Of a stretch of DNA of 64,000 nucleotides, positions 1 through 64,000 are shown one piece after another. This DNA comes from Branchiostoma floridae (lineage: Eukaryota; Chordata; Leptocardii; Amphioxiformes; Branchiostomatidae), in NCBI RefSeq assembly GCF_000003815.2, contig NC_049980.1, positions 9,141,594 to 9,205,593 on the forward strand. The letters are read 5' to 3'. The notes under the pieces were generated by a model. The model searched no databases and was not told the DNA's origin. It saw only the letters and a list, made by a program, of their open reading frames with translations. Each line of letters starts with the position of its first letter. The first letter of the stretch is position 1. The position numbers and the translations under genes are program-made.

Positions 1-325
1 TATTTTTTAGTACTCAAATTTTTTTCTGCCTACTCGTTATGATTTTCACTATGAAAGTATTGTCAAAACTTGACTCGCCAATAAGTCTTAAAACTCCACT
101 ATCATTGGAGTCATCTAGGGACAAATGTACATGGGTCATAGCGTGATTGGAAGTATTTTTTATCATATCATATTACGTTATTTCTAATATCTGTGATGTT
201 GAGTCTGAGATTGTAAACTGAATGTGTACACCATACCTAAAACATCACAAGTTCGTTTCCAGTCCCCAGATCGACGACAAAACTTTTCAGGTAAGAACCT
301 TACTTTTTGCTTTGTCTATTTTTAT

Positions 326-425
326 NNNNNNNNNNNNNNNNNNNNNNNNNNNNNNNNNNNNNNNNNNNNNNNNNNNNNNNNNNNNNNNNNNNNNNNNNNN
401 NNNNNNNNNNNNNNNNNNNNNNNNN
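326..425. other. Assembly gap (100 N)
   Basis: Run of 100 N. Open frames crossing it are artefacts of the unknown bases. Confidence 0.99.
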
Positions 426-1046
426 TACGTAGTAGATGTTCTTAGATTTTTTCAATTCACCAATGTTATACTGCATAGTGGGCAAGTCTGCACGGCAGAC
501 CACTGGTATCGTTTTGTAGTTTTCTTCGTTTTGTCGTGTTTTCTATGAAGATTGAAAAGGAATGACAGCTATATCGCCCTAAGTGATATGAGTGCAAAAA
601 AAAAGTATATATTGCTGCTGAAGTCGATATGCAAATCGCCAATTTGTAGGCGAATTTACCAATTATACCTCGTTATCCATTGCAACTGAAGGCATCCAAA
701 CAAGAGCCACGTATTTGTTTTGATTTCTCTTGACTTTTCAAAGCTGAAAAAGCCCGGTACCCTGTATAGTTCGTGTATTCTGTACAGTAACCCGCCATAG
801 ATTACGGTAAGAAAATGGAAAACTTGGTTGGGTTTGCTTTTATAAACTATGACAAAATGTATAGCATGGTGAGAAGTAGATCGAACATACCATGTTATAG
901 AAATGTTTAATTTCAAACCCCATGTTTGCAAAATTGCAATTTGCAAAAATAATGAAACACACAGCAATCATTTTCCCCTAGAATCTTTGACCGCATTAAC
1001 ACCAAAGTACTAATCAAAAGGCTGAACTGACGCTAAATTTAACGGC
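426..1046. other. Intergenic, nothing recognised
   Basis: AT-rich sequence. The longest open frame (656-967, minus) has no recognisable domain and no splice context that would make it a gene. Confidence 0.6.
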
Positions 1047-1215
1047 GTGTGTGGCGTAACTGGTAGAACGTTGGGCTCGGAACCTAGAGATCCCTCGACC
1101 GAGTCCGATACTCGCCGTACCCCCTACGTCGTGCCCTTGGGAAAGGCACTTTACTCGACCTTCTCCTCACTTCACCCAAGTGTAAATTTAAAATGTGTAC
1201 CTAACTACAGCCAGG
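1047..1215 (+). repeat. tRNA-derived SINE-like element
   Basis: The first part has a tRNA-like A-box (TGGCGTAACTGG near 1052). It is followed by the module TTGGGAAAGGCACTTTACTC, then TCCTCACTTCACCC and AAGTGTAAAT. A diverged copy of this second module lies at about 28955-29012. The combination of a tRNA-like head and a conserved tail suggests a SINE. The B-box (near TCGACCGAGTCCG) is poor, so the copy is probably old. Confidence 0.55.
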
Positions 1216-2361
1216 GAGGTAAAGGACTACCTTTACCTTCTGTGTGTATATGGCACTGTTAAAATAAGTTAGTACTCAACTTGATGGCAGTGCCACATTG
1301 TCCTCGTCTGTTCAAATGCACACAAAAAAGCTTATCCAGAAAAAAAGTCTACTTAGTCCCCCAAACCATCGCAAACTTGACATACTTCCTAACGTTACAG
1401 TTGTGCTGGATATATTTGAATTCAGTCCTCTAAATTTCAACGAAAAAAAAACGTTAAGACGCGTTCGCAAAAATTACTGAAACACTCGGTCGCGTTGGTT
1501 AAACAGCGACATGAAAATGAAATATCGTGTTATTAGTGCAACTCAACATAAACCCACCATGACTAGGACCGAACATAATTACACACGGTTATTTGACCTG
1601 ACCTTGAGGTTTTCTAAGGACATGTCCTTGTTTTTTTTTCGTTGCTTCTGGAGCCATACGGCCATCATTTTGGAGCAAAAGTGATCAACCCTGGCCAATG
1701 TCCCCATTTTTGCCAAATTCTACGATCCCCGTACCCCCGTAGGATGCCTGGTTGAGGCGAACTGGGACAGAACATAATGACCACGCGCACACAGCTACCT
1801 GACCTTGGGGTTTTCCAAGAACATGTCCTTGCTTTTGTTACCTCTGGCGTCATACGGCCATCATTTTCTCGAAAAAGTGAGCAGAAAATACACAGTAATG
1901 GGGCACCTCCGGCGCGGACACAATGGGATGCAGATACAAAATCTCGTCTCACGAACAACACAAAGACGTCAAATTGTTTCAATTACCAAGGAGGTTGCAC
2001 ATATAGATTAGTCCGAATGACATCAGATCATCTCAGAGTTTATAATAATGATAATTAGTCAGGGTTGTCCATTCTCGTTTAAAATTAGCTCGCTTCTGAA
2101 AGAAGAATTCCGTGCTCAATGTGTGGGTAAACGTGGGAGAGTTGTAGAGTTATTACTAGTACATGTACTATTATAATAGTTAGTATTAGTAGTCTGGTAT
2201 GACTGAAGTCGGAATGACATCAGTAGACAAATCTTTATCATGATGCTAAAGTTCCAGTAGAGAGACGTAAGTTGGCAATAGTACGTTCTGCAGTGTTAAG
2301 TACACATTGTGAGACGTCACATCTTGGTTAGGTATTAACATGAACTATATCTAAGAACTCT
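1216..2361. repeat. Intergenic with a ~199-bp-spaced direct duplication
   Basis: Two diverged copies of about 125 bp lie at 1555-1682 and 1757-1880. They share the order GAACATAAT, TGACCTTG(A/G)GGTTTTC, ACATGTCCTTG and CATACGGCCATCATTTT. The spacing of corresponding positions is about 199 bp. No gene is supported here. Confidence 0.6.
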
Positions 2362-2365
2362 CTCT

Positions 2366-2450
<85 letters not shown>

Positions 2451-2481
2451 ATATACATATATATGATATATATATACATAT

Positions 2482-2525
<44 letters not shown>

Positions 2526-2580
2526 TCCTCCCTCCCTCCCTCCCTATCTATCTATCTCTATCTCGCTCTCGCTCTCTCAC
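2362..2580. repeat. Compound microsatellite (TC)n-(TA)n-(TC)n
   Basis: A (TC)n tract is followed by (TA)n with interspersed CA, then a second (TC)n tract, and finally TCTA and CCTC blocks. It is simple sequence; the open frame through it is a low-complexity artefact. Confidence 0.95.
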
Positions 2581-3391
2581 TTCAGGTGATTTTGGTACTT
2601 CTTTCCACCATATTTCCCATGTATGTGTGTGTGCATTGTTTTTGCCCACTCTTCACTGATCATTTATAAACAAAGAATGTCCTCCACATATCTTTATGAT
2701 TGTCTTACGATCTACGAAAGCTCTGTTGAGTCTAAAAGATCACACGCTTGAGTGCCCAGTGACTATGGACTAGACGGGGGTACCGGTGCAGATATGACTT
2801 CTTTGTGCATATGCATGCGTAGTGTCTTTAAGACACAATACCAGTGTCGGGCGGGGCTTGATCAGATATGCTGTTGTTCGTGTCTGAACAGACGACAGGG
2901 ACTCTACAGTCGGTAACACTGTGAGTAGACATTCTCTCTGTAATACGTGGTCGTAGATCTTCTATGCCATACTTTGGTGTCGCTTCAGAAGTAGGGGACA
3001 AATAATTGCATGTCAGGGTTTCGTAATATTCCATTATCACAAACTCCGTTTCCCATTTACACCATTTTGGGTGAATAACTCATACTAGTTGGCTGTGAAG
3101 CCTGGCACCTTTTTCTATGAAACATGACAAAAAGTATGATTGTAAGATACGGGGGAAGAATCAATAGCCCTAATATGTATGATAAATATTACTCAAAGTA
3201 CAGAATTTCGGACACCAAATCGGGAATTAAGGCAGATTTAAAATCATGGCACGTACAAACGTCGTACACCGCCACCCCACCCACCCCAGAAACTCGGAGA
3301 AACTCGGTCCGCACCAACGCCAATGTGCGTTTGGATCGAAAACAAGTAAAACATTGCCGTTAACATACTATTAAGCACCATTTTACGGCTT
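2581..3391. other. Intergenic, nothing supported
   Basis: No gene or clear repeat boundary is seen. A stretch at 2840-2960 weakly resembles 7975-8040 (shared GTGTCTGAACAGAC, then TCTGTAATAC), which suggests fragments of an old repeat. Confidence 0.5.
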
Positions 3392-3733
3392 AAGCTAAGG
3401 GCACAACCCGCCGAAGGTTCAATTTGTCCGTACGTTTTTTGGGGGCCCCGTGGGAGGCCACGTCCGCCACGTATTTCTGAAAACGTTCAGGTGGTACAGG
3501 GCAGGCGCGTCGCCTGTACTGGCACCTACGGGGGGCGAATCCGCAGCCCGATGGCACACAAAGTTTTGCCTGCACGTAAAGCTATACGGCGTGTCTGCGT
3601 GTTCCCAAATACGTTGGATTCCCTACGAGTTCGTACGCTTACCACTTACGGATCCCAAAAGATTGCCCAAGTTTTGGAACGTAGACAGCACGTATTTGCA
3701 CGTACGTACGGCGGGTTGTGCCCTTCCTTAGCT
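3392..3733. mobile_element. MITE, family A, copy 1
   Basis: The left end AAGCTAAGGGCACAACCCG pairs with the right end CGGGTTGTGCCCTTCCTTAGC, apart from a two-base insertion in the right arm. The interior is GC-rich and rich in CGTACG-type palindromes. A close second copy lies at 21231-21564 inside the peroxidase gene. There is no coding capacity, so it is a non-autonomous inverted-repeat element. Confidence 0.85.
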
Positions 3734-4363
3734 GTAAGTAAGTTGACGGCCAAACGACTGTTGTTTTTTTAGTTCGATAACACGGCAGCACAATAAGGGG
3801 TGCCGATGCCAAAGGCATTTTTTCGTTCGGATACCGATCGCGTATCAGCAACAAGATGTTTAGACCCGTTCACAAAAACGACTGTTAAACTCTTGTTTGT
3901 CGAAAAGCGAGACATCCTGTTCATTCAAACAGTACGCAACTCATGATCAACTGTGATGTACAGGTAAGAGCACAGTAGCTACATGTACAGACACACGGTA
4001 AGCTGGCGTAAGTTCGGGGTTGAGTTATCGCGGCATATTTCTGTTGCTTGCGGTGGCACCGCCAACATTTTGGCGCAAAACTGAGCAGTAACTAGAAAGG
4101 CAACATTTTTTCCCCTTTTGTCAAGCTACTCACACACAATGCTATACCCTTAGGCTCGCCCTATTGTATTGTGTGCGAGTTAAGAAAATCTACTTGATTT
4201 TTGGACCTGGTTATACTATTGTCTAATTATGATATGATTATACTATTGTATACCATTAGGCTCACCTGATACTTCTGTGTTCAAGAAAAAAAAAGGGTTT
4301 GCTATAAAAATTGCTCATATTAACACAAACAGCTTAAATCTAACCTATCAAGGATCTGATTGA
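3734..4363. other. Intergenic, nothing recognised
   Basis: AT-rich. A short duplication of TATACTATTGT- and CTTAGGCTC/ATTAGGCTC-type phrases is visible around 4145-4270. No gene is seen. Confidence 0.5.
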
Positions 4364-4601
4364 TTATACCCCTATCACATTTGGCAAAAATCGATCGGAC
4401 GACTATTCTGTGGCAATAGCCCGAGCCTCGCTTATAATGATAACTTTATTGCACAACAATTGTACAAGGTACAAAGTATGGCTTATATGTGACAGGGACG
4501 GTTTTCAGGTGAAAAATGCGCGTAATCCTCTGTCGATCTTAAATATGGCCGATCTTCCATCGATACGCCCGAAGATCGTGGATAATGTGACAGGGGTATA
4601 A
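4364..4601. mobile_element. MITE, family B (TTATACCCCT termini)
   Basis: Left terminus TTATACCCCTATCACATT; the right terminus, reverse-complemented, is TTATACCCCTGTCACATT, 17 of 18 identical. The interior resembles the right part of the element at 24296-25117 (GAGCCTCGC, then a GACAG/GACGG phrase, then CCGAAGATCGT). It contains a 44-bp insertion at 4437-4480 with its own target duplication. Confidence 0.8.
4437..4480 (-). mobile_element. 44-bp LINE 3'-end insertion with 7-bp TSD
   Basis: The insert is flanked by GCTTATA at 4430-4436 and 4481-4487. Its reverse complement (CATACTTTGTACCT, then TACAATTGTTGTGCAATAAA) matches the 3' end of the LINE fragment ending near 6497. The related MITE at 24296-25117 lacks the insert at the corresponding place. 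This is what an extremely 5'-truncated retrotransposition event would leave. Confidence 0.75.
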
Positions 4602-4976
4602 CTGACAGAAGAAGAAAAAGAATGCATCAGCAAAAACAACATGTTTTCTGCAACGGACAAAACATAGATACCCAATTTGACGAGACGCCTCGGGGTATAT
4701 GCGTACGTGCTCGAACAAAGGCATTGTCAATGGAACATACCACTCAAAAGCGCAACCGCATCCTCTCAGTTTTGAGTGTCCGTTTATGTTGCGCTTTGTG
4801 CCATAACATCTCTGACAACATTGTCAAAATCTTTGTTAAGGTATTCCTTTGTGTTCTTAAATCAATTTCAAAGGAAGGATGTGAGTACCTGTCTCTAAGC
4901 AGAGCAGGGAGCGTCATGAAATTCACCCGTGTACACCTGGTCACAGCTCACTTGTTCTTGTCTCTCACGTAACTTA
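4602..4976. other. Intergenic, nothing supported
   Basis: A 116-codon frame at 4622-4972 (+) has no recognisable domain and overlaps an opposite-strand frame of similar quality. It is not annotated as a gene. Confidence 0.5.
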
Positions 4977-5949
4977 AGGTGGGTTTACACCTGCGTATAT
5001 TTTCAAGTGCGCGTGAGTTCCGCATGAAATTTTGTCAATACGCGGCCGAACGCCCAACAATTGGAATTTTTTTGGAATAAATTAAATTGTACGTCGAGCC
5101 CATCTGGCGTTTAAATTACGACTTCAGCGTTTTCATTTCGCATGAGATGCGTATGATTGCAACTGAAATGCGCAACAAAATTTTCCGTACTGCGAATAGA
5201 TTCGTATGGGGTACGTATGTTGGGCGTTTTCCGGACGCACACAACGTCTACCGACCGCATGCCTGACGCACCTGGTGCTAACTGCATTCCAAACGCATTT
5301 CAGGTGTGTCAGAGGAACAGTTTGTGTTGCATATACTTTTGTTTGCGAGCATTGCCAATAGAGTATTTTTGTTAGAGGAACCCTTTGTACTACGTATGCC
5401 TTTGTTTACAGGCAGTGCAAGTAGAACATTGACAAGTAAACAGTGAAGAGATTTTTTTTATTCAGTTGCGAAGCAGTAAAGCAGTGACACTGTGCTTTTA
5501 CAGAAATGTGGGCCATCATTTACCTTAAGAAATTATGTGCACTGTTAAGATTGTGTTTGTTTTCACTTTGTCCTAAATGATTTCCCCTATCATCTTAGTA
5601 TTTCAACTACTATAAAAATCACACTCATACACACCACAAAACGTATTCAAGATCTTTATCAAACACGTAAATTAAACAATTATGAAACCTTACGCCCTCT
5701 TTCAAAGTTGTAATATGGCTCTACATTGCACCTTTATATCATGTGGTTCTACACACAAAAAAAGTGCCATTATCAGCAAATTAAGTCAAATATCTGTTAC
5801 ACAAAATGGCACGTGTGTCACACAAATTGACCCAGTGCTTGAGCAGGTTCCTCTACATCTTCCCGTCCCTGGAGGCTCTGTTGGGACCAGTGTCCTGCAT
5901 TCATGGTGTCCTGCAAGTTGTGACCATCTCTCCATGCCCCCGGTACACA

Positions 5950-6497
5950 TTCGTCAGTCCTGGCCTGGATCTGACATCATAAACCGGAAGATTCCAAAAA
6001 ATCCCTATCGACCAGAGGGTTTGTCCATTCTGTCCAGAGCTAATAGAAGACGAATATCACTTTATGGTTGTATGTCCCAAATATTCCGATATACGCAATT
6101 CTCTATACAGAAGGCTGTCATTTTGTACACAAGGATTTATCCAAATGGACCTGAAGTGCAAATTCAAATACATAATGACATGTGACAATCCCTGCATGGC
6201 AGATATAGGAAAATATATCAAAGAAGGTTTAGACATTAGAAATTCCCCAAATGATTGTAAAAGCCTCCAATGATTGTAAGAAACTTATCCCATAATACAA
6301 CTCCTGTATTAGTTAGATAAGCCTTAACTAAAGTTAAGAGGTACAAAGTATGGCATCTACATAACTACAGTGCTATAAGCACTGTAGTTATGTAGATAAA
6401 AGTATGGCATCTACATAACTACAGTGCTATAAGCACTGTAGTTATGTAGATGCCATACTTTGTACCTCGTACAATTGTTGTGCAATAAAGTTATATA
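5950..6497 (+). pseudogene. Non-LTR retrotransposon 3' fragment (ORF2 C-terminus and 3' UTR)
   Basis: Read in one frame, about 6005-6273 encodes a LINE ORF2 C-terminal zinc-knuckle segment: VCPFCPELIEDEYHFMVVCP, a C-x2-C, H, C arrangement usual in this class, then IGKYIKEGLDIR. The 3' UTR ends in TTGTTGTGCAATAAAGTTATA, which also occurs in the 44-bp insert at 4437-4480. Only the 3' part is present and upstream frames are broken. The clade (CR1/L2-like or other) cannot be fixed from this piece. Confidence 0.7.
6340..6467. repeat. Duplicated palindrome in the LINE fragment's 3' UTR
   Basis: The hairpin ATCTACATAACTACAGTGC/TATAA/GCACTGTAGTTATGTAGAT occurs twice in tandem. The outer sequence GTACAAAGTATGGC is mirrored by GCCATACTTTGTAC, so the whole block can fold into a cruciform. 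Confidence 0.85.
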
Positions 6498-7024
6498 CAT
6501 CTTGAGATGATTTTTTTTGTCTGGAGTCAGATGCACCTTCGTATTTATTCCAAATCTGGAGTGTGCGTCGATCACGCTATCAGTACGCGTAGTATGCGCA
6601 AAGCGATCGCAGAACGCACGGTACTAAATCGTGATCTATGTGTGCATTCATTATACGGTCGCTCATGGTGCGTTGTGTCTGCGCTGTAAGAACGCTATGT
6701 ACTCGCATTACCGCGATTTCCGCGTATTACTGCGTGTAAAGCGCAAACATGTAGCGTCTTCATAGCGCAATGGACCGACGTGGGACCACTGTATTGCGCA
6801 TCCATAACGAATGATAGTTTTGTGCATGTCCAAAACTATCAGACGAACTGGGCGTATATTTTCGTTTGCCTGCGTTCGTGAAACTTTCTAAAGACGATTC
6901 AGATGCGATAGAGGTGCGACTTGTGCGTGCGGCCGCGTATTGAAGAAATTAGTCAAAATGTCGAAAAATGTCAAAACGGAACTCATGCGGCATGAAAATA
7001 TACGCAGGTGTAAACCCACCTTTA

Positions 7025-9733
7025 GGCCCCATTTCCACTAGACGGCGACCGCGATGCGCTCTCACTGCGATGCATGCGCTCTCACTGCGACCTAAATAGG
7101 ATATCTGTAACCTTTGATTTCATACTGGGTATACCATACAGCATGTAAAAGTGTGACTGAGAGGACAAAAAAAACACAGCACCGTCCTGGTGGAAGGGGG
7201 ATATAAGTTATTCTGACAATGACGTAGCATGTCCGAAATTATCACAATGATTTTAATTTTGAAGGGCATTGAAAGCATCACAGTTTATAGTTCACGCCGA
7301 CATTTGACTAACACCTCGTTTCCGGGTTAGACCGGGACATTTTGAATGCCCCTCGTTAACTACAACAGAACAAAAATGCATGGTAACATGTCAATCAACA
7401 AGCCTACATTTCAGTGATTTGTAGGGTAAATGCTGTATAATCCCTGGTGTCCCCAGTGATGACCCCATGAGGTTAAGGGATATAAGTGAGATGGCCATGG
7501 GGTCAGTTGCATGGAGTGAGATGCCGACACGTGGGTTGGACAAGTATGTTACCTCTTGCGTGTTGTTGGGTCGTCAATGCACCATGTCCATGATTTGACA
7601 CATAATGACATAATTACATACCCGACAGTCCAACGATTTCACACTGGCTACACAGACTTCTTAAACAACTGTCTTCGCTAACTAGAAAAAGCTTAGTGTA
7701 CACATAGCACATAATTATGAAAGTCTACGAATATAACTATCTGTCCTTAATTCACCTTAAACCTAAGTTCGTCTGTTAGATAAGTATGTAACCTCGTACC
7801 CGTTGGGTCGGCACTGCACTATATCAAAGTCCATTATCTTACACTGTCAGTCAAGTGATTTGATTTCACACTGGGTACACAAACCTCAAAGACAAAGTGG
7901 GACAGAGACAATATGAGTCAGGCGCGGTGCACACTGTAGCGTAGTTTTGACGTCACAACGCCTTTGGCGTTCAGGTAATTGTGTCTGAACAGACTACAAT
8001 TGGTGACACTACCGTGAATTGACCTCCTCTGTAATACAAGGTTGCAATTTTTTTTGTATACTAAATGTTTGTTCTATGTCATTAGTTGGTGTGGACATAC
8101 CTGAATTGATATCCTATGTCGGGTATGTTCTTTGATTGCTTCTTTCCACCGATTTCATACTGCATGGTCTAATGCAGGCCTGGATACGTAGAATATCATT
8201 CCTTTCCACCAGACTACTGCCATTATTTTGATGGTTTGATGCACGTAGACCACCATTTAATTCCACCGGATTGAAGGTATTGTTGCTTACAATGTAGATA
8301 GCCAACTTTCTGTGAAAGTCACTTGCACCTAACGTCAAAGTATGCATGACTTGACACAAACGTCTAAGAATGTAGTATTTTAAGAACTAGAATTCCTTGA
8401 CCTTGTTGTCTTTCCATGCCTTGTAAAGCACTGTACATGTGTGTAATGTCTTCGACCCCTAACGACCTGAATCGTGTACGTCAGATGTGACCATTCAGTA
8501 GTTAAACATCTTCAGAAGTGGACAGACTGGTACGTGCAATTGTCCTCAATTAGTGTCGTGCCAGGTGTAGCATTGTACTGTCTCTAAGGTTCATTTTGTA
8601 GAAAGGTCAGCACTGAACTATTTTCAAGATTATCGCCCATTTTATATGGATCAGGTGGGGCATATTTTTCATACGAATTCTAGATTTTAGAGGTGTTCTA
8701 TAACCGTGAACATAGTTGTGAACATATTAGTTTGTTTTTTTTTAATTTCGTGCTATATTTACCTAGTCACACGGCATGAAAATTGACCGGCGTGTTGACT
8801 AGTCTGCGAGCTCTGTGTGGCATTTTTGACGGTGACGCGCCCGGAAGTGGTGTTCTCTCTATCATTTTATAGATCGACTAAATCTTTCAGGTGCCCCTTT
8901 CAACGTGAAGGGTTAAATCTTCAGGTGGGAAATAGCCTTGAGTCTCCGGCGATTTTTCATTGACCTTTTGGTGATTAATTCGGCCTTCGACAATGTGAAA
9001 TTTGAATGAATGGATTGCACTGATAACGTACTCGGTTATTTGGCCAAGGACATCGTGTAGTCTATTTTCGATGGCGTATGTAGTTTTAGGTTTGTGTTTG
9101 TATTTTGTGTTGTTTTTTTTTTCTGATTTAAGAAGCTGTGAATGGATTGCCATGAATAATAACGTTCTCGGTAAGCCAAAGGCGTTATACAGTATATATC
9201 ATGTCATTAATTATACCCCTGTCACACTGTAGACGACCTTCGGGGGTACTCCTGGATCGCTGGAAGGTCGGGCGATCGACAGAGGGTCTTAATTTAAGCC
9301 TAGAATAGACCCTGTCGTATTGCTAGAGGCTTGGAAATTAATCTATTCTTAGTTTTAGTGCTATAGTGACCATCATCCGAATTTTGAAGGTTTTTAAAAT
9401 CGATTTGAATCGTCAGACTGACGCCGAATGTCCATGCAATGTCGAATTTTTAAGCGGTGAATTGTGCACTGATATCCCAAGTACCCACCACAATATTCAG
9501 CTGCAGCTTCTCTCCGCTCCAATACATGGTTATTGTCAATAGAGTGCCTACACAGAGGAAAATGACCGACCTTCTAATGATACAAGACTGAATGCTAATT
9601 CTTATATGGAAAAGGATAAGAATCTATGAAAAGAAAACTAAGAAAACTATGGACTGACTAAGGGAACACGATTATGGAATAGCATTTTTTTTGTATTATT
9701 GTAAATAACTATGCGTTATGGATTGACCTCTTG
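7025..9733. other. Intergenic with diverged repeats
   Basis: No gene is supported. Phrases such as AAGTATGTTACCTC/AAGTATGTAACCTC and GATTTCACACTGG(C/G)TACACA recur at 7545-7660 and 7780-7880, indicating an old tandem duplication. TTATACCCCTGTCACACT at about 9210-9230 is a single terminus of MITE family B without a partner in view. Confidence 0.5.
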
Positions 9734-12700
9734 ACCTCCTCCAAACCTTTTTTTTTTTTTTATTGTCAATGATGAATAATAATACAGAACAACGCAGAGC
9801 CTCCATCCCTTACATATCAAGACATCATGTACATATCATGTAGCTGTTATTATGTCATTATACTCGTTATCATTTTAGTTATCAAATCATCACATCGTAT
9901 CAGTTCACCATAATATTATGTGTAACACATTATATCATATATGTAACACATTATATCATATCATTATCATAGTTTACCTCATATGTGAAAATTGGGTCAT
10001 TTACACATGTCAACATTTCAAACAATTATTATAACATTATCATCATTTTAGCATTATTATGTAAATACATCGTACCATCTTATCATATTATTATTGTAAC
10101 AAAATCAAATTAAACACAAGGTTCCCCACTTACCCCGATGCTTCTCCAGCTTTCCTCTCCGAGATGCAATAAGACATTCCGTTTTTTCAAAAGTAGATAT
10201 CAGTTTTTTAAAGGCCTGGAAGTTTATTGTTTTTAAACGTCTACACCTGAAAATGAAAACTTTGCCTAACAAAATAATCAAATTTTTTAGGGGGGTCGTA
10301 TCTTGACATGTATCTCCAAATATGATTATAAAGGGGTTAAGGTTACAGTCTATAGAAGTTTGTACTTGTAGCCAACTCTCTACCTCATTCCAAAAAGGTA
10401 CTACGTGTGGACACTCCCAGAAAACATGAATATAGGACTCTACATCATCGTTACAGAAAGAACAGGAGCTAGAATCTACCAATTTCCATATATGTAAAAT
10501 TCTGTTACAAGGTAAAAATTTGTTGATTAAACGATATTGAAAATATCTAGTACCGGGATCAATAGTGCATCTATATAAATTTGTAAATACTTCCCGCCAT
10601 GGTATATCTTTATCGAAATAATAAAACCAAGAAAGTCTAGTATTATGTGCAACACTGACCTCGTTCATGGACGTAAGAAAGTAGATATACATGCTTTTGT
10701 TGATCTTTATGTTTCGTAACCATTTATAATTTTTTTGAAAGGGCAGGCACACAAGGTCTTTCCGCTTCTCAGTGCTAAGTATTTTTTTCCATTTACCGGG
10801 AATAGCTGAAATAAGTTGTAGATATCTATGTTGGTCACAAGCATTTGGGTAGTTTATACTGAACTCATCATAAGACATAAAATTACCGTTCGGGGATAGC
10901 AAGTCATTTATGAAATAGATATTTCTATTCAGAAAAGAAGTCATACAAACAGTTTTACCATCAATGATAATATTAGAGTTTAAACAAATTACTTGCTGTC
11001 GTATATTTGCCGGCGTCGTGGGCTCTTGCTGAAATTTGAACCAGGCCATAAACACTTCAGAAAAAAATCCTTTTAAACAAAGGTTTTTCCGAAGACAACT
11101 GGTAAAAGGGAAATAAACTATGACTAAGTTGAGGGTGGAAGACTGTTACCCAAGAGGAGAACCACTCGGGATGAGAATAAAGTTTAGGCACCCATGAAGC
11201 TTTTATAGAAGTGTTGAATGCACGTAAGTTTTTTAAATTAAGTCCTCCGTTTTCAAATTCATTGTATAATACCTTCCGTGCAACTCGTTCCGGACCGTCG
11301 TCCCAAATAAAAGAAAATATCTTCTTTTCATATTCTTTGAAAAAGGAATCATTAGGGGATGGTAACACTTGAAATAAATTCGTAAACTGGGGAACCACCA
11401 AGGTGTTAATAATAACAATTTTACCATACAGGGACAAATATTTATTCTTCATAGGGCGTAATAATCTATCTAGTCTTCCCAGACGGGGTTCGAAATTAAC
11501 GTTTGTGATTAAGTTTAAATCAACAGGGATATTGATGCCTAGAAGGTCGACATCCCCGTCAACCCACTGTATCGGTAGATGGGTGGGCAAACGAAAATTA
11601 GATAACTTCAAGGGGCCTAATCGTAATATTTTGCATTTATCTACATTTAAAGAAAGACCTGAGATGTTGGAAAAACGCTCTAAATCAGACAACAAGGCAT
11701 AAAATGATTCTAACTTTGGTTCGAACGGAAAATTTGAATCGTCGGCATATTGTGATATCTTTGTAGTCTTTTCGTATATCCTTAATCCCCGTATGGAATG
11801 ATTAGACCTGATCTTAATAGCAAGCACCTCCACCGCCACGAGAAAAAGATAAGGGGACAATGGACATCCCTGGCGAACTCCGCGATATAAATTGAAGGGG
11901 TCTGAAATGTAACCATTGTTTATAACGCAACTCGCTGTTTTTTTATATAAAACCTTTACCCATTTAATTAGTTGTGGACCAAAGTTAAAGAATTCTAAAC
12001 ATTTAAACATGAAATCCCACCTCAACGAATCGAATGCTTTCTTGAAATCAGCTACAAATATTAACCCAGGTTTGTTCTCTTGATCGTAATGCTCTATTGT
12101 ATCTAATAATCTTCTAATGTTGTCGCCTATATACCTATCCTTAATAAACCCAGTCTGATCCTCTCCAATTATGTCCGTGATTACATGTTTGATTCTAAGA
12201 GATATGCATTTTGAAAGTATTCTCGTGTCACAACCTAAAAGGGTAAGCGGGCGCCAATTTCCCATGGCGGTTGGGTCCTTGTCTATGCCTTTACTGTCTT
12301 TTTTGAGTAGCAATGAAATCAATCCTTTTCTTTGAGTTTCTGACAGATATCCATTAACAAACGAATAATTAAAACAAGTTAACATAGGCTTTTTAAAGAC
12401 ATCAAAAAAATTCTTATAAACTTCTACAGGTATACCGTCAAGCCCTGGTGATTTCCCAGCCTGAAATGAATATATTGCATTTTTCAATTCTTCTTCACTT
12501 ACTAGACCTTCACAAAGTTGCTGTTGCTCGTCTGATAAACGTTTATCGTAGTCCTCGGGGAAAAAAACAGCACAATTTACATCAGAAAGAGGCATTGGAA
12601 TATCTTCAAAAGAGTAAAGTGCAGAATAAAAATTAACCTGATCAGAAAGAATGTCTTTTGGATTACATGTTACCTCACCCGAGGGCCTTTTGAGTCGTTG

Positions 12701-13627
12701 TATATTTTTTCTTGTATAATTACGGTGGATTAGATTTATAAAATATTTGGTGCACCTTTCCCCCAGCTCCATCCAACGTGATTTAGACCTTAACAAGATA
12801 CCATTAAGACGTTCATTATATAAAGATTCTAATAACTTTTGTTTATGATTTAATTCTTCTAGTTGGGCGGGTGGGGGAGAGGCGGCACTATCAATTTGAC
12901 TCTGCAACATATTAATTTCGTCAATAAGTTCTTTTTCTTTCATCAGGTATTGTTTCTTTCTCCAGCTACTAAATTTAATACAGTGACCACGAAAAAAGCA
13001 CTTCGCCGCATCCCAAACAACTTGAGGATTTGCGGTGTTGACATTATTTTCGAAAAATTCTGACATAATTTGTTTGGTCTGTACAAGAAAAAGTTTGTCA
13101 TCAAGAAGGGATTGATTAAATTGCCAGTAGCCAGGCCCTCGCGGGAAGTCCGCCGTAACAAAAGACAAGGTGATTAGATTGTGATCTGATCTGATCTTAA
13201 TTTGTGTGCAATAGAACACTTATTAACTCTGTTTAATAATGAAAAGGATATCAGAAAATAATCTAGTCTACTAGCATAGAGCCCCCGACGCCACGTATAT
13301 CGAACAACATTAGGGTTTCTAAAACGCCACACATCATACAAGTCAAATTTTCCTTTTAGCTCCGAAATAGCTTCTAGTGCGTTAGGGTGATAATTTCGAA
13401 GTCGAGCACCTGATCTATCCATGTCTGAATTCTGCACTGTATTAAAATCTCCCACCACAACTAAATGTTCATTACTAATCTCAAATGTATCTATAGCTTC
13501 TTCTAATTCCTTAAAAAAGGACGGACAGTCATCATTTGGAGCATATAAGTTCGCAAGACAAAAATGTAAATTGTCTACCTCGATGTCTAACACAATCCAC
13601 CGTCCACTTTCACCTCCTCCAAACCTT
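9734..13627 (-). mobile_element. 5'-truncated L1/Tx1-like LINE with 16-bp target duplication
   Basis: The 16-bp sequence ACCTCCTCCAAACCTT occurs at 9734-9749 and 13612-13627. Just inside the left copy is a poly(T) tract, the poly(A) tail of a minus-strand element. The body (about 9750-13611) encodes the C-terminal part of an endonuclease, a reverse transcriptase and a zinc-knuckle tail. The 5' end stops inside the endonuclease domain. The 3' UTR (9762-10104) is AT-rich with ATCAT-type simple repeats. The insertion lies about 340 bp upstream of the peroxidase start codon. Confidence 0.92.
10105..13611 (-). pseudogene. LINE ORF2: partial endonuclease, reverse transcriptase, zinc knuckle (frameshifted)
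   Basis: Three frames read 5' to 3' on the minus strand. The first (13611 to ~13195) is the C-terminal half of an apurinic-type endonuclease (LYAPND, VVVGDFNTV, SRLDYFLIS). The second (13219-11057) is a 720-residue frame with reverse transcriptase motifs: GKSPGLDGIPVEVYK near residue 255, DFKKAFDSL near 391, GVRQGCPLSPYLF near 447 and YADD near 490. The third (~11068-10105) holds the tail zinc knuckle (CSFCNDD...HVFWECPHV). Frame shifts separate them: one near 13195 (RSDQ against RSDHNL) and one at an A7 run at 11061-11067. The missing N-terminal endonuclease and the shifts make it non-autonomous. The tail favours the L1/Tx1 group. The single-base shifts could be sequencing errors. Confidence 0.9.
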
Positions 13628-13967
13628 GAACCCTTGAAAACCGGCTCAGGCCGAAGGGATTACTTTGTATGTAAATCAAGGCTAAATAAAGGTTGAAAAA
13701 AATCAGCCAAACTACAATTTCAAAGCTTTTTGAGACAAGTTTAGCAAGTTAATGGTAACAAGAACAAGCAGTGCTACTTTTACTACCGTCTCCGTCAACC
13801 AGAAATTACAAAAGTTGCCACGCTAGCTTAGTGGATATGCCGCACATGGTTACAAACATGTCCCTATATTCACCTTGCATCCCAACCAAGTTGGTCTTTT
13901 AAAGCCTTCGAATTCAATGTACACTTACCATCGTTTTTTCGTGATTACATTTGTCCTGTAGGTAGCC
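13628..13967 (+). promoter_or_regulatory. Presumed 5' flank / 5' UTR of the peroxidase gene
   Basis: This is the sequence between the LINE insertion and the first coding exon. A possible splice acceptor (TTTGTCCTGTAG, ending near 13961) lies just before the ATG, so a non-coding first exon may lie further upstream. No convincing TATA box is seen. Confidence 0.3.
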
Positions 13968-16900
13968 ATGTCGCCAATCACTGTGTTGCCCCTTTATTTA
14001 CTTTTCATTCCGAGCCTGTTGGAGTCGGTAGAAGCGCAGTGCCGTGGCTACAGGTGCTGTGATAAAGGCGTTACTGACTGCTTCACAAAAACAGGCGATG
14101 GCAAATTATGTTACTGCGAGCCTGACTGTACGTACAGGGATGACTGCTGTCCGGATTACAAGGAGACTTGTGGTGAGTTGTAGAGCCATATATAGATAGT
14201 CGCTCGACAGTCTGTAGTACAAAATTCGGTATTCCAACTTCTAGCATATGCTTAGCAAAAGTACCTGTAGAATGTTTTTTCTTGGGAAATGTTTGGATTT
14301 TGCAGCTGCATATCACAGGTAATGATTTTTACCTCTATATTGTGTTGTAAAAAGATTTTGACAATGTTTGTGGTTGGAGTAAGCTCTAGAAGTTAGGTGT
14401 TTTGATGTTCTTTACAGGCAGTGAAGAGGGGTCAAAAGGTCCCTATGTATGTTATGGTCATATTTCACGTGTTTCTGTCGTAAACTTTTTCCTGGTTTAG
14501 CGCTCAAATTACACTTACGAGGCCGAACAACCATGCCAACGTAAGTTTTTTTTATGTTCTAAAACTCAGGCAGGTGATTTTTGACCGCCTCTTTCTACCA
14601 TGATTTCCATTATTTAAAGCTATGCTACGTAGTTTTATCTCTGTGTCCCCCAGAGTTAGACCCTCCTGTCTGTAAACAACTTATACTGTGATTTTGCCTA
14701 CAATAATCCTGTCCATGGTTCCAACTGCGCATGCAAATGAGAAGCAGATGAATTTGGGGTAATAAGCCAGAGGTAAAGGCCCGTAGCTTTTAAACAGTTT
14801 TTGTGCAAACCATTTTTGATATAGACGTGTTTTGTTTATCTCTCTGGCACCTTCAAAACCCTACCACCCATAATACCCTTCGCTGCGCATGCGCAGTTGG
14901 AATGATATGCTGCGTATTTTTCTTACCAGTCCACTCTTCGATATATCATGCTATACATTCTTTAGACCGTGACAAATGTTCGGATGTAGCCCAACCTATA
15001 TCAATACGTTATGAATTTGACTATGCGAGATATACTATGGAGATGTATGCGAGGAAAATGGTACAATAATATACACGTCATGTTATCTCTTAGTATTACT
15101 GGATCCGGAAGAGCATTTTCCCGGCGACCGCTTCGTCATGGACTGCCTGAATGAAGCTACAAGGCGTGTGGACACGGTCATTAACAGAAATAAGGAGATA
15201 CACGATGACCCAAACAGGTAAGGAAGAAGAGGAATATACTGTGTTAGGCTTACGTCACATTTCTTACCCGGGGCCCGGCCGGGCTATTTGCGGAAAGGAA
15301 AGATTAACATTTATGCGTAGGAAGATGCACAATGCATTCTGTTGATCTTTTTGGTCCTTTTTGTGTTTTTGTTGTCTTCTATATCGTACTATTCGTTCCC
15401 TAAAACTGCCCAGCCTGGTCACTTTGTGGAAATGTAACTTTATCCTTAATTACCAGGCCACAGGGGCCTCTCTCAGGGACAACTTCAAATTTCTTGGTTA
15501 AAAGCTGGAAGAATGTGATTCTAGACGTTCATGTCAAGGCTTAGTGAGATTTTACACCGGATAAGGAGTTCATGTCTTCTCTGATATATATGAACAGTAT
15601 GAGCCAGTACAGCGTTTACCATGAACCTTTTGGCATACCCTAATGTTTGCTGGCTCGCAATGGTGGCAAATAACATTACCACCATGGCAACGCAACTGTG
15701 GCGCATGTGCATTGTGTCCGATCTGAACGATGTTGTCATGGCAATGATGTTGTTTGTCCCTGCTTTACCCACAGTACAACATATTCTTACCAGGTAAAGG
15801 AATCGGTCGAAAGGTCCATACGAAGTGTGTTGATTCGCGGTAAGTTCTGAGCCTAGTGATTGTAGAGGCAACCTTTTCTAGGAAAATGATTTTTGTGTTT
15901 CTTTTCTCTTTTTTTGTGGAAATTTTCAGAGTAGTGACGCCGTTTGACTTCCTAAGCATGTTCGGACAGATGAGCCCTGGAGCACAGCGTGAAGCCCGGG
16001 CGGGGAAGATTGCGGAGACTACCATTCAGCTGGTGGGAGAGGAGGTCAATGCTAGACGTAGCGTGACTAAGATGATCGAAGGTAAATAATTCACCTTACA
16101 GGAAGAATCATAGGTAGTGAATGAAAACGACCACTTTTTAATATATGATGTGCATCAGATTTGACATCTTGTCCATGCTTCGTGAGGGGCAATTTCCTAA
16201 CAAACCGCCTCTTAAAAAACAACGGAAAAGAACTTAAAAACATTTTTCCTATCACACAGACCTTCCTGCAGTTAGCAGTCTAATCTCCCCAGAGCAGCTC
16301 AACACCATCGCCTCTCTCTCCGGCTGCGCACGCTCCGTGACCCGGGTCAACTGTTCCTCTGACTGCCTCTCCAGCAAGTACCGCACCATCGACGGAACCT
16401 GCAATAACAGGGAGAATCCGCTGTGGGGCTCTTCACTCACGCCCTTTAAGCGTTTCCTGCCGCCGATCTACGAGAATCAGTGGAACGAGCCCGTGGGCTG
16501 GAACAAGTCTCGGGAGTATAACGGATTCACCCTGCCCAGTGTCCGCCATGTTTCCAACAAGGTATGTCTGAAACTAAATCAAATAGACATGTCGATGAGA
16601 ATGACTTGCTAAAGAATTGTCAACGACTATTGAAGTCTCTAAACACGTGCGACACCGTCTTACGCTTGGAACAACAATGACAATCAACTGGATATAAGTC
16701 ATATAACAGTAGTTTGAACAGCAACCATGGTTACATTGCAGAATACTAGTAAGGTAGCTACGTATGTACAGGAAGCGACAAATTGAACCGAATCATTTTA
16801 TCTTCAAACGAAATCGTACTACCCCAAAGATCTCAGAAAAATTGCCTTCGGAAAATCGCTGAAATTTTGGGAATTACGACAAGTAAAGATCGCTACCGTT

Positions 16901-19900
16901 TTTTTTTAAATCGCGCGATAATCGAGAGGGCGCCGGTGTTCCGGTCGTTTCACCGAAAATTGGAGCTCGCAGACTCGTCGGGCGAGCTTTTTCCCTGCAA
17001 TAAGACAACCACATTACAACAGATGTTGATTCCTGTTACCATAAAATGAGACCCAGGGCCAGTGACTAAGGGCCCGGTCATATAGGTCGTGCGATCGTCG
17101 TACGATTTTGATGCCATAGAATTTTCAAGCAGGCCGTGACAGAACCAACAACCGACATGGATCCGGTCCAAAACAGCTTTTTGTGTACCAAGACAGTTGA
17201 ACTTTGCAGGAGACATACAATTTACCCTCCAAAAGGCCCGAAGTTAGCGATCGTACTACTTTTGCACGACCTATGTGACCAAGCCATAAAGCATCATTTC
17301 ACATTTTGGAATAAGTCATTGTTTATATACATAGCTGATGACCACAGCACAAAACGTGGACGATCCTGACTACACCCACATGCTGACACAGTGGGGACAG
17401 TTCCTGGACCACGATACAGATCTAACAGCAACCGCTGTGGGGCGTACCATGTTCACACCCGGGTTAGTCAGCACCGTTCAAAGCTTTGCCTTCGTAAGTG
17501 GAGTGTAAAATGACTGTCACTGTTACTGTTGATTTGTGGTACGTTAACACTGTTGACCAATCAATGATACATCCAACGAATTACATAAACCATCAGTTGC
17601 ACAATAGAAGCCGACCTTGCTATTGCCTCTTCTACTCATCAACCACCGGCCTTACATGTGCATGCTAATCCTTGACTCACTGCCAACCGTTTTTATTCAA
17701 TGACATGTTCTAGCTTCCATTTTTATCCGTTGTTCTTTTCAGGATGAACTCGACCTCGTGTGAAGAGACCTGTGATAACATCATGCCGTGTTTCCCCATC
17801 CCCATTCCTGATGACGACCCCCGCATAGACAACGTTCTGGAGAAGGTGCGGGATTCGATATTCTACTTGATCCAACAACATTAATATTGTGAATAAGGCA
17901 TAGAACAATGTCTTCTAGGTAGAATGAGTATCTGTGATTTCCCTGTGCTACCTAGGCCTGTATGCCGTTCACCCGCTCCAGCGCCGTGTGCGGGACAGGA
18001 GAGACGTCCTCACTCTTCAACACCGCCATCGCCCGCGAACAGATCAACCAAGTCACCAGCTTCATCGACGCCTCCAACGTCTACGGCTCGACACTCGACG
18101 TTGCACAGTCGTGAGTTTCCAAAGGACTTGGAATGTACTTTTATGGCATAATCCCAAACATGCACAGACTCACAGGTTTCCGAAAATTTCTTATGGTGCA
18201 CACACTTCCGTTTTCAGAACAAAAGATGAATATGTCGTATCCCACGATTCTACTTCCACGCATGCGTATTCTACGATGACGTAAATACATGCCGCACTCT
18301 AAATGGTAGCTATCCAGTACAGTTTTTCTGCAAAATGACACAAGTGCGTTGCACTGCAAATCGCGAAACCGAACAAAGAATAATATTATAAGTAGCACTT
18401 TGAAGTTGCGTTTATGTTTGCGTCAATATATACGAGTTTTCGCATGGTTTTCGCAGGAGGTGATATACGAGTTTTCGCATGGCTTTAGCCCCAACTAGGG
18501 GTGGTGGTACCGGTACAAAACCGGTTTTTCTTATTGGACCGGTCCGGAAAAACCGGACCTGAAAAAATCAGGTGGACCGGATATTGGACCTATTGGAAAA
18601 TGAACAGATTACTTGATCAGGCATTCACATGCTTTGGCGCTTACCGCTCGACGAAAATAACAAGACCGAAGTAGAGTACATTTATACCAAGTTTTAAATT
18701 CAATACTACAGAGGCAGTATGCCTCGAGCTCATAGGATCTTAAAACGCCAGTCTTAGTCGAATTCTCCACAAAACAAGATTTCCTTGTAGTGAAATGGAC
18801 CATTGTTTTGAGTACCGTCAATTCGCAAGTTTTCACATACTGAATCAGGTCCGGACTTAATATACTCTGGACCTCAATTTATTTTCTTTATCGGTACCCA
18901 CCCCTGGCCCCAACATATATAGTATGCTATGTTTTTAATTATCTCAGTTTCGGAGAGCCGGAGCTGTTTGGTTCACATCATTGATATGTGATAACTGTTA
19001 TTCGTCTTTTTGTCAGACTACGAGACTTGAGCACCAATGACGGTCTGCTGCGGGTTCAGGAGGGAGCAGACATCAGCTCAGGAATGGACCTGCTGCCTTT
19101 CCAGGACGAGGAGGTGTCCTCCTGCAATCAGGTCAGTGGGAACCAATCAGAGCACTCGTGACATAAAACAGCCTAAGACAGTTATGACTTAGCAAGAGGA
19201 CGATGAATCTCGGTAAAAGGATCGTCTCTGTTTAGACAAGTGTTGATTAGGTTTAGGTCCTATTTCCGAAACGGGGCCCGGCCGGGATGTTTGTGGAAGT
19301 GAAATATAACGGTGTTTACCAAGGAAAATACAGAAATTATGCTCATGACTATTTTTTTTTTACTTTGTGTATTTTGTTTCCTTTCTAATAATATTTTTCA
19401 TTTGCGAAAGCTACCCGGTCGGGCCAGTGGTTGTTAATTGGGACCTAGGCCTTAAATCTTAACTACGAGATTGACACATTAATTCTGGCTATCATTTCAA
19501 TAACCCGCTAGACTAAATGCAGTCATTTCATGTCAACCACCCTCATTTATATGACCTAACAAACTACACTTAAGGATCCAAATGGAGGGGACATCGTTCC
19601 ATGCTTCCTTGCGGGCGACACTCGGAATAATGAGGTCAACACGCTGATCGCATCACACACCACCTGGGTCCGCGAGCACAACCGACTCGCCCGGGAGCTG
19701 AAGAGTATCAATCCGCACTGGGACGGAGAACAGATCTACCAGGAGGCCCGTAAGATCGTCGGCTCGGAGATGCAGCACATCACCTTCACCGAGTATCTCC
19801 CCAAAATCCTTGGTCAGAGAGGTGAGGTAATTTATCATTATTACAAGGCTGTTACACCCAAATGGCTCCAACATCAGCTACAACCGCCTTGTGGCAACTA

Positions 19901-22900
19901 AATTGTAGTTTTGAGCTTGGTATGAATAAGCCATTGGGAGGTTTGCTACCTTTAACTTAAACCGACATTATTCTGTGTTCTAGTCGGGGTTTGCTGAACT
20001 TAGTTGCCGACCAGGTTTTGAGCAAGCTCTAGATACAAAGAGTAGAATCTCACAGATACTTCTGTTAAATATAAAATCATTATCCAGGAATGGACCAGAT
20101 GGGGGAACACACCGGTTACGACCCAAACGTGAACCCTTCGACCCGGAACGAGTTCGCGACTGCCGCCTTCAGGTTCGGCCACGCCGCCATAAGCGGAACG
20201 GTCAGGCGTTTTGATGAGGTAAGTACTAACTATTCTGAACGACAGACTGACACTCCTCCGCCCGCAACCATTATTGCATATCAATCCATGTTTAAGCTAA
20301 CGTCACATTTCCACAAAGGGGCCCGGACGGGTAGGTTAGGGGCTGATTTTTTTTTTACTTTCGGGCGGGGCTCCGTAAGACCCCCGATGGCTTCCGGGCT
20401 ACTTTAGGGCTCGGGAGGGGCCCCGGTTGATCTTAAGTCGGACTTAAATCAACCAGGGGCCCGGGCAGAAAAATACGCCAAATCCAATCCGTCAACTCAT
20501 CGTGAACACATCGACAGGGCCCCCGACGTTACCCGCCTGGACAGAGGCCCAACCTTCTTACATTACAAACCATTGCATCCGTTGAGCAACCGAGGAACAC
20601 CGCCAGGGCAGCTGACGGGTTCTCCGGTCAATAAACAGGACAATTGTTGCCATCGGTTAGACACCGTGCGGGGCCCCAAGGTAATGTGACGTAGGCCTTA
20701 GTCTGTATCATCCACGGCCTCACTTCCGGATTTTGTCCAACAACTTCAAATTCTTCGCAGAAACTGAGGAACAGAAGGTAGACAAAATAAAACGCGTTTC
20801 CGTATTTCTGGTCTTAGAATTACGAGGAGGACCCGGTAATCGGGAATGTCGCACTCCACGATGCCTTCTTCTCGCCGTGGCGCATCATGCGAGAGAGCGG
20901 CATAGACCCGGTGGTGAGGGGACTCATCGGAGGATCCGCCAAGCTGGTCACTCCTACAGACGTAAGGACTTATCTTAGCACACATTTTCTTCACTGGGTC
21001 AGCTTTGTTGTGGCATGAAGCTACAACAACACAGTTACCTATCCACCCCAAAATATTGGTCCCGAATCTCTCTATTCCTATTAATAATATATGATATGTA
21101 GTTCAACTACATGTAGGGCAACAGCTAGGGAATCCATAACCATCATATTATCCTTATTGCTTTGTGCAATCTTCCCGGATAACTCGAAGCAGGTTGTGCT
21201 CAAACCTGTGCACACAGACCTGCCCCTTTAAAGCTAAGGGCCCCACCCACCGTACGTGCAATTTGTCCGTACGTTTTTTTGGGAGGCCACGTCCGCCACG
21301 TATTTCTGAAAACGTTCAGGCTGTACAGGGCAAGCGCGTCGTCCGTACTGGCACGTACGGGGGGCGAATCCGCAGCCCGATGGCACACAAAGTTTTGCCT
21401 GCACGTAAAGTTCTACTGCGTGTCTGCGTGCTCCAAAATCCGTCGGATTCCCTACGAGTTCGTACGGAGGCGGTACTTACCACTTACGGATTCCAAAAGA
21501 TTCCCACGTTTTGGCACGTAGAAAGCACGTATTTGCACGTACGGCGGGTTGTGCCCTTAGCTTAACAGAGCCTGTTGCTATCATGATAGGCGGGTATTTC
21601 TCTGATGGTGCGGTCAGGTTGCCGAGCTATTTGATGGAGCACTCAATAAATTTGATGTCGAATCTTTTAACGCATTGCGTGTTTTGTTATTTTTTAGTCA
21701 GATACTTGTACGTTTTTCATGATACTCCCACTAGTGTGCAGCGACGCCGCCAACGTGCCACAGTCCTTATGAAGGCAAACTATGACTGTAGCTCTACCTT
21801 TGTTGCAAACATCAATTGCAAATATCAATGTCTGAACATGGATGAGAGAGAATGTGAATGTGTCATTAACTACATTCAAGACTAGTTTGCTGTTGTTGCT
21901 GCTTTCCTAGGTAATGCACGAGGAGCTCTCCCAGAAACTCTTCGCGCTGATGAACCAGATAGCGCTGGATCTGGCCTCTCTGAACACTCAGCGCGGCCGT
22001 GACCATGGTCTTCCTTTCTACAACGACTGGAGAGTCTTCTGCAACCTTCCTCGGGCAGGTGAGATGAGAGTACATTTAAGTATCCTTTACGTTAGGTTTA
22101 AGCGTGCTTAAGTATCAGTTTTCGTGCCTAGCGCATGGATGGAAAAAGGTGAAGGATGTTTACGTATTTATATCCATATGTAGCTAGCTAATGCATTTGG
22201 TCACTCAACTTACTGGTAAATTTTGTAGAATGACATATCAATGGCCTCAGTATCTTACTCAAGTTGAGAAGATCAGGTGAATGTTGTTTTATCTCTGAAG
22301 ACGAACCCCAACGACAGATGGACACATTTTGTTACAATGTCTAGCAAAGAATATCTATAAAGAACCGACGTTCCCATTTCCATCCGATTCTTGATAATCG
22401 CGCGGATGAAGGGAAAGTGGAAGCATTGAATCAGTGGGATATAGGAAAGGGGTACAAAGTCTTCGACCGGAAACTTAATGATTGGGCTCAATCGGAACAC
22501 TCTAAATTCCTTAGATGTACCAAAAATCTAACCGCTACAACATGCGTTTTGTCTAATTTTCATTCACAGAATCCTTTGACGACCTGTCTGGTGAGATCTC
22601 CAACTCAGACGTACGTGGCAAACTGGCTGACGTATATGGTGACGTCAACAACATTGACCTTTGGCCTGCGGCCTTGCTGGAGGATCACGAGGATGGCGCG
22701 AGAGTTGGGCCGACCTTCAGGTGCATGATGGCGGAGCAGTTCAAGGCACTCCGCGACGGGGACAGGTAATGCAAAAATGACAGATTTGTCACGTAGTAAT
22801 ACATTCTCCTACGCAAACACATCCAACGGCGCCAGCAAACCGCCTATCGTCTATGCTCTGCTATCTCAACCGTCACTATCAGTTCCTGACCGCCCTGCTT

Positions 22901-25900
22901 ATAAATACTAATGAGTTTACGTATATAAGATGCGATATCCCTTTTGAAAACTGAAAGTCCTGTTCTCTGATTCTCTGTCAGCTGGTTTGTGGCGACGCCC
23001 ACAGGAACTGATGGTGACGGTTGAGATAGCAGAGTACAGACAATAGGCGGTTTGCTGGTGCCGTTGGATTTCTCTGTTTAGGAGAATGTAATACTCAAAG
23101 CTATGGATGCAATCTGAGCTTTTGTATTATCTAAAGTGAGTCTCATCATATACTAATGTCTTCCATTTTCAGGTTCTGGTATCAGAGTGATGGTGTCTTC
23201 ACGCCAGCACAGCGTGCCGAAATCAGTCGAGTGACACTAGCGCGCGTCATCTGTGACAACACCGGGATCACGCGGCTGCCACGTGACGTGTTCCGTCTGA
23301 CTGACGTGGCCGACATGGTGGCGTGTGAGGACATCCCCGGTATCAACCTGCAGTTCTGGGAGGAAATCCCTGCAGGTACTACAGTACATGCCTATTTAAC
23401 GACACGGCAACAATCATTCTATAGTGCTTTCTGGCACTGTATGCTCTGTTTGCTTTGAAGTAAAGCAGTTGCATTTTGTCGTTTGTAAAATTACCTGTAG
23501 GATATTCAGCATTTTTAATTGAAAAACGACTCTTCCCCAGAGGCGTTGCCAAAATGGTAATCTTGGGGTGTCTTTGCTTCGCACAATTAGTAGCCGCATA
23601 CCTTATATTAGGGACACATACACAGCGTTCCGAGTTGCTTTTAGGAAATAGAGGTGCAAAGCAGAACCAACAAGCTATCTACCACCAAAAAATCAAGATC
23701 ATAGCACATCCAGGTCAAAAGATACAAAAACGGGATATCTGCTGCAGTACCAAGGTCATATACCAGGGGGCCCAAAATTGACCTTGACCTTCATCTTTCC
23801 AACACCTACATACATACTAAATATCATGGCAATCCATCCTGAGGTTCTTGAGTTATGCTGACCACAAATATCCGGAAACACAAACATACAGACAGACAGA
23901 CACACAGACAGACACACCCAAAACTATGTCTTCATTTTTCATGGAGATAATAAAGCGCATTCTCAGAAAAAGTGTCTCAACATTGGATCATAAGAATCTG
24001 CTCGTCTTGCAGGTTCTCCATTTATGATTATGCCTGAACATGACATAAATATGTTGCAGACGAGCCTTGCGGCGAACCAGCGGAAGTTGAGAACGCTCAT
24101 GTGCAGAAGTGCGGCGCCAATTCCCCGGACATTCACATCTACACGTGCGACCCCGGGTACGCCATGTCAGGGGCTGCCGAGATCCGGTGCCTCGGGGGAG
24201 TGCCAGACAACCCACCGCCAGCATGTTCAGGTAAGCCCGATGATGGTTTACGTACTACTTTCTACATTTTACACTCTTTTGCCACCCTGGGTCTCTTATA
24301 CCCCCCTCACAATAGGCGCGATTCGATCGGAAGACTAGTTTACGAACTCTGAATGACATTTTCGTGAGTAAGACGTCCGGTGTTCTCACGATCATCTTGC
24401 GATTTTTACGGATCGCCGGCAGTTTTCAGGAGTCTTACGACGGTCGGGGTGCAGCGAAACATGTTCTTAACATATGCGACTAGTCGAAGGAAATCTCCAA
24501 AATCGCCCAGCTCGTTACCGAGTCGCAGATTGTGCGTACAAATCGTGCGTACCTTGCAAGGGTATCGGTCAATAGTCTTGCGTCAATCCAACGATTGAAG
24601 ACCGATAGGCGAGCAAAGACATAGTTATTAATCATCGAGCGCAAATCGGATGGCGAACGCCCGTCAGTTGGGCAACGTTCGGGCGACGTTCGCCCGACTT
24701 CCGTTTGTTTACAAATATTGAATTTCTGGGAATGTGAGGGTAATTCTAACATTGTGGCCGCTGTGGTAGTATGTAGGCTGGCTTTGTGACACACTTTCTT
24801 TTCTTGCGTCATTTCTATTATGCCCGCGCATTCCATTCATTGGTTAAAAAGATTACGACAACAAAATAAGCAACATTTATTGATCTCTTGCCTTTTTTGA
24901 GGAACGTTTTGTGTTACCTTGTCCGCGTGCAAGAGGTCATGGGAGGTTCATTATCATAGATTTATTCACCGTCGATCTCACGAGCCTCGCGTATATGTGA
25001 GGGGGACAGTTTTGAGGCGAAAAATACGCAAGACCATCTTAAGATCTTAAAATCAGCCGACCTTCCTGCGATCGCGAAGAACGTCCGAAGATCGTATATA
25101 ATGTGAGGGGGGTATAACGACGACGTAACGACGTTTGTATCTTTCACGCTGAGCGCGATTGAAAGTGGTCCATAGACTTTTATCTCATCGCCCGGTTGCT
25201 ATAAACTCATCGCCCGGTTGCTGTAAACGTCTCCTTGCCTTTTAGCTACATGTAACTTAGGTATTTCTTCAATGAGGCAACGCTGAAACATTCCTCTACT
25301 CTGAAGAATAAAAGCGAAATGTACTGTTTCTACTCTACTTCCTTCTGTCTTGACCTTGACTTTATGTTACAGCCAACACCAGATTATGAGAACACTCTAA
25401 GATCTAAAACAGCTTCACGTACTGTAAATGCATTTAAGTTCGCGGGGATTTAATTTCGCGTTAGTGGGAAAAGGGACTTTTCGCGGTGGTTTTAAGTTCA
25501 CGGTAGCAACATGCACTGCTATGGAAAAATGTTCGCGGTGGTGAAGCGACCACCGCGAAAAACGCGATTATTAAACCACCGCGAAAGTTTCTGCATTTAC
25601 AGTATTTGCAACTTATAAAATTTGTGTGACTATACAGATGAAGACGGCTGTTCGCCAAACCCATGTCACCCGAAAGCCACCTGCACGGACAACCCAGCCC
25701 CTGACGTCGGTGCCACCTGTGTCTGTGAGGATGGTTACATAGGAGACGGTTTAGCGGATCCGGATGGAACTGGATGCAAAAGTATGCAATGATACAGAAA
25801 TCGATTTGTTTCGAATTCAATGGAGGTAAACTTGCAATCCGTCATAGTTTTAATTTTCATAAAGTACCTGGTCACAAGTTGTCTGGTAAGAATCATCATC

Positions 25901-27734
25901 CAACAATGACCGAGCAAGATGCCCGTAGTTGTTATATTATGACAGTAACTATCCTTGCGTATCTTTCGTTTAACCTCCAGCTTGCCCCGAGCGGTACCCT
26001 AAACTACACCCTTCCGGGACCTTCGGCATCTACCAGAACCAGTGCTTTTGGTATTCCCCAAGGAAGCACAAAAGGCGGCTGACCTACGAGAAGGCCAAGC
26101 TGGAGTGCGAGTCGAATAGGGGCACGTTGGCCATGATCAAAGACGACGATATGCAGACATTTATGTTATCCCTACTGAAGAAAAAAAGGCAAAGGTAAAC
26201 ACTTTTTTTTCGTTAAACACATAGAATATATACATACATTATTTTCATTAACAGATTCATGTTAATTGGGGGGTTTACTGGTCGTTTCACTACGTTTTCA
26301 GTTCGCTACAATTTGCTTCGCTACATACCAAGTCGTTTCGCAACATGGCACAGGTAGTATCGCTACATTTGAATGATATTTCTCTAGATAGACATGAATG
26401 AAACACCTGTTTGATCCAGGAGTTCTACCTTTGCCACATTATCCTGGTGTGACATCTAAACTGGTGGGATTAGTATAATGATTCAGGGGGCAGATTGGTT
26501 TACATCAGTACCGTTTGCTGTATCTTGTATGACATACGGACATAGGGCGACAGCCTGCTAAGATAGAAGTCATACGTGATTGCAGGAACCTTTTTAATGC
26601 CGTGTGTGCATCTAGAAAATTACATTCAAAAATGTAGCAAAGCAACTTGTGTCATGCACCAAAACGATTTGGCGAACTGACAATGTAGCGAAACGACTGT
26701 TATCTTATTGGGACCTGTTCACCTATAGCTTATCATTTATCTATTCCAGACTCAATAACCATTGCTTCTCCTTTTCACTACATCTACATTTCAGGAAATA
26801 CTGGATTGGCCTGGATGACATTTATGAGGAGGAAAAGTTCATGTGGAATGACGGCACCAAGCTGGGAGGCTACAATAAGTTCAAGTCTAACAGCCCTCAC
26901 GAAATCAGGGACTGTGTGTCGCTGTGGAGGACGAACAAGCTGAGCCGTTGGTACTGCGTGGACTGTGAGCTGAGGCTGCCTTACATCTGTCAGCTGGGTG
27001 AGCCGTCTGTTTGATATTATTTTATTACAGACTTAGGCCAAACCGTCTTGATTTTATAGATGACATCCTATGGAGACACCAAAATTAATGCGCGGGCGAA
27101 AAAAGAAAAATTCAGCCTCAAAGAAATACTGCTAATCCACAGAACTAAACATCCAGACCATTCTTTCCTAGTCTTTGTTTGTCTTATGTCCCTTCCAATA
27201 AGATTGTAAGAGAAATCGTACTTTCAATCATGTTAAACAGTTTATATTGCTCTTCTTGTTTAAAGAAGGTTAAGGGGTACTACGGTCCCATGCTCTGACC
27301 ATGTGCCTTCTTACCCTGGAGGGCAGATCCTCTGGCAAACACGCAATTCTGATGGACCAGGGATGCTATGTAACATGTGGCCACATTTTTTTAAGAACAA
27401 GCGAAAACCATTGTGCGCGCGGATGTCGTTGGGAGTAGCCTTTAACCATTTCCCCATATATTCTGTTTGCATATAAGAATATGACTTCTCCGAGTTTGAT
27501 TTATCATAATCGAACGAAATTTAAAGATTATAGTGAGCAACCTCACCCACCAAATCTCAACCACAGATAGAACCTTGTATGCTTACGATCATGGCACCCA
27601 GCATAGTCTGGAGAAGGTCAAGGAGTAACCATGGTCGGCTATGTGTGACAGAAGTTCATGAACGCAACAAGGCTTCCTTCAATATTTAAATTCTAACAAG
27701 TTTACTGTATCTTACAGGTGGTACTAAGAAGTAA
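13968..27734 (+). CDS. Secreted animal haem peroxidase with SMB, CCP, EGF and C-type lectin domains (20 exons)
   Basis: Exons inferred from GT-AG junctions and frame: 13968-14172, 15094-15217, 15775-15839, 15932-16081, 16260-16561, 17335-17462, 17743-17845, 17956-18110, 19017-19131, 19575-19821, 20088-20218, 20818-20961, 21911-22058, 22570-22765, 23173-23375, 24060-24230, 25638-25781, 25981-26195, 26795-26997, 27718-27734; about 1054 residues. Order: signal peptide (1-24), somatomedin B (25-68, CC and DCCPDY motifs), haem peroxidase (~85-805), sushi/CCP (~806-862), EGF (~863-910), C-type lectin (~911-1049). By homology to myeloperoxidase: distal His in GQFLDHD (~308), catalytic Arg and haem-linking Glu in GDTRNNEV (~466, 469), proximal His in FRFGHAAI (~563). 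The Met that forms the sulfonium link in myeloperoxidase is Val here. Peroxidase-CCP-EGF recalls thyroid peroxidase, but a lectin domain replaces the membrane anchor. Exon 18 has an apparent one-base frameshift near 26160. Substrate unknown. Confidence 0.93.
15252..15480. repeat. GC-rich MITE-like repeat in intron 2
   Basis: ACGTCACATTTCTTACCCGG followed by GGCCCGGCCGGGCTATTTG resembles phrases at 19262-19300 and 20300-20335 (CACATTTCCACAAAGGGGCC). The left part is clear; the right boundary (CAGGCCACAGGGGCC near 15455) is only suggested. Confidence 0.45.
17076..17280. mobile_element. MITE in intron 5 of the peroxidase gene
   Basis: Left arm GGTCATATAGGTCGTGCGAT; the right arm, reverse-complemented, starts GGTCACATAGGTCGTGC and continues with GTACGATCG. 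The imperfect inverted repeat is about 33 bp and the element about 205 bp, with no coding capacity. Confidence 0.75.
18496..18906. mobile_element. hAT-type MITE with 8-bp TSD in intron 8
   Basis: The termini are TAGGGGTGG (left) and, reverse-complemented, CAGGGGTGGGTACCG (right). They are flanked by the perfect 8-bp direct repeat GCCCCAAC at 18488-18495 and 18907-18914. CAGGGGTGG-like ends with an 8-bp duplication are characteristic of hAT elements. The interior carries repeated ACCGG/CCGGT words and no transposase. Confidence 0.88.
19248..19454. mobile_element. Short inverted-repeat element in intron 9
   Basis: Left TAGGTTTAGGTCC is mirrored by right GGACCTAGGCCTTA. The interior has GGGGCCCGGCCGGGATGTTT near the left and ACCCGGTCGGGCCA near the right. 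It appears related to a stretch at 54949-55254. Confidence 0.55.
20300..20692. mobile_element. MITE in intron 11
   Basis: ACGTCACATT at the left is mirrored by AATGTGACGT at the right, each followed inward by GGGGCCC on one side and GGGCCCC on the other. It also contains an inner palindrome around CTTAAGTCGGACTTAAATC. About 393 bp, non-coding. Confidence 0.75.
21231..21564. mobile_element. MITE, family A, copy 2 (intron 12)
   Basis: The ends are AAGCTAAGGG and CCCTTAGCTT. The interior matches 3392-3733 along nearly its whole length (for example GGAGGCCACGTCCGCCACG and CGCAGCCCGATGGCACACAA). Finding two copies in one window points to fairly recent activity of the family. Confidence 0.88.
21590..21770. 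repeat. Repeat shared with 50165-50290 (intron 12)
   Basis: CTTGTACGTTTTTCATGATA and GCGACGCCGCCAACGTGCCA at 21705-21765 match 50169-50250 with few changes. The left part (GCGGGTATTTCTCTGATGG) is the inverted counterpart of a phrase near 50260-50275, suggesting a diverged inverted-repeat element. Confidence 0.5.
22797..23095. mobile_element. Foldback MITE with ~90-bp arms in intron 14
   Basis: The left arm (TACATTCTCCTA, then ATCCAACGGC, then CTGCTATCTCAACCGTCAC) is mirrored over about 90 bp by the right arm (GTGACGGTTGAGATAGCAG, then GCCGTTGGAT, then AGGAGAATGTA). TA on both sides could be a TA target duplication. Confidence 0.85.
24296..25117. mobile_element. Family B inverted-repeat element, 822 bp, in intron 16
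   Basis: Left TTATACCCCCCTCACAAT; the right end, reverse-complemented, starts TTATACCCCCCTCACATT. Its right third resembles the shorter element at 4364-4601. No transposase frame is visible; it is a longer non-autonomous member of the same family. Confidence 0.8.
25420..25604. mobile_element. MITE with CTGTAAATGC ends in intron 16
   Basis: TACTGTAAATGCATTTAAGT at the left pairs with CTGCATTTACAGTA at the right. TA at both borders fits a mariner-type TA duplication. The arms carry TTCGCGG/CCGCGAA words. A degenerate relative (TACTGTAAATGTAGAAATAT, then GCGGTGGTT) is at about 59508-59560. Confidence 0.82.
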
Positions 27735-29717
27735 GACACGGACAGTGACACCAAAGGCGCCGGGACATCGTGAAAGAGTTCACAAGTTGATTCAAGATAT
27801 TTACGCACGTAAAAGGGTCACTATGATTAGCCACTGGCTACTCATACGCTATAGTGTACGTTGCAGGGTAATTTTATTTGTAAATTTAGTCACTTAAATC
27901 GTATACTTTTATGATTTTAGAGGTATCTTTAATGGCGATCAACTGTCGCGGGTTCCGACTACATGGTACATGCCATGACATTAGTTCTTATGAATTGATA
28001 TTATGGTTCTTATAGATAGATAAGTTAACCATATTCTAACAAGATGATTAGGAAGCTATGGATTTTGAAAAGGACCATTTAAATATTTTATGAATTATAT
28101 ACTTTTATATTTTACGCCGTTCCTTTATTCGCTATAAATGTCCATATTTGTAGATTATGTTACTTTTATGTTTGACTTCAAACACTTCATGTGCCAGTCT
28201 AATAATTATATATTATGATATCAAAATGATATTTCTACTTACGTAAAAAAAGGCAAAATGATGTTCAAGTTTGCACAAAATCTATGCATGCTTGACCTTT
28301 TGTGCAAGAAGGCAGCACATGTACAGTCATCATGGAAAATTCTTTAACTTTCCGTACCGTTTCACCCAAGTGACTTTTACTTTTCTTGTGTCTTGTCTTG
28401 TACTTTTCTGAAATGTCTATTCTTCAGGACTTTTCATTAATGTTTACAACATTTTGATCGATATACCATGCCATTTTATGATATTATCAATAGATGTGTT
28501 ATAACTTATGATTTACAAGACGAAGGTTACGATGTCATGATCTTCTGGCATGTATCTTGATGTAGATAACAGATTCGTAGTCATAGTAAATTGCATCAGG
28601 ATTATAATGCAAATTTGCTGACAAGTTTTTTTATATCTTACCTGGACGTTTTATACCCCTTTACCACTGTCTAGATATGCTGCAGGTTTCAGAACTAAGA
28701 TAGGAGTCATTTCGAATGTTGCAAAGACATGCTTGCACAAATTTAAAAGAAAAATATCAATTTTCAGTGTTTCTGAAACATTGATCATTCTGTGTGCGCT
28801 GTGCTATGTATTACGTGTCCTTAGGTTTCATAGGTTTGGTTTGGTCATCGGAAAGTGTGACAGTGCGCAATGGATAGGACGTTTCGCCCAGCACTTAGCA
28901 GCCCCTGGTTAACGGTTCGTAGTTCCTGATATGCCTCGATGTCTTGTCGATGCCTTGGGAAAGGCACTTTTAAAAAGTCTTTCCACGACTTTCCTTACTT
29001 CACTCCGGTGTAAGTGATCGAGTGACGTCCTAGGATAGAACGTTAGATAGATGCCCCTGTTTGAGTAGAGACACACATCGTGAACGCTGAAAAAAACAAT
29101 ATTAATGCACTTATTGAAAATAGTAGGGTCCTTTCCGGCGTGAGTGGTTCATTATCTTTACACTCCAAGAACTGGCCTTCTCTGTTTACAGGCTGGAGTG
29201 CTTTGCTTACTTGTGACGGCCGCGTAATGAAGAGCGATTCCTAGCAGAGATTGCCAGTACTGCAGCTCATCCTTACAGTGAGTTGTAGAGTTGATGAGGC
29301 TTTGGACAATAGATATTCAATGCATGCAGCGCCGGTTATGATTTACAGACGTTTGGGAACATTGATAAACTGTTCCACAACACAATCGACCATTGGCATT
29401 GAAAAAAGTCTCTTTCTCTGTCGTTATATTTTCAAGATGATGATCATGGCAACAAAGTGTGATTATGGAAATTACTGAGTTATCTGGTGTGAAATATACT
29501 GCACAGCATATACTCATAAACGTATATTCATACAGCAACCTGTTGGGTTCGGTGATGAAGTAGAAAATAAACATATAAGCTCTCAGTATTGGCAGAAAGT
29601 CAATGTCTGAATGTACCAAAAGAACGCATGTAATGGCACGAGGAATTCAACTAAGGGTTATCAGGTGGCATCTAGAAGCGTGAGGAGGCATGAAAGATAA
29701 AAAGTCACCAAAAGGTC
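27735..29717. other. Intergenic / 3' flank with a SINE tail
   Basis: AT-rich, no coding signal. At about 28955-29012 the module TTGGGAAAGGCACTTT, then CCTTACTTCACTCC and GGTGTAA matches the tail of the SINE at 1047-1215. The preceding GGTTAACGGTTCGTAGTTCC could be its tRNA-like B-box. No clear AATAAA lies close to the peroxidase stop codon. Confidence 0.55.
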
Positions 29718-29726
29718 GATCTGGGC

Positions 29727-29758
29727 ATAGGCGCTAGGCCAATGAATTCTTGTTGATT
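29727..29758 (+). repeat. Left terminal inverted repeat of the large transposon
   Basis: Begins ATAGGCGCTAGGCCAATGAA. It matches the reverse complement of 41256-41287 at 27 of 32 positions, with the longest identical run TAGGCCAATGA. It directly follows the left GATCTGGG (with one C between). Confidence 0.87.
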
Positions 29759-29814
29759 CGTCCGTACATTATCGTTCTGTGCCGAGTTGCCGGGTTGGAA
29801 AGTACTGGGGATTA

Positions 29815-29950
29815 CCCGAAGGTCGGGGAATAGGGCGAAGCCGACCAATCAGCGTTGGAGTTTCTGCACCCGAAGGTCGGCGAAGCCGACCAATCGGCGT
29901 AGCCGATTGTGAGCGCGGCGAAGCCGCGCAGCGAGCGAAGCGAGCTAGGT
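29815..29950. repeat. Subterminal CpG-rich hairpin cluster of the transposon
   Basis: Repeated short palindromes: GGTCGGCGAAGCCGACC, ATCGGCGTAGCCGAT, GCGGCGAAGCCGC and AGCGAGCGAAGCGAGCT. All share a GCGAAGC-type loop. Their position just inside the left end suggests transposase binding sites, though they could be promoter elements of the helicase transcript. Confidence 0.7.
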
Positions 29951-30097
29951 GGGAAAGGCCTTTTCTACTATCGCCGTTTTCTGCAAAATTCTAATATCTA
30001 AGTCAAAATTTTGAAGTGATTTATGTTCGTCGAGTTATTTGGAGGCCATTCAACGTACAAAGTGCACATAATAGTTATTTCGAATTAAAATAAACGC

Positions 30098-31141
30098 CAC
30101 TGAAATTTGGTCGATTTCCGGGACACTGCGTTACCAGCAGTGCGGCGGCGGCCGCACCACGTCGCTGCTGCACAAGATGATGACATCATTGCCAGCCAAT
30201 CAGAGATAGCACAGTTGAACTATGACCCACATTTCCCGCCGAAATTGTTCTGCAGCCAGGCTTGCGACGATTTCACCTCGACCAAATTTCTCGGTAAGTG
30301 GGCGACCCATTTGACAGTAAAATACAGTTTTCGTAACTCTTGAAGGCAACTTCGCTATTCCTTGTTGTGTAGAAAGTTCTGCTGTCCGGAACACCAGCTG
30401 CTAAAGGCAGATTCGTTATATATATTGACTAGTGTAGTGCTGGCTGTCACTGACACAGAAGGGGGAGGGGGGTGAGTTGTGATGATTTTTGGCGGGAGAT
30501 ATATCATTTCTTTTGTCTGACTCCGTGTAAATGTGAACGGAGCTTCTCTAAAAGACCGTTAACTTGTATTATATGTAATGGGGAAAATTTAAGTTGTGAC
30601 ATTAACGTTACGAGTTGTCCAAAATGTAATTTTTGTTGTGTCGTTCTGGTTGCAGAAACCAAGGACGTTATATCAGGTCCTTGCAGAAACACAGTACCAG
30701 ATCCAAGATGCGGTGTTGATCGGCTTGGAGGCAGGTTTGCTTTAGGTGGCAGTAGTTTAGGTAGTTTAGTATGTAGAATAGAACACTGCTAGTGTTAGTT
30801 AATGTATTGATTCTTCTTAATGATAGATTTTCGACTGTTCCTTTGGGTTTTCGGTCATATTGTCATGGAAATGTAAACTTCTAGTTTCTACAGTAGAAAC
30901 AGGGTTGCCACAATGTGTTTCTGAAACCATTTTTTAACAGTACATTTCCTACTGTGACAGTTTTTTCATATTCGTTATGGAAATGTTATTCTGAAACCAT
31001 TTTTATCTATAGATTTTCAACAGTTTTGTTCAGATGTAATTTCTAATGTAAATTAGTTATAGTAGAAAACAGGGAGAGGGTTGCCATGATGTGATTCTTG
31101 AACATTGTTTGATATAGGGACAAAATTGGGCCCGCTGTAGG
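30098..31141 (+). promoter_or_regulatory. Presumed 5' leader of the helicase transcript
   Basis: A good donor TCTCG|GTAAGT at about 30295 and an acceptor CCGCTGTAG at about 31140, directly before the helicase ATG, suggest a spliced non-coding leader. A cysteine-rich open frame at 30472-30792 (CIICNG, SCPKCNFCC) has no ATG, and a second possible acceptor (GTTGCAG) interrupts it near 30656. It is not called a gene. Confidence 0.4.
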
Positions 31142-34100
31142 ATGGCGTGTTTGTCGGAAGAGCAGCGCCATGTTTGTGACCTTGCCAATGAGTATAACAT
31201 TTTTATCACTGGTCGGGCGGGCAGTGGAAAATCAGTTGTCCTAAGGCAAGTGATTGCAAACATGGAAGCGAGATTTGGAAAAGAAGGTGTCGCTGTAGTG
31301 GCCCCGACTGGGAAAGCTGCACTGCTTATAGATGGCAGAACAATTCACAGTTTTTTCTGTTTGGGATTGGGGCAGAAAGAGGCTAGTGTCATCTACCAGC
31401 AGGTTTTGGCAGATAATGCATCTTTCCTGCGGATCCAGCAGGTTCAAGTTTTGATCTGTGATGAAGTTTCAATGCTGAGTGCCTCTCTGTTCAGCAAAGT
31501 AGACAGCCTCCTCAAACTTGTGAAAGGAAACAGTCTGCCCTTTGGGGGTGTCAGGTTGGTCCTTGCTGGGGATTTTTTCCAACTCCCCCCCATTGATAAG
31601 AGGGATGATCACACTCCTGACTACTGCTTTTTGCAGGAATCATGGCAAAAGGCTGTGGACCTGTGTGTTTTTCTGAGTGGTGTGTTCAGGCAGGATGATC
31701 CAAAATTCTTAGAGATGCTGGAGCACCTGAGACTTGGCCGTCGTACACCTGCATGTCTGGATCTGTTGGAGAACTTGACTCGGCCAATCCCCAAAGTAGA
31801 TGTCAGACTTTACTCATTGAAGCAAGACATGCACGTGTACAACCAGCAAAAACTGGACCAAATGGAGGGTAGTGAGAAACGTTTTGCTGCCCAGGACATG
31901 GGCAGAAAAAAAGGCAACCTTGATTCCCTATGTCAGGCTCCTTTTGTACTCTGTCTCAAACCTGGTGCCCCAGTTGTACTCCTCCAGAACTTATTTGACA
32001 TTTCACCAAGACTTGTCAATGGGTTAGGAGGAACAGTAAGTGGGTTTTCTAATGGTCATCCTGTGGTAACATTTGACACAGGAGAGACTCATACCATACA
32101 ACCCCATATGTTTGGTTTCTATGACAATGGTCAGTTGATTGCTGCCAGGCTGCAGTACCCATTGCAGTTAGGGTTTTCAATGACCGTACATAAAAGCCAG
32201 GGTAGTTCCATTCAACATTTGGAAATCGCAGATGTCCACATGTTTGCTCCCGGGCAGCAGTATACAGCGTACACAAGGGCAACATCACCCAATACGTTAC
32301 GTGTACTGCCAGGCTACAACAAGTATGCTCTGAAGCCACACACACATGTAATACATTTCTATGAGTCCTCTGTTCGTCTCCTGGCAGACTTGGTGACTCC
32401 AAGAGTTTCCAAGTCTATTTTGTCAAGTACCCCAGTTCAGGAGAGTGTAAGTGGACCCAGTGATAATGTTGATGTTACTTGTGTAAGGCATGAGCAAACA
32501 TATGACCCCATCCATGTCCCAGATGGGTATGACACTAGAAGTATTCTGCATTTATTCAATGAAGATGTAGGTCCATTTCCAAACCTGTTGAACTATGTAG
32601 CAAACTTGGACCCCAACAATGAGGGCATCCAATCTATGGTTGCGTACCTAATCTTCAGAACTGAAGAAATGTTCTCTGATGGGGTAACAGTTGACAAGAA
32701 GAAGGGGGTTGATGTAATCCCAAGAAAGGCATTTACGTCACACATTTCAAAGATCTTGACCATTGTTGATGAACAGGAGACGCGGGGTAGATGGGGCCTC
32801 ATCTCCAGTACTATACCTTCAGAGGTAGCCAACACTCTCCTCAATAGACTAGTAACTGTGATTTACAAACATGTGGCTAAAATCAGAGACCCTGTCTCAG
32901 AGATGAAGGAGAAGTTGGAGGGAGAGCTACAGGGTATTCAACCTGACACAACCCATTTTGACATGTCCAAACAAAACTGTGGAAAGGTGAGATATTTGAT
33001 GGGGTGGGCAGTATTCCGTCTCATAGCAAACCTAGACACAGAATTGAAGTCTGCACTTAAGACTGCAGCTAAATCTTCTGGAGCAAATGAGGCCAAGATT
33101 GCTGAATTAAGGCAAATGAAGGCCCTCTGCTGTGCTTTGAGAGCAGATCACGCTACACTGCAAGTCAAGTCCAGATTTCCATACAGCCTGGAGCATGTTA
33201 ACCGAAAGAACAGAGGTGGACTTTTCTTCGTAAACGATAACCTGTTTCTGTTTGGAATGTCCCTCGAATCCCTTTGTGGCAAACTGTTCAAAGTCGAAAC
33301 TGTTGACATTTTGGGGAAAGAAGCCACAATGATTCTTTCGGGTATTGTGAAGAACAATGCACTTTTGAAAACATTATTCCTCCAGTACCTAGACCAAAAC
33401 TACAGTCCTGCAGTACATATTTCTCTGTCACACACTCCCATTCCTGTACCTGACACAATTGAAACTAACTCCAGTTCGCCTTTTGGACAGTCTGAAACTG
33501 GACCACATGTTGACAGTGACACAATTGAAACTATCTCCAGTTCTCCTTTTGGACAGTCTGAAACTGGACCACATGTTGACAGTGACACATTTGAAACTAT
33601 CTCCAGTTCTCCTTTTGGACAGTCTGAAACTGGACCACATGTTGACAGTGACACAATTGAAACTAACTCCAGTTCGCCTTTTGGACAGTCTGAAACTGGA
33701 CCACATGTTGACAGTGACACAATTGAAACTATCTCCAGTTCTCCTTTTGGACAGTCTGAAACTGGACCACATGTTGACAGTGACACATTTGAAACTATCT
33801 CCAGTTCGCCTTTTGGACAGTCGGAAACTGGACCACTTGTTGACAGTGACACAATTGAAACTAACTCCAGTTCGCCTTTAGGACAGTCGGAAACTGGACC
33901 ACATGTTGACAGTAACACATTTGAAACTAACTCCAGTTCTCCTTTTGGACAGTCGGAAACAGTCAAGGAGAAGGTCTATGAACGCATCATAGAGAAGTAT
34001 TTGCACATGAGGAACAAAGAGTTCTTGAGACCTTTGATGGAGAAATTAAACACACATAAGGAGACTGCGCTGCGCCCTGCACTACAGGCACAGGCAAAGA

Positions 34101-34714
34101 AAAATACACAATTGACTTTCAGAACATTCTTGGATGACAAAACTGACAAAAAAGACTTTACACATCTCCACCTGAAATCACTTGCTACCAAAGGGGTGGA
34201 CAGTTTCACTATCTTCACAGTAGTACAACTAAAGCTACTCTTATTCTGTTATGGGAAGGCCATCAAATCCCAGAGTAAAGAACACGTTAAGAGTATGCTA
34301 TGTGAAGAAGTGAGAAAAAATGAACACATGCTGTACCCTGATGAGCTGAATTCAAAAAATCTAGACATCATCAAAAAAGGTAATGTACCCAATGCGGCCA
34401 GTCAGTCTGTTGAGAGCCAGGGCTCAGAGGATAATGATTTGCAAAATATGCAGTCCCCAGAAGGAGCCACTCCAGGTAATGAAACAAACCAAACTGCGAC
34501 ACAAGACACACATGCCATTCGTCAGCGGGCCCGAAGGTTTAATCCATCACATGAGCAACTTGAAACGTTGACACAGGACCACATTAATGGCAACCCTGTC
34601 TGTTTACACCAAGTTAGAGCTAACCAATTTGGAGTATTGCCATCACAAATAAAACGGTGGCACACTTCATTCAAAAAGAGGAACACAGTAGCTAGAACTG
34701 AAGGGAATTCATAG
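31142..34714 (+). CDS. PIF1-type DNA helicase of the transposon, with internal repeats and C-terminal homeodomain-like HTH
   Basis: Single-exon frame of 1190 residues. The N-terminal ~400 residues are a complete PIF1/RecD-family superfamily 1 helicase: Walker A GRAGSGKS (24-31), GKAALLIDGRTIHS (~57-70), Walker B DE (107-108), GDFFQLPP (143-150), MTVHKSQG (~347) and AYTRAT (~376). It would unwind DNA 5' to 3' using ATP, as known for the family. A middle region of unknown fold (~400-770) follows, then eight 22-residue repeats (~771-941), a charged region, and a final segment (~1130-1187) ending in QIKRWHTSFKKR, which resembles helix 3 of a homeodomain. The ATG follows a splice acceptor directly. 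Inside the transposon it probably aids replication or processing of the element; this is inference. No frame disruption is seen. Confidence 0.92.
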   Translation: MACLSEEQRHVCDLANEYNIFITGRAGSGKSVVLRQVIANMEARFGKEGVAVVAPTGKAALLIDGRTIHSFFCLGLGQKEASVIYQQVLADNASFLRIQQVQVLICDEVSMLSASLFSKVDSLLKLVKGNSLPFGGVRLVLAGDFFQLPPIDKRDDHTPDYCFLQESWQKAVDLCVFLSGVFRQDDPKFLEMLEHLRLGRRTPACLDLLENLTRPIPKVDVRLYSLKQDMHVYNQQKLDQMEGSEKRFAAQDMGRKKGNLDSLCQAPFVLCLKPGAPVVLLQNLFDISPRLVNGLGGTVSGFSNGHPVVTFDTGETHTIQPHMFGFYDNGQLIAARLQYPLQLGFSMTVHKSQGSSIQHLEIADVHMFAPGQQYTAYTRATSPNTLRVLPGYNKYALKPHTHVIHFYESSVRLLADLVTPRVSKSILSSTPVQESVSGPSDNVDVTCVRHEQTYDPIHVPDGYDTRSILHLFNEDVGPFPNLLNYVANLDPNNEGIQSMVAYLIFRTEEMFSDGVTVDKKKGVDVIPRKAFTSHISKILTIVDEQETRGRWGLISSTIPSEVANTLLNRLVTVIYKHVAKIRDPVSEMKEKLEGELQGIQPDTTHFDMSKQNCGKVRYLMGWAVFRLIANLDTELKSALKTAAKSSGANEAKIAELRQMKALCCALRADHATLQVKSRFPYSLEHVNRKNRGGLFFVNDNLFLFGMSLESLCGKLFKVETVDILGKEATMILSGIVKNNALLKTLFLQYLDQNYSPAVHISLSHTPIPVPDTIETNSSSPFGQSETGPHVDSDTIETISSSPFGQSETGPHVDSDTFETISSSPFGQSETGPHVDSDTIETNSSSPFGQSETGPHVDSDTIETISSSPFGQSETGPHVDSDTFETISSSPFGQSETGPLVDSDTIETNSSSPLGQSETGPHVDSNTFETNSSSPFGQSETVKEKVYERIIEKYLHMRNKEFLRPLMEKLNTHKETALRPALQAQAKKNTQLTFRTFLDDKTDKKDFTHLHLKSLATKGVDSFTIFTVVQLKLLLFCYGKAIKSQSKEHVKSMLCEEVRKNEHMLYPDELNSKNLDIIKKGNVPNAASQSVESQGSEDNDLQNMQSPEGATPGNETNQTATQDTHAIRQRARRFNPSHEQLETLTQDHINGNPVCLHQVRANQFGVLPSQIKRWHTSFKKRNTVARTEGNS
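33454..33966 (+). repeat. 66-bp tandem repeats within the helicase gene
   Basis: About eight 66-bp units encode the 22-residue motif SDTIETNSSSPFGQSETGPH plus VD. Variants IETN, IETI and FETI occur in the order N, I, F, N, I, F, then N, F, so a 198-bp three-unit block was itself duplicated. All units stay in frame. The antisense open frames here are by-products. Confidence 0.97.
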
Positions 34715-34900
34715 GTGCTAAACAATAGTAGAAGCAACAATACCTGAGAAACATGTTAATTTTGGAAATACCGCCCTTTCCAAAAATACATTTCATTTCT
34801 TAATCTTATTTACATATATACATGTAGTACATTTTTGTAAGCCGCTTCGCTCAATTGACAGTATTGATATGGAACATATGAGAAAAGTCTGCAGAAGATG

Positions 34901-35321
34901 TACATGTAGTGGGCAGTTAAGCTTACAATTGTACTAGACTATAGATAATCTGCAGATTTAACTTTTGATGCTAAGTGCAATATACATGTATGTGACTTGT
35001 CTCTTAGTCACAGATAACATGTGCCAACCTATAAACTCAGGAAATTCTACTTCATTGTGACAACACATTTAATTGATTTGTTGTTAATTCACTGTGTAAC
35101 TATTTTCCATTGTATTGTACATGTAGTGGGCAGTTAAGCTTACAATTGTACTAGACTATAGATAATCTGCAGATTTAACTTTTGATGCTAAATGCAATAT
35201 ATGTCTCTTAGTCACAGATAACATGTGCCAACCTATACACTCAGGAAATTCTACTTCATTGTGACAACACATTCAATTGATTTGTTGTTAATTCACTGTG
35301 TAACTATTTTCCATTGTATTG
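34901..35321. repeat. Tandem duplication (217 + 204 bp) between the convergent genes
   Basis: Unit 1 (34901-35117) and unit 2 (35118-35321) both begin TACATGTAGTGGGCAGTTAA and end CCATTGTATTG. Unit 2 lacks about 13 bp in the middle. They lie where the two transposon genes' 3' regions meet. Confidence 0.93.
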
Positions 35322-35456
35322 AGCTTTTAATGTTATAACTTTTAGAATAAGATAAGTGGGTTTTTGACGAATGTGAAAAACAAACCCATTGAGTACTGTA
35401 GGTGTATTGAAGTACTAGAGGTGGAAGTCTGTGTTTTGCTTGAAAATGTTTTTGAC

Positions 35457-38400
35457 TCAGTACTTTCTGGATGCATTGCCATTCCGGACCTTGAACGAGC
35501 GGCAGTGGATGTATCCATTGACAGATGGACCTGTGTTAGAAAATGCAATGTAACAGATTAGTTTGTAGCTTACATGACAACATAGTTATGGACACAATTA
35601 GATATTATTTGAATTACTTCTCTTTAACTAGTTTAATAATAGAAACTCTGCCACCTTAAGAAACATCTGCCTCCTATAGCTATTGACACTGAAGAAACAG
35701 GTAAGAAAGTTCATTGTGACTTTCATTGTAGTACATGTAAATGATAAAACAGAAAGACAAAATGTGAAACATAGAAGCTGAAATTGACATGAATTTCTGT
35801 GGTTTAATCAGGCTGGTGAACCTATAGAGAGCACAGTTCTTTTTACACAAACAAAAAGTGTACCACTTAATGCAACACAAACATTGGCTCTGTGAATTAT
35901 ACAGCTGTATTGTAGAAATTATTAAACATTAGACAACAATGATAACGGTCATAATTGTGATAATGATGGAGTATATGGTAGTAATTATTTTACCTACCAT
36001 ACTGTAAAACAGTTGGGTTGGTGTTACTTCCATTGGACGCACGTACACAACCAAACATATTTTCCAGGGCATCTTGGTTGGTGCTGGCAGAGATAACCCC
36101 CATCCCAGGAAACTGGGCTGTCATGGTGCGGATGTATGATTTGTAACCCAGTACCATTGAGCAGAGGTCAAAATGTAATTTGTCCGAAATGAACGATTTG
36201 TTTCTTTCCTTTGCCGTTAGGTTCTCACGTTCTTTTACTTCCTCTTCCCAGTCTAGAAACCACTGAAGTGCACCGTCGAGTTGAACCAACCTCGGATCAT
36301 CCATTGTTCTAAGTACACAAGATAAAAGACAATCAACAAGAGCAAATGCAAACAAAGCCAGGTAGGTTGACTCTCTTTTCTATGACGGGTATTAAGCGCA
36401 TTGCTACACATACATGCTTGCATAAGTAATTATAGGTAACAACTTCATTATGAGTACTTATAGAGTCAGACCGATGAAAGGCCTTTTGTTGTTGTAATGG
36501 GTAGAATGTACAAAAAATGTATCGTGCTCATACAGTTATGGAAAAAAATCTGAATCAAGTCAGTGAAGGAAATCATTTGCCAATTTCGACAATTCATGAA
36601 ATGAAAGACCTTGTGATGATGTGTAATAGAAGCTTTCTAACCTTATAGGCTTGGTGTTTGCAAATGTCTTCACAAACACATTAGCTGCAGACAGGTACTG
36701 CCGGGTTGCACTCATTGAGTCAGCATCTCCATTCTTGTCTTGCTTAAACTCCTGGTAATTCTAAAGTATAAGGGCCGGAGTAGAACATGACATTTAGAAA
36801 ATATTTTGACATAAGTACACGTACAATGTCGGGGCTATACCTGCTCTAGTGCAGGTGACATTCAAAATTGTCTGGACCAGCACCTCTTCTTTTCTTTCTC
36901 TAAACAAAATGAACTCCTTAGAATTATTTTCACAAAGCAAAGATGCAGATGGGAAACTCACGTCCAACAATTCAATCATGCCGTCACTGAAAATGTCAGA
37001 TGCTAGATGGTTGCGCATCCGTGTGGCTGGGGTTAGCAGAAAGTGTTGGTCCTTGATCCTGCAGGAGGTCACTGGCGCCCTCGCATTGGTCTTGTCGTGC
37101 AGGTACGACTCCTTGAGATGCGACCAAAGGATGTGCTTTCCGCTAACTTGGAAGCATCTCGCTGAACCTGCCATGGTGCTCTTCTCCAGGTTATTTCGTA
37201 GCTTTTTGATGTTGTGCTGAAAATATATAACATGCAAGGACTTAGTCTTTAAAGGATAGAGTTACATATACCTAAGTTAGGAGTTTTAAATAAGCCAAGG
37301 GATTGCAGTTATATGTCAAAAGTCTGCCATCATTGTCAACATGTACATGTTGTGTACATAGCATGTTCAAGTAATCCCTGCATAGTTAAAAGACTTACTG
37401 GTGGGTCCATGATGAATGAGTAGTTCCCCTCCCCGTAGATGTTGTCTATGCTGAACTTCCTTGAGATTGCATCTTCTTTCGACTCAAAATGTCCCATGAT
37501 GAAGTCACGATTGGCCTGCCCACCGTCACATACACAAGCATGGGAGAAGAAGCGGTACTGCTTCAGGTAAAACACACTGTCCCAGTGGCTCATGTATATG
37601 TTGATTGGAGCGATTTCCGTTGTTGGATACCACGCAAAGGGGAAGAAGAAGCCCTCGCATCCCTTGAAGGCCACCTGAAAGACGTGGGTGGCCATCTCAG
37701 CCTTTTGTTCGCCTGCAAGTAACGTAATTGAACGAAAAAAAATTATTATGTGTATATTTCTCGTAGTCAAGTACAAATTTGATGAGTTGATATTAGGTAA
37801 CCCAAAGCAGAGGTAGTTAGCCTGGGTATCAATTTATGCCCAATATTCCAAAGGAAAGAGACTTCTGCTTATCCAGAAATCAACAGAGTTAATTGAAAGC
37901 CTTACCAGCAGTCTGAAGTGATTTCATGCTGTGGTAAAAGTCTCCCAGGTCCACAAAGCCTGCAATTTCAAACTCATCTCCCACTCGACGCAGCTGGACA
38001 CTTCCCTGATATTATCAGTACAAAAAAAACAAACTTTTAGTTAGCAAAAGTGCCTGTAGTCATAGACATGCACAAATACCTTTTGATAATAATATATAAA
38101 TGGTTGTAAGGCAACACATAACATTAGCATCAAGGACATTCTGTTGAAAATTCATGAAAGTAAGAGTTGCAGCAAATTACATAAAATACTCTAAATACAT
38201 GTATGGTTATTTTCATATAGGCTTTCCAAATGTGAATTGTCATGTGTATTTTAAAACAGAAAAGTCACCCACCTGTATTTTCATCTCGTCAAAGACAATG
38301 AACCCATGCCGCCCTCTTTCAGTCACCCCTTGTTCCTCAGCCTCTTTGTCCATCCACTTCAAGACTTCTGTGTGTAATCCTGGCTTCTGATTAACTTTGT

Positions 38401-40958
38401 TCTTCTTGTATCGCAGAAGTCTCTCAGATGGCAGCTTCAGGAATCCACTGTTTTGAAGGTCTGCGTAGCCCTGCTTGCTCCGCTGCCAGAGTTGAAGACA
38501 GACGTCCAAGAACCTGAGGTATGGAATAGATTCTGTTAGTTTTGTTTTCACACCAAGGATTAGAAACTTGTGTATGTACATGGTAAGTCAGTAGAAATGT
38601 ATTTAAGTGACAAAAATAACTGTTCATGACAAAGGACCATTTTCTGAACCTGATATATGAAATCAGTTAGAGTCAATATGTCCTTCAAAACCATCAGCTT
38701 GACACACACTATGAGTTACATGGAATGAAAATGTGAAGGGACTACCTATTTTTCCTTCTTCCTGTCTATATCTACTGTTCATTTATACTGATCTCTTGTT
38801 AAAAAATCTATTGAAAATATGAACGGATATTGCTTCATACAGTGTGTAACATGATAAGCCAAAGAATGAGTCTTGATACTAATTGAGAAATAGTTTCTAA
38901 GCAATATGATAACAATGAGAACTCACTCTGTATTCCATTCGTTCCGCTTGTTCTGGACGTGGTCTCTCTGAATTGTCCACAGGAGCCTCTTTCTGTGATC
39001 GTTTGGAAACAGTTTGGCCACATTGTCATCCATTGTATTAAAAATCTCAGTAATGTCCTTGTGATCTTCCTTTGCTAGCCGTACAGACTCTTTTAAGCTG
39101 GCGTACCTTGCTTTGTAATAGTCAGTTCTATCTTCCGATCTTACTCGTCTTACTTGTTCTTGATTGTACTTCTCCTTCTTGTCTTGTTCGCTTAGATAAT
39201 CCCATCTTGTTTTTTTTGCAGGAACCTGGGGGATGTCACCAGACGTACGTTTCAGTTTCTCTCTTCGCCAGCGGGCCTGCTTTACCGCAGACCGCAGACT
39301 TTCGCATTTTGTGCAGCGAGTGACCTTTGATCCCGCAAGGGCAGGAACCAGCTGGCTGCATTGGAGAGATCTCAGGATCTTCTGTGGTTCCTCTGATCCC
39401 TCACCGGAGACAGATTCGGTCACAGCCTTCAGTGCTGGGTATTCTGTTGAAGTGTAGATGTTGCCTTGTAGACCCTCACATGCAGGGATATTGCTGATGT
39501 GTTTGAGGATACTTTCAAAGTCTTCGATACTGCTAATACGATCAGTCATGCCCAACTTTGTCAGATTTATCTGCACACCATTGTACGTGGCAGATATATC
39601 GAGGGAGTCAGTTATAGTCAATACTCTGCAGGGCTTGAGGCCGTTGATGAACTTGGGTTCCACCTTGTAGACTTGAACTGAATTGTCGAACTTGTTGGCA
39701 CACCAGGTTCTGGCATATTCCCCATTCCTGACAAACTCCAGTAGGTGGCCAGTTGTGACTGAAGATGTACATGTTGATGAATCAAAAGTGGGGGAGATGT
39801 TCTCCTTGTTGTCAAACTTGAACAGGTTGAAGAAGAATGATGTGGAAACTAGTTAAGGTTAAAGAGTTGAGACGATTATGTATATAAAAAAAACGTTATT
39901 TTTGTTAATTTAGTACCTTAAGATACAAAGACACTATATCAAAGAACAACCTAAGAAACAGTGTATCTATAGGTAGAGTTCACACAAAGAAATGTTATTT
40001 TTGCACCTGTATCTATAGCACCATATTGTTAAATGTTGCATGCACAAGTTGTCTTTATCAAAGACATTTATTTTTTTAACTTTATAGTTATATAGCTATA
40101 GTTATATAGCAACTTGGCAGTGCATTAGAGTCAGGTTTCTAGTTTATGAAATATATGTCATATCAGTAGCTGAATGCCTGTTGGAGATATAGTTGTAAAT
40201 TATGTTCTGTTGAAGTTTTGGAAAAAGTTTTTTTCACATATATTTATACAAGAGAGTTTATATTTGTGATATTTATATATTTGTTCATTAAAAAGTTTCA
40301 AAGAAGTTTATTTTAGTCACTTCTTATAGCATATTCTCACTCATTCCCATCAATAAAAAAAAGTTTACACGATTTAGATGACATCTCTAATCTAACAATA
40401 TACAACTGCATATCATCCAAGGATATTTTAGGCCATCGACGGTCTTCAGTCTTTTCTTGACCACAGTAGGGAAACACTCCTTGATGGCCCTCCCAAAATG
40501 CTCCATGGAAATGCCATCTCCGTACGCTGTGCAGTATGTACTGTAGGCATCCGAGACCCTCACATGGTGTCCATCTTTTTGGCCAAATATGTTCCTAATC
40601 CTAAAAAATAAAGAATTATCAGACTGTAAATATAGTCACATTTATTTACGCCACCCCTCCACCCCCCTCCCACAAATGACTCGTCGTAAAAAAAACGCAT
40701 CGGTAGTTTATTTACCAAAACGCTGGCACTAACCACATGTAATCGTTATACTCATCGATGCATTATTCTTGTAGAACGGTCCATACTCGCTAAAATGCCA
40801 TCTGTTTCACGAGATCTGTATTCCTAAGGAGGTTGGTATTCCTATCTCAGTTCTTACTTCCGGGTTGGCGACGTTACCGATCACGAAAATCAGACGAAAG
40901 CAGTGGAAAAAACACGGTCAAAACGTACCTGCAGTGCAGCGTAGCTTTTGTCAGCATG
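35457..40958 (-). CDS. P-element/THAP9-like DDE transposase with an N-terminal RFX-like domain (10 exons inferred)
   Basis: Minus-strand exons inferred, 5' to 3': 40958-40930, 40600-40407, 39848-38927, 38513-38273, 38005-37906, 37712-37399, 37216-36821, 36760-36642, 36308-35998, 35530-35457; about 899 residues. The transposase core shows P-superfamily landmarks: LPSERLLRY then FDEMKIQ (Asp ~457), GFVDLGDF, CVCDGGQANR (Asp ~558), DPPHNIKKLRNNL, LTPATRMRNHLA, and NQDALENMFGCVR (Glu ~854) before NPTVLQY. These supply the expected D-D-E residues. Exons 1-2 (~1-73) read as an RFX-like winged helix (FGRAIKECFP, KKRL) rather than the usual THAP finger; a CxxC follows in exon 3 (CTKCESL). Weak points: exon 7 ends at an unusual donor (GTGTAC) because the stronger GTATAG breaks the frame, the exon 2 donor is weak, and the last exon is one of several options. 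Confidence 0.85.
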
Positions 40959-41075
40959 TTGAAACCCTTAAACTTCTCAAATAGTACCACGAAAACCGAC
41001 AAGGCGCCTAAACGGGCCCGCCGTACGATCCCACACCACAACACAGATCGAAAACACGGTAAGTGGTAACTCACA

Positions 41076-41255
41076 TCAGGGAGACCGGTTGCTTACCCAT
41101 CCAACATTTAAACTTAGGGGGAAGGCGGCGCAAAGGATGACGGGAAATACTCGCGCTAAGGATGACGGGAGCATCTGACGACGTACTTCCGGATAGGCGG
41201 TAAACGGCGCACTCATGTTACCGCGGCAGACAGCGCGCGCGGTAGGGTTCCTGTC
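41076..41255. promoter_or_regulatory. Right subterminal region of the transposon
   Basis: Contains the direct repeat AAGGATGACGGGA twice (about 41134 and 41158) and a CpG-rich stretch between the transposase start and the right terminus. P elements carry transposase sites in this position; the role here is inferred only. Confidence 0.45.
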
Positions 41256-41287
41256 ACTCAACAAAAACTCATTGGCCTACCGCCCAT
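41256..41287 (-). repeat. Right terminal inverted repeat of the large transposon
   Basis: Reverse complement begins ATGGGCGGTAGGCCAATGAG. It pairs with 29727-29758 at 27 of 32 positions and is followed directly by the right GATCTGGG copy (41288-41295). Confidence 0.87.
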
Positions 41288-41295
41288 GATCTGGG

Positions 41296-42938
41296 GTTTG
41301 TTTGTTTATTTTGCTCGATACTTTTATCCGATGCCGCGATGATAACACACACCCTAGGCTAGCCAAGTAACCCGAAGGCTGTCAACAAAGGACAAACCCT
41401 AGTCACAAAGATAGAAAAAAAACTACTTAAATTCTATTACAGGACATTCATGTGAAATTATCGCCTGGCTACTTAACTACTACTTGTGCAAAGGACACAT
41501 TGCTTACGGCTATCATCATTTAGATAAGAGTTATATAGTGGTTCAGCTGTTCTAGTTGATTTACTATGCAAACGTCACAAGAGTTCACCCAAAGCTACTA
41601 GCGAGGCCACCACTGTAGTCTGCAGCTTTTCGTCGGAATCTCTTACCCGAAGCCAAGAGGATGACTTTACCCGCAAATTGAACGACTAGATATATAAAAG
41701 TTTGACTGAGGGTTAATGTTGAGGTCAATCTATCCCAGCAGGCTCAGCGTTTTTGGCAGAGGGCGGGTACTAGCATGTTTGCTCCATCTGTTGTTGTAAA
41801 TGTTACAGTAGGAATGTAGCAAGTCTACAAAGTACAAACTAAACGTGCACATGTCCGGGCTTTCAAAGTAGAGCGTCTACGGTATGGTACAGTCCGGTTG
41901 AAATGACATGGTTCTACAGGTGTTTTTGTTCCGAATTGAAAATACACAGTATTTGTAACTTAGAAAATAATTGTTTTCATCTAATTGAGAATCGCAGATC
42001 ATCATACAGTAGATATCAAGATGTGCGAACGTGAGCTGTCATTGTTATGCACATGAAAAAACATAGTTTTGTTGCAGTGGTATGTACCAAATAAAGCGCT
42101 GTATTTTCTTTTAAAAAATAACATTAGGGACAATAAAACTTGATGTAGTCACCCATATGGTCCAAAAATATACAGAATTATACAGAATATGGTCATATTC
42201 AGAATTCCTACATGCCCATCTATTGATTCCATTACTTCTTAATTCATCGATGAGAGAACAATGGAAGGTCAAAAGGCCAATTTAGCCAGGTAGGAAACCT
42301 TAACTGACGTTTAATTATTGAGAGGCATATCGCTGCAATGGAAGCCGGCGGAGAGTTCGCATCATGTTCAGTCCTACCCCACCCTATCCTACCCTCCTTG
42401 TACAAAGTTAAATGTGACATTACGTGCTCTTGTACGACCCCAGACGGTCAGACAGTGTGCTGCGAAATGTTTCAGTGTACGAGACGTAAATAAAGACAAG
42501 GCCACTAGACGAAAGGCTAACACATTTTCGCATAATTCAAGTATAGGATTTTAACATTGAAAACAACTTTGAAAAGATTTACAAAAAGTTACTCTTTTCA
42601 TCTATTATCTGTATTGCAATAATACAGGTTTTATTCTTGATCTTGCCTACGTCGATTTGAAATTCATTAACGGATTTGTTAGTAAGTTATCCTAAGGACA
42701 AGATTTAAAGTCCTTGAATATCTGAAGCCAAAACGAAATTTTAAAATCTGCATGTCATAAATATTTGACATGGAAGACGTCGAAGCTCACCGGACATATA
42801 TTTTGTTCGACTTGTACGATTTATAATTGGCATACATGCGCCTCCTTGACCTTAATTCTATGTAAACACGTCGTCGTCATGTTAGCCCCCTCCCCACCCC
42901 TCTACCCATAAAAAAAGTGGCCTCCTAGCTGTGATAAC
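41296..42938. other. Intergenic, nothing recognised
   Basis: No gene-like frame and no clear element boundary was found. Confidence 0.5.
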
Positions 42939-42947
42939 CCGTTCCTG

Positions 42948-43115
42948 TAATCTCCAAGCAGATCCTACGGTAGCATCAGATAGTATCAAGAGCTTGCAGA
43001 GGAGTGAAACCGGCCTAGGAGTGTGTATGCGAACGTTTGACTCCCTTTGGCCGGCTGTACTCCTTGGCCAGCTTTGATATTATCCTATGGCACCGTAGGG
43101 TCTGCTTGGAGACTA
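42948..43115. mobile_element. Mutator-like MITE (168 bp) with 9-bp TSD
   Basis: Left TAATCTCCAAGCAGATCCTA; right end, reverse-complemented, TAGTCTCCAAGCAGACCCTA. Similarity extends to about 50 bp. CCGTTCCTG flanks both sides (42939-42947 and 43116-43124). A 9-bp duplication with long inverted repeats fits Mutator-like elements. Confidence 0.88.
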
Positions 43116-43124
43116 CCGTTCCTG

Positions 43125-45889
43125 TGCTCTACCGCATGCTTGAGTACCTCGACTTAGCCCTTGTGCCTTAGCGGAATGACCCCCGGGCGCCTTATAGGGC
43201 GCGGCGCCATTTGGGAGGGCAGCAGACGTGACGCAGCGGCCCGCAATGGGCGTGAGTCTCTCGGAGGGGTAATCATCCTTACGGGGAGGGAGACATTCCT
43301 GGCCGGGTTCTCACATCGCCCAGAAGGCGGAGATAACAAGGCCGCAACCGGAGAAGCTGCGCGATAGGGCAGGCATCTTCCCGCAACCTTCCCCGTGGCC
43401 AGGGCCGTCTGAAGTCTCCTCCTGCGCAGGAAATGAGCGGGAGGCAGCCATTTCCGCACATTTAACCAGCTGGGAAGATTTGTATGACAGGAGCTCTCTC
43501 AAACGGTCACAGAAAACGGTCACAGATTTCTTCACCCTACAACGTCCTGCCATATTTTGAAGGTAAGAAGCTGCTTGATATAAATGCTAGTTCTTTCATA
43601 TTACTACGTAGTTGTACCATTCGAGCAGCTCTCTGTACATATTGTATTGTTGGACGTTGTCACTCATAAGGCAACATCTAAGGGACAGTTACCGACAGAC
43701 CGTTTCAAGGACACCTAAGCTTCGTGTCTACCAGTTAAGTCACCGTAGGTCTTAACGTATTAACTTGTCGACACAATATTCTGACACCTGTCTTACACCA
43801 TTTGTCCAGGTCGACTGAACGTTTCTTGTAGAAGTCAAATACTTTGTGGAGAAATGCGTATAGCTAGTGGTACAACGACTGTGTCCTTTAATGTAGTTCA
43901 GACTACAATTTAACTATGTTTTATGTTTGGTATTGAGAAAATGTTTTCAACTGAATATTGACAGAGCTGGCTTTATTGTACTGCAACATAAAGTGTTAGG
44001 CGTTGAAAATTTTATCACTCTTTGGTCACTGGGCCTCTGGATAACTACACGTATTTTTCTCTGTTTATAGTTCCTTTGCTATGTTTGCTTTTGCATATCA
44101 TTTCCTCATTTTTGCCATTTGGACACTGTATTTGAAGTGTTGAACTCGGGTAACATTATTTAGTGAAAGTTTGCCAGGCGCAACTGGAAAGGTAACGATA
44201 CTCTCATTTGTACCATTTTTACCAAGAGGCCTGTTATAAACAAGGAAACTGAAACTATTTCCAAAGGACATGAAGATGCTCAAACAAAACCCTTTCTTTT
44301 TCAAACAAAGTCACCAAATTTATCAGGAGTTTTGACAAAAAAGTTATGAAACGAGTCACTAATACCAAGTATCACAATCTCCCAGCAGAGATTCAGCTCC
44401 GGCTGTTTTTGACGTGTTTTATGCGTTTCAGTGTTGGGCTGTCCATTTTGTTCCCTTTTCTTCATGTCCGGAAGAGAAAACGGTTTTAAATAGAAAGCCC
44501 GAAAAACGGCCTAACACATGTAAAAAAACAACGTTAACCGGTGCCGAATCTCCGCTTGGAGAGTGGATCAAACCAACATGCAGCAGTATTTCTTTCCAGT
44601 TTCAGTTCACCTGTAAGTGTCCCGTTTACATGGACGATCAATGGTTATTTTTGTCAGATTCTTTATAATATTTCATTTTGAAATTTCAAAGGAAAGGCAA
44701 GAAACTGCTAACAAAAACTATGTCTGTATTTTATGTGAGTCAAAAAAAAAACGGACCAGGCGGGAGGCACATGAGTCTGAGATATTGCGCAGTGTGCGAA
44801 TGGTTTTTGGTTCATTGCAACTTTATTTATAACCTACGTATGATTGTTCATATTTACAGGTAGAACAGACCAAGATACATTATGAAAAAATCGACAAAAG
44901 TTTATGACAAAGGAATGAAGCATTTTTGATAACTAGAACATATCTTAAAGCGCCATTCCACCTTTAAATGGCCAGATATTATTGTTTTCAATATTTTGCA
45001 CTATTGGCAATATAGTGCAAAGACAGTATAAAAGGTACATTTTCTAGATATTCTCAATGTTCAGATAAGATTTCTGCGTTTCTGTCGTAGAATGAAATAT
45101 TTCTTCTAAATCACAAAATTAGTAAATGCTCGATGTAGCTACACTAACTGGTAAATAGGGTTATGCCCATTGATAGACGTCGAAAACTAGTCATTATCTT
45201 ATATAGACGAATCCTAAAGCTGGGTTTGTACAATGCCATTGAAATCTCCCAAACCTAGGTACTCAAATTTCAATTCTATGTGGGAACAAAGGCTATCAGC
45301 ATATATTTCGTTTCCTCTAAAGACAAGGAAAGTTTTCTCCATTCTACAAACACGTATGAATAGATACTCCGTTTCAACTGTTTCAACGTTCTACACGTTG
45401 ACATGTATACAACAGTTCTGGACATTGATGTGTCCAAAAAGTGAAGTAAAACACATTGTTACTGTTAGGAACATTTTGCTCCTGCACAGAAATTGGACTA
45501 AATTCATTATTAGTTGGAACACCTATCATTGACTAAATCAATGAGAATATGTATTGTCGACAAAGCTAGTGGATGAATGATATACACGTACCCTATATAT
45601 GGCCAGTGTGCATCACAGTCCAAAATGTGGACCAGAACGTCATTTTGGACTTTTCATACGCTCAGAAAATGCATATATAAAACACGGTTCTTATATTCCT
45701 GTGCCAGTGAGTCCGATAGCGAGAATGGAAACATACCAGAGTCGTGAGACGTTCAGATCTATTTATATAAGAGGGCCCATTGTAAGGTCTTGTCCGAACA
45801 CGCGGTGCACCAAATGAAGAGGACCTAAATCAGGAGGCTGAGCTGTTTGATTTGGAGAGTGTCAGGCGAACACCCCGGGAGTCCGTTTA
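43125..45889. other. Intergenic; CpG-rich patch then AT-rich DNA
   Basis: 43150-43420 is GC-rich, with the palindromic phrase GGGCGCCTTATAGGGCGCGG. Overlapping frames occur on both strands, none with a recognisable domain. The remainder is AT-rich without gene signals. Confidence 0.5.
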
Positions 45890-46585
45890 ACTAGGACACA
45901 GCGTTTAGGGGATTTGGCGGAGGTAGAGGTCATGTGGTCATGTGGTCTTGTGGTCTTCTAGATTTCTACTGTAGCGTTGTATCAACTGGCGTAACGGTTA
46001 CGGTGTTTGGTCCGGGAGTCCCGGACCCAGAGGTCCAGGGTTCGAAACTCCTGACGTTGTGGACCTTTTAAAGGGACAATTTCGGGTGGATCAAAAAAAA
46101 CTATGTCCGGATATGCAGCATGTATTGTTCAGTACAAACCTGGTGTATGACACAAACACAAACAATATGAACTGACTGTGATTTTCAAAATTTTCGGTGT
46201 TTATTTAACTAGGAAACGGCGTTAAGGGGATTTGGTGGAGGAGAGGGGGTCATATGATCTTCTAGATTTCCACTATGGTGTTTTATCAATTGCCGCGCCG
46301 TAACGGTTACAGTGTTTGGTCCGGGAGCCAGAGGTCCTGGGTTAGTTAAAGGGACCATTACGGTTTGAGTGGATCATACAACTATGTCCGGGTATGCAGC
46401 ATGTACTGTTCAGTACAAACCTTGTGAATGACATAAACACACGCAAAAACAGACAATAGCAAGGTAAAAAAAAGGTACATTGTATAAAGATATGAACTGT
46501 GATTTTCCAAAATTTCGGTGTCCCTTTAACTAGGGCACGGCGTTTAGGGGATTTGGTGAAGGGAGAGGGGTCATATGATCTTCTT
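45890..46585 (+). repeat. Tandem ~310-bp repeat containing a tRNA-like SINE head
   Basis: Unit 1 (about 45890-46190), unit 2 (about 46200-46505) and a partial unit 3 (about 46505-46585) each begin with a TTTAACTAGG(A/G)-type phrase, then GGGGATTTGG(C/T). The first two contain TGGCGTAACGGTTAC (A-box-like) in unit 1 or a diverged form in unit 2. Unit 1 also has GGTTCGAAACTCC, close to the Pol III B-box. Unit 2 has lost the B-box. Confidence 0.75.
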
Positions 46586-48784
46586 GAACTTTGTTTTTCC
46601 GACCCCTACTCACCTACTAAATATCATTAGCCATACAAGGCTTCTCTAGTTATGTTGTGCACAGACGGACACACACACACACGCGCGCGCGCAAACACAA
46701 ACAAACAAACACACACGTGAGCACATGACGTCATAAATTTGATTGCTCTGTCTTTATCGATGAAGTTCGTTAATTTAAGCGGTCACAACGTGGTCTCAGC
46801 CTCCAGTAGTAAGAGGGTTATAGCTCTGCAAAAAGAAATCTTCCACAGCCTCTAAAATGGCGGTTCGCTCGTAATGGCAACTCATTTCGGTCTTATCAAC
46901 GTTTCCTCGAGAACAGGTGTTATCAATTAGCAAACCAATTATCAAAACTTGATATCTTAACATTTCCTTGTTTTCTGTGGCACGCGCGTTTGCAATGCAA
47001 CTTTCCAACATCCCTTCTTTGAAATGTTTTCATTTTGTAATTGCGACACAGAGTCTTTTTATTTGATACAGACACCTTATTGTAGCGTTGATACGTTACA
47101 ATAGTCTTTTCTAATCCACGCCGCAAGCGGCGCTCCAAAAATGATAAAGATTATAATAATTTGGGCCGGAAAAATGGATTATCAGTTCCTTGTTATTATA
47201 CTTAGGTATCGTTTTAAAAGTATTAAGAAACAGCGGCACCACTAGTTGTTTTCGTCTCAGTGGTGTCCAAAAAATGTCAGCTAAATTAATATCAGGAATA
47301 CTAATAATCCATACAGATCTAGCGAGTTTCCTTGTCGGATTCCTCCCCATAACTATAATCAGACTCCGGGGCTCCACTCCCCTGTAATCACGATAGCGCG
47401 CTCAACCCAAAATCCGGCCGGGCGGTCCTAACATCACAGGCAGATTAGTGAAGGCCGAGTTGTCACACACGGATTAATACAGAAGATAACACAGATCCTG
47501 TTTATCGACTGAAAAGGGATTAAAGTCGGCTTAGTTCTAAGTGCAGACGTTTTGTTTATGAGATATAAATCCTTAAGACTTTCAGATTACCGTATTTAGG
47601 CAGACGGACGTAAAAATTGTTTGGAAGGTGTACGGGGTTAGCGAAACCAAGGCCATGTGCGCGGCGCAGATTGACGTTTTGATTCAAGCAACACTTTTAA
47701 GCAGGAAGCGTTTTTTCCCTAGGTAAGCAAAATAATTTGCGTTACGCGATAAAAGCCTGCTACTTCAGGCAACATTAGTTCTAACAAGTTGATAGTAGAA
47801 AATACTTAGACCTATCTGATTTTGGTAAATGGTTCTACACAACTTCATGCCTGTGGGAAAATGTTGTGTTGTCGATTACCAGGCCAACGTTACTAGAACC
47901 TGTCAAACCTAGCTTTCTCTTGTTTTGATCACTGGCAAGACATAAGATTTCCGATCTTAGTTAGGAGATTCAAAACAGACTTCCCTTACTTCACACTTTG
48001 TTAACAGATTAATGCTTTTAATAGTTGTGAGTTGTTAGATGTGAGAATGTGTAGCAAACATAACGTTGTTACTTCGTTCTTCAGTTTATCCATTGTATGC
48101 TTGTCTTTTAAGCAATGTATTTTTCTTAGGTATCATCTATATTCGCTGATCAATTGAAGTCACCAGTTTTGTGATAGTGCGTGTTTCGTTCTGATTATAG
48201 ACCGGTTTTCCGTTTCGTTTTGTGTTTCTTTTTCCTTTGCGGGAAACACTCTAGGCTATAGAAAGTTTGGTTTCAGTGTCAGTGAAAATTGAGGGAAAGA
48301 AAATTACTGAATGATTTCCAAAAGACGCAGCCAGAGGCTCTGAAAACATCATACCGTGTATCGACAAAATAAATTCTTCCTTTTTAGATAGATAGAAGTT
48401 TACAATCATCAACTTAACTAATTCAACCCCCATGAAAATAATGCCGAATATTACCACTTTTTGCAGTAGAAATGGGCAATATCTATAAGATAAACAAAAT
48501 TAGCTACAAAGAGCACATATTCCTTGCCCTTAAACACAACTCGGTTAAACAGCCATATAAGGTGTCCGAATTTGCAGGAAACGTCTTGCTCGTAATGATT
48601 AGTTAAGTACCGAAAATCCAAAATAATCTCAGGCCAAATTCAGTTAAACAGATTTAGACGCGTGGGCCGAGCTCATTTCTTGACAATGTCTTGCGTGATG
48701 AACTCACATGATCGACACGCAAAGCCAGAACTCCCATATCCTGACTTTATAGGTATATCCTTTCTTTAACCCCCGTTTCTTGGA
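46586..48784. other. Intergenic with (CA)n/(CG)n microsatellite
   Basis: 46671-46716 is an ACAC/GCGC/AAAC simple repeat. It follows CACCTACTAAATATCATTAG, a phrase also resembling sequences near 23815 and 51675. No gene is recognised up to the gap. Confidence 0.55.
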
Positions 48785-49046
48785 NNNNNNNNNNNNNNNN
48801 NNNNNNNNNNNNNNNNNNNNNNNNNNNNNNNNNNNNNNNNNNNNNNNNNNNNNNNNNNNNNNNNNNNNNNNNNNNNNNNNNNNNNNNNNNNNNNNNNNNN
48901 NNNNNNNNNNNNNNNNNNNNNNNNNNNNNNNNNNNNNNNNNNNNNNNNNNNNNNNNNNNNNNNNNNNNNNNNNNNNNNNNNNNNNNNNNNNNNNNNNNNN
49001 NNNNNNNNNNNNNNNNNNNNNNNNNNNNNNNNNNNNNNNNNNNNNN
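48785..49046. other. Assembly gap (262 N)
   Basis: Run of N; the apparent open frame is meaningless. Confidence 0.99.
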
Positions 49047-51544
49047 CTGTGACGAGAGAGTAGAAGTATTAAGGGGGTGAATGTATGGACACAGTTGGTT
49101 GTGAAAGGAGGATCAGAAATTCAGCTTGATTGTAAGTCTTGATCGTTGGAGACAAGAGATGCAGGAAGGAAAGAAAACTAGGTATCGAAAGTGTTGGAAA
49201 GGGAACCATAGCACACGGTATTCAAACATGCGTAAATTCCGTTCTTAAACGTTAAATCATGTTCAACATAGACGTATTTTCAATCTTGCCGAAATTGTAC
49301 AACTCACAACAACAACGGGCACGTAAAGATCGCCGTTACTAGTCATTGATTACGTGGTCTTTCTTCTTTTCATAGGCGTGGATTTTATTCATTTTATTTT
49401 TTTTCTGTCATTTTTACCCAGGGTAATCAACTCAGGGATTTACACTGCTTTGCTGTGGAACCCTGGGTAAAGATCCGTACTTTCTGTTCTTGTTTTTAGC
49501 TGCCTTTCAGCAACGTAAAGATACTGTAAAATTATCAACACACGTACACCTTTAACTTGTGTCTAAATTGCCACTTTGCTAAGGTGTATATATCTAGAGA
49601 CATTGTCTATGATCAGGGCGGCTGTATCATGCGGAACCATTGTGGGATTTTCCCTGCCATATTGACTTAGTTTAACGCTAAGTTTATATCCGTAGCTCTC
49701 AGCTAGCTACGGAAACCTCTGGATCATAAATAGGAATACAAGGCTGAGACACTTGCTGCCGTGGCGACAGATCAAAAACTTACAAGACTTGTAGGCTGGT
49801 GCGCTACGTATACAGCCTACAAGTGATGCTGATAATGATGATATGGGATGGAAGAATTAGTAATTAATCATATCCCACATTGCGTTAGGGCCTCTTTCTG
49901 GGAATATAAAAAGGTTGCTTGTTTCATTTTAGCCTTTCTTTTTTGGTACTGTATTGCATGCCCGGTAAACCATCTCACTGTGTAACACGCCAGGTCACCT
50001 AAGTTAGCGCCGAATGCGAAGAGAGTAGTCGGCCCACCCAATAACCAATAACCAATTTTTGAGCGACTTCAGAAGCGTTGCCCTTTTTACCACGTCCGCG
50101 AAAAATTTGTAGACTTCGCCGTGTCCGAGGGATTTTACAGAGCGCTATTTACGCTTCGTGTGTACATGCTTGTACGTTTTGCATGATATTACCATGATTG
50201 TAAAATCAAGGGTAACACAAACTCAGTTTAAGCGACGCCGCCAACGTGTCGCAGTCCGGTGAGATACCCGCTTAAATAGCTCAACGCACAACGCTCTTAT
50301 GCATTATATTTCACTGCTTTTGATATCGCCATTTTTAATGCTAAGGCAAAGATCAAACAAACAAGAGGAAACATTTGTTTGTATGGTAGATTAACTGGTA
50401 CAGGCGAACATAGAAAATAATTTCCCGTACGCATTATAGGCTTACATGCCACGACATATATTATATGTTTACGTATTGGTACTTAACTATACTTTATCTC
50501 ATAGGAAAAGCATGTAACCTTCCAGCAGCGATTGGGAAACAGCATTAATATCGACCTTTAAAGATAAACATCAGCATAACCCTGATGCAAAGCGGTTTGT
50601 CATTGCCATCTCCTCGACTGCCCGCCAGACATTGTTCGGATTTCTCACAAGCGCCCCCTGACCCCCACCCGGGGTGATGCAGTCTCCTGGGTCACTATTA
50701 CCGAATTCCGGTCATCTAGGCCAACAACGAATCCGACGTGCGTATTGGTGATGAAATTGTAACTGCGACACAACTGACAAACGTTGATGCAATGTACGTT
50801 TATAGAGTTTCGAAGACGAGCAACCGTCACGATTCTAAAACACCAAGTCCATACACTGAAGTGTCAAAAATGCTTATCAGACAAATATGAGGCAGAAAAC
50901 CAAACCTTAAACCTCAATAAATTCTGCAATATTTTTTTCAGTTTGGTGTGATTCTCTCACCTTTTTATACAAAGTTATTAACACTACTGCACCTTTATCA
51001 AAGGGGTAACCTATATCCGGTATTTTGAGAAAAAAAAACATGGTATTTTGGGATGTTAAGTCGACGGACTGTAATTTAATTTTACAATACATGTATTTTC
51101 AAAATATTGCAATTTCAAACTATCGTCAGTCGACTTCACACCCCTTAAAGAAATAACTCCGCTTTTACAAACAGAGAATATAGGCTACCCGTGGATAAAG
51201 GTGAACTAGCGTCAAATGTAGGACCTTCATTTTTCGTACAGGTTCTTTTACGCTTTTCGTCTGTAGTCATCTAATCCTTATCAGTATACACACGCAGACC
51301 GGTTGCAAGATATACGAGTTCCCTACCACTGTCGTTAGCACAATTATGAAGCCGGTCTGTTATATGATACTTTGTGTATCTGGTTATCTCCAGACTGAAC
51401 GTTATTTTAAACCACATGGCCCGAAGCCGACGACCTCTAGTACTGACAAAACACTGGTCACTTTTAATTTGGAAGGACATTTTCCAAACTTCAGGTCCGA
51501 CATCTTAGAATAGTGAATCTACGTTTCAACTTGTTATTGTTGTT
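49047..51544. other. Intergenic; one repeat copy
   Basis: No gene is seen. 50165-50290 matches 21590-21770 (CTTGTACGTTTTGCATGATA and GCGACGCCGCCAACGTGTCG). Confidence 0.5.
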
Positions 51545-51915
51545 ACTGTTATTACCTTTGCCAGAATGGCTAAGGTTATGTTTTGGGCTTGTGAGTCTGT
51601 GTGTGTGTCTGTGTGTGTGTCTGTGTGTTAACAGCATAACTCGAGAAGCCTTGGATGGATCCCGATGATATTTGGTAGGTGGGTAGGGGTCGGGAAAACG
51701 AAGGTCAAGTTCGATAATGGGCCCCCTAGCGGCTTGCTAAGGTACTGCAGTAGAACCTCAATTTTTTATATCTCGTGTTCTGGACGTGCTGTGGTTGTGA
51801 TTTTTGAGTGGTAGATAGCCCTTGTAGTAGAGAGTAAGTGCTGTAAGTTTGGGCCCCCTAGCGGCTTGTTTGGAACTGCAGTCGCCGGTTTCCTTTCAAA
51901 CTTTGGACGAGAATT
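51545..51915 (+). repeat. Interspersed repeat fragment
   Basis: TTTGCCAGAATGGCTAAGGT, a TG/TC microsatellite, then TAACTCGAGAAGCCTTGGAT, TTTGGTAGGTGGGTAGGGGT and GGCCCCCTAGCGGCTTG (twice). Inverted, diverged relatives occur near 23760-23920 and 46600-46680. It is non-coding. Confidence 0.6.
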
Positions 51916-51919
51916 ACTC

Positions 51920-52780
51920 GAGAACGTGTTGATGGATCGTCATGATTTTTGGCATGTAGATAGAATGAGTGATGACTTGAATAATGGTATACTAATTATG
52001 CAAATCAACAGCTAATTTGCATAATTAATGAGGAAAATTCATAAATCCACTGCATTCCATGATAGGACTTTCAAACTTGTCACATATGTAGCTGGGAAGG
52101 AGAGAAATGTCGATAGATATCAATTATGCAAATGATGACCTCATTTGCATAATTAATGAGAAAATATGAACATGTTGACGGATCATCATGTTTTTTGGTA
52201 TGTAGGTAGCGTAAGTGAAGACCTACATAATGAGATACCAATTATGCAAATCAACAGCTAATTTGCATAATTAATGAGGATATTTTATAAATTCACTACA
52301 TTCCATGATAGGACTTTAAAACTTGTCACATATGTAGCTGAGAAAGAGATAAATGTCAATACATATTTATCATGCAAATGATGATCTCATTTGCATAATT
52401 AATGAGAAAATATGAACATGTTGACGGATCATCATGTTTTTTGGTATGTAGATAGCCCAAGTGAAGACTTATATAATGTGATACTTATTATGCAAAAAAA
52501 CAGGTAATTTGCATAATTGATTAGGAAAAGTTAATAAATCCACTGCATTCCATTATAGTACTTTCATCAAAGTTGTCACATATGTAACTGAGAAAGAGGG
52601 AAGAGAGTAAGAGGTGTATTTAAAGACTTTGAAAGAGAATGGATCAAAGGATCATCATGACTTTTGGTATGCTGATAGCTTAAGTAATGCTTGATACAAT
52701 TTGATATCAATTAATTGTAACTTGGGATCTAATTTGCATAATGAATGCCGAAATTTTATAAACCAACTCCAAGCATATAA
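51920..52780 (+). repeat. Tandem array of ~246-bp units with octamer palindromes
   Basis: The phrase GAACATGTTGACGGATCATC (or diverged form) starts units at about 51922, 52168 and 52414, with a degraded fourth near 52636. Units contain ATTATGCAAAT...ATTTGCATAAT palindromes (the ATTTGCAT octamer) and ACTTGTCACATATGTA. Spacings are about 246, 246 and 222 bp. Confidence 0.9.
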
Positions 52781-53108
52781 TTATAAAGAAAATGAAATGA
52801 GTAACGCATTTGTCTGCAGACATCATTCTACATAACAAACCTGGTTTATTTGGCAAAGGTATGCGTTCGTGGAAGTCTAGTTGCTGTTACGTTTTACTAT
52901 CTGTTTACTGTTTGGGTATGCTTGCCTATATTGTTTTACTTCTGAAGCTACGTATCTAGTTGTAGTAGCAACATTAGTGTTTGGAATTTTAGGTTTCTAT
53001 CTATATCAAAACATTCCTCACGTTTTGTTTGGTGTACTTGCTTCAAATTACATGCAAGTTTATTTGGTATTCATGATTTTGGTGTCCACATATTTCTTTT
53101 AATTTTAG

Positions 53109-56100
53109 ATGATGGCTTCTCATTGGCTGTTTGCTGTGGCCCTGGTGGTCTGCCTGTCACATCGGTCCGTTTACTCTCGAACGCTTCAAGACGAGACCGC
53201 CGACACCTCCCGACAGGGGACGAATGTTGCCGAGTATTACCGACAGGAAGGAAACAACGGGCGGTGCACCTACACGTTCGTTGTCCCGACAGAGGACGCG
53301 CCGTGTGCAAAATCCGCACAGGACCACAGTACCGCCATTTTGGAAATAAAAGACGACATGGGGAAGATGAAGGCTCTGTGGTCTGACTTAAACTCTCGTT
53401 TAGCTGCACTAGAACAGCAAAACACCGTAGTTACAAGGGCTCCCGAGCAGATAATGGATCAGTCCGCCAACATGGAAAGTCGTCTGCAAGAGAGTGAACA
53501 TAAGATTCAGCACCTCATGACGTTAATGATAAACCACACACACGACATCAAGGTCTTGCAGGACTCGTATCGTCAGGTGGATAATAACGCGATAGTTTTA
53601 TCTCGCGTCATGGCTGAGATTATGGAGCAGAACCGGGGCCTTCAGGCGGGGCTGAGAGATGACCGCGGTGCGGTGAAAAAGCTGCAGTACACGGTATCAA
53701 ACCAGACGGAGACGACCAACCAACTGCGAGCGCTGGTCGTCCGCCAGAACGAGGTCATCAACGAGCTCAGCAAGCAGATTCTCGAGAACCGCGAGAATTC
53801 GCGAGATTTGGAGAGACAACTGGGATGGCTGAAACATGCACAGGCAGAGGGTACTGCCGATGATCGCGAAGGAATGAAGAACCTGACTGATATAATATTC
53901 AACCTTCAGAATGACATTATCCGCGAACAAGCCTCGATACGCGTCCAACTGCGCACTGTCCTCAGGAAGCAGAAGAGGTCTGGGAAGAAATTTGATGAGA
54001 CCATCCGAGACCTGACGCAAGTGATTGTGGGAGTTCAGAAGGAGGTGAACAAGGCTTCCCCGAAGGAAGCGAATGACGCGTCCTCTACCGTGACGCTGTA
54101 CCAGAGGGCGGGGGCGATGGTGGCCCACGACAAGCGGCCGATGTCCGCCGGTACCGGTCAGAACGACCCTGCCAAGAGGATACCCATGCTGGTCATGGAC
54201 CTGCCCAAAGGAGGGAGAGCGGAAGCCGTCAAACTTGCAAACGGTAAGTTTTTCCGAATTCGAAGTTGTTTCAGTTCCGAAAATGTTTAACTCTTGTTCT
54301 GCTGAGAATGTTTTTGCCAATTTAACCCCCTAAGCTGATTAATTAATCTGATCAGTGAAACTTGACCTATTCTGTGCTGCTGCTGCAGATTTACCTCCCC
54401 AATCGATGCGGTATGCCGAATTTAAGTGAGAAATGCCCCAAACCCGTAAAGATACTGGAAATACATATAGGCATGTGCATCCCGTATATATACGGGCTCA
54501 GCAGGATAATTATTAGAGTTTTAAGTGTCACATAAGTTTCACAGAAGCAACGACTCAGATGCAAGCATTGGGCCAGTCAATTATAGTCTACATTTTTTAC
54601 TTTGTCCAGACTGTGCTGAGATCTACCGCGGTGCACACCGGAAGGACGGAGTCTACACCATCGGGATTGGGCATGACGTCATGTCCGTGTTCTGCGACAT
54701 GACGACGTCACGAGGCGGGTGGACCGTGTTCCAGAGACGCCTGGACGGTGCGGTGGACTTCAACCGCAACTGGGCTCAGTACAAGCACGGCTTCGGCACG
54801 GCAGGTGAGGTGACTTTTGTCGTATCATCTAAATAGTTTTTTTGTCAGTTTACTAGCATGATGATGATATTCCCGCTTTATGTCATATTCTAGCCTCCTT
54901 AGCGATTAGAAAAAGAAGAAATGAGTTAGGCTGTTAATTCATCTTCGTAAGGCTTAGGTCTTAATCGCAGCGGTGCCCGTCAGGGATGTAGTCCCAGCAG
55001 GGCTCCGAAGCCACAGATTTGTCCCGGTAGACTACCTTTGTTCCCCGCGGGTAGGTCATGATGTCTATTTGTTACCGCATGCCGGGTTCATTTTAAGTCC
55101 GACTTAAAGTCAACCCGGCCGGGACCCTACCTAGTCCAAAGATACTCCGGGAGCCACAAGGTGTCCCACGGAGCCACGTAGGGGTCGCGCCCGAAAGTGC
55201 TAAAAACTACCCGGTAGGGCCTCTTTATCCAATTGGGTACTACGCCTAACCTGGTTTCTCCAAAAGAAAATGTAGACAATGTTTCATGGCTATCATGGTC
55301 TATTATGACTGTGGTAGACAAGCGTACATGGAAAACTGTTTCCTAATAATTTGTTACTCATCGCTCCCTTTGTGTGAATCCTGTTGACTGATATGTTGTA
55401 CGAATCAGGAGGTGAATACTGGCTTGGGAACGAGAACCTGCATCTCCTGACCAGGGGCGGGAAGTACATGCTGCGGATTGATTTCGAGGACTGGGAAGGT
55501 GTGAAACGGTTCGCGGAATACGACAGCTTTAAGTTGGAGCCTGAGGTCGACAAATACCGGTAAGTTTGGCCAGCACTTTACGTAATGGAATTCTTTTCAT
55601 TTGAATTGTAGTTGTTTCGGACAGATAGGCTCTTTAGCTGATGTGTTTCAAATTTACCATTGTACTTTTGTATGGCCTACATTTCCATCTTGCATGGTCT
55701 ACAATTCCCTCTATTGCCTTCGAATTCTGTTTAAACGTAACATAAGAAACATAAGAATTTATAACTACATCTTGGCATTGACAACTTTTCATAAAGAATT
55801 CAGGTCAATGGACATATATCACCCTATCGTCGTATAAATTGACCATGGAAACGAAATGCATGCATTTCAAAATCTGATACGACATGCAATGTGGATGTAT
55901 ATTAGCCCGGAGTCCAGTCTTGTTCGCTTTAGTCCACTCCCGAAGGTCGCTACCTGCCATTCAGTCATGATATGGTTAGCGACTAAAGCGAACAAGGCTG
56001 GACTCCAGAGTAGATGTATAGATATCAATAGTCCATTACAATAATCACATAAAGTACCGTTAGTTTCTCTGAACATAAATATCAACCTACTCCATCTTTT

Positions 56101-57142
56101 TTTACATAGACTGAGGCTGGGGAACTATGACGGTACGGCGGGAGACGCTTTGATTCACGACAAGAACGACCAGTTCTCCACGTACGACCAGGACCACGAC
56201 AGCAGCCAGAACAACTGCGCCCAGCTGAAGAGTGGCGGCTGGTGGTACAGCGACTGCAGCAGGTCCAACATCAACGGAAGGTAGCCGACAAGGCTTAAAT
56301 CTTTACTCATCACTCATCAACTACGGGACTCAAAGCTACACCACCTTTTCCCTATATTAAAATTTACCTGCCTAAGTGCTTAGGCCAGGCACTACGTGAA
56401 GTATCTCCACGTCAAACGTGCACTGGGCTGATTCTTAAGACTGCGTCCGCAGTCTTAAAAATATCAGTCCAGTGTCTACTACAAAAACTACATGCCATTA
56501 AAAAATCATAACATTTCCAGGTTAAAAGATACAAAACCCGAAAATTTTACTGCAAGTAACACACGGTCACAAACAAATTAACCATAGCCTTGTTTTCCAC
56601 AAAACAAATATCATCGCAATCCAGTTAGACGTTCTTCAATTATAGTAACCATAGACCACAGATGTAGACGCCAAAAACTATATCTCCACTTTTTTTATGT
56701 AAATGATGGTTTGAAGGCTGATTAGATCATTAGATCATTATATGCCTTTTCATGCCAGTCGTGTTTTTTTACTACCATCACCGTATCCATTCAGGGAACT
56801 GTAATGTTTACGTCATTTTTGTTTTTGTAACTGTTGCAAGATTCATTCTTGTGCGTGTGTACAATCACGAAATCACTGAGTAGCTTCAGCAGTCGACCTT
56901 CTCAATCACTTTTCTACTCTGTTGCTACATTATCTATCGGTTACCTAGACTGAGATAATAACCCAAACAATCTTTGATACTCTGATAATCTTGGAATACA
57001 AATCTTCCTCTGCAGGTACTACAAGACCGGTATGTACCACTCTACCTACCAGAACGGAATCTACTGGCACGACTTCCGAGGGGTGTGGTACTCTCTCAAG
57101 TCCGTACAGATGGCGATCCGCCCCGTGGACTACAGGCAGTAA
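53109..57142 (+). CDS. Secreted coiled-coil fibrinogen-related protein (angiopoietin-like layout, 5 exons)
   Basis: Exons 53109-54243, 54610-54804, 55409-55559, 56110-56280 and 57016-57142 join in frame to 592 residues ending in TAA. Residues 1-23 form a signal peptide. A short cysteine segment follows (GRCTYTFVVPTEDAPC), similar in style to the start of angiopoietins. Residues ~80-340 are heptad-rich, predicted coiled coil. The fibrinogen C-terminal domain spans ~378-592: DCAEIYRGAHR, GGWTVFQRRLDG, GGEYWLGNENLHLLT, a DQDHD calcium-loop-like site before NNCA, GGWWYSDC, and IYWHDFRGVWYSLKS. Such proteins oligomerise through the coil and bind ligands extracellularly; roles in the family range from vessel growth to lectin-type defence. 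A splice acceptor (TTTTAATTTTAG) directly precedes the ATG, so a non-coding first exon is likely. MITE-like sequences sit in introns 2, 3 and 4. Confidence 0.93.
54949..55254. repeat. Inverted-repeat-like element in intron 2 of the fibrinogen-domain gene
   Basis: GGCTTAGGTCTTAATC at the left and GGGTACTACGCCTAACC at the right are weakly inverted. The interior has TTTAAGTCCGACTTAAAGTC and GCCGGG phrases, as in 20300-20692 and 19248-19454. Boundaries are approximate. Confidence 0.4.
55903..56012. mobile_element. Foldback MITE (110 bp), family C, in intron 3
   Basis: Left TAGCCCGGAGTCCAGTCTTG, continuing TTCGCTTTAGTC, is mirrored at the right by GACTAAAGCGAAC...TGGACTCCAGAGTA. Flanking GATGTATAT (55894-55902) and GATGTATAG (56013-56021) match at 8 of 9 bases. 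A 58-bp relative lies at 60791-60848. Confidence 0.87.
56421..56474. repeat. 54-bp hairpin in intron 4
   Basis: CACTGGGCTGATTCTTAAG then ACTGCG is mirrored by CGCAGT then CTTAAAAATATCAGTCCAGT. There is almost no loop. No target duplication was found. Confidence 0.75.
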
Positions 57143-57615
57143 AGCACCTCACCAGGAGGAGTGTCAAGCGAAAATTCCAGGAAACGGAGTCTTTTCTAGT
57201 GACATGAAGTTTCCAGGAGAAGACGAGTTCTTTCTTGTGACGATGGTGTTCCTTGGAGGTCCAGGAGCGCGCGTTGTTTTGAGTGACTATCTGAAGTTCT
57301 CAGAGTTCCAAGAATTCGTCTTGTTTTCAGTGACAATGACGTGCCTCTCGCACTTCTAGGAATTACGTGTTGTGTCTAGTGTCACCATGTGGAGTTCGTC
57401 AGATTTCCAGGAACTCGTATACGGTTCGTTTGAAGTGACCAACGAAGTTCCTCAAGCTGCCTTGGTGATGCCGGGGTGGTTCTGCCTGTGCTGAGTGTTA
57501 ACGTTGGTTGTTGGACGCGTTACGTTGTGTCCGGGAAACGGCGTCTATCTACGGATGTTGAACTTGACTTGGAACTACACTCACCTTCAGAGTGAATGTG
57601 TACAAATTAAAAGTA
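57143..57615 (+). other. 3' UTR of the fibrinogen-domain gene with degenerate repeats and ATTAAA signal
   Basis: From 57165 to 57450 a diverged ~60-bp motif recurs four to five times: (T)TCCAGGA(A), then TTTTC/TTCTTG, then AGTGAC, then GAAGTTC. ATTAAA at 57606-57611 is a candidate polyadenylation signal. Confidence 0.55.
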
Positions 57616-60600
57616 TTTGAGTTGATCTTTTTTCCATCTATACTGGTACTGTGCGCAAAAATCTAGAAGCTTAAATAATGACAATATGTCATTAGTTAGA
57701 TTACAGACTAGGTTTAACATGATAACGTACGACAGATTTAGTGTGGTACTTGTGCAAAATGAAAGGCCGCTATAGCTACCTATACATGTCTGCCTAACAT
57801 ATAACTGATAAAAAAAGAACTTGCACTCGTAGATTTGACACTTCAACGTTTACGTTACTAATACTTGCTGATCCTTGCTAGGAACCGCTCTGTAAACCTT
57901 CTAAATCGTCAGTCCTTTTTCCTCTTTCAAGCCTGTCTGCGTTCCTTATTTTCCTTTCTACCTCGAACATAAAGCTGGAGTTTTATAACGTTATTGATTA
58001 ATAAAAAAATTATATCACTCCTGGGCTGATGTGCCAACAAAGACTTTTTGATTGGTTGATAAGATGCCAGTTAATAGGATGGCCGCAACCACGTGGTATG
58101 AATGATTGAAGAAGACACTATAAGAAATGGTAATTATCAAGCGTCTTTAAAACGCCGTTTAACAATGGTCCCACTAATCAAACTTTGATGCGAGCATCAA
58201 ACGTTGATTTTTGCATCGAGAATGTTCTCATTGTTGTGTACCATCTGTAATAGACCTATCACATACTTCCGCCCACCTCCGTCAAAGCCTATAGGTGCAT
58301 TCAAAAAAGCATAAAAATGCAAATGTTTGACGGACAGTCACTCTCTCATTGGTCGAACTGGTAATTGTGATGGACAGTCAGGTCCGGTCTATATTGTCTC
58401 ACGCTGCCTAGAAATCACCTGCCACACTAAACAAATCTCATTCCGTCGTAATGTACACAAACTGACCTTGAATATCACCAGGGGTCACAAGGTCATGCCG
58501 TGCCCCCCTCCCCATCAGTCGCGGCACGTGCGGCATGTCCCCGTGCCCGTAAGCGGGGGTCCGCGAGGCATGGGCCGTCACAGCACGCCAAATTGGCCGC
58601 GACATTCCCGTAAACAACCAAATATATCAAATTCCAGTTCCGTCGTTAGAGCACTTTTCTCCCGTGGGACTTTTTAAACACGAGCTTTATTTGAAGCCAT
58701 GATAAGCTCATCCAGATATAATTACCTCTTGGCATTCTCGTGAATGGATCGCTCATTTTAACGTTCGTTGTTATGGGTGGCAACAACCACGATAAAACTT
58801 AAATACGAATACTTAGCAAGCATTGAGTGAACACTTGAAAAAAATAAACATTGTAAGAGACCCTCGTTTAATCAAATATCCCAAAACATCCAATGCAACA
58901 AGAATAACTGTAAATGGAATAGGTAACTCAAAATGTGAAGCTCTTGCCTTGCATCCTTGTCTTTTCGCACGACTATTAATCGAAATTTAACATTTTCATC
59001 GAGATGACATTATTTTTGCTAACATAAGTGGTGGTATCCACAAATAAACAATAAATGGAAGGACATGACCACTTAGAAGATTACATGAGAATGTGATACA
59101 TTTTATCGTGGGAGGGGGAGGGTTGTAAGACAAGTCATTAGACATACAGCTGTGAAGCGGTGACAGATGATGATGTATTGTTGACAGCAGCCAAATGAGC
59201 GGTGTTGACGTGCATGTTAACTCCATGGGGGGGGGGGCTAATTTATCATTTCTCGACCTTTATAATGATAAAGAGAGCAAATTGGGGGTACACTATACTA
59301 CTTGTACTGATGTCATCGGTTATTAGGTTTACTCCTGACTCGATTGTGGTGATACACAGATAGTTCAGTGTTATTGATTTAAGACCAGACCGTCAACAAA
59401 GATTTCAGGACGCAGTTTGACATTCTGTTACACAACATATGATATTTGAGACCTATACAATCCATGGCGTTTTCAATTTTGTTGTACAGTATTGATACTG
59501 TAAATGTAGAAATATTTGCGGTGGTTCCATGTCCACAATTTTCGCCGTGACCGCTTCATCACTCACTGACAACCACCTCAAACATATTTTCTGACTGCTG
59601 TCTGTTTTCCTTTGTGTTTACGGTGAGCACCACATGTATTTATAAACCGTACAGTATTACGATGTGTTTTCTAGCACCTGTTACACCAAAGAATGCACGA
59701 ATACTAGGATGACACACATTGAAAAGTCCCAATCCTCAAACATTTTAAACATATTTTACGAAGAAAGTTAATCCAAATCAAAGCCATAATTTACTATACT
59801 ATTCCTCCCTAGATCGACCACATATTGTTGTAGCACCTTTGCCTCGAAATTATATTGAGTTCGTCATACAATTGTCATTTGTTACGACAAGATACATGCC
59901 ATATTGCATGATGGCTAGTGTTTTTGATCGATTGTTGTTACTTTGAACGGTATCTGAGGTTGTTTATCCTCTATTTCATTGATTGATTTCTATATATGTT
60001 ATTTATGATTAGAGGATATTTCAGTAACCACATATACACAAACGACTCCGCAGTTGTACATACGGGTTTACTGTACTAGAAGAACATATTTTTACATACT
60101 TAGCGAATATTTTTGTACGAGTGCACGTATGTTTAGGATTGTCGTTCGTCGACTGGAAAGCAGTGATATGTTAAGAATTAGGTTTTGATTTTGACGTTTG
60201 AAGGTCTTGGTGTACCCTGGGTGGTATACGTCGATTATCCTATGACAATGTCTGGATAGAAGACAAAAACAAAATGCCATCTTATGACCTGATCTGTACA
60301 GTCCTATGAATATACTTGATTTACAGGTGTCCAGATGTATTAAACAAATAGTTCTTTGCTTTATGTTGGTTCTACATTATCTTGGTTGACTCTTTCTTTA
60401 TTGTATGTCATATGTGACTGTGAGCAAATGGGTAACATATTTTGACCTATTCAGTGATAGATTTAGATGTAGCGGATTTTTCAATAGGAAATTTATCAAT
60501 TCTGTTCATTTTTGTCAGTTTCACGGTCGTTCTGGTATTTTTCTTCATGTTGCGAAATTTAAAGTTTGAACGTTTGTCGATTTCCGCCATCTAAGGGTGT

Positions 60601-60781
60601 TGTACAGAGCCGAGCATCGCTGACTATGTGTGGCATTTTCCTCGATTAGAAACGTGGGAAGGGTGTTACATGCATGCTAGCGAAAGTATAACTTGAATAA
60701 ATGAGTAACGAATAAAGAAAAAGCAGCAAAAAGTAGCTTTTGGTTAGGTAGAAATCCATGACAGCCTCCAGAACAATCCAC
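57616..60781. other. Intergenic, no gene supported
   Basis: AT-rich apart from a GC-rich patch at 58495-58610. A degenerate relative of the 25420-25604 MITE is visible at about 59508-59560. The G9 run near 59230 and a GGGAGGGGGAGGG stretch near 59110 are simple sequence. Confidence 0.5.
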
Positions 60782-60790
60782 CTTGTGTAC

Positions 60791-60848
60791 TAGCCTGGAG
60801 TCCAGTCCTGTTCGCTTTGTTCCGCGAACAGGACAGGACTCCAGGCTA
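60791..60848. mobile_element. 58-bp palindromic mini-element, family C, with perfect 9-bp TSD
   Basis: Left arm TAGCCTGGAGTCCAGTCCTG, continuing TTCGC, pairs with the right arm at all but one position, leaving only an 8-base loop. CTTGTGTAC lies on both sides (60782-60790 and 60849-60857). The arms match the termini of the 110-bp element at 55903-56012, so this is almost pure termini. Confidence 0.92.
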
Positions 60849-60857
60849 CTTGTGTAC

Positions 60858-63081
60858 CTCCTGCTCTTCCACTAGACCTGAACGAGATTGTCTAGCTGTT
60901 AGCGCCACCTTGCTATAGTTGATAAAACTCCCTGCGTTATAAGAAGACTGAGCTGTAGCGCAGGTATCCGCCCTTACCCAAATTGCTCATGTATGCAAGG
61001 CAACATTCTGCACGACCTAGACCCTTTGTAGTTTTCTCGTCTCTTATTGCGTTTTGTCCTCCATTCAAGTGGTGGGATTTTTTTTCAGTGGATGTTCCAC
61101 TTAATTGCGCCTTCCCCCATGTAGTCTGTACAAACCTGGGTGTAAAACCTGTCCGGTTGGCTGTAGTTTATTTCATCAAAAAAACGTGATTGGAACAATC
61201 TTTCCTTCTAGCACTGTGCCCTACGTTCTGCAGGTCACGAAAATGTGGGTCACAAACGTACAGCAGACGGTCATTCACCAACGTGGAACAAAAGTGGTGA
61301 CAACATACAAGAAGAAACATTTCGTGCTACAATTTCTTCAAGACTAGAACGACTCTCCACGACATTTCAGGCAAGATTTTTGAGGGAGAAGAGATTTTTG
61401 ACTCATGGATTCGGGCCATCCTCTTCCAACACCATTTAGAACGCTTGAGAGAACACATATGGGGCTGAGAATTGTCAAAAATGCCTCTTGGACGAGATTG
61501 ATTCATGAATGTGCAACTGTTGCTGGTACCGCCGGGTCTATTTACAATGGGTGCTGACCCTCAGTTACTGTGATTTCGTCCTCACATCGATCGGTGAGTA
61601 TGCTGTCAACCTATAAAGTACTAGAAGTGTCGCAAACCACTTTGGCCAGATTTACACACGTTTTTTTCTGAGCCGACTCCAAGTCGCCGAGTCGTCCTGT
61701 AGCCGATTAATAATGCGTGTGTAAATTGGACCATTGTGTCATGAAATACAGGTGACATTTCAGATAGTTTTGTGCATGACGCAATCATATCCATTGACAT
61801 TTCATGACCCCAAAAAGCACCTGAAAGGTCGTTGAACCGCATATACAACTGTGCTAGCATTTTTTCTTAGACCCTCAACAAAAGTTATCTGATTTTTTTC
61901 GACAATACATTTGTGAGTGCGTGAGTTTGAATAGGGTAATCAAATCGTCACCTTAGAACCTTGGAAACGCTTTTTCAAAAACGCCGTTCTTGAAACTAAA
62001 CCCTAACTGTTGGTGTCTCGGTAAGTGCCACGGTTGGAACAGTGGGAAAGGAAATGACAAAGACACATCCATCCGTTCAACATACAGGCACGTATCATGT
62101 GGCCTTACAAATACCTGTGCAGAAAACACATGTTCTATTTGTCGCCCGAGGGATCCCCGGGAGTACACTGTCCTTTGCTCGCTCTTGCGTTGCCAACTAC
62201 CCCTAGCTGTTGCTTACAAAAGCCTTCACGACGGAGCATCGAATTAGTAAATTGCCGGCTATTTCATCTTGGAATCGATTTGTGTCAGTATGTTGTCTGT
62301 AGTGCTATTTTTTAAGAATTCCTTAAATCTATAAAACAAAACATACTTCAATATCCAGTTGTGCTCGAATGAATGACCTCACCTCACCTATCATTTGACC
62401 TTCTAATGACCGCGTGCATGAAAACAATTTCACAACAACAGAAAACAAATTAGCGGAAACAAAATAGTCCACATGACCACAAGGAAATGTGCATGCGGAA
62501 ATGGGTGCCACACACCATGACGTCATAATCAGACGACATTTAGGACATGTGCAGGTGTGGCTCTACATACGGAGTGTTCAGAGTCCTAAACACTACTTGA
62601 TCGTTTTACACAGAGCAGGACTTCACACTGCGAACCCCAAGTTCTCCTCACCTCCTTTTCCAGTCATGTGTGCCGTATTGTGGACTATGGACTGTTTGGA
62701 AGAAGCACCTGGTACGGGTATCTGATCATGGTAAGTACAGTGCTGTCCATCATAATTACTGTGAAGACTACTGTGACCTAGCCGAAGGGAAGGTAACGTG
62801 TTATCATTCATGCCATACCTGTGACGCGAAAACGTTCGATACGGGTGTTCCGGACCGGGCCATAACTTCCGTATCGCACAGGTTCGAAAGGCGTATCACA
62901 CGGGCTCCATTCGAATAAATCGAACTGTTTCGAGCGGTGCCATCGAAAGTTCGAATACCTGATTCGGGCGTTGGAACATTACTGTTGCAACACCTTTTGT
63001 TGGAGGGCACCAAATTTGTTCAACTTCTGGCGCATTTCGCATCAAAAAAAGGGTTTTCTCAGGTGGGTATGGCATAAATAA
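60858..63081. other. Intergenic, no gene supported
   Basis: Several 60-85-codon frames exist on both strands, none with a recognisable domain. 62820-62950 carries repeated TTCGAA and ACGGGTG/ACGGGC words of unclear nature. Confidence 0.5.
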
Positions 63082-63167
63082 AATACAACACGGTCTTCGG
63101 TCGTCGGGCGATCCGACCCCCGGTCGGGCTGGGACCTCGGGTGATACGGAATACGCCGTGTTGTATT
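63082..63167. mobile_element. Short inverted-repeat element
   Basis: AATACAACACGG at the left is mirrored by CCGTGTTGTATT at the right. The interior is rich in CGGTCG/CGACC words. About 86 bp; no target duplication was found. Confidence 0.6.
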
Positions 63168-63404
63168 CTATATGTATTGTTCGTCTATACAAAAAAAAAT
63201 AAAGAAATCCAATTGCAAGGAGCTAATAATTGGCAAAAATTAACCTCTGTGTGTTACCATGTATAACACCTGTGGACGATATCTTTCTGCCAGCATTCTC
63301 CTGTTGCTCACTAGGTCTGGCAGTGTGACTCAAAGGAAATGCCAATATTCTTAGATCATACCTCTTTTTTTAAGTATTTGCCATTGTGGCCTTAGTTTGA
63401 AAAC

Positions 63405-63705
63405 AAAGGGGGGGGGGGGGGGGGGTCACTGCGGTTCTCACTGCGGTAAGTTGGTGGTGTCGCTGCGAGGAGTCTACCACTGTAAAGTCCACGGCCGTGG
63501 AGTCCTGGAGTCCATCACTGGAAAGTCTATGGCCGTGACGTCCATCACAGTAAAGTCCACGGCGGTGGAGTCCACCACTGCTAAGTCCACGGCCGTGGAA
63601 TCCATCACTGGAAAGTCCACGGTCGTGACGCTCACCACTATAAAGTCCACGACGGTGGAGTCCACCATTGTCAAATCCACGGTCATGGTGCCCGGCACTA
63701 AAAGG
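63405..63705. repeat. Minisatellite with CCACGGCCGTGG core
   Basis: After a G17-type run come about ten diverged units of ~24-30 bp, AAGTCCACGGCCGTGGAGTC plus CA(T/C)CACTG. The core is itself palindromic. The open frames on both strands (ST/VD-rich) come from the repeat. Confidence 0.9.
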
Positions 63706-63758
63706 TCTTAAAATGTCTTTACCAAACGTTTTATTTCCACGCTCGCACCAGTTTGGAT

Positions 63759-63914
63759 NNNNNNNNNNNNNNNNNNNNNNNNNNNNNNNNNNNNNNNNNN
63801 NNNNNNNNNNNNNNNNNNNNNNNNNNNNNNNNNNNNNNNNNNNNNNNNNNNNNNNNNNNNNNNNNNNNNNNNNNNNNNNNNNNNNNNNNNNNNNNNNNNN
63901 NNNNNNNNNNNNNN
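63759..63914. other. Assembly gap (156 N)
   Basis: Run of N next to the minisatellite, which probably caused the assembly break. Confidence 0.99.
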
Positions 63915-64000
63915 AACTCTTATCGATCAAAGAACTCAATGTCGCATTGGAGAGTTAATAGAATTTCTCCGTATGAACCAACTAGCCAGGCCCGTAGCAA

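Follow-up and report, generated by a model that had tools for sequence, protein, structure and literature searches.

Does the PIF1-type helicase gene at this locus belong to the P-type transposon that surrounds it? The locus lies in a window of 64,000 nucleotides from Branchiostoma floridae (contig NC_049980.1), in which an earlier note had recognised a complete transposon. This is borne out by inverted ends and a target site duplication that flank 11.6 kb. The element comprises 11,563 bp (window positions 29726–41288) and is bounded by inverted ends of 31 bp rather than the 32 bp noted before, the left one (29726–29756, plus strand) starting with CATAGGCG and the right one (41258–41288, minus strand) starting with CATGGGCG on the minus strand. 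The arms pair at 27 of 31 positions (87%), are the longest among the inverted repeats listed for the region, and open with CATAGG and CATGGG, thus beginning with CA as is typical of the P superfamily. Directly outside lies the same heptamer, ATCTGGG, on either side (29719–29725 and 41289–41295). The previously proposed 8-bp duplication GATCTGGG was rejected in favour of these 7 bp, in agreement with other copies; the base preceding the left duplication equals the element's terminal G by chance in this copy. Inside the ends, the two genes described in the earlier note are indeed convergent, with the helicase on the plus strand (31142–34714) and the transposase exons on the minus strand (about 40600 to 35994). 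A duplicated stretch (34899–35332), with copies about 200 bp apart and 95–99% identical, separates them.

We then looked at other copies of the ends. The terminal 20-mer (at most one mismatch) was found at 118 genomic places, counting the two ends of one copy apart and including the window copy, in contrast to none for the same pattern read backwards; therefore, the ends are not a chance occurrence. Eighteen other copies were fetched, and both ends were recognised by pattern in 14, leaving L059, L061, L063 and L066 out of the duplication scoring. An exact 7-bp duplication flanks 12 of these 14 copies (L004 matches at 6/7 positions; L060, with 2/7, has none). The majority consensus is GTnnnAC (14 duplications, including the window copy, whose ATCTGGG deviates from it), so that the palindromic preference seen with 7- or 8-bp duplications in the P superfamily is present here at 7 bp. 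All fetched end-bearing copies are non-autonomous, with sizes of 0.4–1.6 kb where measured. They share with the window element a left region (29726–30164, reaching element position 414–439) and a right region (40671–41288, where the ~1-kb copies diverge in the last ~20 bases). Their deletion points, given as element positions, are 286/11375 (L060), 214/11374 (L062), 197/11381 (L064), 414/10946 (L002 and L004), 414/10963 (L003) and 439/10956 (L005–L008), and the arms of L060, L062 and L064 match the window copy at 97–98% identity. Differing deletion points together with near-identical arms indicate that the interior was lost repeatedly, rather than inserted once and late into a short element, and shorter derivatives with the same ends do exist. 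The same note regarded termini that never contain the helicase as evidence against a single unit. The interior is in fact unmatched in 18/18 fetched copies, which lack the transposase as much as the helicase, and for this reason the result does not decide whether the helicase belongs to the element.

The helicase gene is a single open exon encoding 1190 aa, with a PF05970 match (E 8e-34) confirming a PIF1 helicase inside the termini. It carries GRAGSGKS (24), DEVS (107), HKSQG (350) and AYTRA (376), which we take to fill the corresponding helicase motif roles. Within the gene, a 66-bp unit (22 aa) is repeated 7.7 times in frame (33451–33960, plus strand), and the C-terminus (34490–34711, plus strand) is predicted to be helical, possibly helix-turn-helix, at a low confidence (mean pLDDT 62.0) that makes this single-sequence structure model too weak to lean on. 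The earlier comparison with Helitron cargo does not hold: seven chains under the name ATP-dependent DNA helicase PIF1 give 201–240 bits with this protein, Helraiser only 61. In a tree with eight PIF1-domain genes of the same genome (long branches, midpoint root), it and the host PIF1 gene form one group (support 100/100), apart from presumed Helitron helicases. A Helitron origin was rejected on these scores and this tree, and by sequence the helicase counts as cellular-type, its PIF1 core standing closer to cellular PIF1 than to the helicases of Helitrons. Identity to the host gene amounts to 36% over 303 aa, and the match to the host gene is split over separate exons, while the element's gene is intronless. 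A Pfam search of the 1190-aa protein gave no Rep domain, and no viral relatives were confirmed in a scan sensitive to close relatives only.

On the minus strand, seven body exons with six GT-AG introns between them combine into a single open transposase frame of 744 aa. Upstream of them, a further exon (40406–40600) holds a weak RFX-like domain and has an uncertain 3' border, without a GT donor at 40406. It is followed by the body exons 38927–39816 (one CxxC by eye; 5' border possibly 39848), 38273–38513 with the first catalytic D (FDEMK), 37906–38005 and 37399–37712 with the second catalytic D (CDGG). The DPPH motif straddles the junction of the latter with 36962–37216; the exons 36642–36760 and 35994–36308 complete the series, the last one with the catalytic E (NQDALEN) and PF21789. 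A first coding exon (40929–40957, running from an ATG of uncertain standing as the start to a GTACGT donor) and a possible terminal one (35629–35687, pyrimidine-rich acceptor and short frame to a stop) on the same strand are tentative. The spliced frame exceeds the Pfam cut-offs for both TNP-like RNase H models, PF21787 (28.4 bits vs 24.6) and PF21789 (32.0 bits vs 24), which agrees with the P-type transposase of the earlier note; TNP in these model names presumably stands for P transposase. D, D and E as well as DxxH are present (FDEMK 371, CDGG 472, DPPH 513, NQDALEN 717), the second D having been positioned from the range of the Pfam match and by visual inspection. The DDE and D(2)H motif rule was taken from parts of PMC9587614 and PMC4168063. 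At E ≤ 1, the sole PDB match is the Drosophila P transposase, a weak one (E 0.035) whose two aligned pieces cover the first D and the final E. The RFX-like match (PF02257, E 7.9e-5, two joined exons) remains below its cut-off (23.6 bits vs 27), and a single-sequence structure model of the exon with this domain, at a mean pLDDT of 58.7, is too weak to lean on. No THAP domain matched at the thresholds used in exons or upstream minus-strand frames, where unrecognised split exons could hide one. By its predicted domains, the gene is thus a P-type transposase with a different N-terminus, and since THAP was not found, the element is not a typical P element. For one transposase exon, a scan sensitive to close relatives only confirmed no viral relatives.

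As a next step, we searched the genome for relatives of the two genes. In the searches made, only the window copy has both genes intact. A genome-wide DNA search revealed 13 decayed helicase matches and two decayed transposase matches, of which 12/13 and 2/2, respectively, fall within 7.5 Mb of C6 (20.04–27.57 Mb), an interval drawn around the matches after the fact. It is also rich in the family's ends (6 of the 100 places listed vs about 1.5 expected), so that the co-location of the genes may merely mean survival of old repeats there. At one locus in it (L069, C6:20.037 Mb), helicase and transposase remnants lie 46 bp apart in the same direction, rearranged relative to the convergent order of the window element; E-values there come from a five-locus search, and genome-wide the transposase DNA matches at E 2.1e-4. 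The helicase pieces are 77–97% and the transposase pieces 74–76% identical to the window copy, ranges that differ enough that the pieces need not be one lineage. Seven helicase pieces show 62, 57 and 100 differences to the window copy at codon positions 1, 2 and 3, or 52, 45 and 74 without L049 and L053 (copies of L054 and L050; chi-square p 0.018). This bias is mild, as L047, L051 and L052 partly overlap and L052 alone has none (15, 10, 12). Two decayed helicase copies lie at L055 on C12, without a transposase match at E 1e-3 and with chance-level matches only at E ≤ 1. A locus on C18 matches one transposase exon at 50%, with no other element part within the 20 kb fetched around it. PF21787 occurs at three loci elsewhere (C19:10.31, C11:17.08 and C6:14.99 Mb), and among 50 PF05970 matches listed none places a helicase within 3 Mb of them; this search missed the window's own intron-split domain and will likewise have missed other split relatives. 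The distinct P-like group suggested earlier would, as a stable pairing, be represented by one intact copy and decayed pieces of both genes in one C6 interval.

Taken together, the locus is best explained, with somewhat better than even probability, as an apparently intact and potentially autonomous cut-and-paste transposon of the P superfamily with 7-bp duplications, in which a cellular-kind PIF1 helicase is resident. The main competitor, which we consider possible yet rather doubtful, is that a single P-like element picked up a host-type PIF1 copy and carries it along as a passenger with no role in transposition. A single intact copy, the grouping with the host gene and the lack of introns, as in a captured retrocopy, would fit such an event. 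In contrast, the distance from the host gene, a frame still open across 1190 codons and no fewer than 13 decayed DNA matches, whose differences mildly favour third codon positions, point to an old, repeatedly copied helicase gene rather than a recent pick-up. It is less probable still, and in our view unlikely, that the helicase was brought in by a different mobile element inserted into the P element. P ends were found at none of the nine decayed helicase loci examined (of the 13 matches) within the 2–20 kb fetched, and two pairs among the helicase loci sit within longer repeats common to them, which speaks for this origin. Against it, the remnants of both genes adjoin at L069, and around the helicase we saw no further set of ends accompanied by a duplication. 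An inverted repeat bracketing it (31128–31155/34505–34532, 82%) was rejected as a nested element, since one arm stops within the gene and the flanks mismatch. A helicase occurring alone with its own different termini, which the earlier note named as contrary evidence, was not seen, although the nine decayed loci examined do lack P ends.

The two other readings are far less probable. PIF1-family helicases take part in strand-displacement synthesis, and the helicase might drive a replicative or peel-and-paste mode in which the transposase merely cuts the ends. Other DDE superfamilies have helicase-bearing lineages, according to parts of PMC9587614 and PMC10045372, but both the catalytic motifs (DDE and DxxH) and the duplications of 7 bp are in keeping with ordinary cut-and-paste, which makes the replicative mode very improbable. 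That the ends of a short non-autonomous family bracket two genes by chance is strongly disfavoured: the other fetched copies are indeed short with an unmatched interior, but identical duplications surround the entire 11.6 kb, one of the bracketed genes is a P-type transposase, and the short copies differ in their deletion points.

If the helicase is indeed resident in a P-superfamily transposon, the following mechanism can be proposed. The RFX-like domain would bind the element ends in place of THAP, and the transposase would excise and insert the element via its RNase H-like DDE site. The PIF1-type helicase would move the D-loop of the repair and so aid refilling of the 11.6-kb donor gap from the sister or homologue, and an early stop of this repair would yield internally deleted copies. 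More tentatively, and probably only as the less favoured outcome, the element might stand for a P-superfamily branch of its own, in which an RFX-type DNA-binding domain replaced THAP and a cellular-type PIF1 was permanently acquired to serve the element in repair or replication, letting a long element restore itself after excision.

Among known systems, Galileo of Drosophila is similar in several respects. The available parts of PMC4168063 and PMC2775673 describe a DDE transposase with D(2)H, numerous non-autonomous copies and mostly 7-bp duplications (GTANTAC/GTATTAC vs the majority GTnnnAC here), which places 7-bp duplications within the P superfamily. Unlike this element, with its 31-bp ends, Galileo has a transposase with THAP (in the part of PMC4168063 available), whereas none was found here and an RFX-like domain is suggested. 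The word helicase is absent from PMC4168063, and in PMC2775673 it denotes a host gene close to the breakpoint of an inversion rather than any Galileo component. The Drosophila P element and zebrafish Pdre2 share the transposase fold family; the Pdre2 ends also begin with CAT (CATACCTG; CATACC), but both have 8-bp duplications (excerpts of PMC10983969, a paper from which the word helicase is likewise absent). Helitrons and Helentrons (Rep-helicase) carry a PIF1-family helicase as well. They are defined by Rep/HUH joined to the helicase and by the absence of inverted ends and duplications, whereas inverted ends and duplications are both present in the element and Pfam finds no Rep domain in its helicase. 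In the literature, no P-type transposon with PIF1 and no RFX domain with a transposase was found among the matches listed, as judged by abstract openings, and the pairing looks like a new variant within a familiar transposon type, of which we found no description. DDE transposons that also encode a helicase are KolobokH and Kolobok-1_CCri, the latter on the complementary strand (parts of PMC9587614), and AcademH, a lineage of animals and fungi defined by its helicase (parts of PMC10045372). They differ in superfamily and duplications (TTAA in Kolobok, with a RecQ instead of a PIF1 helicase; 9 or 10 bp in AcademH), and by duplication length and transposase family the element belongs to neither. 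The gap left by cut-and-paste transposons depends on the host for refilling, and an element with its own PIF1-type helicase would offer a direct test of transposon control over gap repair. The P superfamily would then join Kolobok and Academ as DDE superfamilies with a helicase-bearing lineage, suggesting that helicase acquisition is a recurrent solution.

We located the outer bounds of the candidate P-type element at window positions 29726-41288 (11,563 bp), where its inverted ends (29726-29756 and 41258-41288) are identical at 27 of 31 positions and form the longest inverted repeat listed for the region. This copy is flanked by the 7-bp target site duplication (TSD) ATCTGGG; the earlier note had counted 8 bp, but on the right the extra base belongs to the element, as its terminal G, and on the left a G happens to precede the duplication. 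Genome searches with the ends returned at least 45 left-end and at least 41 right-end match rows, this copy counted, and the terminal 20-mer was found with at most one mismatch at 118 places, versus 0 for a reversed-pattern control. Among 18 other copies fetched (L002-L008, L056-L066), both ends were recognised by pattern in 14, and 12 of these carry an exact 7-bp TSD; L004 agrees at 6/7 positions and L060 has no TSD, while L059, L061, L063 and L066, with ends unrecognised by pattern, were left out of the scoring. The majority letters (n = 14, this copy included) are G (9/14), T (12), three mixed positions, A (10) and C (7), giving GTnnnAC, from which ATCTGGG departs. Galileo, a member of the P superfamily, has TSDs of mostly 7 bp reading GTANTAC/GTATTAC (PMC4168063, PMC2775673), which the majority consensus here resembles.

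Between the ends lie two convergent genes. The body of the transposase gene consists of seven minus-strand exons separated by six GT-AG introns, which join into one open frame of 744 aa with the motif order FDEMK, CDGG, DPPH and NQDALEN. Both Pfam TNP-like RNase H models exceed their cut-offs in this spliced frame, and the sole solved structure matching it at E <=1 is the Drosophila P transposase, weakly (0.035), in two singly non-significant pieces containing the first and last catalytic residues, D and E respectively. An exon upstream of the body encodes a domain whose RFX-like identity is a lead, since its score (E 7.9e-5) of 23.6 bits lies below the cut-off of 27 and the single-sequence structure model is poor. 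Scans of the transposase exons and of minus-strand frames gave no THAP match. The first and last exons, as well as the junction of the RFX-like exon with the body, are provisional. Separately, an open 231-aa frame on contig C18 (13504707-13505342) shares 50% identity with one transposase exon and is perhaps a domesticated piece; no further part of the element matched in the 20 kb fetched there.

The helicase gene is a single uninterrupted plus-strand frame of 1190 codons (31142-34714), within which a 66-bp unit is tandemly repeated in frame; its helical C-terminus could, at low model confidence, be a helix-turn-helix. Residues 1-420 score 201-240 bits against the seven chains carrying the name ATP-dependent DNA helicase PIF1; other PIF1-like chains reach 85-149 bits and Helraiser 61. 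In a midpoint-rooted tree with long branches, the element helicase clusters with the host PIF1 gene (support 100/100). The host sequence comprised seven manually joined exon pieces (285 aa, C15:16.605 Mb), and of nine PIF1-domain genes tried from 21 loci of the same genome, eight, presumed to be Helitrons, were included; L018 had no frame with the motif used for trimming. Between the two genes, a stretch of about 200 bp is directly duplicated (34899-35332, copies 95-99%), apparently recently. On contig C12 (14418000-14427999), two decayed tandem units each carry a related PIF1 helicase remnant, the better one at 48%; no transposase match was found in that stretch.

The short copies consist of the left and right arms of the element, joined at differing points: element positions 286/11375 (L060), 214/11374 (L062), 197/11381 (L064), 414/10946 (L002, L004), 414/10963 (L003) and 439/10956 (L005-L008). 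In L060, L062 and L064 the arms share 97-98% identity with this copy, and none of the 18 other copies fetched matched the interior. Several internal losses are likelier than a single late 10.5-kb insertion into a short element. The ~1-kb copies may represent a sister family, because their last 20 or so right-end bases diverge from this copy.

A nucleotide search of the assembly (513 Mb, 431 contigs) with window 30150-40670 gave 41 rows, the self-match not among them, 26 of which fall within the query's first 321 bases, adjoining the left end. Thirteen match the helicase region (identity 77-97%), 12 on C6 at 20.04-27.57 Mb and one on C10, and two more, at 74 and 76%, fall in the transposase region and lie inside the same C6 interval. 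Naively, both transposase pieces would land within 7.6 of 513 Mb with a chance of 2e-4, for an interval drawn around the hits. However, since ends of this family are also enriched there (6 of 100 places listed, ~1.5 expected), the interval may simply retain old repeats; it holds 1 of the 50 PIF1-domain matches listed. At C6:20.037 Mb (L069), the only second sighting of both genes together, remnants of transposase (E 2.5e-11) and helicase (E 2.8e-15, both in a five-locus protein search) lie 46 bp apart in a rearranged order, with the same coding direction instead of convergent. P ends were absent from the stretches fetched (2-20 kb) around the nine helicase loci examined of the 13 matches (L047, L049-L054, L069, L070). 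Two pairs of these loci on C6 and C10, L049/L054 and L050/L053, the latter with identical borders, sit within longer shared repeats, as if captured by, or duplicated along with, other repeats. Differences from the window at codon positions 1/2/3 in seven helicase pieces number 62, 57 and 100, or 52, 45 and 74 (p 0.018) without L049 and L053, which are copies of L054 and L050. This third-position excess points only mildly to past selection for the helicase protein, as L047, L051 and L052 partly overlap and L052 by itself has no excess.

The ends, duplications, open genes, motifs and shorter copies were observed; membership of the P superfamily suggests that the element would move by cut-and-paste. 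PIF1 participates in strand-displacing repair synthesis, and the helicase, judging by the kind of protein, might aid refilling of the 11.6-kb donor gap. For P elements, PMC4168063 describes a double-strand gap whose repair is not always efficient, with defective copies as a frequent outcome; the deletion derivatives here are of the same kind, and their presence means that a resident helicase would be no guarantee of safe repair. DDE transposons with a helicase are already known, namely KolobokH and AcademH (PMC9587614, PMC10045372); the helicase of KolobokH is a RecQ instead of a PIF1. No report of a P-type transposase paired with a PIF1 helicase appeared among the matches listed in a literature search covering few subscription papers. 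Elsewhere in the window, two neighbouring minus-strand frames (10105-13219) match RVT_1 reverse transcriptase (E 3.3e-33) and zf-RVT (E 5.4e-8), and probably belong to a non-LTR-type retrotransposon.
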